Below, piece by piece: positions 1-64,000 of a stretch of DNA of 64,000 bases. Made by a program: the position numbers and the translations under genes. The notes under the pieces were generated by a model. That model saw only the letters and a program-made list of their open reading frames with translations. It was not told where the DNA came from and searched no databases. Each line of letters opens with the position of its first letter. Positions within the stretch are counted from its first letter, which is position 1. The stretch comes from Artemia franciscana (Eukaryota > Arthropoda > Branchiopoda > Anostraca > Artemiidae), in contig NC_088868.1 in NCBI RefSeq assembly GCF_032884065.1, positions 7,212,758 to 7,276,757 of the forward strand, in the 5' to 3' direction.

Positions 1-1130
1 TTAAATATATTACATATCTTATATCACATATCTATTACATTACATTAGGTCAAAATAATACATATCTAGTGACTTTGGTAGGTGAGAAGGCCCGGAATCC
101 CCTTGATGCGTGCATTCCTATTGAAACAATTAAAATAAAATAAAATATAATAATGAAATGATAAAACAAATAAATAAATTATAAAAATAATATTTTACAA
201 AGGTATTTAAAAGAGATTGGCAAGACATGAAACAATTAATTTGAAAAAACGAAAAAAGGTTATAATAAAAAAAAAAATCAATTCGACTGTTTTTATTAAC
301 AAAAGATAATTCCGAAAAGAGAAAGATTTTTTTTTATTAACACTGCGACAGTCTCGTGCTTGAGTGAAGGCGTGCCCTACATGATAGTCCAATGTCATCG
401 AAAACAACGACACGCCAACAGAATATTCATAGACCTTGTAGGAAAACTCGTTCACAATTTTTTCGTTTGAGGGGGGAGGCATAACTCAAAAAACCACAAA
501 ACTGCCAAGTTGTGTAAAAATATGAGAAGTTACAGGGAAATAAGTAATGATATCACAAATTTGGTGGGCAATGTCCCCCTCCTCCTATTGCAAATGCCTG
601 AGCTTAAGGTGGAAGATGTCATAAATAATAAAAATATACTTCAAAAATGTAAATTGAATAATACAAATCCCTCGATGATTCCTGATTCTCAAACAAAAAA
701 TAAAGCTATAAAAAAATGAACAAAAATAACAAAAGAGAACTAACAGGATTATAAATAATAAGATGAATAGATAAAAACAACCATATATTTACCAAACAAG
801 GCTATTTGGTGTTCTAAAGCTCTTACTCTGGTCGGGTGGTGTAACCGCCACAACAAACATAATTATGCCATAAAAATAGGGACATAAATGAACAACAGTC
901 TATTTATCTTATCTAACCCCCCACGTTCAATAGAGCTTGTTGCAATTAGTTGCAATAACCCATTAAATAAGCGTAATTAGTCTACTCCACTGGACAGGGT
1001 TTGAATATCGAATGATTTTTTACAAATAAAGCAAAATATAGAAAAGGAATTCCTGTGAATTCAAACACCATTTAGAAATAATTTCTGAGAGAACACAGTC
1101 TAATCATGACAAGGAGGAAGAAGAGTTAAA
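1..1130. other. AT-rich spacer, no gene seen
   Basis: No convincing gene is visible. The open frames at 207-482 (minus) and 510-719 (plus) are short, low-complexity and rich in Asn, Lys, Phe and Ile, as expected by chance in AT-rich DNA. No splice-flanked conserved exon was recognised. Confidence 0.6.
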
Positions 1131-1720
1131 GACGAGAGAAACGAGAATAATAAAAGCTAGTGGAAAAAAAACGTAAAAATATTTCGGTTAAGACCCTTTC
1201 AACGTTACTTTGAAAGGGTTTTTTATTTTTTTAGTTACTTTTTTAGTCCTTTTCATTTTTACATAGTTTTATATTAATTTTAATTAAGTAAAATAATCAA
1301 TTTTAATTAATTAATTTAATTAGTAATGAAAGATGTCCTTCCTGTCCCTAATTTTTTCCTCGTGGCTATAGCCATTATAAGACGAAAGAATCGTAATGAA
1401 GGGATAAACGAGGATAATCAAAGCCAGTAAAAAAAAAAAAAAATCGAAGAGGATTGTGCAAATAAGACGGTCAAGCGGAGGTCTTGACCGAAATATTTGT
1501 AAAGTCCTCTTCGTTTTTTTCCATTGACTGTTATTATCCCATTTCTTTCTTCTTTATTCGTTTTTTTTCATTGGCTGTTATTATCCCGTTTCTTTCTTCT
1601 TTATTCGTTTTTTTTCCATTGGCTGTTATTATCCCGTTTCTTTCTTCTTTATTCGTTTTTTTCCATTGGCTGTTATTATCCCGTTTTTTTCTTCTTCATA
1701 ATTCTTTTTTCTTAACATTC
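1130..1720. repeat. Foldback region with two hairpins and a 47-bp tandem repeat
   Basis: The left side holds a purine-rich block ending in an A-run (about 1130-1175), and a related block recurs at 1395-1440. The right side (1511-1705) holds four tandem copies of a roughly 47-bp pyrimidine-rich unit (ccattggctgttattatccc core) that is approximately the reverse complement of those blocks, so the region can fold back. Between them are a 10-bp-stem hairpin (1193-1202 with 1210-1219, 7-base loop) and a long hairpin at 1445-1513. The plus-strand open frames at 1484-1762 are translations of the tandem repeat, not genes. Confidence 0.7.
1445..1513. other. 69-base long imperfect hairpin
   Basis: Two 31-base arms (1445-1475 and 1483-1513) flank a 7-base loop (cggaggt). 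The outer nine positions (cgaagagga), an inner caaata block and the loop-proximal eight (cggtcaag) pair perfectly. The remainder includes two G-T wobbles and a small A/G internal loop. Size and shape resemble a microRNA precursor, but expression is unknown and its position inside a foldback repeat makes a repeat-derived hairpin equally likely. Confidence 0.6.
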
Positions 1721-2830
1721 GAAACTAACCAAAAATATTGTGAGCACATTCTGATAGATTAATTTTCAATATCTTTTACTCTAAAAAGAGGAGTTGCAGA
1801 TCATTAAATAAAATTACAATAAATAAAAACACAATAAATAAAATTAATTGCAAAAGGTTTTAATTAAAGATACAATCTCGTATTTGCAATTGGCTAGTGG
1901 AAGCAAAATTTACAAGTTTCCGTCAATGTAAGCTTACTGGTTTAGAGCTCTTCCAACCTCAAAAAGAGGTTGGACCTCAAGGTTCCAACCTCAAAAAAAC
2001 AATATTTAATCTTGCAGAACCTGTTTTGAAGTACATTGCCAATTACGAAGAAGGGGGAATATGTTATAATATAGGAGGAATGGAATAGGAAGGAAGGGTA
2101 ATTTATAAAATAATAATTATTCAGAAATATATATTTGAAATTCAAAAATGATAAATTTATGGAAGGGGAGGTTCTCTGAAGAAAATGCAATTTAACTCCA
2201 AATTTGATTTGTATTTAATTGTTTAAATTTAATTAGTTTTTACTTCAAATTTAATACGAACTAACTGCGAACCTGGAGAGGCTTATTAACGAATGCCTTA
2301 ATACACATTACAATGATTATAAAGATATAAATAATTTTAGTAATTAATGAGTAAAATATGAAAATCATGAGTGTTAGTGCCTCAATACTCATTTAATTCT
2401 CGTAAGTTTGGTCATTTGCCTCCATTTCCCCCGATTTGATGACATTTTCTGATGTCACATTTTTTGATGACATTTGATGACATTTTGATGACATTCCATT
2501 TTCCCCGATAGGTACAGACATTAATACACTAAAGACACTAGTTAATCGTTATCGCAAACGCTAATTTTTTTAAACCATGTTCAGAAGGTCCAATATGGTG
2601 TTAACTTTCAGTCATTCTAGCTGTTAATTCACTCTCTGGAGCAAAAAATTAAATCTTTATTAAATATTATTAACTTTTTATTGAACTTGGAGTTCACCCT
2701 AAACTTTGGGGTTATTTACAAAATTTCTTGCAAAATTAGCATTTTTAGTCTAAAGAAGAAACAAAATGAATAAAATAAGAAAAGACAAACCACTTTGTTA
2801 AGGGTAATGAAAACATTACAAATTTTTGCC
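1720..2830. other. AT-rich spacer, no gene seen
   Basis: No gene is supported. A small perfect hairpin lies at 1953-1973 (ccaacctc, five A, gaggttgg), and the same ccaacctc motif recurs just after it. At about 2437-2500 a gatgacattt motif is repeated several times. Confidence 0.5.
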
Positions 2831-2834
2831 TTAG

Positions 2835-3185
2835 AAATTTCTGACAAAAAAATACGTCAGAAATTGACTAAAATCCGTCCATTTCTGACCAGAATTGACT
2901 TATTTTTCCCACCAAGTTTCATCCCGATCTCTCTACTCTAAGCGTTTTCCAAGATTTCCAGTCCCCCCCAACTCCCCCAAATGACACTGGATCCGGTCGG
3001 GATTTAAAACAAGAGGTCTGAGTTACAAGGTCCTTCTAAATATTAAATTTAATTAAGATCCAATGACTCGTTCGTAAGTTAAAAATACCTCATTTTTTTC
3101 TAATTTTTCCGAAATTTTTGAAGAAAAAAACTGCGTCAGAAATAGACTAAAATTCTTCAATTTCTGACCAGAATTGACCAAAAAC
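2835..3185 (+). repeat. Single copy of the dispersed 'S' repeat unit
   Basis: The stretch from cccaccaagtttcatccc (about 2910) through tccggtcgggatttaaaa to the tcgtaagttaaaaatacctc block is the unit that forms a tandem array at 46.0-48.5 kb and recurs at 25.9-26.8 and 37.9-38.4 kb. It is bracketed by two direct copies of a roughly 65-bp block containing cgtcagaaat and catttctgaccagaattgac-like text (2835-2900 and 3118-3182), so part of a second unit is present. Confidence 0.75.
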
Positions 3186-3874
3186 TGTGTTTTTTTCGTG
3201 TTTTGACTCTGTATGACCTGTTAAAGCAAGATGAAGGAGGCTTTTAAGTCAAATTGTCCTAATTATTTTGATTCAGTTATACAATATTCCCATTCGGAAG
3301 GGTTGTAAAGTTCCAGCTACACTGTTGAAACCATCTTTATGCCATCTTCCAATACAGTTTCCAAAATAATTGGGAAAATTTTTACAGAATTTAGAATTTA
3401 AATTCTTGAATGAAATCAAGTTACAATCGAATTAAGTCTGAAAAAATCTAAGCCAAGAGAATTATGTCTATAGACAAATGACGGAGAAAATCCGAAATAA
3501 TACACATTGACAGACAACCTAAAATGGAAAAAAGGCCAGACATCCCTCCCCCCTTGAAGACTAAAATATACAAAAGTAAAAAACAAATAATTTATTTGAA
3601 AAACGTAACTTTTTTGGAAAACTTCAACCGTCGCAATCCCTTAAACAAAAACTAACGTTCTTTTAATTGAACCATTCTAATTTTTTTAATATCAAAAGTA
3701 AAAACACAAAAAATAGGGAGAACAATAGGGATCCTTTTTTGTAAGACAGTGGGCTCAAACCTCAATGAATATTTCGACCTTATACCCAAGGGCCTTCCTC
3801 GGCAAAACAGATGTAAATGTAAAAAAAAAATCATATTAAAATAAAAGTTCTTAAACCGAACTGGCCAGACATGA
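3185..3874. other. Spacer, no gene seen
   Basis: AT-rich sequence without a recognisable gene. The minus-strand open frame at 3652-3834 shows no domain or conserved motif. Confidence 0.5.
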
Positions 3875-4278
3875 CAATAAACAACAAAGAGAGATAAAAC
3901 TTCACCAAAAAAAACCTCAAACGAGACTGCGGCCAGTAGAGAGAAAAGAGATGAAAGACTAAATTTCGCAACAGAATAGTTAGCTAAGTTTCAATTTTCA
4001 TAATTTTTCCTCAGTTGCTTTGATGTTCTCATTGAAGTAACTCTAATAGCTTCTTTTCCCTACGTGGATCAGTAGCGACAATTATATTTATTATTATTGG
4101 TGGTAGTTTTATTTGTTTTCAGTTTAGTGTTTTCTTTTATATTGTGCTGAGGACGCCTAGTTTAGATACAGGCGAAATATCCGCGTTATTTAATCTTTCA
4201 TCTCTTTTCTCTCTACTGGCCGCAGTCTCGTTTGAGGTTTTTTCTTGTGTGGAGTTTTATCTCTCTTTTTGTTTATTG
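3875..4278. mobile_element. 404-bp foldback (MITE-like) element
   Basis: Its two ends are nearly perfect inverted repeats of about 88 bp (3875-3962 and 4190-4278), beginning caataaac and including the distinctive block actgcggccagtagagag. The roughly 227-bp centre has no coding capacity. Long terminal inverted repeats with a short non-coding centre are typical of non-autonomous DNA transposons or foldback elements. No clear target-site duplication was seen at the boundaries, so exact ends and superfamily are open. Confidence 0.75.
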
Positions 4279-5740
4279 ATATTAAAATACGACCTTTAAA
4301 ACTAAATTATTATAAAACAGTTCCAGAATTCTTACTTCAACCAGGACTGATAGATAAAACGGGGTGAAACAAAATCCCTATTTTTGTAACTGTTGTTTAT
4401 GTTCATGATGGAAAGGAATTGTGGTCATCATCGCTGATTATATTCAAAATATATATTTCTTCAAAAAAGTATTTTAACCTAACTCACGCTTATAGCCAGC
4501 ACCCTATCCACAAATAAACAAAGACAGAAACTGTTTCACAAAAGTCTCTTTGCAACCTAAAATTCAGACTGCACTCATCGAGTTCCGCAATTGAATTTTC
4601 AGTCCGGAAATAATTGGAAACAAGCCTCATTGGCTAGAATTTCTAGCCGATAAATGCACGCTACACAGCCTATACCAAATATCATAAGCGTAAAAGGAAT
4701 TGGGGGTTTCAACACGAGAACTAGAAAAAGGGTTAGAGACCAAATTCTCGCTAGTTAGTGTCTATTTCATTTTCCCCTTTTTGGGTTGTATTCTAGAATT
4801 TGGCCTTACTCTAGGAGAACAGCGAAATCTTACGGAAAATTTTGCAAATCCTGGCCTATACTATTTTTTCTATCTTTATAGTTGTAGCTTTGTAACTTCT
4901 TCTTTGTCGATCTTCGTAATTAACTTCATATCGGCTTCAAACCCAATTGCCATGGCAACCTTTTCGCAGTGGTGGATCCAAGAGGAGCACGGGTTTCCCT
5001 TACCCCAAGATTTTCTGGTATCCTCATTTCGTTTTCTTTCCTTTTTTTCATAAACTTGCCAAATTGGTGAATTATTCACACCCTTGTCAAATCCCCCCCC
5101 CAGGCTTTTGCTCTAGATCCACCTTTGGCCTCCTGTGGGGGGGGGGGACATCAAACCAATCCTTGTGGGCATATGTTTAATACAGAACAGTAGAAAAGTT
5201 TAACATGGTTCAATTTGTTTATAATATTTGTGTACTGGGATTAGGCTAAAAATATACTTTGAGGGTCCTCATGGCCACTACTCTTTTCTTCTTTTAGGAT
5301 TGAAGGCGATGAAGAAGGTTAAACGGCGATTCCCTCGGGGCAAGACGAAGGTGCATGTTATATAATAGGGAATGTTTACCTGCGTTAATTACTTAAGAGT
5401 TTCTCTGATTCTTAAAAAACCTACCCCCCCCCCCGCAAACCAGGATTTCATTAGATCTTACGACTTCCTTCAGTATTATCTCTGTATTGGAAGGATAAAA
5501 AATATACATCTCATTTTAAAAAAAGTGAAGATGAAACATTCCAAGAAGACATGTGTTCATGATAGCGTTGTAGTAGCAATGAATGCCAAGAATGAGACAT
5601 ATTTTAAATATGAATCAAGCATGAAGACCTTATTGGAAATGTATGCGTGCGTGCGGTGACATGACAGTAAGAAGTTAAATTTCGGTGGAGTACCGAGAAA
5701 ATTCATCTGTTATACAGGTGGATATGCGAGAGTAATATCC
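4279..5740. other. Spacer with a very weak exon-like segment
   Basis: No gene can be assigned. The 117-codon plus-strand frame at 4700-5053 is hydrophobic and unconserved to my eye. A short segment (about 5298-5350) follows a pyrimidine-rich acceptor-like tract ending in ag and precedes a gt; one frame reads through Lys/Arg-rich codons (MKKVKRRFPRGKTK). It could be a tiny exon or chance. Opposed poly-C and poly-G runs lie at about 5092-5149. Confidence 0.35.
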
Positions 5741-5747
5741 CAAGATA

Positions 5748-6047
5748 ATGATAGTGCTTAAAGAAAATGCGAATCTAAAATATTTAGTTGACGATGAAGG
5801 CCATCTTCTTGATGCTGGTAACACGTTACCATTTGATAAAGCTTATCACAATCCTCCAACTATTGTCATTCAACAAAAGGTAGAAACAAGAGAGGTGTAC
5901 GCCCGCAAATTCATGCAACATATCCTGTCTATGAGTCAAAACTGCAACCTATTTAAAAATAACGTGGTAATAGATGGTGAAACCGCAAGTAAAATAAAAA
6001 GGGCACTAGCAGATAATTTCATCAAGGAAATTAAAGGTGAATGGTGA
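5748..6047 (+). CDS. Unrecognised 99-codon open frame
   Basis: I do not recognise this protein. The frame starts at an ATG and ends in TGA, with a balanced amino-acid composition (for example LVDDEGHLLDAG early and VVIDGETASKIKRAL late) that looks more like real protein than neighbouring frames. In-frame text just upstream is broken by stops, which suggests a fragment or relic rather than a complete gene. It lies about 160 bases before the CARD-like relic at 6208 and on the same strand, so both may belong to one decayed locus. No domain, signal peptide or membrane segment is evident. Confidence 0.3.
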   Translation: MIVLKENANLKYLVDDEGHLLDAGNTLPFDKAYHNPPTIVIQQKVETREVYARKFMQHILSMSQNCNLFKNNVVIDGETASKIKRALADNFIKEIKGEW

Positions 6048-6207
6048 AAAATAAAGCGCCAGCAAACCTTACTAACGCCAATGATAGTTTACCCCCGGAC
6101 ACATTCACTGAACCATGAATCAATCTGTAAAAAAGGAGTGAGTTTGTTACTAACGAGAAAGAATTCCTGTTAGTTTTTAATTGGTAGTGAGAGTGTCAAG
6201 ATTAAAA

Positions 6208-6497
6208 ATGAATAAAGCGGACCGACAGAAGAAATCTTGCTACTTTAGAAAAATGGCTAATTCTAGATGATAATCATGAAAGATTATCAGAGCAGAAGAT
6301 AATCTTCACTAAGAGAACGATTGACACTGTAGTGGAAAATGAATCCCCATCTTTGGATTATTGTCTAAGACTTATGTGGCGTGGCCCTACGGCGCTTAGT
6401 GAATTTATTTATATATTAATCGAGGCTAAACAAATTGATAATGCACATCTGTTTGAAGATTGCCCAGAGTTTCAGTTACTCCTCCCATTTCTCTAGT
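6208..6497 (+). pseudogene. CARD-domain relic, initiator-caspase or Apaf-1-like
   Basis: An ATG at 6208 opens with MNKADR, closely resembling the N-terminus of caspase-9-type CARDs. That frame soon closes, but the next frame is open from 6212 to the TAG at 6495-6497 (about 95 codons). It reads as a CARD: charged helix 1 (DRRNLATLEKWLIL), a middle containing TKRTIDTVVENE, and the hallmark helix-5 segment LRLMWRGPTALSEFIYIL, comparable to the R-G-P-x-A-F signature of caspase CARDs. One single-base shift within about 6220-6232 joins the two frames. CARDs mediate homotypic assembly of apoptotic or immune platforms. The frameshift and the following stop argue for a pseudogene, or an exon with a sequencing error. 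Assignment is by motif only. Confidence 0.5.
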
Positions 6498-6603
6498 GAT
6501 CCAATAAACAATCGACATAGGCACGAAGCGATAGCTAAGTTAGCATTGAAAATGTTTTACACGCGTCCATTACGTTTGTATACATTGAGCAGCTGATCGT
6601 CCT

Positions 6604-7905
6604 GTGAGAATTGTACTGTTATTGCTGACTATAATGAAGAGTGTAGATTATGAAATCCATGTAAATTGCATAGAGGATACGCAGTGCAAATCCAAGACTG
6701 TAACTCCTATCTTGAAGAAGTTTGTGATTCCCACACAAGAGATTTCCCATACTCCAATTTTTACTTTGATAAATGTGATCAATGGGAAAATACTTACCCG
6801 TAGCATGATTGCAAAGAACTCTAAACGTGATTTTAGTTTATTTTCAAGAAACTGCTTTCGTCGTGGTTTTAAATTCTTTTGGGAGGAAGAACATGGTCTA
6901 TTCTCCAATTGCTGGAATAATAAGAGAGTCTGTTTTTATGACATCGGTGTGACGATATCAACTACTATGATTATAAACACACTGATTTTTAAATGGCTGT
7001 TACAGAAAGTGATTCTTCATATGAGAATTTCGTGTGTAACATTGCTTCAAATAAGCAAATTGAAACATCTGAATTTTATAATATGAATCAAAATAGTATA
7101 ATTGACTTTACGAAGAGATATGATAAAAATGAAGTTACATTACACTGTAGAAGATGTGACCCTGACTTTGCATGCTGAGATAAATACAAGTTGAACCATG
7201 AAAAGCTGTCAACGCTTATTATTAATGATTGTTAACCTATACGTTGAAGAAGAAATCTAAAGGATACAGAGTTTTGTATATAAAAGATTTGTTAATAAGC
7301 AAATTCACAAACATTTTAAAACCATTCCGCTCTTTGGGCACTGAAATTTATATTATACATGTGAGAAAGAGTATTTTCAACTAGAAAATCGTTCAATCAA
7401 AAATTGCCAACATAAATGCTAAGAAATTTACTGTAAGTATACCCGCAACATAGAAAAATAAAATATAATAGTTCATGAAAACCATAGCCTTTGGTTGATG
7501 AATCATATACTCGCTAATAGATTTTCCACATAGCTCAAGATGGTTTTTAATGTGAGACGTGTAGAAAGCATATGGTAGGCCAAGGGGGATCAAAAAAGTC
7601 AATATTCTTTGCTGTTTGAAAGATGCATAACCAATGTCTAGTCTTTACAGTTGATAAGTTACTGTTAATAATGATAAGAATACTTTTAACACTTTGATTA
7701 TGGTCAGGGAAATCCGAGGGACTGCAATAGGATTTGTATTTGGGCATGAAGGGATCCAAATTGAATACATTGATTATTTGATTCGTGTTGATAGTGCCAA
7801 GTCTAATAAACCACTAGCATCATGGGTAATTTACCAGTTCGTACCGTGCCTTTTGGGACAAAATTCATATCTTGATTACCAGACAAAATCCAATACAATG
7901 ATACC
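6604..7905 (+). pseudogene. Possible caspase p20-like remains
   Basis: Downstream of the CARD relic and on the same strand, the frame at 6604-7086 contains IFTLINVINGKIL, then SKRDFSLF and RRGFKFFWEEEHG. The order recalls the start of a caspase large subunit (L-I-I-N-x, then K-D-x-x-x-L-x-x-L-F, then L-G-F). A later frame (7694-7909) contains FVFGHEGIQ, LIRVDS and QFVPCLLG, which could match the active-site histidine region and the segment before the catalytic cysteine. No intact QACRG-type cysteine motif is visible. Frames are interrupted by stops throughout. This is inference from weak motif order; random AT-rich sequence could mimic parts of it. Confidence 0.3.
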
Positions 7906-8039
7906 ATGAGTTTTTGCAAACATTTCTTCGCTTCTACCATTTTCAAATAATCGTGAATATCTATCAAGAGATTGCATTGTCAATTCTTATAGAGTCCTTT
8001 AGGATTTATGACGGGGTAAATTGTCGACTTGGATTCCAT

Positions 8040-11000
8040 TTACTTTACATACAGGAGTTTTTCATAATAAAAAAAGGATTTTTATAGCAGTAATAAGTTT
8101 TTTCATAGTAGTAACAAGTTTTTCCTTAAAAATAACAAATTGTTCTTAATACTAACAAATTTTTCTTATAGTAATATTGTTTTTCTTAATAGTAAAAAGT
8201 TTTTCTTAATACTAACAAACTTTTTCTTTGAAGTAACATGTTTTCATAGCACTAATAAGTTTTTCTGAATAGTAACAAGTTTTTTCTTAATAGTAACTTT
8301 TTTTTTAGTACCAAGATGTGTTTTTTAAGATTAGCAAGCTTTTCGATAACAGTAAAAAAAAAATTTAATACAAACGATTTCTTCTAAGATTAGCAGTTTT
8401 TGTCGATAATAGTAAAAGTTTCTTCGTAATGGTAACACGTTTTTCTTACATATTTTTTCTAATATTATCGATTTATTCTTGATAAAAATATTTTTTTTTC
8501 TTAATAGCAGCGATTTTTGTTATTAATACTAATAAATTTTTTTCACAAAAGTAATAAGTTTTTTCCTAATGGTAACAATTTTGTCTCTTAATAGTGACGT
8601 GTTTTTCATAATACCATAAAGTTTCTTTTAATAACAGTAGCAATTTTTTTCTAATAGTATCACGGTTTTTCTTAACGTAAAAAGACTTTCTTAATAATAA
8701 TTTTTTTTTCTATTAGTAACAGGATTTTTCTAATAGCAACAGGTTTTTCTTAATATTAGTACAATGTTTCTTAGAAGTAAAAAGTTATTTATTAATGCTA
8801 ACAAGTTTTTATCTAAACAGTAGCAGGGGTTTTCTTAATAGCTACAGGTTTTTTCTTAATACTAAAAAAAAACTTTTAGAAGTGACAAGTTTTTCTTAAT
8901 ACTAACAATTTTTTCTGAGTGACTAATAATGATAATATGCGTTCTTGATAAAAACATTTTTCTTAATAGCAAAAAGTTTTTTTCATCATAGTAATAAGTT
9001 TTCTTAATAGTAACAAGTTTGTCTCTTAATAGTAACATGTTTTTCATGATACCAAAATTTTTTTTTTATAGCAGTAGCAAGTTTCTTCATAATAGTAACA
9101 ATTTTTTCTTAATAATTACAGATTTTTTTTAATACTAACAAATATTTTCTAAAAGTAACATGGTTTTTCTTAATAGTAACAAGTTTTTCCTTAATACTAA
9201 CATAACTTTTCTTAGAAGTAATATGTTTTTCATAAGTAGTAATAAGTTTTTCAGAATAATAGCAAGTTTTTTCTTAATAGTAAAATGTCTTTCTTATTCT
9301 AAGAAGTTTTTTTAAGATTACCAAGTTTTTCGATCATAGTAACAAGTTTCTCTCTTAATAGTAAAAAGTTTTCTTAATACTTACAATTTTTAACTAAGCT
9401 TACCAAGTTTTTTCGATAATAGTAAAAGTGTTTTCGTTATGGTAACAAGTTTTTTCTAGACTAACAAGTTTTACTAACAATACTAACAAGTTAATAGTAA
9501 TGAGTAATAGTAGCATTTTGTTCTTGATAAAAACATTTTTTCTTAATAGCCACAAGTTTTTTTATACTAATAATTTTTCTTCATAATAGTAATAAGATTT
9601 TTTTCTTAAAAGTAACAGTTTTGTCTCTGAATAGGAACATTATCTTCACAACACTAAAAATTTTATTACAACAGTAGCAGTTTTTTCATAGTACTAAAGG
9701 TTTTTTTCTTAATAGTAACACTTTTTCTTAGTACTAAAAAGTTTTTTTAAGAGTAATAAGTTTTCAATAATAGAAACAAGTTTGACTCTTAATAGCACCA
9801 AGTTTTTCTTAATACTAACAAATTTTATCTAAGGTTAGCCAGTTTTCCGATAATACTAGAAGTTTGTTCGTAACGATAACAAGGTTTTCTTAATACTAAA
9901 AATTTTTTACACATAGTAAAGAATAGTAATAACAATTTGTTCATGACAAAAACATTTTATTAATAGCAACAAGTTTTTTTCTTAATACTAATAATTTTTT
10001 CATAAGAGTAATAATTTTTTTCTAATGGTAACAAGTTTGTCTCTTAACAATAACATGTTTTACATAATACCGAAAAGTTTTTTATAACAGTAGCAAGTTT
10101 TTTCTAATAGTAACAAGGTTTTCCTTAATATTAACAAGTTTTTCTTAAACCTAACAAATTTTTTCTAATATTCACAGGATTTTTCTTAATAGCCATAGGT
10201 TTTTCATCAATGCTAACAAATTTTTTCTTAGAAGTAACAAGTTTTTTCTGAATAGTAACAGGGTTTTTCTTAGTAGCAACAGGTTTTATTTTAATACTAA
10301 TAAAATTTTTCTTAGAAGTGAAAAGTTTTGTCTTAATACTAACACATTTTTTCTAGTGGTAACGAGTAATAATAACAATTTTTTCCTGATAAAATCATTT
10401 TTCTTAATAGCAACAAGTATTTTTCATACTAGTAATAAGTTTTCTTCCTAATAGTAACAAGTTTATCTTAATACCAAAAAAATTTTTCTAATAGGAACAT
10501 GGTTTTTCTTAATAGCAACTAATATTTCGCAAAACTAACAAAATATTTCTTAGCACTAACATATTTTTCATAATACTAGCAAGTTTTTCTGAATAGTAAG
10601 AAGTTTTTTCTTAATAGTAACATGTTTTTAAATACTAAGAAGTTTTTTTTTAAGATTAGCAAGTTTTTTGATAATAGTAACAAGTTTGCCTCTTAACAGT
10701 AACAAGTTTTTCTTAATACTAACAAATTTTTTCGATAATAGTAAAAGTTTCTTGATGATTGTAACAAGTTTTCTTAATACTAATAAGTTTTTGTAACAGT
10801 AACGAGGAATAAAGACATTTTGTTCTTGATAAAAACATTTTTCTTAATAGCAACAAGTTTTCTTTTACTAATACTAATAAGTTTGTTTCATAATAGTAAT
10901 AAGTTCATTTCTTAATAATAACAAGTTTGTCTCTTAATTGTAACATGTTTTCATAATACCAAAAAGTTTTTTATACCCGTAGCAAGATTTTTCTAATATT

Positions 11001-11165
11001 AACAAGATTTTTCTTAATGGTAACAAGTTTTTCTTAATATTAACAATTTTCTCTAATAGCAACAGGTTTTTTCTTAATAGCAACAGGTTTTTCCTTAATA
11101 ATAAAGAGTTTTTCTTAATACTAACAATTTTTTCTAATAGCAACATAGTTTTTCTTAATAGCAAC
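8040..11165. repeat. 3.1-kb AT-rich minisatellite with higher-order units
   Basis: The whole stretch is degenerate copies of a roughly 20-bp unit close to tttttcttaatagtaacaag, with many variants (tactaacaa, tagcaacag, aagattagcaag). Superimposed is a longer period. The landmark ttcttgataaaaacat recurs, with variation, at about 8475, 8941, 9520, 9939, 10383 and 10822 (spacings about 420-580 bp), and a gtctcttaata landmark follows each by about 70-110 bp. The minus-strand open frames at 8862-9047 and 10934-11236 (LLLRKN-type repeats) are translations of the repeat, not genes. Confidence 0.9.
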
Positions 11166-11249
11166 AAGTGTTTTCTTCTTCCAACTAGCTCTTCCACATG
11201 AAGGTTAGGAGAAAAAAATAAATAAACAAATAACATCGGATACTTATTG

Positions 11250-13110
11250 CCTTAGGGTTAGTGAGGGAGAGGCTTGTTACAATCGGATCACTTTTTACTT
11301 TTAAAAGGGAACTGGAACTTTCAGTTTCAAATCGTTTAAGTTCCCTTGGAAGTTTATACCACCATTTCATCCGAATAAACTTTTATGCCCATGGGCATAG
11401 GTTACAACCCATCCCCGGGCTCTGGGGGGGGTATATTTTGACCCCAAGGTTTTTGTGATCTGATCATTAGACTACTTCAAACAAAATGGCAATCTCAAAA
11501 TTTTCATCGGACGCATTTGGGGAAAAGAGGGTGTGGGGGATAGGTGCTCTACGATCACTTTTTACTCTTAAAAAGGTAACTAGAACTTTCAATTACCAAC
11601 CAAATTAGCCACCTCTGAAGTTTATATGACCACCCCTTACATATAGACCTTAGCCTATATGCCCCCGCGGTATAACTCAAAACACTTTGCTCCGGGGTGG
11701 GAGGGGGGTGTCGACCACGGAATGTTTTTTATTTGATCTTCAAACTTTTTTGAACTGAATAGCCATCTCAGAATTTTGACTGGATACATTTGGAAAAAGG
11801 ACCTTGGAGGGGCTAGGTGTACACTGATCATTTTTGCTTCTTAAAAAGGGCATTAGAATTCCTTACTTAAAATCTAATGAGCCCCTTACTAAGTTTATAC
11901 GACCAATCCTTTCTATAAGACCTCATATGCTCCCGGCGCATAATTTACAACACTTGCCCCTACGTTCAGGGGGGGGGGCTGTGTTATCACTGGTGTTTTT
12001 TTTATCATCTTTGGTCTGTTTTTCACAAAAAGTTGCTATATCAAGAATTCGATCGGACAGATTTGGAAAAAAGGATGGGGATGGGGCTAGTAGCTATCGG
12101 ATCACTTTTGACACTTAAAAGGAGAATTAGGACTTTCAATTTCTAATCATTTGAGTCTCCTCCGAAGTTTATACGACCATCTATTCCAGAAAAAGTTTAT
12201 AGGCCTTGGGGCCTAAGTTAGAGCCCTTCCTCCAGGCTCGGGGGGGGGTTGTGCTGACACCAAAGTTATTGTTATCAGATTGTTGGACTATTTCAAACAA
12301 ACTGACCATATCAAGATTTTGATTAGATATATTTGATAAAAAGAGGGTAGGGGGGGGGGTAGATGGCCTCTGATCACTTTTGACCCTTAGAAAGGTAACT
12401 AAAACTGTCAATTTTCAATCAAATGAGCCACCTTCTACATGATAGAAAACTTATATGCCTTGGGATATAACAGGGACAAACACTTGCCCCGGGGCTCTGG
12501 GGAGGTATCGAACAAGGAGTTTTTGTTATTTGATCTTTGAACTATTTTGAACAAAATACCTGTCTCAAAATTTTGATCGGATACATTTGGAAAAAAGCCC
12601 GGGGGTAGCTGCCCTCTGATCGCTTTTGAATCTTAAAAAAGGCACCAGAAATGTTCATTTACAATCGATTAAGGCCCCTCCAAAGTTTATACAACCATCC
12701 CTTCCATAAAAACCTTATATGCCTCCGCGGCATACTTTACAAGGACCCGGGTTTTTTTTTTGGGGGGGGCTGTGTTATTCCTGGTGTTTTTCACATATGA
12801 TCTTTGATCTATTTTGAACAGAATGGCTATATCAGAAATTCGATCGGATGCATTCGGGGAAAAGAGGGTTGATGGGAGGGGGTTCTAGTTGCCACTGGAT
12901 TACTTTAGACATTTATAAAGGGAATTATAACATTCAATTTCTAATCTAAAATTGAGTACCCTCCGAAGTTTATACGACCACCTCTTAAAAACTTTATATG
13001 CCTCCATAAAACCTTTACCTGCCTCCGGGGCATAAGTTACAATCCCTCTCCTAGGCTCCAATCAATTTTTACTCTTAAAAGGGGCACTGGAACTCCATAT
13101 TTCCAATCAT
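11250..13110 (+). repeat. Tandem array of about 270-bp units
   Basis: Seven diverged units share, in order, a gtttatacgaccat block, a gcataagttacaa block, a G-run, a 'ttttgatcggatacatttgg'-like block and a 'gatcacttttgacacttaaa'-like block. The first block starts at 11352, 11620, 11893, 12167, 12685 and 12968, with a degraded one between 12167 and 12685, giving a period of about 260-283 bp. The unit is related to a segment of the long dispersed repeats at 15.4-15.7, 20.6-20.9 and 30.3-30.6 kb, so the array probably arose by amplification of part of that element. Open frames inside it are artefacts. Confidence 0.85.
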
Positions 13111-13484
13111 ATGAGCCCCCTTCCCTATGCCTTCCCTATGAGGTGCCTCTGGGAACAAAATAAATAAATAATAAAATATTGGAGCCTTATTGTTGTCTTT
13201 GTGACAAGAATACTAGTCTCGAAGTTTGTCCAAGACGCCATATTTGGTCGCAATGGGCCCCAAGGGCAGAAAGTGGCAAAGAGGGGTCCTATTTGCCTTC
13301 TGATCCCTTTTGGCTTTTTAGATGGCCACTAAAACTTGCGATCGGACGTTCGAACGAGACTTTTTCCAAAAGTCACCACAGGTTTGATGCAAACCCCTAA
13401 CGAAAAACAAAAACACGTAAACATCCACATATGACAAGAGGAATTTCCGCGTTTTGCAGAATTTCCAAGAATTTCTACAAGGGA

Positions 13485-13547
13485 TCCAGTTACGTTATCA
13501 CGTTTTCACGTTATCCAGTTACGTTTTCACGTTATCCAGTTACGGAA
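13485..13547. repeat. Short tandem repeat, about 21-bp unit
   Basis: Roughly two and a half copies of a gttacgttttcacgttatcc unit. No function is implied. Confidence 0.7.
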
Positions 13548-13749
13548 TGAAAATTCTATTAGGGGTTTTTAGGGATCTGGAAGTTGACGATTTTTACCAA
13601 GATCTGACTACTTTGAAGGGGAAACTATTCATACATATTTACACTGAAAAACATCTATTCTTAGATGTTAGTGGTAGTGCTACTACCACGACTACTACCT
13701 ATTTTAATCTTAGACTTATATTTAGTTTATGCCTAAAGATATAAAAAAA

Positions 13750-16030
13750 TGTATTAAACGAAAACAGTTTTTTTTTTATCTGAAAGCAAGTAGTAACTTT
13801 AAAATTTAAGTATAATAGAAATAATTCTGGATGTGAGGGGTGCCCCTTAACCCTCGCTCTTTCGGGTAAATTCTTAAAGTTCTTTATAAATACTTCTCGT
13901 TCAAGTTCAATGGCCCTTAGGTTTTAGCAGTCTTTCCTAAGAAACTGAGAAAAATGCAAAAACAATCTTTAAAAATTCAAACTTAAGCCTAAACAGTGAT
14001 GTTTGAGGAAGGGGCATGTTCCCTCATATACGGAATGATTTCTGCTCTTTTAAAGTTTTAAGGGAGCTTCTTACTTTTGGATGAAAAAAACTTTTTTTTA
14101 ATGATTTCTTACTGTTTTTCAAATCATACAAGGAAATATCCTTCCCTGGGCAACCGTGCGAAATTTCCCCTGGAAAATTCCCCTCACAAACTTTCCTCTC
14201 CTAGGAAAATTATATGTGGAAAATCTGCCCCCTAAAAAATACCGCATATCTTCCAGTAACAGATACTACATAAAGGCAGTTGGCAACTTGTGCAACTTAA
14301 ACAGTCTTTTTCCCAGGGTCTATAGGGACTAGGCCGAACCAAATGGCTAGTTGCCATGGGAGGGGGATAATTGCCCTCCTATCTTTTTGGTCACTTAAAA
14401 CAGGCATTAGAACTTTAAGTTTCCGTTCAAACAATCCCTCTCCCGATATTCTACTACCATTAGTTCGATAGGACCACCCCTGAAAAAAAAAAATAAACAC
14501 GCATCCGCGATCTTTCTTCTAGATATTAAATTAAAAATAGGTTTTTAAACTGGAAATAAGGAGCAGCAAAAAGAAAATCTCCAAACGAACACACATTATT
14601 GAAAGAAATTCTCTTTCAATAGAGGGGAAGAAAATCTCCAAACGAACACACATTATTCCGCATATCTTCACAAATATCCTCAAAACCTTGCTTTTCACGC
14701 TAAAGTTTTTAGCTCTTTTAAAAGGCCTTATTCTAATTAAACCAGTCCTTGCGTTTCAGGAGCGGTTCTTGAAAAAATTGGGATAAACAGTCTAACTTTT
14801 TTTTATATTTATTTTCTGATCACTTTTCAAATAATGCCGGTAAATCTGGCTCACCCTCCATGAAAGATTCCCTTCCGAAAAATGTACTTCTCACTTAAAG
14901 TACCCCTGCCCCGTCAAATTCCTTCCGGAAAATTCAACCCTCACTGAATAGCCCCTTCTCCATGGTAAAATTTCTTACAGAAGATTTAGCCTGAAAAATT
15001 CTCCTTACCGTACTTTCATTTGAAAAAGACTAAGTTCTAATCGTTTTTCTGTTCATCTCGGAAAATCCCCCTTTCAGGAAATTATTTCCATGAAATTAAA
15101 ACATGCTGAAAATTTTCGTCGGAGGATCCAGAACAATCCCCCAGAACATCTCCACATGCAGAATTGAGTAGGCAATGAGAAATAAGACGAATAAATTAAT
15201 TTCCTATAGGAGCTCTGTCTAATTTCCCCTGTAAAGTGCACCTCCCGGAAATTTCTCACCACACAGAAAATTATCCCAATGGAAACCCACCCCAAGCACC
15301 AAATTACCCCCCCCCCCAAAAAAAAGTCTGCATACTTCCCAATAACAAATACTAACGAATACACAATAAAAAACAATTGGCAAATTTTATAACTTAAAGA
15401 CCTATCCTCAGGGGCTGGAGGGGGTCATAGTATCTCCAAAGGCACGGTTTTGGTACTTTTCAACTATGCTGAACAAAAATGGCTATCTAAAAAATTTGAT
15501 CAGACGAATTTGGGGAAAAAGGGGTGTAGTAGGGGGGCTAGTTCCTTGCAATTTTTTTGGTCATTAAAAAAGGACACTAGAACTTTTAATTTCTTTTCAA
15601 ATGAGCCCTCTCCCGATGTTCCAGAACCACTGGTTCGATATCACTACCCCTGAAAAAAAACAAATAAACACGTATTCGTGATCTTTCTTTTGACAAAAAT
15701 ACGAAATTCCACATCTTTATAAGTAGGATCTTGAAACCTCTATAGTAGGGTTCTCTGATACGCTGAATTTGATGGTGTGATTTGTGTTAAGAGTTTTTGA
15801 TTTTAGGGGGTGTTTCCCTCTTTTTCTAAATCATGCAAATTTTTTCAGGCTCGTGGCTTTTGACGGGTAACATCAAGCTTAACAAATTTGTATATTTGGA
15901 TCAACATGAAAGGCATATTTTATTGTATATATTGTTATCAAAATTCTTTTTTAGAGTATAGGTTACAACTGCGTCGAGTGGCTCCTTACTTACAGTTAGT
16001 TACTCCGAACTGTTTGATTTGTTTCAATAA
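13750..16030. repeat. Long dispersed repeat, copy A
   Basis: Diverged copy of the long non-coding repeat also seen at 19.54-21.05 and 29.17-30.96 kb. Shared landmarks in order are 'ccctcatatacgg', frames rich in 'cccttccccgaaaatt' text, a 'ggctatctaaaaaatttgat' block (about 15480), 'cccctgaaaaaaaa..aaataaacacg' (about 15650), 'ctgatacgctgaat' (about 15755), and a terminal 'ggctccttacttacagttag' block (about 15980). No protein-coding capacity is visible; open frames at 14297-14500, 15074-15376 and 15450-15653 are not conserved between copies. Confidence 0.7.
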
Positions 16031-16224
16031 TACTATTTTTAAAGTGCCAGGCATATTAAAACCCCACAGATTTGTCCCACAGAACCATCTTTTGTCTATT
16101 CATATCTAAAGCAAAGATTTTTTAATATTTTTTTTTTAGTTCTTTCAAGATTTGGATTTTTTATGGCATTACCACATTTTCGTCAGTGTTGCCATGTCTA
16201 ATTGTAAAAATAAATAAAACTCCT

Positions 16225-16775
16225 ACTAGGAACTCCCCGCACCACCAGGCCGTCTGAAATCAACACGGCTACGCACGCTCTTCTTCCATACCAATTTATT
16301 TCCAGAAAGTTTCCATTTTTCTCAAGTACTTCTTTACAACATCCTCCCACCCCAACCGTGAACGTCCTGATTTCCGTTTAGCCCTAGACAGTTAACCAAA
16401 GAGGATAATATTTGGCAATTTGTCTTCCTTCACCCGCCGAACGGGCCATAAACATCTAAAGCTTTCTCTCATTATAGCCCTGGATAGCAGGATTGAACCA
16501 CACTTCTCGTACTGCCTACTGTTTGAAATACGGTTAATCAGCCGGCTACCGAAAACAATCCGTCGGCAATTTCTCTGGGAAAAGTCTAGCAAATCTTCCC
16601 CCGTTCTTCGGAGTGCCCATGCTTCAGAACCATACTTTACCACTGTCTTCAATGGAGCTTCCAATATTCTAATCTCGGTGAGCACACTTATTTCCCTGCT
16701 CTTCTAAGCTTTTTTCAACTGCAAAAATAAACCTTGTGCCTTGGCTAGTCTACTTTTAACATCTTCAAGGCACAT
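16225..16775 (-). mobile_element. 3' fragment of a non-LTR retrotransposon (LINE)
   Basis: The minus-strand frame 16685-16392 encodes the region C-terminal to a LINE reverse transcriptase: RILEAPLKTVVKYGSEAWAL, then DLLDFSQRNCRRIVFGSRL and YEKCGSILLSRAIMRE. This Y-G-S-E-x-W-x-L block is typical of the abundant endonuclease/reverse-transcriptase LINEs of invertebrates. Homologous fragments of the same family occur at 23.7-25.8, 44.3-45.7, 55.3 and 59.9-60.5 kb. Frame breaks occur further downstream (towards 16225), so it is a dead 5'-truncated copy. Confidence 0.85.
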
Positions 16776-16839
16776 ATATACCTAATAATGTTACCAAAAT
16801 ATATAAGCAAGACTAATTAGCTAAATTTGATTAAACTTT

Positions 16840-17165
16840 CCTTTCTAAGCTTTCAAACATAAGCAATTGGTAGGTTGCCAAAGACAGATATTCTTCAATG
16901 AAAATCTACGATTAAAATGTTTTTAGCCGATTTTTGCTGCTTTTCAGCCACATTTCTTTTATTCAAATTTTGTGTCTTTTTTTCAAATTTGACTAAACAT
17001 TTCTTCCTAATCTTTCAAACATTAGCAATTGCTCGATTGCCAAAGACGGATACTCCTCAATGTCAATCTACGACTAAAATGTTTTAGCCGATTTTTGCTC
17101 TTTTTCAGGACATTTCTTTTATTCAAATTTTGTGTCTGTTGCTACCAAAAACTCCATAATTACAC
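16840..17165. repeat. Tandem duplication, 162-bp unit
   Basis: Two consecutive copies share the blocks tttcaaacat(a/t)agcaatt, gccaaagac, tctacga(t/c)taaaatg and cgatttttgct; equivalent positions are 16851 and 17013. Non-coding. Confidence 0.85.
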
Positions 17166-17269
17166 ATGGAGCTCAATAGCAAATAATGCTTCAGAACGCA
17201 GTGATCAGACTTTTAGTATTCTCACGATGTAGGGAAAACAAACATCACCTTTTTTTCTAATGAGACCAT

Positions 17270-18165
17270 TCAGATTTTTTCCAGGGATGATTGCATTAAA
17301 TTATGGAGTCGTGGAAAGTCAAACAAGGGCTTATTCAGTTCCCAATTTTACAATCCACAACCGGTTTATAGCTTAAAGCAAATCAAGCTATATGAAAACC
17401 TTGTTGCCTAAACGATGCTTTTTGCCCAGAAGTTTGTGCCCGAAGGATAAAAGATGTTTTTTGCCCAAACGTTTCGAGCATTCGAGCAGTATATTAAAAT
17501 TGTGGCGGCCAAAGTTGTCAATAAACATGTAAAAAAAATCTTTTCTATGTTGTTTTCTTCAAAATGGAAAAAAACAGATTAAATTTTTTTCACACGGATG
17601 ACTCCTTCAAATCTTAGGGGTCGTGAAAACTTATACGGTGGCTCAATGAACTCCGAATTGATTAATCCAGTACTATTTTATGCATAAAGCCAATTAACGC
17701 GTATGAGGGTCCATCTCAAAGTATCAAAAGGTTTTTGCCCAAACAAGCTTTACGTTTGAAGCATAAAATACGATTCTTTTGATGTATCACAATTCCGTTT
17801 TGTAGAGTTTCGCTTACAATTGAACCGGGTCGCTCCTTACTTACAGTTCGTTACTGCGCACTGTTTGATAGACAGTTGAGTATAGCATTAAATCAACCCT
17901 CAAAGAAGATTGTGTGTAGGAAACACGCAAAATGACAATTACGTTATACAGTGTAATATTACTACTTGACTAAAACTATTGGGTAGTATTATGTACTTAG
18001 ACGCCTGTCCGCCGTATAAAATTCAAGTATCAATTGTTGTGAATATTTTCTTTGCTAAATTTGTGTAAATTCTCTGTGTCTCTTTGTCTCAAGTTCTCAT
18101 AAGGTACATTTAGCCCAAACAAGCTTTACGTTTGAAGTATTTTAGCAGTATATTAATATTGTGGC
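17270..18165. repeat. Dispersed repeat fragments
   Basis: Contains pieces shared with the ends of the long dispersed repeats, such as cgattcttttgatgta (about 17770), gggtcgctccttacttacag (about 17828) and a twice-repeated 'cccaaacaagctttacgtttgaag' motif (about 17738 and 18114). No gene. Confidence 0.6.
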
Positions 18166-19420
18166 GAAAAAGATCTTCATTTGCCCCCCTCCTCCAAAAA
18201 ATTAAGAAATTTACAACTTTTTTCCTATAAAAATACTGTCAAAATTTATAGAGCCGTATATAAATAAGAAACAATTTAGATACTGGCATGATTTTTTTTT
18301 TTTCATCCAGGAAGGATTACAAAATGAAAGTGAACTGATCGACAGGAGCAGATGAGTATTCCCTCAGCTCTTTTTCTCGAGAGTGCTTTAACTGTCCAAA
18401 TTATAAGTAAAGACAGAGGAGATAGGTCGACAAAACAAACTTCCCCTAACATTTTATTGGAACCAGGTGTTGGGTGCTGTTCTGAATTGCTGAAATTGCT
18501 ATACTTCTAATAACGATGAAGTTACACGATACATCGGAGATGAAAGTACGGAGATTGACTTGAGCTTTACATATTATATGCCACCTGCCACAAAGCTTAT
18601 CATGGGAAATACTTCTCTTCTAAAATATCCGCAGTTAAATCTTAAGGTCTTCAAAACACATTACACACAATGGCGAAATTCATAAAAAAAAAACTGAACG
18701 AAAACATATATAAAATATAGCTAGAGGAGGTGGACGGCTTCCCCCCGAGCCCTGCTTTTGAAGAGGGCACCAAACTAAGGTTTTTTTTGCTATTTTGTTT
18801 ACTTTTATTGTACTAGTGACTGTGGGATGGGCACAAAGCCGACATTGTTGCCGGGCACTGGCAACCAAAGCGATACCTCTATATTGAAATCTCATTAACT
18901 ACTTAAGTTTCCAACAGTTCTCCAGAAACGAGTTGGATGCATCTCGTCGATAAGTTTAGATTACTTCTTTCGTTCATTTTGTCATCAACGTCAGATGTTA
19001 AAAAATGTCTACCCTCGTCATTTACATCAAAAATTGCAAAGAATTTACACTGAAAAGAAAACCCCACGATCAGTTTGAAAACCCCCCCCCCCAGAAACAT
19101 CCTGTAAGCTCTCCCACTCCTTGGAAAAAATTAATAACGGAGCCAGTAAATCTACTCATTTCAGCTTTAACCCCCCATCCCATAGAGAAAATACTCTGGC
19201 AAGTTTGAATAGTATAAACAGTAGCTCTACCGACATGAATATTCCAGTGTGCGTAAAGGGTTTATGTTATGCATGTTATGTTATGTTATGTTATGCATAA
19301 AGAATATAAAATGCTAAGCATGTAAAATTGTGACGACGCAACATAATTTTATTAGCCACCAATGACAACAAGGGATCAGGAGACTAGCAGATGTTAAAGC
19401 AGGCTGGGGACTAAAAGAGT

Positions 19421-19425
<5 letters not shown>
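18166..19425. other. Spacer, no gene seen
   Basis: No conserved frame or repeat family was recognised apart from a short run of atgtt pentamers at about 19265-19300. The open frames at 18680-18895, 18903-19100 and 19005-19208 lack recognisable motifs. Confidence 0.4.

Positions 19426-19498
<73 letters not shown>
19426..19498. repeat. (TA)n microsatellite
   Basis: An uninterrupted TA dinucleotide tract of about 73 bases. Confidence 0.98.
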
Positions 19499-19501
<3 letters not shown>

Positions 19502-19539
19502 AAAAGAAACAGGATGTTTAAATGGTCTCCTGAAAGTAT

Positions 19540-21046
19540 ACAGAAATTATGTATATATTCGTATTATACAATTATACGAACAGAAATTACCCCATATATG
19601 AAAGAAGCTGTTCCCTTCTCAAAGCCCTGCTCTTTGCGCTTAAGTTTGACTCTTTCTCTCAAATCTACTTTTTAAAACAGTGAAAAACTTTAGTGCAAAG
19701 AGCGGGGCGTTGAGGAGGGAACAGCCCCTTCCATATATGGAGTAATTTCGGTTTGTTTAAGTTTTAATGTCGCTCCTTACTTTCAGTTTAAAAAACTTGT
19801 TTTTTCAATTTAATTTCTGAACGTTTTTGAATTAATGCATGTTTTGATTTTAGCTCTCCGCACATGAATACTTAGAACGAAATTTGCATTTTTTCTTTTT
19901 TTGCTAAATGGCTTTTTCTTAGTTTTGACCAGACGATTTTGATAAAAAAAAAGGAGTAGGGGAGGAGGCTTAGTTGCCCCTCAATCGTTGGTTACTAAAA
20001 AAGACAACTAGAACTTTTAATTTCTTACGAACGTTTTATTAATAAAAACAATACGTAACTTCCGAATTAACTTTCGTAACGAACTTCTATATTCGTATAT
20101 TTTTATTACGTATATGAAGGGGTTTGCCCCCTCTTTAATACCTTGCTCTTTACACTAAAGCTTAAATTTTGTCCCAATTCTTTAAGAATGACCCCTGAAT
20201 CACAGAGGCCGTAGAAGAAATAGTTGAAATTACAAAGAATACTTTAGCGTAAAGAGCAGATATTTAGAAGGAGAAGAACCCCTCATATGCGTAATAATTT
20301 CCGTTCGTTTTATTTTAATGCTGCTCCTTACTTTCAGTTGAAAAAACATTTTCATATTTATGATTTCACTGTTTTTCTGTTTTAAATAATATTAGACATT
20401 CCTGTGCCCCCTTCATGGAAATTTTCTTCTCCCATGACAAATTCCTAAATGGAAAGATCCTCCCATGTAATCCCCTCCCCTCAACACCTTCCCTATCCAA
20501 GAAAAAATTCCCCTGAAAACGTCTATACGCTTCCCAATAACCATTACTATATGTAAACACTGGTCAAAGTTTGTAACTTGTAGCCCCTCCCCCGGGAACT
20601 GTGAGGGAGTAAGTCATCCCCAAAGACATAATTATTAGGTTTTTCGACTATGCTGAACAAAATTGCTATCTCAGAATTTTGACCCGTTGACTTTGGGAAA
20701 AAATGAGCGTGGGAGGGGGTCTAGGTGCCCTCCAATATTTTTGGTCACTTAAAAAGGGCACTAGAACTTCTGATTTCCGTTACAACGAGCCCTCTCGCAA
20801 CATTCTAGGACCACTGGGTTGATAGGATCACCCCTGGGAAAAAGAAAAAAAACAAATAAACAAATAAACACGCACCCATGATCGATTTTCTGGCAAAAAA
20901 TACGATATTCCACATTTTTGGAGATATGAGCTTGAAAATTCAACGGTAGGGTTTTCTGATACGCTGAATGCGATGGTGTGATTTTCGTCAAGATTCGATA
21001 ACTTTCAGGGGTGTTTCCCCCTTATTTTCTAAAATAAGGCGAATTT

Positions 21047-21050
<4 letters not shown>
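19540..21050. repeat. Long dispersed repeat, copy B, with foldbacks
   Basis: Collinear with copy C at 29.17-30.96 kb. It has a first foldback (about 19580-19790, arms around gctctttgcgcttaa and ctttagtgcaaagagc), a spacer with ttaatgcatg and tagctctccgcacat, a second foldback (about 20110-20340), then ttggtcacttaaaaagggca (about 20743) and ctgatacgctgaat (about 20956). It stops at about 21050, where the homology is replaced by an AT microsatellite, so the right end is truncated relative to C. Non-coding. Confidence 0.8.

Positions 21051-21119
<69 letters not shown>
21051..21119. repeat. (AT)n microsatellite at the truncated end of copy B
   Basis: About 69 bases of pure AT dinucleotide. The minus-strand frame with a long Ile-Tyr run at 20988-21224 is its translation. 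Confidence 0.98.
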
Positions 21120-21121
<2 letters not shown>

Positions 21122-21650
21122 CTGTATAAGTGAGCAATAATTGTGTATTTTTTCTTGAAAACGGCTCCATATTTTTCAGGAAAACTGGTATCTTGAGATA
21201 TTCTTGCATAAAAAAAAAACCCATCTAAATAGGTCAGAAGTCGGAAAAAAATTCGTCAAGGCCGTGATTAAGTGAACTGACGGAACTAGAAAATCACTTG
21301 TTAAAATTGAAAATTTATATCCTAAAAGTACTCAAGTATTCATTGGCGGAAGATACCGCTTTTAATATCATGCCGTAGCTTCTTGAAGATGCTACAAAAT
21401 CTTTGCTAGGATTTTACTCTATTTCTTCTAATTGCTTAGAAATCTTAGAAAATATCTAGCTCTTTTTCACAAGTGTGAAAAATATTACTCTATGAAAGAT
21501 ATTACTTTTAGAACAAAATCGTCATGTACTACGTTAGTATATTATTCAAGTATTTCTTATGACATCCTATAATCAATTTCTTACATATTGTCATGCATAG
21601 CATAAATAAGAATATTGAGTTTCCAACGCATCAGTTATTTATATAATATA

Positions 21651-22340
21651 ATGTCTGTTGGAAGGCCCAAAAAATTAAAATCTGCAGTTGTACTTACTAT
21701 AAATGATGGCTCTTTGGAACTAACACCTGAACTATCAAACGTTACAATCAACAACTTGCACCATCAATTACAAAAACACCAATATGGGCAGCTAAAGCAA
21801 AGGCCATTGCTAAATTGTGTGAAGTAATCAAAATCCAAAAACTTGTCAAAAATTTAAATGAAGAGCAAAGACACACGCGGTAAGAAGACTTGCGGCACCG
21901 AGTATGTGAGAGTCAATGAAAATCAGTCTGGACACCGAGAATCAAAACGTGTCAAAATTGAAAATGATAGCGATGATGATTGGGTTTGGGATTTTGACAT
22001 GGATAAGGTCATCAATGCCTACCCTCCATTTGTTTAAAAAAAAAAGTTTGGCGATATGTATTTCATAACGACGAAAGACAATCCGAGGTAAAACGAACCA
22101 AACAAATTGAAAATGATAGCGATGATTGGGTTTTGGATTTTGACATGGATAGGCAGGCCTAAGACCATCAATGCCTACCATGAAAATGAAGAATCTGGAC
22201 TAGATAATTCGTTGGAAGAAAAAGAAGTTTTTGTCCCCCCCCCCCTGAACAACTAAAAGAAGCAAAGATTGGGCGACATGGTTTTCATGATGACAAACGA
22301 CAAGCTAAGGCAAAAGTTAAAGATCCAATAAGAAAAACGT
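21651..22340 (+). pseudogene. Coding-like relic of unknown family
   Basis: An ATG at 21651 begins MSVGRPKKLKSAVVLTIND and remains protein-like until frames break (stop at 21825). Related coding-like text continues in other frames, for example WAAKAKAIAKLCEVIKIQKL and an acidic KIENDSDDDWVWDFDMD segment. The acidic segment is present twice (about 21950-22020 and 22105-22172), each followed by a catcaatgcctacc block, which suggests an internal repeat of the ancestral gene. I do not recognise the family. Several frameshifts and in-frame stops indicate a decayed gene or an old transposon ORF. Confidence 0.35.
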
Positions 22341-23500
22341 AATTTTACAAAACTTCTTCTAATTTAAGGTCCATTTAGACGCCCTGGCATCAAAAAAAGG
22401 CTCAAATTGTCTGCGTTTAGAAGACAAGCGACAATGAGAATCCATAGATTGAACTAGCCGAAATATTTTAAGGTTTGAACAAATTTCAAAGTCGTGTGTA
22501 AATTCCTTGTTGTTCTACAATTCCAAACATTTGCAGATAAGAGCTTTAAACCTCCACAACGGAGTTCCTTGATTGTCTTGTAGTTTGGTAGGGAGAGAGA
22601 TGTCTTAAAAGGTGCATTTTTATGTACCTCTTTTAAAGTTTAAAGCGCATTTTATAGTTTTCTTTAAACCCCCCCCCCCCTCCGAAAAAAATTTCTGGCT
22701 GTAGTCCTGGGGATAACATATTAATTTCTACACCCATCCTCCCATCATCTCTCCCTTAGAACTAATTCTGTATTTACCTTAAGGCTCAAAGGGATTTGGG
22801 ATGTTTTGGCAATAAAATGCATCCTTTGAGGCATCTCCTTCCCTTCTGAACTACAAAATATTCAGAGAACCCACTTTTAGAGGTTTAAAGAGACTTCTAG
22901 TTCTTTTTTATAAGTCGAAGGTGACTAGAAACCAACCAGCTACGCTGGAGGGGTTTTTTTCCGGGGAGGTATTTTCCGCGGGGGAATTTTCCGGGGGAAA
23001 GTGTTTTAATGCACTTATCTCAGCTATCCCCCCGCCCTATATAGTGCACCTTATTGTCCATTATAGCTTATTTTCTGCGCATATTTGACCCTACATTACT
23101 GTTAAAGTATAAATCTGTGCTTACCTTAAAAAAATTTCAAGTTTTTCATGTTCCAGCAACAAGTTCCATTAATTAGTTTCTATAAAATTTCGTCCAAAAT
23201 TGTCAAACGTATGCAATACTGTATTAACAAAGATAAAGTATTACAAAAACACAAAGACAAAGATGCCTTTGTTCAAAGGCTACTGCTTAAGAGATACGAT
23301 ATGCGCGATACGGGTACACTAGACACGCCGATACCGCGCACAGCCCTTTCCCCAGGGACTATGGAGGGTCACATCATCATCGAAACCATAGTTATTGCCC
23401 AAACAAGCTTTGCTTCGGGCCATTTGCTTGTTTTGTTTTGTTATTTATATTAATAAACCCATCTTTCTCTCTTCTCTCTAATTAGACTTTTAAACTATGC
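22341..23500. other. Spacer, no gene seen
   Basis: Unassigned sequence with several C-runs and 'ttttccggggg' style G-runs (about 22950-22995). The plus-strand frame at 23148-23453 has no conserved motif. Confidence 0.4.
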
Positions 23501-23689
23501 TGAACAAAATGGCTTCACCAAAATTTTGATCAGAAGACTTCGGGGGAGTCATATTATCGCCAAGACCATAGTTACTGGACCTTCGAAATGTTGAACAAAA
23601 TGGCTATCTAAAATTTTAATCGGGGTGACTTTGGGGGAGGGGGATAGTTGCCCTCCAATCGCTTTGGTCACTTTTAACTAAAACTACTA

Positions 23690-24345
23690 CAAACAGCTCA
23701 CAGCAGCACCAAGCCGCCTGAAACCAACACAGCTGCAACCGCTCCTCCTCCATCCCCATCAATTCAAAACCTCCCTCTTTACACCCTTCCAGGAAGTTCC
23801 CATTTCCTTTAAATCTTTCTTTATAACATTCTCCCACCCCAAGCGTGGACGACCAGCTTTCTGTTTAGGTCAAGACGGTTCGCCGAAAAGGACAATCTTT
23901 GGTAATCTATCATCCTTCATCCGCAAAACGTACCCTTACCATTTCCACCTTCGTCTCATTATAGCCTTAGAAAGCGTGATTGAACACTACTTATAATATA
24001 GCCTACTGTTGGAAATACGGTCAGTCAGCCAGGTCCCCAGAACAATCCGTAGGCAATTTTCCCGGAAAACATCTAGCAAATCTTCATCTGCTTTTCGGAA
24101 CGCCTATGCTTGAGAGCAATACTTGACAACTGTCATCACTGTAGCTTCCAAATGTTCTAATTTTGGTTTGCGCACTTATCTTCCTATTCTTCCAACCTTT
24201 TTTTTAAATGTGAGCCTTGGCTTTTTAACATCTTCACTGCTACCATCGTCTCTACTAATAATACTGCCAAGGCAAGTGAAGCTGTCCACCCGACCAATCT
24301 TTTCATTACCAAGCGTCATCTTTTTCATCTATGCTACCTAGTGCT
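23690..24345 (-). mobile_element. LINE 3' fragment, same family as 16.2 kb
   Basis: In reverse complement the sequence follows the same order as the 16.2-kb copy: a QVDSFTCLGSIISRD-like segment, then the region ending in the terminal 'ggtctgctgtgagctg' type 3' block at 23690-23715. Frames are broken in many places. It ends in a (tag)n-like tail at its 3' side. Homology with the adjacent fragment at 24650-25560 overlaps in the 'agtgaagctgtccac / agcaaagctattcac' region, so these are two adjoining insertions or a duplicated junction. Confidence 0.8.
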
Positions 24346-24644
24346 ACCCGTGTAAAAAGTGATTTCCCTTATAGTTCAAAGAGGGCGGACTTTAATTTTC
24401 ATGTACTAGTGTTTCAATCATGCTGATTCTAATGGTATACTTTTCTTTTTGATCTGGCGCCATTTTTGAGGGGTTTCAATTTTTTTGTCGAAATCATAAT
24501 AAGTTTGTTTTTGCAATCAACTTTTAATTATAACACGAACCGAAATAATAGTTGCCATTCCTGAATCAGGGCCATTTTTCACATGGCCATTTTTTAATAG
24601 GCAGTTTTTTATCAAGACGCAATTCTTTACTTTTGGTTACTATG

Positions 24645-25560
24645 GGCTGCTGTTATCTCTACTAGGTTGCATCTACTGCTGTAACCATGGTACTACCTAG
24701 GTAAGCAAAGCTATTCACTTGATCAATCTTCTCGTTACGCTACATCACTTCTCACCTTCACTTATTCCATTCTTAGCGACTTAGTCTTCTTAACATTAAT
24801 TTTCCATCTATTTTTGAACCCTGAACTCTAGATACCTTCAAAAATTCATTAAATTTGCCAACATGTTTGTCAAAGACGCTCGAATCATCAGCAGAAAATA
24901 TATCTAGGAGTCCTCCCCCCACCATTTGATTCCATGCTCTCCCATAGCATTTGCTTTACTCCTTAGTACAAATTCCATCAAAATGGTCTATATAAAGGGA
25001 GATAGAATGCAACCCTGCTTAAAACTCCTGTCTCAATAGGAAACCAGCTATTAACTTCATTTCCTACTTTAACTGCACCAATTTTATTCTCGTACACAAC
25101 CCTAAACACTTTAATTTATTTATCTAGTATAACATACAAGAATAAAACCCTCGCTAAAGCTCTTCTATCAACAGAATCGAAGGTTTGCTAGTGATCTATA
25201 AACTGAGGACAGAAGGTAGTTGATGGATCAGGCACTTCTCAAATTTTAACACAAGAATGAAATTTAGTCAGCACATCCCCCACCTTTCCTAAAACCGCAC
25301 TGTTCTTCTCTTAGAATTTTTCTACGGCATTTCTAAGTCTAACAGTATACGTACTATTTAAGTATACTCATGAGCATACAAAGTATGCTAATCATCATAC
25401 TAAGTAATTTGCTACCTTTAGAAACCAAACTAATGCCTCTACAATTATCACACTCCCTCTTATTACCTTTTTTATACAGGGGTATAATTAGGGTTTCCCT
25501 AAAATCGCTAGGTAATTCTCCTTTTTGAATGTCATAAATAAGGATTTAAAGAAAATGGGA
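24645..25560 (-). mobile_element. Degenerate LINE reverse-transcriptase fragment
   Basis: Reading the minus strand in broken frames gives reverse-transcriptase landmarks in order: LPSDFRETLIIPLYKKG (motif before the fingers), a RGISLVSKGSKLL segment, EEQCGFRKGGG, then a degraded catalytic region ending FSADDSSVFD. It is the same family as the fragments at 16.2 and 44.3 kb. Many stops make it non-functional. Confidence 0.8.
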
Positions 25561-25680
25561 ACTTCCTGAGAGGGTGTAAAGATAAAGGCCTTGAATAGAT
25601 TAGGTTGGAGAAGGAGCGTGCGTAGCTGTGTTGGCCTTAGGCGGTGTGCTGCAGTGAGTTATTATTAGTAGTAGTATACT
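25555..25680 (+). mobile_element. LINE 3' terminus inserted in opposite orientation
   Basis: Plus-strand text gggaacttcctgagagggtg, then ggagaaggagcgtgcgtagc, ending agttattattagtagtagta, is the extreme 3' end of the same LINE family with its (TAG)n tail. It lies between two minus-strand pieces of that family, so it inserted into (or was inverted within) the older copy. Confidence 0.8.
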
Positions 25681-25765
25681 CCTAATCGTCAGCAACTTAT
25701 TCCTAACCTCAGAGCCACCATATTTAAGAAACTCATTTACCAAAAAATCAGCACCGGGGGCTGAT
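25681..25765 (-). mobile_element. LINE reverse-transcriptase fragment, upstream continuation
   Basis: The reverse complement encodes GADFLVNEFLKYGGSEVRNK, which belongs just N-terminal to the fragment at 24645-25560. The two pieces appear to be one copy separated by the inverted 3' terminus at 25555-25680. Confidence 0.75.
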
Positions 25766-25924
25766 TATCTGTAAAATTCGCCTGGGGCTGGGATTTGAAA
25801 AAAAATTGAAAACGTATTAAAAATTTTCTTATATACATTTTTACGAGTCGGGCAAAAAATGTTAAATGGTGGGGGACTCAAGCCCCCTACGCCCCACCCA
25901 CTAATTTACACAACACTTATAATA

Positions 25925-26815
25925 TAAACAAGAGCTAATAGCTCATATGGTACTTGTGACGAGAGATCGGATCCGGTCCGGTTATGTCAATCATGCATCT
26001 AGAGCTTGTGCTTATTCTCGAATTCGCCAAAGCACTAGAAATCCCCCATCCCCCGAAGAGATCGCATCTGATCCGGTTATGTCAACCACGTATCTAGAAC
26101 TTGTGCTTATTATTTCCATCAAGTTTCACCCCAATCTCTTCACTCTAAGCGTTTTCCAAGATTTCCGTTTCAGCCCTCCACCCCCGAATGTGCCCGGATC
26201 CAATTCGAATTGAAAAAAGAAACATCTGAGACATGATATCTTTCTATATATCAAGTTTCATTAAGATCCGATCACCCGCTCGTAAGTTAAAATGCCTCAT
26301 TTTTCTAATTATTCCTAATTAACTGTCCTTCTACTCCAACCCCCGATGGTCGAATCGGGGAAGTGACTATTTCTAATTTAATCTGGTCCGGTCCCCAATA
26401 CGTGTGCCAACTTTCAGCGATCGCTATTTTGATCACTTATCTACAAACTGAATTTCTTCATGTAAAAACTAAAAATTTGGGTGGTCCGGGATTCGAAACC
26501 GAGACCTCTCGCACCCTAAATGAGAATCATACCACTAGACCAACAATCCACACTTAAGAACAACAATCATTTGCTTTGTCAGCAAATAAAATTCTTCTCA
26601 ACTATCAAGTTCGCTCGCTCCCCCCCCCCAGATGGTCGAATAGGGGAAGCGACTATTTCTAATTTAATCTGGCCTGGTCCCTGATATGCCTGCCAACTTT
26701 CATCGTCCTAGCTTATCTGGAAGTGCCCGAACTAGCAAAATCGGGACCGAGAGACTGACAGAAATTGCGATTACTATATGTCACTTCGTAAATACCAAGT
26801 GCCATAAAAATATAG
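25925..26815 (+). mobile_element. Short 'S' element with terminal inverted repeats
   Basis: It starts aacaagagctaatagctcat and ends caagtgccataaaaata, the same terminal sequences that bound the large array at 46018-48485. The termini contain a short inverted pair (atggyacttg / caagtgccat). Inside are one S-repeat unit (about 26105-26330) and a tRNA-like segment. No coding capacity. This looks like a short non-autonomous member of the family amplified at 46-48 kb. Confidence 0.7.
26479..26549 (-). tRNA. tRNA-Pro(AGG)-like pseudogene
   Basis: The 71-base reverse complement follows tRNA-Pro closely: D-arm text ttggtctagtggtatgat, anticodon loop ttagggt with anticodon AGG, and T-loop ttcgaat. 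Acceptor pairing is only 5 of 7, the anticodon stem has a mismatch and a wobble, and the T-stem has one mismatch and a wobble, so it is probably inactive. It sits within the S element, which suggests a captured tRNA or a tRNA-derived module. Confidence 0.7.
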
Positions 26816-27345
26816 AGGGTACTTGTCTACTTTATTCATCATCAGAACAAATTTACTCCATTCAAATGTCAAACCAGATGGCCACCGTATCTGTATTTTG
26901 TTTAAACTTGCAACACAAAATCAAATATTCGGTGCCTGTCTAGTTCATTCACCATTGCATCAAAGTCTATTCCCTTCAAAAAAAAATTAGCTGGTGGCTT
27001 ATCTAAAAGACAGTTCCTACTCCAATATTTCACGCACTCGAATATTTTCTTCGGGGGGAAGCGTTCTTTGCCTTTTCAGCATTTTCCTTAAATATTTGTG
27101 GTTCGCTCTAAAGAAAAGAGGTGGTTATCTACTTGAAACATTCACTTTGTTTTTTCAGTATTTACGCTTGGCCTTAAAAAGCTCATTTTTTATCGTTTTT
27201 TTAAGACTATCACAAGCCAATGCGGTTTAAGAAATTATCCAAGTTGTTGTATAACTTAAATATCGTCAAAAGAGTTAAACCACCATACCTGTCTTTTAAT
27301 TTATTGAATGCTTATATCACCAGAACAAATGATAGTTTGAATAAT
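26816..27345. other. Downstream flank of the BUD22-family gene
   Basis: AT-rich sequence with no supported gene. The plus-strand frame at 27220-27594 overlaps the 3' end of the BUD22-like gene in antisense and is a shadow. Confidence 0.5.
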
Positions 27346-28911
27346 TTATTCGTCATCAAAACGAATTTTCTTCCCTTCAAAAGAGTTAATCATAATTTCT
27401 TTCTGTTTTCGCTTCGCTGCCCAGCTTGGATGCAAATTCTCTTCCACTTGAACCGCAACAGGCTTCTCAATTTTTCTAAACTTTTCACTTTTTACTTCCT
27501 CACTTTTATCACGGAAATTCATATGCTTAGAATCGTTCCTTCCACCAAGCGTAACAAAATTCGAGTCAAGTTTTTTACTATTTCGACGGTCTGAGTTGAA
27601 TCGATTCGTGATAATTTTTTTGCCAGGTGTAGGAGCTTCAATATCATTATCCACGTTTCCACCAAGGAAAAACGCATCTGTTGGAACATGATTCTCCCTT
27701 TTACTTGGTTCTTCGTTCTTTTTACTTACTAAATCATCAATAGTGTCACTATTAACTTTATCTAAATGCAAGCGTTTAACCGTGAGAGCGCCTTCACTAC
27801 GCTCAATAACGGAGTCTTTTGACAAAAGTGATTTCCAGTCAACATTTCTTTTGTCGTTCTTCTTCTTCTTCTTCTTAGTTGGTTTTGCTTTAACAGAATC
27901 TTTAAGAATCTCTAATTTCGACTGAAAATCAGCATTACTTTCATCAGAGCCACTGGCAATATTATCATTTTGCTTTGAAGAGCCTTCAGCATCAGAATAT
28001 TCTGAATCCTCAGCAGCAGAATAGCTTGCCTCAGAGGGCGGCCGGCGAACATAACGCCCAGCTTCAACTGTTTCCTCATTACTGTTTGAATCATAACCTT
28101 CAGAATCTCCTGAATTCTCAGCATCAGAGTAACTTGTTTCAGAAGGCGGCTTGCAAACAAAAAGACCGGCTTCAACTGCTTCCTCGCCACTGCTACGGTC
28201 ATAAGCTTCACTAGCATCCCACTTATTCTCATTTTTATTACCTTTTCTGAAATTTATGTCTTTTTCAGAAGCGTTAATTTTAGCAAGATTTTTCTGGGAT
28301 GTCAACTTTATTTTTGGAATCATTTTTTCAATACTTATATTATTAATCTGATTATCACTATTTGTTTTATTTTCGTTTTTTCCTTTTTTCTTAGAGTAAC
28401 GAACTCCCAAGGCCTTAACAAGCATAAGAACGCGTTCTTTTTTCACGTTATAGCATTCATAAAACAACGTGACTTTACTTTGAACAAATTTATGTGCAGA
28501 AAGCCTCGCCAGAGCCCTCTGCTCGGTCGGCATAAATTGCATTTGTTTCTCCAATTCCGATGGCGTTAGCTTTGAACAAAGCGCAAATTTAGAGACTAAG
28601 TCTGGATGCACCTTTTTCATCACCTGAAGCTCTTCAACTAATCTCTCAGCACGTCGATGGTACTTTCCTGCGTCTGCCCCTTTTCTAGAACGCCATTTTG
28701 GCAAAGTCTTCGATACTTTATTAATTACCCATAGGCGAGCTCTATTCACATCTTTTCTCATTTTAACTATATAACAATTCACATCTAACTTAGTCAATTC
28801 ATTTTGGACAACTTCCTTGACGTTACCATTTTTATTTAAATTACTAGATGGCGCAGATGGCAAATCACCAATAGGAGACCCAGACGCGACAGCTACATCA
28901 CTTTTAGTCAT
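27346..28911 (-). CDS. SRFBP1: BUD22 / SRFBP1-family protein
   Basis: The 521-residue intronless ORF matches the BUD22/serum-response-factor-binding-protein-1 family. The N-terminal helical region (about residues 32-170) has the MRKDVNRARLWVINK segment, an RRAERLVEELQVMKK segment and TEQRALARLSAHKFVQSK. The C-terminus (about 411-521) has DAFFLGG and the hallmark ending LHPSWAAKRKQKE..FEGKKIRFDD. Yeast Bud22 acts in the nucleolus in 18S rRNA maturation; vertebrate SRFBP1 binds SRF. The middle is acidic and Ser-rich, with a Lys-rich stretch at about 343-355 (possible nuclear signal). Residues 236-272 and 273-309 are an internal tandem duplication. The start is well placed: A at -3, and the frame closes 14 codons upstream. 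The ATG lies 2 bases after the ENY2 stop. AATAAA overlaps its own stop codon. Confidence 0.9.
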   Translation of the reverse strand: MTKSDVAVASGSPIGDLPSAPSSNLNKNGNVKEVVQNELTKLDVNCYIVKMRKDVNRARLWVINKVSKTLPKWRSRKGADAGKYHRRAERLVEELQVMKKVHPDLVSKFALCSKLTPSELEKQMQFMPTEQRALARLSAHKFVQSKVTLFYECYNVKKERVLMLVKALGVRYSKKKGKNENKTNSDNQINNISIEKMIPKIKLTSQKNLAKINASEKDINFRKGNKNENKWDASEAYDRSSGEEAVEAGLFVCKPPSETSYSDAENSGDSEGYDSNSNEETVEAGRYVRRPPSEASYSAAEDSEYSDAEGSSKQNDNIASGSDESNADFQSKLEILKDSVKAKPTKKKKKKNDKRNVDWKSLLSKDSVIERSEGALTVKRLHLDKVNSDTIDDLVSKKNEEPSKRENHVPTDAFFLGGNVDNDIEAPTPGKKIITNRFNSDRRNSKKLDSNFVTLGGRNDSKHMNFRDKSEEVKSEKFRKIEKPVAVQVEENLHPSWAAKRKQKEIMINSFEGKKIRFDDE

Positions 28912-28913
28912 TA

Positions 28914-28993
28914 TTACTGTGAACTCGTTTGCTCGATTAAAAAGGCTTTGATCTTATCCAACAGTTCACGCTTGACAGAATCGGGAATACTCG
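28914..28993 (-). CDS. ENY2: ENY2, last coding exon
   Basis: After an acceptor (atattttag) the exon completes a split Ala codon and encodes SIPDSVKRELLDKIKAFLIE followed by QTSSQ and TAA. This matches the C-terminal helix of ENY2/Sus1/e(y)2, a small helical protein that wraps the Sgf11-type helix in the SAGA deubiquitinase module and binds the GANP/Sac3 scaffold in TREX-2 mRNA export. The intron phase (one base plus two) fits the donor at 35265 exactly. The stop region reads TAATAATG: a second in-frame TAA overlaps the start codon of the downstream BUD22-family ORF, so no 3' UTR or promoter separates the two. Total recovered ENY2 is about 96 residues, against roughly 100 in animals. Confidence 0.92.
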
Positions 28994-29164
28994 CTAAAAT
29001 ATAAATTCAAGAATAAAAACCTGCCCAAACATATATTTACAATAAAAGTTAGGCGTTCAAAGAGACTATTAGGGGCTAGGCTATTGTCTTTGATAAGTCC
29101 TAGGTTGATGAATATGGTAGTGGGAAAAATACTTTATCAGGTTGCCAAAAACAAGATTAGTTCA

Positions 29165-29480
29165 ATCAGGAAATTAAATAAAAAAAACTAATTTTTTTAG
29201 CTGAAAGTAAGGAGCGACATTAAAACTTAAAACGAACAGAAATTACTCCGTATATAAAATGGGTTGTCCCCTCCGCAATCCCTCGCTCTTTACGCTAAAG
29301 CTTTTAATTGTTTTAAAAAGTAGAATTGTGGCAAAGAGTCAGACTTTAGCGTAAAGAGCGAGGGATTGCGGAGGGGACAACCCATTTTATATACGGAGGA
29401 ATTTCTATTCGTTTTAAGTTTTAATGTCGCTCCTTACTTTCAGCTAAAAAAAATAGTTTTATTTATTTAATTTCTGAACG
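29165..29480. repeat. Near-perfect foldback with about 102-130-bp arms
   Basis: Arms at 29199-29300 and 29344-29445 are almost exact inverted copies (ctgaaagtaaggagcgacat ... tacgctaaag and its reverse), separated by about 43 bases. Weaker pairing extends the stem outwards to about 29170 and 29477. The arms contain the tctttacgctaaag motif seen in every copy of the long repeat. Confidence 0.9.
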
Positions 29481-29896
29481 TTTTTGAATTAATGCATGTT
29501 CGGTTTTGGCTCTCCGCACATAAATTATTAAAATGAAATTTGTATATTAATTCTTTTTTTTGGCTAAATGGCTTTCTCTTAGTTTTGATCAGACGATTTT
29601 GAGAAATAAGGGGTGGAGAAGGAGGCCTAGTTGCCCTCCAATTTTTTGGTTGCTTAAAAAGGCAACTAGAACTTTTAATTTTTAACGAACGTTTTTATTA
29701 GTAGAAAATATACGTAACTTATAAATTAACAACTTACGTAACAAACTTTCATAATCTTATATTTTTATTATGTATACATGGGGGTTTGTATCCTCGTTAA
29801 TACCTCGCTCTTTTCACTAAATCTTAAGTTTTGTCCCAATTCTTTAAGAATGACCCCTGAATCAGAAAAGCCGTAGAATAAATAGTTGAAATTACT

Positions 29897-29970
29897 AAAA
29901 ATACTTTAGCATAAAGAGCGAGGTATTTATCTCCTCCTAAATACCTCGCTCTTTATGCTAAAGTATTTTT
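29897..29970. repeat. Perfect 33-bp hairpin
   Basis: Arms 29897-29929 and 29938-29970 are exact inverted repeats (core ctttagcataaagagcgagg) with an 8-base loop tctcctcc. It lies in the second foldback of copy C. Confidence 0.95.
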
Positions 29971-30960
29971 GGAACCCATCATATGCGTAATAATCTCTGT
30001 TCGTTTTAAGTTTCAATGCTACTCCTTCCTTTCATTTGAAAAAACGTTTTCATGTTTATTTTTCATTGTTTGCTTATAGTAATGCTAGAAAATCATGCGC
30101 CCTTTTCCTTGAATTTTTCTTCCCCCATGACAGATTCCTCCAAGAAAACATCCTCCAACATAGCCCCCTCCCCTCAGCCTCACCCCCCAAACAAAATAAA
30201 ATCCCCCTGAAAACGTCTGCACACTTCCCAATAACCATTACTATATGTAAACACTGGTCAAAGTTTGTAACTTGCAGCCCCTCCCCCAGGGATTGTGGGG
30301 GAGTAAATCATCCCCAAATACATAGTTATTATGGTTTTCGACTAAGCTGAACAAAATGGCTATCTCCAAATTTTGATCCATTGACTTCGGGAAAAAAATG
30401 AGCGTGGGAGGGGGCCTAGATGCCCTCCAATTTTTTTGGTCACTTAAAAAGGGCACTAGAACTTCTCATTTCCGTTAGAATGAGCCCTCTTGCGACATTC
30501 TAGGACCACTTGGTCGATACGATGACCCCTGGGAAAAAGAAAAAAAAACAAAAAAAAACAAACAAATAAACACGCACCCGTGATTTGTCTTCTGGCAAAA
30601 AATACAAAATTCCACATTTTTGTAGATAGGAGCTTGAAACTTCTACAATAGGGTTCTCTGATACGCTGAATCTGATGGTGTGATTTTCGTTAAGATTCTA
30701 TGACTTTTAGGGAGTGTTCGCCCTATTTTCTTAAATAAGGCAAATTTTCTCAGGCTCGTAACTTTTGATGGGTAAGACTAAACTTGATGAAACTTATATA
30801 TTTAAAATCAGCATTAAAATGCGATTCTTTTGATGTAGCTATTGATATCAAAATTCAATTTTTTAGAATTTTGGTTACTATTGAGCCGGGTCGCTCTTTA
30901 CTACAGTTCGTTACCACGAACTGTTTGATATTGGTGAATCGTCTGCATATTCTCGGCGTG

Positions 30961-31855
30961 ATCAAATTCGGAATACTTTTAGGGCTAGAATTGGAGTGCC
31001 GGTAAAAGTTTGGCCACGAAGGTAAAGCTGTGAATCTGCAATTCGGGAACAGAGGGGGAAGGTGGGAGTTAAACTTTTAAAAAATTGTAATTACCATAGC
31101 CAAATTTGCTACGTTGTATAACAATTATGCGTCAAACAAACACATTTTCTAAGCAACCTTTACTTTATTGGAACAGAACATCCTAATTCAAAATAAAAAA
31201 AAACATACTTGGTCTATCTAAAAGAGATTAGTTCCCCTTCCCTCTTGAGACAAGATTTTGAATTATGTCACTTGGTTCTTTGGGACACATTTCAAAAACA
31301 TCAAACAGCTCTCCGCATAACTTCACAAGAGGGGGGGGGGTCTAAGGTAGAATTCAACCCTAAAATTAGTCAAAGGAATGTCGCGTGCACGTATGTAAAA
31401 AACACAAAATTTTCAGAAGTAAAAAAAAGAAGTAATTTCAGCTAGTAAAAAGAACCTAAGCCCAGTACCCCCACCCGTGCTTACAGCTTCAGACCAGCTC
31501 CCCCTTTTACTCATTAAGCTAGCCCTATTAACTTAAAATTCAAAAAATCTGCTAAAAATATTTTTGAGAACGCAAAAACGAGCTTTAGAAATTTTTTGAA
31601 CTGAAAACTTGGTCAACCAAAGAACCAGACTTTCATATTACCAGACATATATTTCATATATATATATACACCAAATATTACACAAAGCAGACTCTCATTT
31701 CGCGGTGGTACCCATAAAAAAAAAAAACCGCCCATGGTATAAAAACATAAAATTTTTACAACGAAAAGGAAAATAACTTCATGACTACTCTTCCGGTGAT
31801 GAAAGTAAATAATATGTAAACGATATGATAAAACTATTATTATAAAATATAATAC

Positions 31856-31858
<3 letters not shown>
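30961..31858. other. ENY2 intron, no other gene seen
   Basis: Unassigned intronic sequence. The plus-strand frame at 31209-31445 contains no recognisable motif. A short tatatata run is at about 31660. Confidence 0.45.

Positions 31859-31951
<93 letters not shown>
31859..31951. repeat. (AT)n microsatellite
   Basis: About 92 bases of AT dinucleotide within the ENY2 intron; the minus-strand frame of repeated Ile-Tyr is its translation. Confidence 0.98.
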
Positions 31952-31954
<3 letters not shown>

Positions 31955-32254
31955 ATGTAAAGTAATTAATATGAAAGTAAATAAACTAAATAAATAAAAT
32001 GTAAGCTTAACGTAAATATTACAAATAGATGGATTTCCCAATGAATACGCCAATTTAAAGACTCATAAAAAATAGGCGATTTTCAAGGAATTTCACATAC
32101 AACGTAGTACTCACAATTGCAGGATATTCCATTAGGCGACCTTTTTTTAAAAAGAAAACTCAGCTTAATTGACACCATTTGAAGCTTAGTGTTTGCTAAC
32201 TAGATATATAACTTAATATAACTATATAACTTAAATATCGATAGATCGATATAT

Positions 32255-32416
32255 AAATGACGATGGGGACACAGGAAATGTTTGATTAGCAATCACCATC
32301 AACAAAGCTCAAGGGCAATCATTAGAATAATGAGGTATAGATCTGAATACGGATTGTTTTTCCCATGGACAATTATATGTTGCATGCTCAAGAGTCGGTA
32401 AACCTGACAATCTATC
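32255..32416 (+). pseudogene. Helitron/Pif1-type helicase C-terminal relic
   Basis: From 32289 the plus strand reads AITINKAQGQSLE, two stop codons, then GIDLNTDC and FSHGQLYVACSRVGKPDNL. This is the conserved C-terminal pair of motifs of Pif1-family helicases as found in Helitron RepHel proteins and their relatives (T-I-N-K-x-Q-G-Q ... F-x-H-G-Q-L-Y-V-A-x-S-R-V). The adjacent stops and short length mark it as dead. It is flanked by two direct copies of a roughly 24-bp sequence (gtgtttgctaactagatat at about 32187 and 32422). A decayed Helitron is more likely than a host PIF1 gene. Confidence 0.8.
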
Positions 32417-32449
32417 AAGCTTGGTGTTTGCTAACTAGATATTGAATAT

Positions 32450-35160
32450 CATCTCTACTCGCCACTACCCATCCCCAGCATGTAAGAACTTGGACAAGAG
32501 AATAAACTTGCTTAGATAAATTACTATACTTATCTTGAGAGATAAATTGCTACAACGAGATAATTAAAGATTTAATTAAATTCTGGATCACCGCCACGCT
32601 TTGACCAATTTGAAAGATTAGGTTCATTTGGCAGTTTGAGGGTCTGCTCCTGTAGTCCATTATTATAAATTATTGGTTATTACCTTTGGCCTCAAATGTC
32701 GAATAACAAGAAATTATGCCTCTAAACTGATTGTAATATATAAAAGAGGTTAATATTGCAGTCTTTTTCACATACAGCAATACAATTTACTTTAATTCTG
32801 GATTGATTATAGTGAATTCTTTATTAATAGTGAAGTTTAAACTAAACCATCACGTACTCAAATTAAATTTTAAGCTGCTCCATTCTGACAGAAAAACTGA
32901 TAAGCCTAAATTCAATTTGACAAGGAAATAAGAGCAGTTCCTTATTTTCGATTGTAGTGGATTAATAAATTAAATTCAGCTTAAATTAAAATAAGACTAA
33001 GCATTTAATTAAAGTTCTGAGTCACTGTCATGTTGACAAAAATGACCATTAAAGTTAATTTGGCAGTTTGTGGATGCGTTCCTGAATATAATTATTATAA
33101 ATTACTTGTTATTATCTTGGCTCTATAATGCCAGCTACCAGGAAATCAAACCCCTAAAATGGTTACAACATATAAAACCGGTTAACATTGGAGTCGTTTT
33201 GCACTTACGGCAATTCACTTTGCTTAAATTCTGGATTAATTAAATTAAATTCTGGACTGGTTAAATTAGACTCTGGATCAACAATGAAATTTCAACTAAA
33301 CCATCAGGTACTTAATTAAATTTTAGGCAATCTAATCTGAAAGAAAAAGTGGCAAGTTTCAACTAATTTCGTATCTTTTGAGTTTTAATATCAAGTAATT
33401 TGATAAGAAGAAACAAATTCCGGCTTATAATGAAATGATTAAATTTAAACTAAATTATCATGATTTAATAATTAAACGTTTGATGGAAACAATAATTAAA
33501 CATTAGCAATCAGGTACTTATTTAAATCTTAGGCAACTCTAATCGGAAAGAAAAACTGGCATGTTTCAACTAATTTGGTATCTTTGAGTTTTAATATCAA
33601 GTAATTTGATAAGAAGAAATAAATTCCGGCTTATAATGAAATGATTAAATTTAAATTAAATTATCGTGATTTAATAATTAAACGTTTGATGGAAACAATA
33701 ATTAAACATTAACAATCAGGTACTTAATTAAATCTTAGGCAACACTAATTTGAGAGAAAAACTGGCATGTTTCAACTAATTTGGTATCTTTGAGTTTTAA
33801 TATCAAGTAATTTGATAAGTTGAAATAAAATCCAGCTTAGAATGAAATAATTAAATTAAAATTAAATTATCGTGATTCAATAATTAAACATTTGATTGAT
33901 TTCCTGGCTGCAGTAAAAATCTTTTTCAAAAGACTGGCTCTTAAAATGTATTCGGCAGTTTGAGTCTTGAGTCTTAAAGCAACTTGAGTCTCAACAACTG
34001 AAGACGTTAAATGTCTCACTTTCTGAATTTGCTGCTTGTTATTGACTGTGACTTAATTGTATCTACATTAACAGATCCTTAAAATCTAAGTTAAGCATTG
34101 TTCTATACAAAAAAAAACTAATTAAAAAAATTAACTTGCAACTTAAATTAGGATAATTAAATTCACATTAAACTATTTAAACTAAATAATTATGCATTCA
34201 ATTAAATTCTGGATCGATACCAGGTTTTGATATCCTCAAAACAATTATCATTAATTTCTTGTCAATATATTTAGCCTAAAATGGCAGGTAACAATAAATT
34301 TAGGCACTAAAATACTTTTAGCACATAAAAAGGACTAACATTTCAGGCCATTATATATTCTTGACAATAAAAATTGCTTATATCTTTGAGTTGTTTGTTA
34401 TTGTTATTGAGTTGGAATGAACATACTAGAAAATAATTGATCATCATTAATTATAATTGAATTGTGAAACACACATTGAGCCTTAATATTATTCTGCTGT
34501 AGGTGTTTTTTTATCCATTGAACTTAATTTTATAGATTAGATATACGCTGCAAGTTAAATTTAAATATTGTTCAAGCCACAATAGATAACTAATAAAATT
34601 GAATTCTAACTTGAATTGAAACAATTAAATTACATCATAACTTAATGTCATCTTGATTTGACATAGCCTATAAATTCAATTTAAATATCAGTCTAGACCA
34701 AATGATTAAATTCCAACTAAACTATCTCCATTAAACCTAAGCCCTTCATTACATTATGTACTATGGTCCGATTTTTACGGATAAATAGCCCTTTAAATTA
34801 ATGAGACATTTGATTCTGAATCTTAACCAATTCGAGAAATTAAATGTTTCACTTTCAAAGTTTTTTTTTTTTATTCGTCTTCACAATGGCCGTTTGACTT
34901 CGAATTAAATTTAAAGACTGTTCTATACAAAACAATGAATTAAATCAAATTCGGGTCACTTTGAAAAAATTACTTTCTTTAATAATTGTACCTTTTTTAC
35001 ACATTGGAAATTAATGCCCTCTACAACTGACATATTCTTTCGACTTAATTTAAAAGCTCTTCTGACAAAATAATTAATTAATCAAGTTAAATTCTGGCTT
35101 AATTTAAAACAATTAAATTTGAATTTAAAAAAATTATGGGCGGTTATCCAATTATGATAG
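32450..35160. repeat. AT-rich intronic region with tandem duplications
   Basis: Extremely AT-rich sequence full of ttaaatt and aattaaa words. It includes a triplication of about 206 bp (block tcaagtaatttgataag at 33391, 33597 and 33803) and more diverged repetition at about 32580-33310. No coding potential is visible. It is all within the ENY2 intron. Confidence 0.75.
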
Positions 35161-35264
35161 AAAAATCAGCACTTCAAAAGATCGACACTGATCTATAAAA
35201 AAAAAATCTATTCTTTTATAAATCTATAGAAAAAGGGACAAAAACAATTTAAGAAAACAATCAC

Positions 35265-35410
35265 CTCTAGCTTCTTTTGTGATTTCCCCAATCAATGAGT
35301 CGACAGTGACGTTATCAACACCAGTCTTCTGTATCTTCTCCCTGCAGAGGAGTTTCATGCGATCACGCCAGCCACACTCGATCAATCTAGATCTCAACAG
35401 GTCTTTGAGT
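35265..35410 (-). CDS. ENY2: ENY2, central coding exon
   Basis: A 146-base exon with acceptor tttgttgcag and donor gtgatt. It completes an Arg codon and encodes LKDLLRSRLIECGWRDRMKL, then CREKIQKTGVDNVTVDSLI and GEITKEAR. The LIECGW core is the most conserved part of ENY2, and the rest tracks the metazoan protein without gaps. Phases at both ends match the neighbouring exons (two bases before, one base after). No stop or frameshift. The exon sits alone between two repeat-filled introns. Confidence 0.95.
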
Positions 35411-36335
35411 CTGCAACAAAAGACACGTTAGTTTCATCATTAATCCAGATAACTCGATTAGTCTAGATACCAAAATCTGGATCAATCTAGATTACTAGAT
35501 CAATCTAGAAACTCAATGAAGATCTCAACAGGTACTTAGGTCTGCAACAACAGACACTTTAACTTTATCAATTTTATTATCAATCTTGATCCATCTAAAT
35601 ACCTCAATCTTGACCAACCACTCTTTAAGTCAAACTATAAAACAAGTCCATTATAGATCAGTAATTTTTTTTATTTTTTGAGGGGATCCAATGGTCAAAT
35701 TCCCCCTACCCCCGACTCATCTGCGGATATGAGTTGCACAGTTTCTTTTCGAATTATCAAATAGGGAAAACAAGTGTATTTTTTTTATAGTGAAACTACC
35801 ATTAGAAGATGAGCAATTATCCTATGTGAAGGGGATTGCCCCCCCCCCAAGCCCTCTGATGTATTCGCTAAAGCTTAAATTGCATTTTATGAGTGTGATC
35901 AACACCAATAATATGCTGACACTTTAAGATATAGATTAGTACGCTTGGGGATAATGGCCGCCTCATATATAGGACGTTTTTGTTAGTTTTAAATTTCGAT
36001 ACCACTTTCGCTTCCATTAAACAAAAAAAAAAAAACATTGGGGAAAAGCTGCCCCGATTAAGCCTTCTTTCTTTCTGATGAAGTTTAGCTTTAACATTTC
36101 ATAAAAAAAATTGGGGTGGAGGATATCAACAACTATTCTCATGCAATCATTTTTTTTTATTCTACAGGGGGGAGGGGGCTGTTTTCACAACAGGAGCCAA
36201 CAGTTCATTGAAAAAATGCTGTTTCTAGGGGATGTATCTAAGCCCCTTCCACCTCTTTGCAGGTAAGCATATGCATAACCTTGTACTTCACACTCAAAGC
36301 ACTTGTACACACAGAGTTAAACTCAGCTAGTTTAA
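35411..36335. other. ENY2 intron, repeat fragments only
   Basis: Contains 'atcaatctagat' repeats just upstream of the exon (35380-35600) and a degraded version of the foldback motif of the long dispersed repeats (about 35810-36010, ctaaagctt and catatatagg). No gene. Confidence 0.5.
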
Positions 36336-36790
36336 CTTTGAAGGACTACCTATTTCTAGTCAGTTTGCTCCAAGGAGACATTCTAGGTCCAATTCTCCTG
36401 CTGGTGTGCATGAACAACATGGAGAGATAGTTCAAATCTTACAATTATGCTTCCCCTACGACAAATGAAGTTGGGATTTCGAAATGCGTAGAGGAATTTC
36501 TTTAGTGACTTTTCGTTCTTGGAGTTTTTCGGACTCGGAATTTTCATGCTTGATTTTTTAAGGTTTATGAAGTTTTTTTAAGGTTTATGACCTTTTTGCA
36601 TTTGGGAATTATTCCTAGGCTTTGGTTTGCCCCAAAAAGACATTCTAGGTCCAATTCTCCTGATGGCATGTATGAACAACATGAAGGGATAAAGAAATCT
36701 TACAATTATGCTTACCCAATGACAAATCAAGTTGGGATTTTGAATCACATTCCGAATCGCATGGCGATTCAAATGAAACCTTTTTGAACC
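36336..36790 (+). pseudogene. Duplicated LINE reverse-transcriptase snippet
   Basis: At about 36365-36430 one frame reads LLQGDILGPILLLVCMNNM, matching reverse-transcriptase motif B (Q-G-S-x-L-G-P-x-L-F). A second, slightly altered copy lies at about 36630-36700. Both are followed by a shared 'tcttacaattatgctt' and 'aagttgggatttt' block. Stops interrupt each. It is a different LINE from the family at 16.2 and 44.3 kb. Confidence 0.6.
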
Positions 36791-37940
36791 CCCAGACTGA
36801 CCAGATAAAGATTAGGGACTGTGTAAATAATTTGTACACAAACTTAAATTTAATTAAATAATTTTTAATGAAATCGAGATTTAATAGTTAAAACTTAATT
36901 TGTTAAAATTCAAATTAAAAATAGTAATTAAAACTTTTAAATTATGTCCAACCAAAAACCAAAGAGTTACTGATTTCTCAATGAAGAATGTAAAACATCA
37001 CCCTGATCTCCATTTTAAAGGGGGTCAATAATAAAAGTCGAAACCGTAACTTCTGGAAGAGAATTTCTTGTCGGATATCACGTGGGCCGAACATATTGGC
37101 AAAATGCAATCTGCTCAAGAAACCTAGGAATAATCCCCAAATGCAAAAAGGTCAATGTGTCCTTCAACTGCTTACATCTTGAGTTAAGCGTTAAGCCTGT
37201 TATTGAGTAGACATGAAGTATTTTTTACGAGATGCCCCCCCCCCCAAAAAAAAAAACAACCTTATAGCTCCTCTTTGGCAAATCCAAAATCAAGTAATCA
37301 GAGCAGGAGCATTTGGTAGATATGCCACTACCCATTATAGGATTGCCTTGACGTGATGTCTATGTCAGTGCTTTCAGATACATACTCTATCCTCCATCAG
37401 AGAGGCGTCAAAGCTTGTGCCTTGCAGAATGAACCTGATGATATCTACAGCCAAAGTAGACACACTGCTCATCACATCTGCAGTAAAGAACTCCCACCAG
37501 GAATACATCAAAGAGAGCTTTGTTCAAGGTACTGTTGTCACATGGACTGACCACTCTGAAGATATTGCACCTCTCCCACCCAAAGCAAGAGATACCAGTA
37601 AAATTGTACACTAATCCGAAGTTATTGCGAACATTTGACAGGAATAAATATGATAGTATTTTTTTTTCTTTTTTAGAATCCAAAAAAGGAAAGAACTGCT
37701 TCCAGCATTGATACTACCACTTATTGGATCAGAACATAACCTGAATTGTTCATATATACATGATTGTTCAGGAATAATGAAAGACGGTGCAAAATACACA
37801 GATCAGCCAAGAGTAGGCAAGGTTGTAATTTACAAGAGCATATTTTTGAAAAAGCCGAAGTTCTGTTAAAAGAAAAATGACAACTCAATATTGATCAAGG
37901 CTTGTCGGAAAAGAACCACAATCCCATATATCAGGCAAAA
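36791..37940. other. ENY2 intron, no other gene seen
   Basis: No supported gene. Overlapping frames at 37353-37711 on both strands lack recognisable motifs and conserved splice sites. Confidence 0.4.
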
Positions 37941-38420
37941 CCCACCAAGTTTCATCCCAATCCCTCCACTCTAAGCGTTTCCCAAAATTTTGGGTTTCCC
38001 TCTCCAACTCCACCAAATGTCACCAGATTCGGTCGGGATTTAAAATAAGAGCTCTGAGACACGATATCCTTCTAAATATCAAATTTCATAAAGATCCAAT
38101 AACCCATTCTTACGTTAGAATTAGTATAACATAATAAAATTAGTAAAGCATAACAACAATAAAATTAGTAGTAGTATAACACTTATTCTACCCACCAAGT
38201 TTCATCTCGATCCCTCCACTCTAAGTGTTTTCCAAGATTTTAGGTTCCCTCTCAAACTCCCCCAGTGTCACCGGATCCAGTCGGGATTTAAAATAAGAGC
38301 TCTGAGACACGATATCCTTCTAAATATCAAATTTCATAAAAATCCGATAACCCGTTCTTAGGCTAAAATTAGTATAACATAATAAAATTAGTAAAACATA
38401 ACAATAATAAAATTAGTATG
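37941..38420 (+). repeat. Two tandem S-repeat units, 250-bp period
   Basis: cccaccaagtttcat occurs at 37941 and 38191. Each unit continues through gtcgggatttaaaataagag and ctctgagacacgatatcctt and ends in an 'attagtataacataataaaa' block. Same family as 2.9, 25.9 and 46-48.5 kb. Confidence 0.9.
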
Positions 38421-39371
38421 TCTGTTGTTGCACTCAAAGATCAACTAAGATTGTCAATTTTCCAAACTAATTTTTCTAAGTTTATTTTTCCATGTTTTTT
38501 GTAAATTAGATTGAAACGTAATTTGACAAGGACTTATTCAAATGGAAATTTGAAGTCCCAGTCCTATTTTTATGTAGCAAAAAAAAATTGCACCACAGCT
38601 TTAGTGCTGATATCTGCCATTTTATGGGGAGGGCCTCATAAACCATAAGATACTGTTCATGGCAGGGAGTCCAAACCCACAAAAACAAGGACGTATTACA
38701 TTTCAATCTAATTTACACAAAAATACCAACATAAAAATGGAAAAATAAACTTAGAAAAATGAGTGTGGACAATTGAATGAAAGATATTTAAAACTTGTAC
38801 AATATTCTTCTTTTTTTAATGAGTAGCTTCAAGTTTTAACACAAAAGAGTTAATTTTTTTAAACAAATTTTATTTAAAATTTGTTTTATTTAAAATTTAA
38901 ATTTATTTTTTTAAACAAATTTAGCAAATAGTAACCACACTGATACATAACTGTGAAAGGCAGTTTGACAAAAAAAGCATTTTCAGGCCAAAATTTCCAA
39001 AGCGGAGTAGTTCTTTTGGCTAATCTCAGGAATCCCCCCTCCATGCAGAGACGTAAACTCAAAGTAATTCACAAAAATTCAACTTCTCAGCATAAGCTGA
39101 CTTATTATTTATTATCACTCTTTCTTCAAGCATAAGCAATGCTTCAAAAGCCTAATGCTTCAACGTGTGTTCAATCCATAGTATAGACCTTGAAAGTCTT
39201 GTTAAAACCTATGCTAATTTTAAAAGAGAATTTAAGGTAAGACTTTATTTTTCGGAATTGTATACTTTTTCCAGTGACATATAAGATTATAATACAAATC
39301 TAGGTGTTCATGCAGTATTGACAAATGGGATTACTGCCATTACTATAAGTTTTGTAAAAAATAAAACTTAC
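38421..39371. other. ENY2 intron, no other gene seen
   Basis: AT-rich, unassigned. Short imperfect ttaaaatttaaatttattt palindromes lie at about 38870-38925. Confidence 0.45.
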
Positions 39372-39437
39372 CTATCCTTTTCTCCTTGCTCTACTAATTT
39401 CTGATTTAACACTGTCTGTGCCTTTAACTTCAAGTCA
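39372..39437 (-). CDS. ENY2: ENY2, first recognised coding exon
   Basis: A 66-base exon between a long poly-pyrimidine acceptor (T-run, tag) and a consensus donor gtaagt. After one base of a split codon it encodes DLKLKAQTVLNQ, then KLVEQGEKD, and two bases of the Arg codon completed at 35410. This matches the N-terminal helix of ENY2 (animal homologues have an A-I-N-Q-K-L-x-E-T-G-E core). Only a few residues and the start codon are missing, so a short upstream exon must exist; I could not locate it with confidence. Confidence 0.9.
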
Positions 39438-39876
39438 CTAAAAAAAAAAAAAAAAAACTATCATTTTCCTGGGAAAAAACAAAGACTGGTATCTTCTTCT
39501 TTTTCTGTTTCAGCAAACAAGCGCTTTTTAGTCAAGACTATTCAGCCTTTTCCCTTCTGATTCACTCTGTGAGATGAACAGAGCTACTGGATTGGTTGCT
39601 GCTTATTTATCTTGAATCTGCTCAGATTTCTTTCAGTAAATCTTTTGATTCTAAGAGATGAAATATAAGAGGATAACAACTGATTTCTGAGCTGTGTCCA
39701 GGTATAGTCAGATAGACTCTTGGCTGAAAGTAATTTTGTGGTGTTTGAAGAATTTTAACAGTTTACATTGCAGTATATAGTGTGCATACATCAGTATATT
39801 ACATTGAAATACGCAATGGTCTATTTTTTCATTTTTTTTAAATTACAATACCTACAAAGAGGGGAGGAGGAAACTG

Positions 39877-40845
39877 ATATGAAAACGCATGAAAATTTAG
39901 CCCACTTGAACCAGAAGAAATTCTATGATAAAATTTAGAAAGGTGTTTATTGGGGAAGGGTGATATAATTGGATTGTTCTTATTTAATAATACCTCTGAT
40001 AATCTCCAGCAATAAATGTCTCTAGTGGGGATTGGTCTCCCACTTGGCTGGTCAATATTTAAAGGATTTTTGCAATTTCATCTGCCTGATGGTTCCCCAT
40101 TATACCTGAATGGCTTGGAACATACTGGATTTAAGTTCTTATGCCTTTATTTCATCAACTTTACAACTTCAAAATTCATAACAATTCATATCATCAAATT
40201 TCTTCTTCTTCTTCTTATTGGAACTATTTTGTTTTATTGGTAACTTGGTTACCATGTTAATTGCTGTAAATATGTGCCATACATCCATGGCAATTTGCAA
40301 ACAGAACCTATGTCCACTTTCGTCTGAAAATGAGGTAAACATACAGAACAAAAGAGCTTGAAGGGATCTATCAATTGCTCTATTTAAAATGGACATGCCT
40401 TTAATCCCGACCAAGTTATAAATTGTTCAAAAAGGGCATAAAAAGCAGCACAAGTCTCTTACATTGTAAGTAATAAACATTTCAGTAATTTTGACATTTC
40501 CAGCAAGTTCTTATCAAAAGTTAACTAGGAATCAGTCATGATATGAAAACGCATGAAAATTTAGCCCACTTGAACCAGAAGAAATTCTATGATAAAATTT
40601 AGAAAGGTCATAGAGACAATAAATGTCTCTAGTGGGGATTGGTCTCCCACTTGGCTGATCAATATTTAAAGGATTTTTGCAATTTCATCTGCCTCCAGCA
40701 ATTTTGACATTTCCAGCAAGTTCTTATCAAAAGTTAACTAGGAATCAGTCATGATATGAAAACGCATGAAAATTTAGCCCACTTGAACCAGAAGAAATTC
40801 TATGATAAAATTTAGAAAGGTGTTTATTGTGGAAGGATGATAAAA
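39877..40845. repeat. Interleaved local duplications
   Basis: Block 1 (tgatatgaaaacgcatgaaa ... ttctatgataaaatttagaa) occurs at 39877, 40539 and 40752. Block 2 (aataaatgtctctagtgggg ...) occurs at about 40010 and 40620. Block 3 (ttttgacatttccagcaag) occurs at about 40491 and 40703. Copies are nearly identical, so the duplications are young. No coding potential is conserved. Confidence 0.9.
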
Positions 40846-40849
40846 ATTG

Positions 40850-41184
40850 AAACTGTCTTTACAGTTTCAAGTTTCTTAAATTCTAATTTGTGAGAAAGAT
40901 TTTTCATTGTGTATTTTATATTCATTTTGCTCTCACTGTAAAATCATGAAAAGTGGATTTAGGCCCTTTTTGCATAGTACCATGGCTACAGGCTACCAGG
41001 TTTAGTGAGGGAAATAAACTTGATCAAGCTGTTGGTTTGCCTACTAGAGATCCATCAGCTAATAACTACAGGATACCAGGACAAAGAAGTTAGCATAATT
41101 TCGTTTCTTCATGACCTAATTTTACCTATTTGGATAATTTATATTGTTTTTCTGCTTATTCTTAATAAGTTTGTGGGGTCATCC
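40850..41184. other. Spacer, no gene seen
   Basis: Unassigned; the plus-strand frame at 41005-41298 runs into the neighbouring minisatellite and is not supported. Confidence 0.4.
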
Positions 41185-41595
41185 AAGGGAGGATTTACTC
41201 ATCTCATACATTTGTGCTCATTGCTCAGTTTGACTATTTATCATATACCAGGGGAGGATTTATTCATCTCATACATTTGTGCTCATTGCTCAGTTTGACT
41301 ACTTATCATATACCAGGCCATCATACACCAGGTGAGGATTTATTCATCTCATACATTTGTGCTCATTGCTCACTTTGACTACTTCTCATATACCAGGGGA
41401 GGATTTATTTGTCTCATACATTTGTGCTCATTGCTCAGTTTAACTACTTATCATATACCAGGGGAGGATTTATTCATATCATACATTTGTGCTCATTGCT
41501 CAGTTTGACTACTTATCATATACCAGGCCATCATATACCATGTGAGGATTTATTCATCTTGTACATTTGTGCTCATTGCTCAGTTTGAATATTGG
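41185..41595. repeat. 65/80-bp minisatellite, six copies
   Basis: gaggattta recurs at 41189, 41254, 41334, 41399, 41464 and 41544. The unit (cat acatttgtgctcattgctcagtttgact) is 65 bp; the 2nd-to-3rd and 5th-to-6th intervals carry an extra 15 bp (ccatcatacaccagg type), so the pattern 65-80-65-65-80 suggests a higher-order duplication. Confidence 0.95.
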
Positions 41596-42079
41596 GCATG
41601 CCTGAGTTGATAGCAGCACTGATAAAAGCTGCATTTCATCAATACAACCTCATTGATTTAAGGATCATAATGCTTTAGGAGCTTCCCCACCATGTTGCAT
41701 GCTGGAAATGTATGCAGTTTGTACAAGATTGTATGATAGAAATAAACTTGATCATCAAATAGTTAGTTTGACTAAAAGAATTCCATATACTCTGAGACAT
41801 CAGTACTATGATGTCTTTGATGATTTGTTTCTGACCATTGATAAAGCTGTATAATGTTGTTGTTAAATTTTTGGATGAAGGATGAATATCACAGAGTTGA
41901 AAACTAGAAACAAATTTGCTTAAAAAATGAATTTTCTAATTAAAGACAACAAAATAAGAAATTCAAATAGAAAAAAAATGAAATATCAATTTGTCACCAC
42001 CTATGGAAACTATTCTCAAGGGAAGAGAAGCAACAGGCTACAATTTGATTTACCAAGTTTGGTAAATCAACTACAACTT
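41596..42079. other. Spacer, no gene seen
   Basis: No supported feature; the frame at 41927-42172 enters the next tandem repeat. Confidence 0.4.
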
Positions 42080-42560
42080 TGGTACAAACTACAAGCAGGT
42101 CTTGAAAACAACAATCCAAAACCCATTATTTTACTATTCAGTCACTTGAAGCCTCTATTAAACTACAAGTAGATCTTGAAAACTACCATCTGAAACACAA
42201 TCTTTAACTATGGAGACACTTAAAGCATCTATTTAACTACAAACAGGTTTTGAAAACTGCCAAACCCAATATTTGACTACGGAGTCACTTGAAGTATCTA
42301 CTAAACTACAAGCAGGTCTTAACAACTACTATCTCAAACCCAACATTTCACTATGGAGTCAATTAAGTATCTACTGAACTACAAGTCAGTCTTGGAAACT
42401 ATAATTGGAAAACCAATATTTGACACTTGAAGCCTATACTAAACTACAAACATGTTTTGAAAGATACCACTGGAAACTCAGCATTTGATTATTGAGTCAC
42501 TTGAAGCATCTACTTAACTACAAGCAGGTCTTTAAAAGCTCTCAAACCCACAATTTTGGA
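42080..42560. repeat. Minisatellite, about 70-80-bp units
   Basis: About seven diverged copies of a unit containing actacaagcaggtcttgaaa and ttgactatggagtcacttga; equivalent starts lie at about 42090, 42166, 42238, 42308, 42380, 42446 and 42519. Confidence 0.85.
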
Positions 42561-42811
42561 AAATTATGCAAAAAGATCTATTCAATGTTACAACATTCCA
42601 TCAGAATATCAATGGAAACTGATGCCTTACACAATTGATAGATGCAAAAAGAGCCCTTGAATCACAAGTGGGAAAAATTTTAAAAGAAGAAAATAGTTGA
42701 AATATGGAAAAAGTGATCTAAAGAGCCTTTCAAATGTAAAATAATTTTTGGGAGAGTGTTTAAATCTTTGATGTCACATCAGCATTACACCACTCCTGCA
42801 TGATGCTGACC

Positions 42812-43195
42812 ATTGCATCCAGAGTACATACTAACAAACTAGTAAGGCATCCAATACTGAACTTTTTATATCAGGCATGTACTGCTGGGATGTTTATGCT
42901 GATAAAATTAAAGCTGTGTTAGAATTCTTTTAAGATTTTTGAACTAAAGAAAATATTTTGGCTTTTTATATTCCATTTGTCCTGCTGATAGGCAGAAGCC
43001 ATTTGATCCAGAGTATATACTAACAAACTAGTAAGGCATCCAATACTGAACTTTTTATATCAGGCATGTACTGCTGGGATGTTTATGCTGATAAAATTAA
43101 AGCTGTGTTAGAATTCTTTTAAGATTTTTGAACTAAAGAAAATATTTTGGCTTTTTATATTCCATTTGTCCTGCTGATAGGCAGAAGCCATTTGA
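42812..43195. repeat. Nearly identical 189-bp tandem duplication
   Basis: ctaacaaactagtaaggcat at 42831 recurs at 43020, and the text between is almost identical through ataggcagaagccatttgat. Very recent duplication or an assembly artefact. Confidence 0.95.
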
Positions 43196-43609
43196 TTACT
43201 GCCTAAATTTCTGAAAATTCTTGAAAAGCATACTGAGGAGAAAGAAGTGCTACTATGATTCGTGATATATGAACCAGACAAGTGCCCATTATCCTGTAGG
43301 AAATGTGTGCCATGCTGTCCAGTAAAAAATTGTGGTGAGATTAAATTGAAAAACAATCCTTAAAACCTTGGTTGAAAATCCCTATGTACCATGGTATTGC
43401 TTGTTATGTCCCAGATTCTATCTCTGAGGAATGATGTGATGTGAGAGCCCTATGCATTGGAAGAAACCAGGCTGTATAGAGTTTTCATACCATGATAATC
43501 TGATTGTAATCATTAGAACCTTGTCATTATCAAATATGAATGGATCAGAATTGATGAATATATACCCCTGCCTCCCAAGAGCTTCAATAGTCAGACTTTC
43601 ACAGAAATG

Positions 43610-44080
43610 TCTGCTGTCTGTAGCAGCTACTGTTTGCTGCTCCCACTGTGGACAATAGGGGCATTTGAGTAACTGCAACTCCCCTTGCCTGAGCAGTCAA
43701 GTAAGCTTTGTGCTCTCAAACTGATTGCCCATGCTATAGTTAGAAATGTCCTGTAGCACAGAAGCTTTAGTGTCCTACTAAATGAATACAGGACCCAGAA
43801 TAATGTCATGAAATATGAACAGAGATACAAAGCTGAAACTTCCATTATATGTCTACTGCCTACAGCAGCTATTGTTTGATGCTCTCACTGTGGACAATAG
43901 GGGTATTTGAGTAACTGCAACTCCCCTTGCATGAACAGTCAAGTAAGCTCTGTGCTCTCAAGTTGACCACCCATGCCATAGTTAGAAATGCCCTGTAGCA
44001 CAGAAGCTTTAGTGTCCCACTAAATGAATACAGGAATCAGAATAATGTCATGAAATATAAACAGAGATGCAAAGCTACAG
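43610..44080. repeat. 242-bp tandem duplication
   Basis: gacaatagggg occurs at 43651 and 43893; both copies continue through gagtaactgcaactcccctt, gtagcacagaagctttagtg and agaataatgtcatgaaata. About 90% similar by eye. Confidence 0.95.
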
Positions 44081-44269
44081 CTGTCCTAGAGTACAGTCAC
44101 TCAATCTTAACTACCCCAGCCTCAACATTGTGAGCAAACATTTAATTCAGTTGATAGAAGAGCTTTAATGAAGGTACCCTCTTTGCATGCAAGGCTGTAT
44201 CCAAGGGGGTTTGAGGGTTTAACCCCTCTCCCTAAACGAAAATCCTGGATGTGTCCTGGCATGTGCAAT

Positions 44270-45725
44270 ATACCAGATAAACACATTAAAGTAATTAGTG
44301 CTATGTACAGGAATAACACTGTTGCAGTTGAGGTAGAAAATGAGGTTAGTAGCTGGTTTCATATCAGGAGTTAAAGAGGGTTCTATCTCTATTTATATGG
44401 ACCATTTGATGTGGCCTACATTACCCTAAGGGACACAGCATAAACCATGTGAGAAAACATAATCAAGTGGGGAAGTAAAACTTTCCTAGACTTAGATAAT
44501 GCACATAATTGAAGTGTCCTATGTGAAAAAATTAGCAAAGTGAATAAACTTTTTGGTGTTTAGAGGGTTCAGGGTGCAAGTATATGTTTGAAAATTAATG
44601 TTAAAAGGACTAAGTTGTTAAAACTAGGGATAAGTGAAAGTGAAGAGGTAGTGTTGGGTAACAAGAAGATTGATCAGGTGGACAGCTTCACTTATCTATG
44701 TACTATTATTAGTAAAGATGTTGGGTGTGGTAAACAAGTTAAGGTATAGGTCTGGAATTGATGCTATTGAGAAGGATACACACTATATTTGCCAAAAATA
44801 TTAAATATACATAATTTACAAAAACATATATTTAATACATTTTGACTGCACTTCTGTTATACTTAACCCCTAACACCCTAATGTGCAAATATAGCCTGGG
44901 CTATAGCAAAAATTATACATTTCCTATGTGTGGGTGTGTGTGTTTTTTTTTTTTCTTAATTTCATTAGTTTTGGTAACATTTATGGGACAGGTTGAAACA
45001 AGAAACAAGGTTAAAATGTCTAGGTAAGCACTAGTTAACTAGAAATGGACAAGTTAGCATAGGACATATTCTGCAGATAAAGGATGACAGAATACCAAAT
45101 AACATCCTTGTAGGTTAGCTATCTAGGGCCAAACAAAAATCAGGTCATCCTCAAATGGAGTGGAATGGTGCTTCAAGGAAAGATTCAAGGTAAATGGCAG
45201 TAAATTTATGACAGTTCATATTATTGACTTTCCAATAAAGTGAATATACCACTTGATGCTTTTTTATGCTCTTTATGAATATAATAACTGTTTCTATTTA
45301 AATTCAAATTTAAGCACTTTTTGAGCTCTTGAAAATGACAAATTTTCAATTAAAGTAAGAGTTCTTGGTTGTTTTATGACAAAATAATACCATGTTTTCT
45401 CAGCACTGTTTTCTCTGTTGTTTTTGACAAAATAATACTACATTTTCTCAGTGCCTAAATTATTTATAAGGCTAGTTTAGGTTAGGTCAAAAAGTGCTTA
45501 AATTTGAATTTGCAATAGAAGCAATTATTATATTTGTAAAGAGCATAAAAAAAGGCATCCAGTGATATGTTCACTTTATTGGTAAGTAAATAATATGAAC
45601 TGTTATAAATTTACAAAAATGGCAACTTCTTGGGAGGGTGTAAAGAGATGCTTTGAATAGATTGGGATGGAGAAAGAGCATGCATAGCTGTGTTGACCTT
45701 AAATGACTTGGTGCAATAGTGAGTC
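44270..45725 (+). mobile_element. Degraded LINE, host of nested insertions
   Basis: Plus-strand remnants of the family seen at 16.2 kb: RNNTVAVEVENEVSSWF (thumb side of the reverse transcriptase, 44290-44370), degraded palm and connection text with QVDSFTYLCTIISKDVG (about 44670-44720), IKDDRIPNNILVG (about 45080) and the C-terminus 'ttcttgggagggtgtaaaga' to 'gagaaagagcatgcatagct' (45630-45700). An inverted-repeat element interrupts it at 45195-45611. Its 3' tail is cut at about 45725 by a second element and resumes at 53830 as gtgagttgttagtagtagtg. Confidence 0.85.
45195..45613. mobile_element. Short inverted-repeat element X1
   Basis: Inverted arms of about 145 bp (45195-45345 and 45460-45611) start gtaaatttat and share aataaagtgaatatacc and tatgctctttacaaatata. 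It interrupts LINE sequence, with aaatggca present on both sides (ending at 45193 on the left and beginning two bases after the element on the right). That is consistent with an 8-bp target duplication as in hAT-type elements. Non-coding. Confidence 0.8.
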
Positions 45726-45893
45726 AGGTAAAATTGGTGCTAATAGTATTACTGGCTTTCATATAAATTAAATATACCACTTGATGTCTTTTTTTATGCT
45801 CTTTACAAATATAATAATTGCTTCTACCACAAATTCATATTTAAGCACTTTTTGACCTCTTAAAAATGACCTGTATATGGGGTCATTATAAAT

Positions 45894-48590
45894 CTGTAAT
45901 AGTTTAGAAAAAAATTTGGGCTATATATTTGCACATCAGGGGGTGGGGGTAAAGCATAGCATATATTAAATATGTAAACTAATGATTCCTTTTTTTTGGG
46001 CACAAACACATAATAAAAACAAGAGCTAAGAGCTCATATGGCACTTGTGACAAGGCAAGAGGAGCTAAGAGCCAAGAGATCATATGGTATGAGCTCTAAC
46101 AAAATTCTATGAATCAATAGATTGATTTAAAAAGGAAAATAAGAGGGTTAATGCCGGTCAAGATTTAAAATAAGAGCTCTGAGTCACAAAGTCCTTCTAA
46201 ATATCAAAATTAATTAAGATCCGATCACCCACTCGTAAGTCATAAATAACTAATTTTTTCAAATTTTCATTCTCCCTTTTGCCCCCCAGATGGTTGAATC
46301 TGGGAAAACGACTTTATCAAGTCAAATTGTGCAGCTCCCTGACACGCCTACCAATTTTCATCGCCCTAGCATGTCCAGAAGCACCAAACTCGCCAAATCA
46401 CTGAACCCCTCCCCCCAACTCCCCCAAAGAGAGCAAATCCAGTACAATTCTGTCAATTACGTATCAAGGACATTTGTTTATTCTATCCACCAAGCTTCAT
46501 CCCAATTCCTACACTCCAAGTGTTTTTCCAAGATTTCCCCCTCCAAATCCCCACAATGTCAAAAGATCTGGTCAGGATTTGAAATAAGAGCTCTGAGACA
46601 TGAATTCCTTCGAAAAATCAAATTTCATTACAATCCAATCATCTATTTGTAAGATATAAATACTCCAATTTTCATGTTTTCCAAGAATTCCGGTTCCCCC
46701 CCTCCAACTCCCCCAAATGTCACAGGATCCGGTCGGAATTTGAAATTAGAACTTTAAAGCACAAGATCCTTCTAAATATCAAATTTCATTAAGATCTGGT
46801 CACCCTTTTGTAAGTTACAAATACCTCAATTTTCAAAATTACCCCCCCCCTCCCCCAATTCCACCAAAGAGAGCAGATCCGGTCCAGTTATGTCAGTCAC
46901 GTATCTTAGACAGCTTTCTATTCTTCCCATCCAGTTTCATCCTGATCTCACCACTTTAAGTATTTTCTAAGATTTCCAGTCCCCCCAACTGCCCCCCCCC
47001 CCAATTACGCTTGATCCAGTTGAGATTTAAAATAAGATATCGGAGTTACGAGGTCCTTCTAAATATGAAGTTTCATGAAGATCTGATCACTCCTTCATAA
47101 TTTAAAAATACGTCATTTTTCTTATTTTTCAGAATTACTCCCCCCCCCCCCCACAATTGAGCGGATCCGTTCCAATTATGTATATCATGTATGCAAGACT
47201 TCTGCTTATTTTTCCAACCAAGTTTCATCCCAATCCCTCCAATCTATGCATTTCCCATCATTTTAGGTTTCCCCACCCCAAACTTCCCCCAATGTCACCA
47301 GATCCGGTCAGGATTTAAAATAAGAACTTTGAAACACGATATCCTTCTAAAAATCAAATTTCATGGAGATCCAATCACCCATTTGTAAGTTAAAAATACC
47401 TCATTTTTTCTAATTTTTCAGAATTAACCCCCCCCCCCCAACTACCCCAAAGAGAGCGGATCCGTTCTGGTTATGTCAATCATGTATATAGGACTCATGT
47501 TTTTTTTTTTCACCAAGTTTCATCCCAATCCCTCCACTCTAAGTGTTTTCCAATTTCTTGGTTTCTCCCTCCCAACAACCCCCCACCCCCAATGTCACCA
47601 GATCCGGTCGGGTTTAAAATAAGAGCTCTGAGCCACAATATCCTTCTAAATATCAAATTTCATGAGATCCAATCACCCATTTTTAAGTTAAAAATACCTC
47701 TTTTTTCAGAAATATCCCCCACCCAACTACCCAAAAGAGAGCGGATCCGTTCCGTTTATGTCAATCATCTATCTAGGACTTGTGTTTATTTTTCCACCAT
47801 GTTTCATCCCAATCCCTCCACTCTAAGTGTTTTCCAAGTTTTAGGTTTCCCCCTCCCAACTTCCCGCCCCCATCACCAGATCTGGTCGGGATTTAAAATA
47901 AGAGCTCTAAGACACGATATCCTTCTAAACATCAAATTTCATTGAGATCCAATCACCCATTTGTAAGTTGAAAATACCTCATTTTTAAGAATTACTCCCC
48001 CCCCCCCAACTACCCCAAAGAGAGCAAATCAGTTCTGATTATGACAATCATGTATCTGGGACTTGCGCTTATTTTTCCCATCAAGTTTCATCCCAATCCC
48101 TCCACTCTAAGTGTTTTCCAAGATTTTAGGTTTCCCCCACTTCAACTCCCCCCAATGTCATCAGACCCAGTCGGGATTTAAAATAAGAGCTTTGAGACAC
48201 AATATCATTCCAAACATAAAATTTCATTAAGATCCAATCACCCACTCATAAGTTAAAAATACTTCATTTTTTCTATTTTTTCCAAATTAACCGGCCCCTA
48301 CTCCCCCCCAGATGGTCAAATCGGGAAAACGACTATTTCTAATTTAATCTGGTCCGGTCCCTGATACGCTTGCCAAATTTCATTGTCCTAGCTTACCTGG
48401 AAGTGCCTAAAGTAGCAAAACCAGGACCGACAGACAGACCGACAGAATTGGTGACTGCTATTGGCAAGTGCCATAAAAAAGAAAAAATCAGCAATGGTTA
48501 GTTTACATATTTAATATATGCTATGCTTTACCCCCACCCCCCTGATGTGCAAATATATAGCCCAAATTTGTTTCTAAAATATTACAGATT
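45894..48590. mobile_element. Element Y: inverted ends around an S-repeat array
   Basis: Inverted ends of about 95 bp (45897-45995 and 48492-48590) share tttgggctatatatttgcac, catcagggggtggggg and taaagcatagcatatattaa. Between them lies the whole S array with its own short termini. Y splits the left arm of X2: the right arm of X2, which lacks Y, reads straight across the junction. Confidence 0.85.
46018..48485 (+). repeat. S satellite array, about 285-bp units
   Basis: It begins aacaagagctaagagctcat and ends gcaagtgccataaaaaa, the same ends as the short element at 25.9-26.8 kb, with the inverted pair atggcacttg/caagtgccat. About seven units follow the order aagtttcatcccaatccctc, gattttaggtttccccc, tccggtcgggatttaaaata, gagacacgatatccttctaa, ccaatcacccatttgtaag, poly-C, agagagcggatccgttc. 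Unit starts at about 46937, 47227, 47519, 47805 and 48087 give periods of 282-292 bp. Frames at 46290-46652, 47191-47388 and 47592-47945 are repeat translations. Confidence 0.92.
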
Positions 48591-49295
48591 TGGGTAAAAT
48601 TCTAGTTAATTGACTTCTCACTATCTCAGAAAGGGTTTAGGTTAGGAAAATGAAACTTTCAGGGATGAATCTACAGACTAAAGTATGTCCCGGGAAGGTA
48701 TTTTGAAGCAACTACCTCTACTCCTTCTCCCTCTAGAGGGGCTTGACCTTTAAAAATATGTGTGTTACAAAAGTGAAACCTTGCAAAATAGGTCTTCTGC
48801 TTAATTGAAGTACATAAAGTTTGGTTATCATATTCAAAGTCCAGTGAAATTTCGTCAAAAAGCCACCAACAGACCAGAGAATTGAAGATTGTGTGATTTA
48901 AATGTGTTTGTCTAATTAGGCTAAACTTACAAGACCTCTGTCAAGAGATTTAGATAGTAAATGACTTCAGCATAGGCTTCAGTCTAGTCAAGGTTACTCT
49001 GCTGAATTTCATCGGCTGTCGAGTGAGGATTGGTTGTCTGAAGAATTATCTGGATCTAAAATCAAATTCTTTTGAAGAATTTTCCATGCAAAGCGAGCCG
49101 CGAAATAATATTCCCGATAGGTAAACGTACACAGGTTGTAAGCAGAAGAGGGGCGGGTGCCTGCCGCAAGAGCCGTACGTACCTGCTGGTATTTAGTTAC
49201 CCTTAAATTGCGGGGAATAGGTGAGCAGGTCCCGACGCTTCCCTTATACTTGTGTACGCTATCCGAAAATTGCGTTGAATGCTGTGACGTAAGCG

Positions 49296-50462
49296 ATGGG
49301 GACTCTCGTACGCAATGCTGTACTGAACTTTCTCACGCGATCCATGCAAGCGGGGAACAAAATTGAAAGCATTGTTAAGCGAGCTGTGGAGTTCTTTGAT
49401 CATGCTGAAATTCTTAGTGCGAAGGAGAAACTTATAACGCTTGCCAATGAGATTGGTTATGATTACGTCTATCGGAAAACGGCAAACGATTCTGATAACG
49501 TGATGGAAATGGCGAAAATCCTAGCCCTTTGCGCTAAAGAGAAAAAGCCCTTACCTACTTTCGTAATTTTTGATCCGCAGGAAGTGCCCACCTGCCCTGA
49601 TGAAGTCAGTGCCTGCGTGAGAATAAAAGTAAACGAGATGTGTCGAAAGTTTGATGCCGGATTAGGGGCTATCGCGGATAAGATCAAACTTGCATCTGAA
49701 CAGTGTGCTCAGCAGCTCGCCGGGGTATCGCAGCAATGTACTACCATAAGCGACGCTATTTCCCAGGGCTCACCCACTCCCCGTTCAGCAGCGAATCCGC
49801 CATCAAAGCCACTTTACTCGGTGGTTGTGAAAGCAAACGATATGCCGCCTGAGTTAACGTCCCCACAATCCCGGAAAGACTTCTTTGCAAAGGTTTGCCC
49901 TAGCGACGTAAGCTCCGATTCTCTTACTCTGAAACGTAGCAACGATGAATGGAAGATTCTTGTCCAGTCTCGAGATGCCGCTACCCAACTTGCAGAAGCA
50001 ATGAAAAGGAAGAACATAACCACTAAAGTCAAAGTTCCCCAGTTTGTCGGTATCATGAAAAGAGTACCCTCATCAGTTAGCGAGAGTGAACTCTGTCAAA
50101 TTGCTGGTTGCGACAAAGTGGCGCAATGCGGATCTACGAGAGCGTTCAAGTTATTCTATGCAAGTCGACAAACACTTGAAAACGCTATCGCGAACCCGCT
50201 GAAGATTTGTTTAGAACTGTTCAGGATTGAAGAGTTCCGCTTTCTACCGAGGAGGTGTTTCAAGTGCCATGCTGTTGGTCATTTAGCAGCTGACTGTTCG
50301 CAACCAGAAAGGTGTTCGCGCTGCGGTGGCGATGGTCACAGCTCTAGTAAGGACAACCCATGTAGTAATCCGCAAAAATGCCTAAACTGCGGCTCTAGTA
50401 GACACTCTTGCTACCATGCTGCTTGTCCCTTTAACAAAGCCCAGCCTAACACTAGCACGTAA
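49296..50462 (+). CDS. LINE ORF1, gag-like zinc-knuckle protein
   Basis: A 388-residue product. The start is the first ATG after an in-frame stop at 49290. The N-terminal half is helical and charged. A central region (about 195-290) resembles the RNA-binding part of Jockey/CR1-type ORF1 proteins, with SVVVKANDMP, SPQSRKDFF, DEWKILVQSRD and VPQFVGIMKRVP. The C-terminus carries three Cys/His knuckles: CFKCHAVGHLAADC (321-334, a canonical C-x2-C-x4-H-x4-C), 340-356 (C-x2-C-x4-H-x7-C) and 362-377 (C-x2-C-x4-H-x6-C). Such proteins coat the element RNA as nucleic-acid chaperones. The ORF is full length without a break. Its stop TAA is followed directly by the ATG of the endonuclease ORF in the same frame. 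Confidence 0.88.
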   Translation: MGTLVRNAVLNFLTRSMQAGNKIESIVKRAVEFFDHAEILSAKEKLITLANEIGYDYVYRKTANDSDNVMEMAKILALCAKEKKPLPTFVIFDPQEVPTCPDEVSACVRIKVNEMCRKFDAGLGAIADKIKLASEQCAQQLAGVSQQCTTISDAISQGSPTPRSAANPPSKPLYSVVVKANDMPPELTSPQSRKDFFAKVCPSDVSSDSLTLKRSNDEWKILVQSRDAATQLAEAMKRKNITTKVKVPQFVGIMKRVPSSVSESELCQIAGCDKVAQCGSTRAFKLFYASRQTLENAIANPLKICLELFRIEEFRFLPRRCFKCHAVGHLAADCSQPERCSRCGGDGHSSSKDNPCSNPQKCLNCGSSRHSCYHAACPFNKAQPNTST

Positions 50463-51224
50463 ATGGAAAATCGAATATTCTGCTGGAATATGAACGGTAA
50501 AGTGTTGGACAGAATCCCCCTTCTAACTGACCTTTCTAAAGAATATAACTGTATTTGCATACAGGAACACTTTCTGACCGATGATAGTGTAAACCTTCTA
50601 AAGTTTTCCTCGGATATGCATTACCTCGTTCAACCTGCGCGAAGATCTGGGACTCGGGGTCGTCCCTCTGGTGGCCTAGCCATAATCACGCGCTCTAACT
50701 CGGGGCCCCCCGTATGTGTCGAGCAGAATGAATGGTTCCAAGCTGCCAAAATGCATGGCGTGTTTTTCGTAAATGTTTATTTACCAACCAATTACAATGA
50801 CATCGCTTCAGAAAAGAAGTTTGCAAAAGCATGCCAGAAGCTCGGAAAGTGCCTCCTCAGTTTAGTCCAGAAATCATGCCCTGTTATAATTCTTGGTGAC
50901 TTTAACTGCAATCTCGACGATCATTCCTGCCCTCGGGCTGTACTATTGCTGAACGCCTTACCAAGCGGATTTAAAGTTGCTAAGAAGGATAAGTGCTATT
51001 CCTATATCAGTACCGCAAAAACCGTCTCAAATCTTGATCATGTAGTAACTTACAAACTGGACCTAGAGTCAGTCTCGGTTGGATCTGACGGTGCCTATTC
51101 GGATCATTTACCTCTCTCTTTTGCAATACCAGCCGTCAGTCCCCAGTGTGCTCCAAAAACCAAGCCTGAGCCAGCACGTGATTGGAAAAAAGTAGTCCGT
51201 GAGCAGTTCCAGCTCAATTTGTGA
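50463..51224 (+). CDS. LINE ORF2 endonuclease domain (EEP/APE-like)
   Basis: A 253-residue N-terminal part of ORF2. All catalytic blocks of the exonuclease-endonuclease-phosphatase fold are visible: WNMNG (Asn9/Asn11), IQEH (Glu35), LGDFNCN (Asp146, Asn148), SNLDHVV (Asp192, His193) and the terminal YSDHLPLSF (Asp214, His215). The enzyme nicks target DNA to prime reverse transcription. The frame closes at TGA 51222, while the reverse transcriptase continues in another frame from about 51196, so ORF2 is broken by one net single-base shift. The ATG directly abuts the ORF1 stop codon. Confidence 0.9.
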   Translation: MENRIFCWNMNGKVLDRIPLLTDLSKEYNCICIQEHFLTDDSVNLLKFSSDMHYLVQPARRSGTRGRPSGGLAIITRSNSGPPVCVEQNEWFQAAKMHGVFFVNVYLPTNYNDIASEKKFAKACQKLGKCLLSLVQKSCPVIILGDFNCNLDDHSCPRAVLLLNALPSGFKVAKKDKCYSYISTAKTVSNLDHVVTYKLDLESVSVGSDGAYSDHLPLSFAIPAVSPQCAPKTKPEPARDWKKVVREQFQLNL

Positions 51225-53106
51225 ACAAATTTTGAAGAAAATTAAAGTGCCTTTCCACCTCCTACAGTGGGATTGTGACCTAACGGAAAGCGAGATACGC
51301 CTGCAACTGAACATGTATTTCTACGAAATTTGCCACTCCTTGAGAGTAGCTGAAAGGGTTGCTGTCCCATTACGTAGCGTCCGACGTGGGTCGCGAGTGA
51401 AAGGATGGGCCTCTAACAGTGAGCTTGTGAAGGCAAGAGCAGCTGCCAAGTTCTGGCTGGGGGTTTGGCACGAGTGCGACCGGCCAAAAAGCGGGGTAGT
51501 CAATGAATTGCGGGTTTATACAAAACGGCGGTTCGCGAAAGAGCTACGAAAACATCGTAGTAGCCTCAAACGGGAAACAGTTTCAAAAATCATTGAAAAC
51601 CCTAATTTGGTCTGGAAGCTCCGTGCCAGGCCTGTAGAAAGTACGGGACAAAATGCTAGTGATATAGATGAGGAAATATGGGTAGATTATTTTGCTGCTG
51701 AATTCTCCCCACCAGATGAAGTGAAAAATAAAAAGTTTAGCGAAGAGCTCGATCAGCTTATGACGAAAGAGCATAATTACCTCGTGATTTCTAGTGCGAA
51801 AATAACCCACCTTTGTCAAAAATTAAAGAAGAAATTATCCGCCGGTGCCGACCAAATCTGTGCTCTACACCTACTGAATGGTGGTCCAGTTCTATCGGAG
51901 CATTTAGCAATAGCTTACCAAATTATACTAACACATGGTATTGTACCGGACATTTTCTGTTTAGGTGTGATCACTCCAGTTTTGAAAAAGGGTAAACCTG
52001 CTCATGAACCATCGTCATACAGACCCATTACTGTATCATCTGTGTTTTACAAGCTATTTGAAAAGCTCATAATTTCGGACATTAAAGCTAGTTGTAAAGT
52101 GCCTCCCCACCAGTTTGGATTCCAAGCTGGCTTAGGATGTGCCCATGCCTTGCATGTAGCTGCAAATGTTCTACTGGATGCCCACATTTCGAAAGAAAGC
52201 CTAGCTATAGGTGAATATGATGTACAGCGGGCTTTTGATTCGGGTATCCATTCTCAGAATATGGTTGAGCTGAGAAAGTCCGGAGTTGACCGTGCTATTG
52301 TCAAACCCTTGAACGACATGTATAGTAGGCTCAAGGTCCGTATTAAACTGTCAGGTAAATTAAGTCGTAGGTTTGCTGTGGTGAAGAAAGGTATAAAACA
52401 GGGAGCCGTATCATCACCTGATCTGTTCAACAACAGCATATCGACGGCCCAGTCAAAAGTGGCCCCTTGCTGTATTTTTAAAGGCATTGACGTGTCCCTA
52501 GTTGGGTTTGCAGATGACCTTCTAAACTTTTCAAGAATTTTGTCTTCTTTGGAATCTAACTTTAAAATTTTGGAGATGGAGTATGATGAAATTGGGTTGA
52601 GTTTTAATGTGACAAAATGTGAAGTACTGTTATTTAACTGGAATGCCTCTCAACCCGAAATCCAACTAGGGTCACAGGTGGTCATGCCCTCTAAGTCAAT
52701 TGTATACCTGGGTCTGCCGATCGGTGAAACTCTTCAGCATACACGAGCACTGCTTGTAAAGCACATCGAGAAGAAGATCAGGTCAGCTTATGGAGCTTCG
52801 GTTTCCTCCAAGCGTAATCTAAATAGGTCGCTGCGTGCACAAATATTTGTTGCTGTTGCCTTACCCCATGTTCTTTACGTTTCGCCGTTCTGGAAGTTAC
52901 TTACAAATTCGAATAAAGTAACTATAAGAAGAATATTCTTCAGGTACCTCAAGTTCCTACTTGAGATGCCATTAAGAACAAGTAATTCTTACCTAACGAG
53001 GCGGTATTCAGTACCTGACCCATTTACTGCGGTGGAAGCGTGTCTTGAAAAGTACCGTGATAGAGTAGAAGCGAGTAACCACCAGTGGACCGCCATTCTT
53101 ACATAG
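51199..53106 (+). CDS. LINE ORF2 reverse transcriptase part
   Basis: About 635 codons, open from about 51196 (the nominal start is a GTG within the overlap, so this is a continuation, not an independent gene). Reverse-transcriptase motifs in order: SSYRPITVSSVFYKLFEKL (about 272-290), HQFGFQAGLG (304-313), motif A YDVQRAFD (Asp341, Asp347), motif B GIKQGAVSSPDLFN (398-411), motif C VGFADDLLNF (Asp439, Asp440) and LGLPIGETL further on. All catalytic aspartates are kept. The C-terminal 150 residues have no RNase H. It ends at TAG 53104. Net shift relative to the endonuclease frame is +1 within a 26-base window (51196-51221). Confidence 0.9.
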   Translation: MSSSSSICEQILKKIKVPFHLLQWDCDLTESEIRLQLNMYFYEICHSLRVAERVAVPLRSVRRGSRVKGWASNSELVKARAAAKFWLGVWHECDRPKSGVVNELRVYTKRRFAKELRKHRSSLKRETVSKIIENPNLVWKLRARPVESTGQNASDIDEEIWVDYFAAEFSPPDEVKNKKFSEELDQLMTKEHNYLVISSAKITHLCQKLKKKLSAGADQICALHLLNGGPVLSEHLAIAYQIILTHGIVPDIFCLGVITPVLKKGKPAHEPSSYRPITVSSVFYKLFEKLIISDIKASCKVPPHQFGFQAGLGCAHALHVAANVLLDAHISKESLAIGEYDVQRAFDSGIHSQNMVELRKSGVDRAIVKPLNDMYSRLKVRIKLSGKLSRRFAVVKKGIKQGAVSSPDLFNNSISTAQSKVAPCCIFKGIDVSLVGFADDLLNFSRILSSLESNFKILEMEYDEIGLSFNVTKCEVLLFNWNASQPEIQLGSQVVMPSKSIVYLGLPIGETLQHTRALLVKHIEKKIRSAYGASVSSKRNLNRSLRAQIFVAVALPHVLYVSPFWKLLTNSNKVTIRRIFFRYLKFLLEMPLRTSNSYLTRRYSVPDPFTAVEACLEKYRDRVEASNHQWTAILT

Positions 53107-53859
53107 TTGTATTATAGTTCCTTCGTGATTATTTTCATTTCAAGAAGTTTCGTTGTGTTTTGTATGTGCGTTTTCTTCTCTTTTGTTTTTTATCCGTCTT
53201 TTGTTCAATTGTGACGGGTTTTTCCAATATATTTATTATTTATTTATTTATTAATAAAATTGTTTTCAGCTTCATAACTTTGCTCAATTCCATTTTATAA
53301 GGTTTTAAAGATATGCAAATATATTTCTTAAATTTTGAAGAAAAAAAACATTGATTTTGCTCAAAATTCTATTCAAATAGCCTAACAGGAATTGCATTTT
53401 CAGAACTAAAGGCAGAGAAAAAGCAACTAGTAACTGAATATTAATGTAAAATGTTCTTTTGTCAAAATTTCAATAGGTATAAACCTGTCATGTAGGCAAA
53501 TTTCAGGGCCCTCTAGAGGGAGAAGGAGTGGAGGTGGATACTTTAAAATACCTTCCTGGGACATAATTGAGCCTGTAGACCCATCCTTAAAAGTTACATT
53601 TTCCTAACCTAAACCCTTTCCAAGATAGCAAGAAGTCAATTAACTAGAATTTTACCCAGATTTGTAATGACCCCATATATAGGTCATTTTTAAGAGATCA
53701 AAAAGTACTTAAATCTGAATTTGAGGTAGGCTAGAAGTGATTATTATATTTGTAAACAGTATTAAAAATGCATCAAGTGGTATATTCACTTTATATGAAA
53801 GCCAGTAATACTATTAGTACCAATTTTACTGTGAGTTGTTAGTAGTAGTGGTAGGTCTA

Positions 53860-54330
53860 GGCTATATATTGCCCAAAGTTTGCTGAGTTTGCAACTGCCC
53901 TAGAGGCTTCTTTTCAGCTTAGGCTATGTCTCATCAATGGATTAAAATTTGCCAATACAAAAGCTTGTATGTTTGGAAAGGTTGTAAGAAGAAGCTGTCA
54001 GTAGTTCCTTCATTTTTCAGCCTTGCTTGGTAAGGAAGAAAACTGCAAATTTATCTCTGGGTATAGGCTATTCTGAACTTCTAGATCACATGATATGTTA
54101 TGTGATGATTAACTTATGTTATGACGTATTCAATGAGAAAATCCAGCAAATTTTGCAGTCATGCCTGTAAACCAAGACATTCCAAATTTAAAACATAAAC
54201 TATACCTACTCTGGATTCATGGTTGTTTTAATCTTTTCCTCATTTGGTATACAATTGCAGCGTTGCCATAGTAATTGCTAGAGTGCTACAATTCCATAGA
54301 TTTGTGTGCTACATATCGATTTTCGGTGCT
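53860..54330. other. Spacer, no gene seen
   Basis: Unassigned sequence to the right of the nested cluster. Confidence 0.4.
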
Positions 54331-54941
54331 ATAATCATTTTTATTGCGCGCGTGGCTATCGTGGCTTTCGTCGCGACACGCTCACGGGCCGTTAAAGTTT
54401 ACTTGATTATTTTTTATGTTAATTGTCTTTAAAATTTTCTGTGCTTTCTGTTTTGCCACATTTGCTCAGGTCAATTTTTTCCCTGATATTTCAGATGCTT
54501 TTAATTCGTAAAATATGTCAGTTTAAGATTAGATTTTCTTGTTTTAAATCTTTCAAAAATGAAATGAATACATCCTTTAAATCTGCAAATAGGACATAAA
54601 TGGAATAATTGCGGAATAAAACAGAAAATATACAGTGAATATATAATCATTTTTATTGCGCGCGTGGCTATCGTGGCTTTCGTGGTGACACCCTCACGGG
54701 CCGTTAAAGTTTACTCGATTATTTTTTATTTTAATTGTCTTTAAAATTTTCTTTGCTTTCTGTTTTGCCACATTTGCTCAGGTCAATTTTTTCCCTGAAA
54801 TTTCAGATGCTTTTAATAAGATTAGATTTTTTTTGTTTTAAATCTTTCAAAAATGAAATGAATACATCCTCTAAATCTGCAAATAGGACATAAATGGAAT
54901 AATTGCAGAATAAAACAGTAAATATACAGTGAATATAATTT
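54331..54941. repeat. 312-bp tandem duplication
   Basis: ataatcatttttattgcgcg occurs at 54331 and 54643, followed in both by gtggctatcgtggctttcgt, cacgggccgttaaagttta and tttgccacatttgctcaggt. Copy 2 lacks a short segment (around tcgtaaaatatgtcag). The plus-strand frame at 54244-54432 overlaps copy 1 and has no counterpart in copy 2. Confidence 0.95.
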
Positions 54942-55254
54942 CTTGAATGAATAATCATTGGAAAAGAAATTAAGACTTCCGTGTTTTTTATTATGATATT
55001 CGTGCTATAACTAGACTGGTCAAATCGGTTATAGTTTTCCTGGAAGAGTGAGATTCAATACAGGAACCATTTAATTGTTTTATTTTTTATTTCCAGTATT
55101 TAACTGAAATTCCTTCATAGCTCCAAATTCTCGTATTTATAATTGAAATGGCTAATAAGTGCTGGTAACGTCCTATTCACTACCTTTCTGATTCATATAG
55201 TAGCCCATAAGCATACTATCTCCATGTGTAATATCATGCTGACTTCTTGCTATT
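54942..55254. other. Spacer, no gene seen
   Basis: AT-rich sequence; nothing recognised. Confidence 0.4.
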
Positions 55255-55515
55255 TCTACTACTACTGCTACTAATAACTCACAGCAGCACCAAACCGCCA
55301 GAGGCCAACACAGCTACGCACACTCCTCCTCCAACCTAATCTATTCAAGGCTTTTTTCTTTACAACCTCCCACGAAGTTCCCATTTCCTTTAAATCTTAA
55401 TTTATTACATCCTCCCAACCTAGACGAGGACGACCTGCTTTCCGTGTAGCCCCAGACGGCTGGCCAAAAAAGAACAATTTTCGGCAATCTGTCATCTTTC
55501 ATCCACAAAACGTGG
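55255..55515 (-). mobile_element. LINE 3' terminal fragment
   Basis: The minus strand matches the C-terminal end and tail of the family at 16.2 and 23.7 kb: 'cgtccacgttttgtggatga' at the 5' cut and 'gtgtgcgtagctgtgttggc' near the 3' end, with a (TAG)n-type tail at 55244-55275. It is 5'-truncated and broken by frameshifts. Confidence 0.8.
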
Positions 55516-55519
55516 ACTT

Positions 55520-56220
55520 GAAATGATAGTTATGTAAAAATTATCATCAAGTTCGTGTAAAGTTGCTTTCAAAATTCTGTAAACCAAACCTAAAAGTGCT
55601 CAATTTGACAAGTTATTTCTCAGTCAAGTGAAGAATTATCGGTATTTGTCTGTTAAACAGAATACACCCAGTTAGAGAGGTTAGGTTAACCCTAATCAAA
55701 CCAGGATAATAATATAATACTTTAGAAAGAAAATTATGAAAACTAAAACAAAGGACTATGGAAAGAAGGCCGTGCAGAATGGATTATATTGACTAAAAAT
55801 AAGCAAATCATAACCAATCCCATAGAGGCAAACCGGTTTCTGTCAGATCTTACACAGCATAATTCTTGAATATGTTCTATTTAACTGACTAGTACCAAAT
55901 CATCTTTCGAATTTCTGAAAAACTTTTCCTTCCCTCCTATGTAATGAAGAATTTTCCGTAGAAAGGTCAAAATATCTGGTCTTACATGTTTACAAAAATA
56001 AAGTGAGTATGAAGTGAAGGCTTCTGGTTCGTTAGTTTCGAGCTCAGTACGATTGACTAATTTGTTTATTCATAAAAAAAAAAAAATCTACCATTTTGCC
56101 CGTTCATCTGCAATTCTCTGTTAACCTTTTTAGTTGGATTTCTGACAATAAGCATACTACACAATAAGTAATGAATGTGAACCAGCTGAAATTTTCGAAT
56201 CTTAAAAGAAATAGAACTAA
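55520..56220. other. Spacer, no gene seen
   Basis: Unassigned AT-rich sequence with an A-run at about 56074. Confidence 0.4.
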
Positions 56221-56224
56221 ACCA

Positions 56225-56482
56225 ATGCAATTCAATACTCGGATGGGCCTACTACTTGAATTCTACAAGTTTGGTTACAGATCAGATAGGAGCCAAGAGA
56301 TCGACATCATTACTGCACTTCCAACAATTTACTGGCTCTTCAGACTCCGTCAGTGAGGTCTAACTTCAACCCTCTAACAGCTTGTAACAGGATCTGGAAC
56401 ATGCTCCCAGAGTTCTTACGAAGCTGCCACTTGTTTGGTATGTTCAAAAATTATGTTACAGATTTTCTAGCTAGTAAATAAT
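56225..56482 (+). pseudogene. C-terminal relic of another LINE ORF2
   Basis: One frame reads RSNFNPLTACNRIWNMLPEF, then LRSCHLFGMFKNYV and ends at TAA (56478-56480). The R-I-W-N-x-L-P-x-x-L-R-S pattern followed by a short F-K-x-x-L-like tail is typical of the end of Jockey/CR1-type LINE polyproteins. Upstream text is in a different frame (56171-56356), so the relic is frameshifted. Distinct from the intact LINE at 49-53 kb. Confidence 0.5.
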
Positions 56483-56989
56483 TTTGTTTTTTTGTTTCTT
56501 TTTTTATATATATTCCGGTTTCCCTTGGAGTTGATGTCTCTGGATTGAGTTGGATATTTAATTGAGTTGGTGAGATCATGTGCTACCCCCTGCCTAGCTT
56601 GTCATTTTTGGGGATTATTAAGGTGGGCGACTCAATTTTGTTTTTGGATTTTGTTTATATTTTTTTGTATTGGTATTTTTTCTCCCCTGTTCTTTTGACA
56701 CACCAAAACCAGCAGAACAACCAAAATTGTTTTTTTTTACTGCCTACAACAAAAATGTGCGACTGTTTAATGAATTACAATAGGAGTCCAGTGGACTGTT
56801 AACGAACCTCTCAAATTACCTGATTTGCAAATGAGCAGAACCAGTAGGATGGAACAAACAAATTTACAAAATTCGTTCTTTAGTAGAGAATGGGAACCAA
56901 ATGAACATCTTAGATCACTGAATTTACAACTAATGTATGTCCCCCTCTGGGACCTTAAACCCCCCCTCAATTTATTTGAACCTTTATTT

Positions 56990-57430
56990 TTTTGTACTTG
57001 GAATTTTTGGACTTAAAATTTTTTGAGACATAGAATTATTTTTGGACTTGAAATTTTTCGGCCTTTATTTTTCTATAGGGAATGGAATTATTTTTGATAA
57101 ACAGAATAGCAGTCACACGTATCGCTCACAGAAGTCATAACCACCAGTTAAAGCAACAGGTTTCCCTGGGATGTTTCCTGCGTCAACTCCTTGAACAAAA
57201 AACACATGTTTATAAGTGTTTCACATGTTCGTCACACATCCCCGTCTTCCCAGTTTCCAACCCCACCTGCTCAAAAAGCACACTGAAACGGGTCACTGGC
57301 CAACAAAAAAATCCGACTTTTGCAAAATCTCCCCGTCTTCCCAGTTTCCAACCCCACCTGCTCAAAAAGCACACTTAACTGGGTCACTGGCCAACAATAA
57401 ATCCGACTTTTGCAAAATCTCTTTTTATCA
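56990..57430. repeat. Duplicated segment, copy 1, with internal 91-bp tandem
   Basis: Blocks gcagtcacacgtatcgctca, tcaactccttgaacaaaa and acatgtttataagtgtttc reappear at about 57830-57960. Inside it a 91-bp unit is tandemly doubled (ccccgtcttcccagtttcca at 57240 and 57331), while the second segment holds only one diverged copy. The overlapping plus-strand frames at 57082-57458 are translations of this repeat. Confidence 0.85.
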
Positions 57431-57463
57431 ATGGAATCCTTTGACCATCTTCCGTTAAACGTT

Positions 57464-58228
57464 CTTAGCTTGCTGGACAGACATATTCTTTTGATGGTTA
57501 ATGAAACTTGTTTCGATCTAAGAAAATTGTATTGACTACAACCGGCCAGGTGTCCTTTTTGTAATGTAATGGTCCTGAGAACACCAATTTAACACTACCA
57601 GGGCTTGCGTATAAATTCAGGTCCCAGAGTTCCCCTCCAAGGCCCCATGTTCCCCTTCAAGACCTAATGTATCCCTGCTGGGCCCAGTGCCCCTCCCCCC
57701 ATTTTTAGCTTTGAATCTTTTTGGGGAGACTTAGTATTTTTTGGGACATAGAATTATTTTGAGCCTTAGAGTTTTATTGGACTGAGGGACTTTTTTGGGA
57801 CTTAGATTCATATATATTTTTAAACATGAACGCAGTCACACGTATTGCTCTTAAATGTCATAACATCTGGTTAAAGATAAAGGTTTCGCTTGAATGTTTC
57901 CCACGTTAACTCCTTGAACAAAACTACATGTTTCGAAGTGTTTCGAATACGTTCATCTATAGACATATTCCCCTGTTCCAAGTTTTCATCCACAGCTGCA
58001 CAAAAAGAACTTTGAACTTCGTCACTGTGGACAACTAAAAAAACCTGGAATCCTGGATGGGAACATGGGGACCCAAACTCATGTGCCTGCCCCGGTAATA
58101 GAAAATCGATGTGCTCAAGACTATTATATTAAAAAATGGATACCAAGCCGGTTGTAGTCATTATAATTTTTGGAGATCAAAACAAGTTTCATTAACCATC
58201 AAAAGAATATGTCTGTCCAGCAAGCATT
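57464..58228. repeat. Inverted repeat of about 85 bp, about 760 bp across
   Basis: gcttgctggacagacatatt ... gactacaaccgg at 57464-57549 is repeated in reverse at 58143-58226. The space between holds segment copy 2 of the preceding duplication (57740-58050). It may be a foldback element or an inverted duplication. Confidence 0.85.
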
Positions 58229-58229
58229 T

Positions 58230-59935
58230 CAAATCACTGTGGTATGCAAATTCACAGAGTGATGTCAAAAATGGTACCCGGAAACAGAAAAATCACTGAT
58301 AGCATTTACCATATATCCAACTCCAATTGAGTAAATTATTGCGCAATTAACTTTTAATGATATTGTGACACTTGATATCAGTTGGCTAGCGTCCCAGAAA
58401 CGATACATTGATTGCCTAGATGTATTTCTGAGAATATACGATCAATGACTTGTTGACTCAAGTCGAGTAACGTGTCGTTATTTTACGATAGGGTCTCACT
58501 TTTGGTTTATACATCAAACAAGAACTTCATAAAATCAACGGAGAACTGCTTAGAAGCTAAAAAAAATATTGGAAAAGAAATCATGTCACCATCTTTAACT
58601 GTAGTTAACAATAAATCTATCTATGACTTCAGCTCAGTTGATGGTCGCATTGGAAGAATCCCAATTCTATTTGGTCTTTAAAAAGTGCTGGTACCGGGGA
58701 TTGAAGGGGTAGGGCCCCTGTAGTTCCCATTGACACCATATTACTACTCTGATCAGATGCCTATTTCAGATTCATTTACATCATATAAAAATCTATGTAA
58801 AACATAAACATAAATTTCTAACAAATCAGAAGTAGTTTGAAACAAACAACTAGAATAAGGTGAATATATCATGCGTTGGTACTCTTTATACACTGCTGTT
58901 ATATGAATTCAATACTATCTTCTTCAGGATTGGATCACGAATGGCAAGTTGATGCTGGATACCCTATTACACACGTGGTATATGCTTGAAAATTGCAGAA
59001 TATGTTGCTATATTCCGGCAAAGCATATGTGGAAAAACTCAAAAACCTATTTGGTGTATAGACCATTACTGAAAGTTTCCTATAAGTAGGAAACGTTGAC
59101 ATAAGTTATAAATTCTATGAACTGAACTATAGTAGTATAGCTTGTGATCGTCTCTCATCTTCTGTTTGGTACTAAGACTGTTCTTCAACTTTTTTGGTCA
59201 CTAATGAATGAGTGGATTCTGTTTATAATACGACTTTTTCCTCTCTTTTTTGTGTAGCCCTTCCCCAACACCAAATCATACCTATTACTCTCCCGTCTTT
59301 TATTAAACTTCCAAAAAGCTAAAAGTCTGAATCAATAGGAAATCATGGTATTTTCAAAATGTCCTCTTCCAGAGTCCACCTCCCTTGTGTCGCAGCTGCA
59401 GCTGATGTGTAAAATTTATTTGACTAATATAATTCTGATATAGTTTTACCAAGATTATAAACACAATTTCGTTAATTTTCAGTCTTGGCTTATGATCACT
59501 TATCTCCTCGCCAGTTTCCCGTTCGATTTTTCTCGTTGATCATATATTTGTCTTTTGTGTGTTTCTTCTTTCTTATTACAGGGAAGAAGATATATTTCTT
59601 ATAAAAGAAATTTAAAGGATGTATTTTGTCTTTGTCAAACCGTTAAAAGGTAGTAGAAACGATATTTGCAATACAGAATGCATTTTCAGCTATTTCAGCT
59701 ACAATCCGCCTTTTTAAGCACATCTTATAAATTTAGTTTATTTATTTGAATATTTTAATTCACTTAAGTTTCAAACCATTTCAATCTTTATGTTGCATTT
59801 AGTTTTATTTATTTCACTCTTGTTTTACACCGGGCTGAAGATAGAAGTGGGCAATTTCGCAAAAACAAACAACAGAAAGGCTTAAATTTACTTTTATTTT
59901 TAAAGCTAGACCATGTTTACAAAATTGGCCACAGC
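58230..59935. other. Spacer, no gene seen
   Basis: No supported gene. A 60-codon frame after an acceptor-like ag at about 58929 is unremarkable. The plus-strand frame at 58472-58681 has no motif. Confidence 0.4.
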
Positions 59936-59939
59936 TACC

Positions 59940-60510
59940 TTATTCATAACTACTACCACTAACATTCACCGCGGCACCAAGCTGCCTGAGGTCAACACAG
60001 CCACGCACACTTCCTCCTTCCCAATCATTTCAAAGTCTCCCTCTTTACACCCTCCCAAAAAGTTCCTATTTCCCTTAAACCGCTCCTTATGGCATCCTCC
60101 CACCCCATTTGGGAAACGACCTCCTATTATTTTTTTGGCCCTAGACTGTTGGCCAACAAGGACAATCTTCGGCAATTTGTCATCCTTCATCTACAAAACG
60201 TGTCTTAGCCAGTCCATCCTTTCTCTCATTATATTGCCCTAGAATACAAGATTGAACCACATTTTTCGTGCAACTTACTGTTTGAGACACGACCAGTCAG
60301 TTGGGTATTAATAAAATACTATTATATTTTATTTTATAAAATAAAATATCTATAGATTATCAAAGATAATCTATAGACAACTTCTCTTCAAAATATCGAG
60401 GGAAACTTCCTCCGTTTCTTGGAGCACCGATACTTCAAAACCATATTCGACCACCGTCATCACTGTAGCTTCCAATATTCTAATCTTGGTTCGTAGTCTT
60501 GTCTTCCTAG
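59940..60510 (-). mobile_element. LINE 3' fragment with a palindromic insertion
   Basis: Same family as 16.2 kb. The minus-strand frame 60190-59966 reads MKDDKLPKIVLVGQQSRAKK, and the reverse complement further upstream matches the YGSEAWAL region (about 60430-60460). An AT-rich palindromic segment at about 60308-60376 interrupts it. Confidence 0.85.
60321..60376. repeat. Two adjacent palindromes
   Basis: A near-palindrome of attttattttataaaataaaat type (about 60324-60347) is followed by a perfect 12-bp hairpin, ctatagattatc / gataatctatag, with a 3-base AAA loop (60350-60361 and 60365-60376). The right arm runs on into LINE sequence. Confidence 0.9.
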
Positions 60511-60616
60511 TCTTTCATCATTCATAACCATTAAATAATATTTAAAACACGCAGAGATCTGAAAACTTTAAATCAAAATTATACATTTGAATCAATCGAT
60601 ATTATACTTTACTTAC

Positions 60617-60712
60617 TGTAATGTCATTCTGTTGCGCTAATAGTTTCCAGTCCCTCTCAAGTCTTTTTAAAGTTTCAAAATTCCTTCTCTTATTAGATTC
60701 TTGTACCCTTTT
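60617..60712 (-). CDS. Tentative coding exon, coiled-coil-like
   Basis: In reverse complement, an open stretch of about 32 codons (RRNFETLKRLERDWKLLAQQ, then NDIT) runs into a consensus donor gtaagt at 60616-60611. The heptad-like, charged composition fits a coiled coil and stands out against the AT-rich background. The acceptor side is uncertain; the frame closes at a TAA near 60718. I cannot name the gene or find partner exons, so this may be chance. Confidence 0.3.
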
Positions 60713-60719
60713 ATTGGGG

Positions 60720-62200
60720 CAAGTCAGATAAAGTCAGTCGGTTTTCCCATGTTGTTGCTAATATTCCATTCCCAGGTCAAAAAATTGTTTTGTTCTATTA
60801 GCTGTTGGAGGAAACCAATTGATACTTACGGTCACCTAACTAAGGTACTTCGAACTGGAGTATACACAGGCGTGATTAGATGGGCGTTTGAACCCCTTCC
60901 TCGATACCACTAGTGCAGAAAAATCTACCAAATGTAGATCCTTTCGTATGCATAATTCTCGGTTTTCGGGTTCAAAAACGCCAAGCGGATTAGTTCCCGA
61001 AAGTCCCTTCGTTCCTCAGCATCATCAATATTTTATCACTGAAAATCCCCTCCAAACCAGACCAAAGTATACACTGTTCAAAGAGTAGAAAAGAAATAAA
61101 CTGAAATAGACAAGAAAATTGACAAGAAATAGACTGGGTACTTGGTCACAGTGTATATTCGCAAATATAGTCGAATTATTTGTCAACAAAAATGATGATG
61201 GTGAAGTTGGGGGGACTAACGATAAAAAGCTCCGCGAGGAGCGCTGAACCAGTCAAAGGCCAATTACAAGATGATATGGATCCCTACCCCATGAAATATA
61301 GATCCTTCCCGCATTTATAAATACTATGTTCCTGAAATATATTCCTGTGTTATGGAGGATAGAGGGGTTACATACTTCCCAAAGGGTATTGCATGATGAC
61401 TGCCGATTTTCTTTTGGACTCGGGAATTTTCAGAGAGTGAAAACCTTTAGAGCAGATTATTGAAGGGTGAGAGCTCAGTTTTCTTTCCTTTGGCTATCCA
61501 TAGCTTTATGGATTCTCTACAATGATAAATGCTAGAGACAGTGGTATAAAATAAGATAATGTCCTCTGTAAATATGCAGGGCTATCAATGCCCTCTAAAA
61601 ATAAGCCAGAGTAATTGAATATATTGGATTTAGTATTTAGGCCACAAGGCTTTATTGTAACATAGCCATGTGCTTCCATTTAGCGGAATCCTTTTTAAAG
61701 CCTAGATACCACGCGCTACCAAATAACAGTGTGTGTTGCCACATCACAAAATGTAGCTGAATGACGAGACATTTTTCTATCTTTCAAATCTTTCCAATTT
61801 TTTAGCTTAATTGGCTATTCCAGAATCACCAATTTGGCTTTTTAGAGCAAAAATTGTCGTTCTGGTTGGTCAGTACAAATATAAAAAGGCCCCTTACTTT
61901 ACTATGATTTTTGTGTTGCTTGGAAAGGTAAGTAGAACTAAAAATGTTGGTTGAGTCAGGTTTGTTGGATACAGCCACCCCTGGGGAAAAAGAGGAGGAA
62001 AAAAGTCATGTTATAACGGGAATAGTATACAGTAGTATAACAATCGCATAACAGAAGAAAATAAAATCTTATTTTAGAGACAACCGTAAAATGCTGAACA
62101 TATGGCTTTCCAACATGGGGGTTCCCCGAAATTCATTTAATCTTCTTGGCATGGGAATTCTGTGAGTTCCCTAAAATCTAGCTCCCTCAATTCATATGTA
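60720..62200. other. Spacer, no gene confirmed
   Basis: No conserved frame. A TATA-like tataaaaag at about 61879 is followed about 60 bases later by a donor-like aaggtaagta (61926), which might be a first exon but is unsupported. Confidence 0.35.
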
Positions 62201-62205
62201 GAGTT

Positions 62206-62290
62206 TTTAGAGACATTCGATCACTTTGTTCCGGTGGCTATCCTCAATTTAACCACTGCACGAATTTTGCACGTAAAGGTAAGTCCTGGT
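62206..62290 (+). CDS. Tentative exon on the plus strand
   Basis: An acceptor-like ttcatatgtag precedes an open stretch encoding FLETFDHFVPVAILNLTTAR, then ILHVK, ending at a consensus donor gtaagt. The reading looks protein-like and both splice signals are acceptable, but no family is recognised and no partner exon was found. Confidence 0.25.
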
Positions 62291-62774
62291 AAGTATTGGA
62301 TGTATAAACTAGCTTTCATATTCCGATTAGCGCTTATCTTTGATGAATTTTTTGTTCATGTCTGAAAACCCTGGACTGAGTGATGAAAAAGGTAACTGAA
62401 AAAAATGAGATTTATTTATTAGACAAATAAGCTCTTGGCGAGCAGTTCTGGTTTAAGCTGTATGAGAAGAAAATATGACAAAGGACAGTTCTTTTTTTTA
62501 TTCTTTTTTCTTTTGTGTTATTTTTATAGTCGTTTAGCTCAATCTAAAACATTAAGTTGTACTCAATAACGATTCAATGGTGAACTGAACCAAGCAGATA
62601 CTCACGAAAGGATTGGGTTCCTGTCATATCCTTTAATATTCTTCATTCAATTTCCTTATTCTGAAATGCCGAGAAAATCCCTCCCTTGACCTAATCCCCC
62701 AGAGCTAATCCACCAGCTTTGCCGTTTTTATCCGACAATTCCAGGTTCCACAATATTACCTCGGCATAGAGAAA

Positions 62775-62998
62775 TATAGTAACTAATAAAGAAATAAGAA
62801 AAAATAGAGAAATAAGAAACAAAAGAAAAATAGTAACTAATAAAGAAATAAATAAAAATAAAGAAATAGAAACATAAAGAAAAATAGTAACTAAAAAAGA
62901 AGTAAGAAAAAATAGAGAAATAAGAAACATAAAGAAAAATAGTAACTAATAAAGAAATAAGAAAAAATAGAGAAATAAGAAACATAGTAACTAATTTC
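62775..62998. repeat. 54-bp A-rich minisatellite
   Basis: agtaacta starts at 62778, 62832, 62886 and 62941, with a partial fifth copy at about 62985. The unit is (agtaactaataaagaaataa)(gaaaaaatagagaaataaga)... The minus-strand Phe/Ser/Leu-rich frames are translations of it. Confidence 0.95.
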
Positions 62999-62999
62999 A

Positions 63000-63540
63000 A
63001 AGACAATTGGTCTTTCCATGTGAAATGGAGTAAAAATTCAACCGAAAAACGTAGAGTAATTAACAGCCTAAGATATTTGGATAGTTACGAGATTGATTCT
63101 CAAGCTTAATAAAACAAAAATGTATTAGGCTTTGGAAAAATATTTGCCCTTTCCATCAAAATCTTATAAAGTAGGTCTGCATCTAACTGATTGTCTCTCA
63201 AAAAGAAATCGATACTTAATCAAAACAATTGACCTAAAACAGATTTTCTGCAAGGAGGAACACTTAGTTCCTTAATTATATGAGTCTAATTAATTAATTA
63301 ATTAATTAATTAATGCCCTTAGTTCCTTAATTAATTATGATCGTCATATGAAAAATGACGATCCCAAATAAAACCACTTTTAATATCTGTTAATGACCCA
63401 TTACTTTGGTGTGTATAGATTTTGGATATATCGCATTAGTTTCTATCCATCACTTAAGCATATTATCATTACTAGTTTATCAATAAATTTTCCTGACTGT
63501 GATAAGAAAGAAAAGGATAAAAAAGAGAAAAAAGAAACAA
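63000..63540. other. Spacer downstream of the small heat shock gene
   Basis: Contains an attaatta tetramer run (63291-63314) but no gene. The plus-strand frame 63393-63575 ends in low-complexity Lys-rich text. Confidence 0.5.
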
Positions 63541-63546
63541 TTTATT
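63541..63546 (-). terminator. AATAAA polyadenylation signal for the small heat shock gene
   Basis: On the minus strand AATAAA lies about 45 bases after the stop codon at 63590, a suitable distance for a short 3' UTR. Confidence 0.55.
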
Positions 63547-63589
63547 CGACAAATACAATAAGGAGTAAAAAATAAAACAGATGGATGAT

Positions 63590-63991
63590 TTACCCTGATT
63601 CTTCACTTGATCCTTCTGAACTGTTGACAGTTGTTGTCTCTGTTTCTTGTGAGACTAAGCTGGGTTTCGTTTGTGACTCCTCAGTTTTGCTAGAATGACT
63701 TGGCAACGCTGGTTGATTTGTTTGTTGAATGCTAATAACCTTCTCTTTTTCAGAAGCATCCTCACTTGCTTTCCGAGGGCCTTCGATAATTAAAACGCCA
63801 TCTGAAGAGATACTCCCTCTTATTTCCTCTGATTTAACTCCTTCTGGGATGTCATAGATACGTTTGAAATGTCTGAATACTCTACCGTGTTCATCGGGCT
63901 TTTCTTCGTGTTTGCCTTCGACTGTTATTACTTTGTCTGTGGTCTTGACAGTCAACTCTTCCGGTTTGAAATGATGAGCGTCAAGCGAAAT
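63590..63991 (-). CDS. Small heat shock protein, last exon (partial gene)
   Basis: An acceptor (attttttag, 64000-63992) opens a 133-codon exon that begins ISLDAHHFKPEEL and continues VKTTDKVITVEGKHEE, DEHGRVFRHFKRIYDIPEGV and ISSDGVLIIEGPRK. This is the second half of an alpha-crystallin domain with the usual animal signatures (H-F-x-P-E-E-L, G-K-H-E-E, D-E-H-G, S-x-D-G-V-L). After it come the I-x-I anchor ISI (within KVISIQQ) and a long Ser/Thr/Glu-rich tail of about 45 residues ending EESG. Family members are ATP-independent holdases forming large oligomers. The N-terminal exon(s) lie beyond the window. Crustacean small heat shock proteins of diapausing embryos are possible relatives, but the specific orthologue is not determined. 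Confidence 0.9.
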   Translation of the reverse strand: MSLDAHHFKPEELTVKTTDKVITVEGKHEEKPDEHGRVFRHFKRIYDIPEGVKSEEIRGSISSDGVLIIEGPRKASEDASEKEKVISIQQTNQPALPSHSSKTEESQTKPSLVSQETETTTVNSSEGSSEESG

Positions 63992-64000
63992 CTAAAAAAT

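Follow-up and report, generated by a model that had tools for sequence, protein, structure and literature searches.

We find that the last exon of ENY2 and an open reading frame (ORF) of the BUD22/SRFBP1 family share one exon on the minus strand of the 64,000-nt window (i.e., the whole stretch of DNA that was analysed), where they are read in different frames and are separated by a spacer of 2 nt. With somewhat better than even confidence, we take ENY2 and BUD22 to be one dicistronic gene whose second protein would be reached mainly by leaky scanning. That is, both proteins probably come from one shared mRNA, the product of what would be a single transcription unit.

The anatomy favours such a gene, since both ORFs lie 2 nt apart within one exon, use different frames, are the sole copies found and are preceded by a first cistron that is poor in AUGs. 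The BUD22 ATG, which is the first one in exon 4 and carries an A at position -3, the intronless second cistron and the unstructured junction favour it as well. A dicistronic gene had already been proposed in a preliminary description of this DNA. The anatomical part of that proposal stands, while alternative promoters and isoforms retain a probability of their own, which is discussed below.

Gene structure and the shared exon

The locus is composed of the following features.

39372..39437, minus strand: ENY2 exon 2, the first coding exon identified (tblastn with human ENY2, boundaries and phase; donor GATAG/GTAAGT)
35265..35410, minus strand: ENY2 exon 3 (tblastn, 55% identity, E=2e-16; boundaries CAG/ACTC ... 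AGAG/GTGATT)
28994..35264, minus strand: ENY2 intron 3, 6,271 nt (boundaries, repeats), which could house an internal BUD22 promoter
28914..28993, minus strand: coding part of ENY2 exon 4 (tblastn; acceptor TTTTAG/CGAG with 14/20 upstream pyrimidines; TAA at 28916-28914)
28909..28916, minus strand: junction TAATAATG, i.e., the ENY2 stop and a second in-frame stop that overlaps the BUD22 ATG at 28911-28909 (sequence and frames)
27346..28911, minus strand: BUD22/SRFBP1 ORF, 521 codons in one exon (Pfam BUD22, single assembly match, Daphnia magna identity, alignment)

The phases of ENY2 exons 2-4 join without a break and yield 96 residues with the C-terminus ...KAFLIEQTSSQ. The joined protein matches Pfam EnY2 with E=4.3e-31, where residues 10-89 cover positions 4-83 of the profile's 83. 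With regard to the splice sites, both ends of exon 2 and the exon 3 acceptor look sound; the exon 3 donor (AGAG/GTGATT) is not strong. For the first coding exon, which would hold the start codon, the scans produced 1, 0 or (using looser rules) 7 candidates; none was chosen. Compared with its mollusc relative P0005, the missing exon would contribute about 5-10 codons.

Both large introns contain repeated sequence. A decayed copy (81%) of the intron 2/exon 3 boundary is found at 35513-35570 (minus strand), 131 bp upstream of the true boundary, and represents a tandem duplication that covers the exon 3 acceptor and the first exon bases. In intron 3, a repeat search located a foldback element at 29170..29474, i.e., 131-nt arms of 97% complementarity around a 43-nt spacer, which ends 176 nt from exon 4; a 64-nt part of it recurs at 29981-30044 (about 80%). 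Elsewhere in the window, we observe a non-LTR retrotransposon (49293-53106, plus strand) with a zinc-knuckle ORF, an endonuclease ORF and a reverse-transcriptase ORF in that order. Its endonuclease ATG directly follows the zinc-knuckle stop in the same frame, and the reverse-transcriptase ORF overlaps the endonuclease end in another frame. A reading frame for a small heat-shock protein (HSP20/alpha-crystallin, E=1.4e-19) is located at 63593-63991 on the minus strand.

The preliminary description had placed ENY2 and BUD22 two bases apart in one exon and had reported a second ENY2 stop overlapping the downstream start. Both statements hold: the ENY2 frame ends with the TAA at 28916-28914, the BUD22 ATG starts at 28911, both proteins have Pfam matches above the cut-off, and the final A of the second in-frame ENY2 TAA (28913-28911) is the A of the BUD22 ATG. 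We also agree with its view that the downstream frame is closed 14 codons upstream and that the pair is no simple fusion. The open stretch of the BUD22 frame extends from 28953, i.e., 14 codons upstream of its ATG and with no further ATG in between, to the TAA at 27348-27346; a simple ENY2-BUD22 fusion is ruled out by the differing frames and the two in-frame ENY2 stops. A pseudogene of either ENY2 or BUD22 is likewise ruled out, given that both frames are intact and both domains conserved. The RNA of the junction is unstructured (z=+1.26), i.e., 183/200 shuffled sequences fold at least as well. The two reading frames are not a product of chance: both genes are conserved and ENY2 ends where P0005 does, within a residue. 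From this agreement of the C-termini it also follows that the BUD22 ORF did not truncate ENY2.

The BUD22 reading frame and its start

The BUD22 ORF matches Pfam BUD22 with E=1.6e-15 (57.9 bits, cut-off 37) and shows 34 and 36% identity with a Daphnia magna protein (tblastn), where the match begins at Daphnia residue 4. By the similarity of BUD22 alone, the DNA may come from a crustacean, perhaps a branchiopod. The gap-free alignment of residues 36-50 of the window protein with residues 4-18 of the Daphnia protein extends to the M of MRKDV, which both share. This homology to the Daphnia N-terminus implies that coding sequence precedes MRKDV. Since the ATG at 28911 is the only in-frame one upstream of residue 36, we place the BUD22 start there. 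A start at M51, as used by the mechanically derived ORF P0001, is ruled out by the same homology. The first 49 codons are also coding-like: using a score trained on the remainder of the same BUD22 ORF, an equally high value is reached by 1.7% of the 3,661 open control stretches (which overlap), and the chance of openness is 3.7% when measured on 49-codon stretches of intron 3. Between the initial MT and the part homologous to the Daphnia N-terminus, the window protein has some 30 additional residues (residues 3-35; 28905-28807, minus strand); no counterpart was found for them in the aligned relatives. A PDB search with the BUD22 alignment gave a single match, with E=0.68, to an unrelated chain.

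A BUD22 profile search returned 44 proteins among the 7,999 scored candidates sharing most words, one of which is the window's own P0001. We compared 32 of the 43 non-self homologues, i.e., all but the vertebrate entries P0039-P0049; most of those compared are called Daphnia-like by similarity. Exactly MRK[DN]V is the start of 22, and in two more (P0034, P0038) the first residue has the same position but the letters differ. P0019 starts slightly later and P0037 as MIVSMRQ, while P0004 and P0020 carry extra residues just before the MRKDV position. The remaining four, namely the annotated Daphnia proteins P0029-P0031 and P0017, are continuous through the site. A start at MRKDV is little proof of an intron, because P0001 starts there although the window frame is open further up. 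The extra stretch occupies the same place in P0004 (21 residues) and P0020 (22 residues) and has a first V and a last Q in each; judged from these two protein sequences, it seems to be a phase-0 intron of 63-66 nt (GT...CAG) that was left unspliced. The window ORF is free of this stretch and reads gap-free across the putative intron site (QNELTKLDVNCYIVKMRKDV vs. VNRLEKLTLNNQIVRMRKDV in Daphnia magna).

Copy number in the assembly

We searched the whole assembly (1,270,528,402 bases, i.e., 1.27 Gb, in 6,468 contigs) for further copies of both genes. The window BUD22 protein has one match, which is the ORF described here (13/13 candidates scored), and the Daphnia magna BUD22 protein, used as a sensitivity check, finds the same ORF and nothing elsewhere (4/4 candidates scored). 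For the window ENY2 protein, just the three exons of this locus are recovered (4/4 candidates scored). Such searches score the best candidates alone, such that a diverged copy could escape. A search of the genome with Pfam BUD22 gave zero matches and carries no weight, since it missed the window copy too.

With the EnY2 family, an extra stretch is reported on contig C9 (E=3.95). The true exon 4 scores worse (E=6.91) and exon 2 is missed, such that the E-value alone is not decisive. When compared directly, ENY2 and the C9 stretch show 26% identity over 31 residues (E=0.001 when only this 3-kb locus is searched). We do not count the C9 stretch as a second ENY2, though it might conceivably be an exon of a diverged ENY2 paralogue. 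A second BUD22 gene is rejected, as the searches with the window protein and the Daphnia protein both find one locus among the candidates scored. BUD22 is thus probably expressed from here: with a single copy found, a near-complete assembly would leave no other source of the protein.

Ends of the mRNA and probable translation of BUD22 as a second cistron

A pattern scan for poly(A) signals gave the following sites of interest.

27300..27305, minus strand: AATAAA, possible poly(A) signal, starting 41 nt past the BUD22 stop
27345..27350, minus strand: AATAAA overlapping the BUD22 stop codon
28831..28836, minus strand: AATAAA within the BUD22 frame, starting 78 nt past the ENY2 stop, where an mRNA with ENY2 alone might end

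The preliminary description had seen no room for a poly(A) site between the two genes. This is right for the 2 nt between the ORFs, which cannot house a promoter either, but the AATAAA at 28836-28831 lies inside the BUD22 frame and hence makes an ENY2-only mRNA that ends within BUD22 possible. The hexamer may be there by chance: the BUD22 ORF contains five of them before its stop, this one included, which is nothing out of the ordinary for AT-rich DNA. A lone tRNA-like match is found about 800 bp past the end of BUD22, at 26478-26549 on the minus strand (29.9 bits vs. the Rfam cut-off of 29).

The 291 nt of ENY2 exons 2-4 contain one ATG, GATCGCATGA, which is in frame with ENY2 and has a C at -3; the number of out-of-frame ATGs is zero. 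From base composition, 6.0 ATGs are expected (O/E 0.17; P=0.017 for at most one), and the mean number of out-of-frame ATGs in stretches of 97 codons from the BUD22 ORF is 4.8. When the ENY2 protein is kept fixed, zero out-of-frame ATGs are obtained in 5% (window codon usage), 12% (uniform usage) or 14% (own codons permuted) of the recodings, such that the scarcity of AUGs is suggestive only. The BUD22 ATG has an A at -3, and exon 4 shows zero ATGs before 28911.

The motif UGGGA forms the 18S-complementary core of TURBS-type termination-reinitiation. Reading exon 4 by eye, we found no TGGGA. Given a first ORF of about 100 codons and no UGGGA-type motif, leaky scanning would fit at least as well as reinitiation, with the latter perhaps helping. 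The likeness to termination-reinitiation sites that had been pointed out earlier thus extends to the overlap of stop and start, but neither to the motif nor to the length of the first ORF. With regard to the latter, a review cites, in the part consulted, the prediction that upstream ORFs of over 55 codons prevent reinitiation (PMC4705651).

A dicistronic gene would work as follows. A single promoter upstream of ENY2 exon 1 would drive one pre-mRNA from which introns 1-3 are removed. The terminal exon would then comprise the end of ENY2, the 2 nt and the entire intronless BUD22 ORF, with cleavage past the AATAAA near 27305. The majority of ribosomes would translate the about 100 codons of ENY2, while a fraction would bypass the ENY2 AUG as well as the single weak internal AUG and start at the BUD22 AUG, i.e., by leaky scanning. 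Subunits that stop at the overlapping UAA may in addition reinitiate at the BUD22 AUG and add to the output.

Alternative explanations

The anatomy can also be explained by two nested, overlapping genes, where BUD22 is transcribed from a separate promoter within ENY2 intron 3 or exon 4. Exon 4 would then serve BUD22 as 5' leader only, and ENY2 would end at the internal AATAAA or at a shared 3' end. We consider this unlikely but not remote. Intron 3 is large enough (6,271 nt) to be a candidate host, a leader that starts in exon 4 would work because the BUD22 ATG is the first one there, and the internal AATAAA at 28836 does exist. Yet the latter is one of the five hexamers in the ORF, a usual finding for such DNA, and the foldback element at 29170-29474 leaves 176 nt before exon 4, in which no promoter-like feature was seen by eye. 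With one promoter but two isoforms, ENY2 would be made from exons 1-4 and BUD22 from an mRNA that joins exon 1 or 2 to exon 4 and bears a short upstream ORF. If exon 2 (or exon 1, if its phase fits) is joined to exon 4, translation would indeed run in a shifted frame into a TGA at 28968-28966, which leaves 54 nt up to the BUD22 ATG, and the resulting short ORF would permit reinitiation; the exon 3 donor, which is not strong, points the same way. However, both ends of exon 2 and the exon 3 acceptor look sound, and we saw nothing that marks the exons as skipped; we regard this isoform pair as improbable.

Finally, ENY2 and BUD22 could form an operon that is split into two mRNAs by spliced-leader trans-splicing, with the leader joined to an acceptor within ENY2 exon 4 or at its end. 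An AG in a fitting place ends at 28917 (CACAG/TAATAATG), but only 8/20 upstream positions are pyrimidines compared to 14/20 at the exon 4 acceptor. Further AGs of exon 4 at 28990, 28971, 28932 and 28924 have 11-12/20. The AG at 28844 reaches 14/20, but its use would delete the BUD22 ATG and leave an out-of-frame ATG as the first one, which rules it out as an alternative acceptor. Copepods and amphipods are known to use spliced-leader trans-splicing (PMC7986045; PMC4664967, both consulted in part), while operons are unreported in these groups according to the part of PMC7986045 consulted. We consider trans-splicing at this locus very improbable. The shared dicistronic mRNA remains our preferred reading.

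Possible origin of the intronless BUD22 ORF

An intronless, sole-copy BUD22 behind an ENY2 with large introns suggests a cDNA intermediate. That is, the BUD22 introns may have been lost through cDNA, either because a retrocopy was inserted behind ENY2 and took the place of the parental gene, or because the 3' introns of an already shared transcript were lost in a cDNA-templated process. A comparison of 28995-28880 with 27345-26900 gave no shared exact 9- to 12-mer that could represent a target-site duplication, and no poly(A) remnant of a retrocopy was seen by eye; both could have decayed. An intron-bearing BUD22 source gene was not found in the assembly, from which it may have been lost. Scans of viral and prokaryote collections for relatives resulted in 31 and 88 pattern matches, none of which encodes a relative.

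A stronger version is possible but doubtful: a cDNA-derived, intronless BUD22 would have become fixed behind ENY2, and the only BUD22 protein would obligatorily be the second cistron of the ENY2 mRNA. If true, the amount of a ribosome-biogenesis factor would depend on how many ribosomes scan past the AUG of ENY2, a SAGA/TREX-2 subunit, without initiating there (leaky scanning). The absence of BUD22 introns would then be a requirement, because an intron past the ENY2 stop would invite nonsense-mediated decay.

Relation to known systems

To our knowledge, few dicistronic genes that encode two housekeeping proteins have been firmly established in animals. A spacer of two bases with overlapping stop and start codons, between partners for which no other copy was found, would allow leaky scanning to be tested cleanly against reinitiation in a natural setting, and the locus would also test how a gene loses its introns and its promoter and yet survives as a passenger on its neighbour's mRNA. 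In practice, such a locus is a warning for annotation pipelines, in which either protein might be lost or merged with the other. Dicistronic genes whose first protein is short are already known, while the ENY2-BUD22 pair is likely new: we found no paper on ENY2 with BUD22/SRFBP1 as a dicistronic pair in the parts of the literature consulted, where subscription journals are thinly represented.

Drosophila e(y)2 is reportedly a retrocopy that took over from an intron-bearing source gene, as attributed to Krasnov et al. in 2005. In both cases an intronless copy is the working gene; at the present locus, in contrast, ENY2 has retained introns, and the intronless gene is its neighbour BUD22. As for translation, Wall et al. 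are said to have tied, in 2005, the translation of the second cistron in two Drosophila dicistronic transcripts to a first cistron without in-frame AUGs. The fly e(y)2 genes are CG15191 and CG14612.

Among Drosophila dicistronic genes and conserved uORF-mORF pairs, PMC2276209 lists, in the tables and parts consulted, snapin (CG9960/CG9958), Tim9b (CG12788/CG17767) and MOCS2, and the snapin pair is traced to a Daphnia EST; ENY2, BUD22, CG15191 and CG14612 are absent from these tables and parts. The fly pairs resemble ENY2-BUD22 in their short conserved first protein, and the same source gives five pairs of Misra et al. with first ORFs of 86-134 aa. They differ from it in that the ENY2 and BUD22 ORFs nearly touch and that one in-frame AUG is present in the first cistron.

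In vertebrates, the bicistronic RPP14-HTD2 mRNA likewise encodes a small RNA-processing protein first and a complete, unrelated protein downstream (PMC5932603, PMC4705651, each consulted in part). According to these parts, both ORFs have been reported on one mRNA, a role is reported for HTD2 and the arrangement has been conserved for 400 million years, whereas ENY2-BUD22 is known from its genomic anatomy alone. Also unlike RPP14-HTD2, the ENY2-BUD22 spacer is 2 nt and its stop and start codons overlap. The bicistronic loci of green algae that use leaky scanning (PMC11892635, in the part consulted) belong to algae rather than an animal. As far as ENY2 exons 2-4 show, they share with ENY2-BUD22 few AUGs before ORF 2, a weak internal AUG, a better context at the start of ORF 2 and a short spacer.
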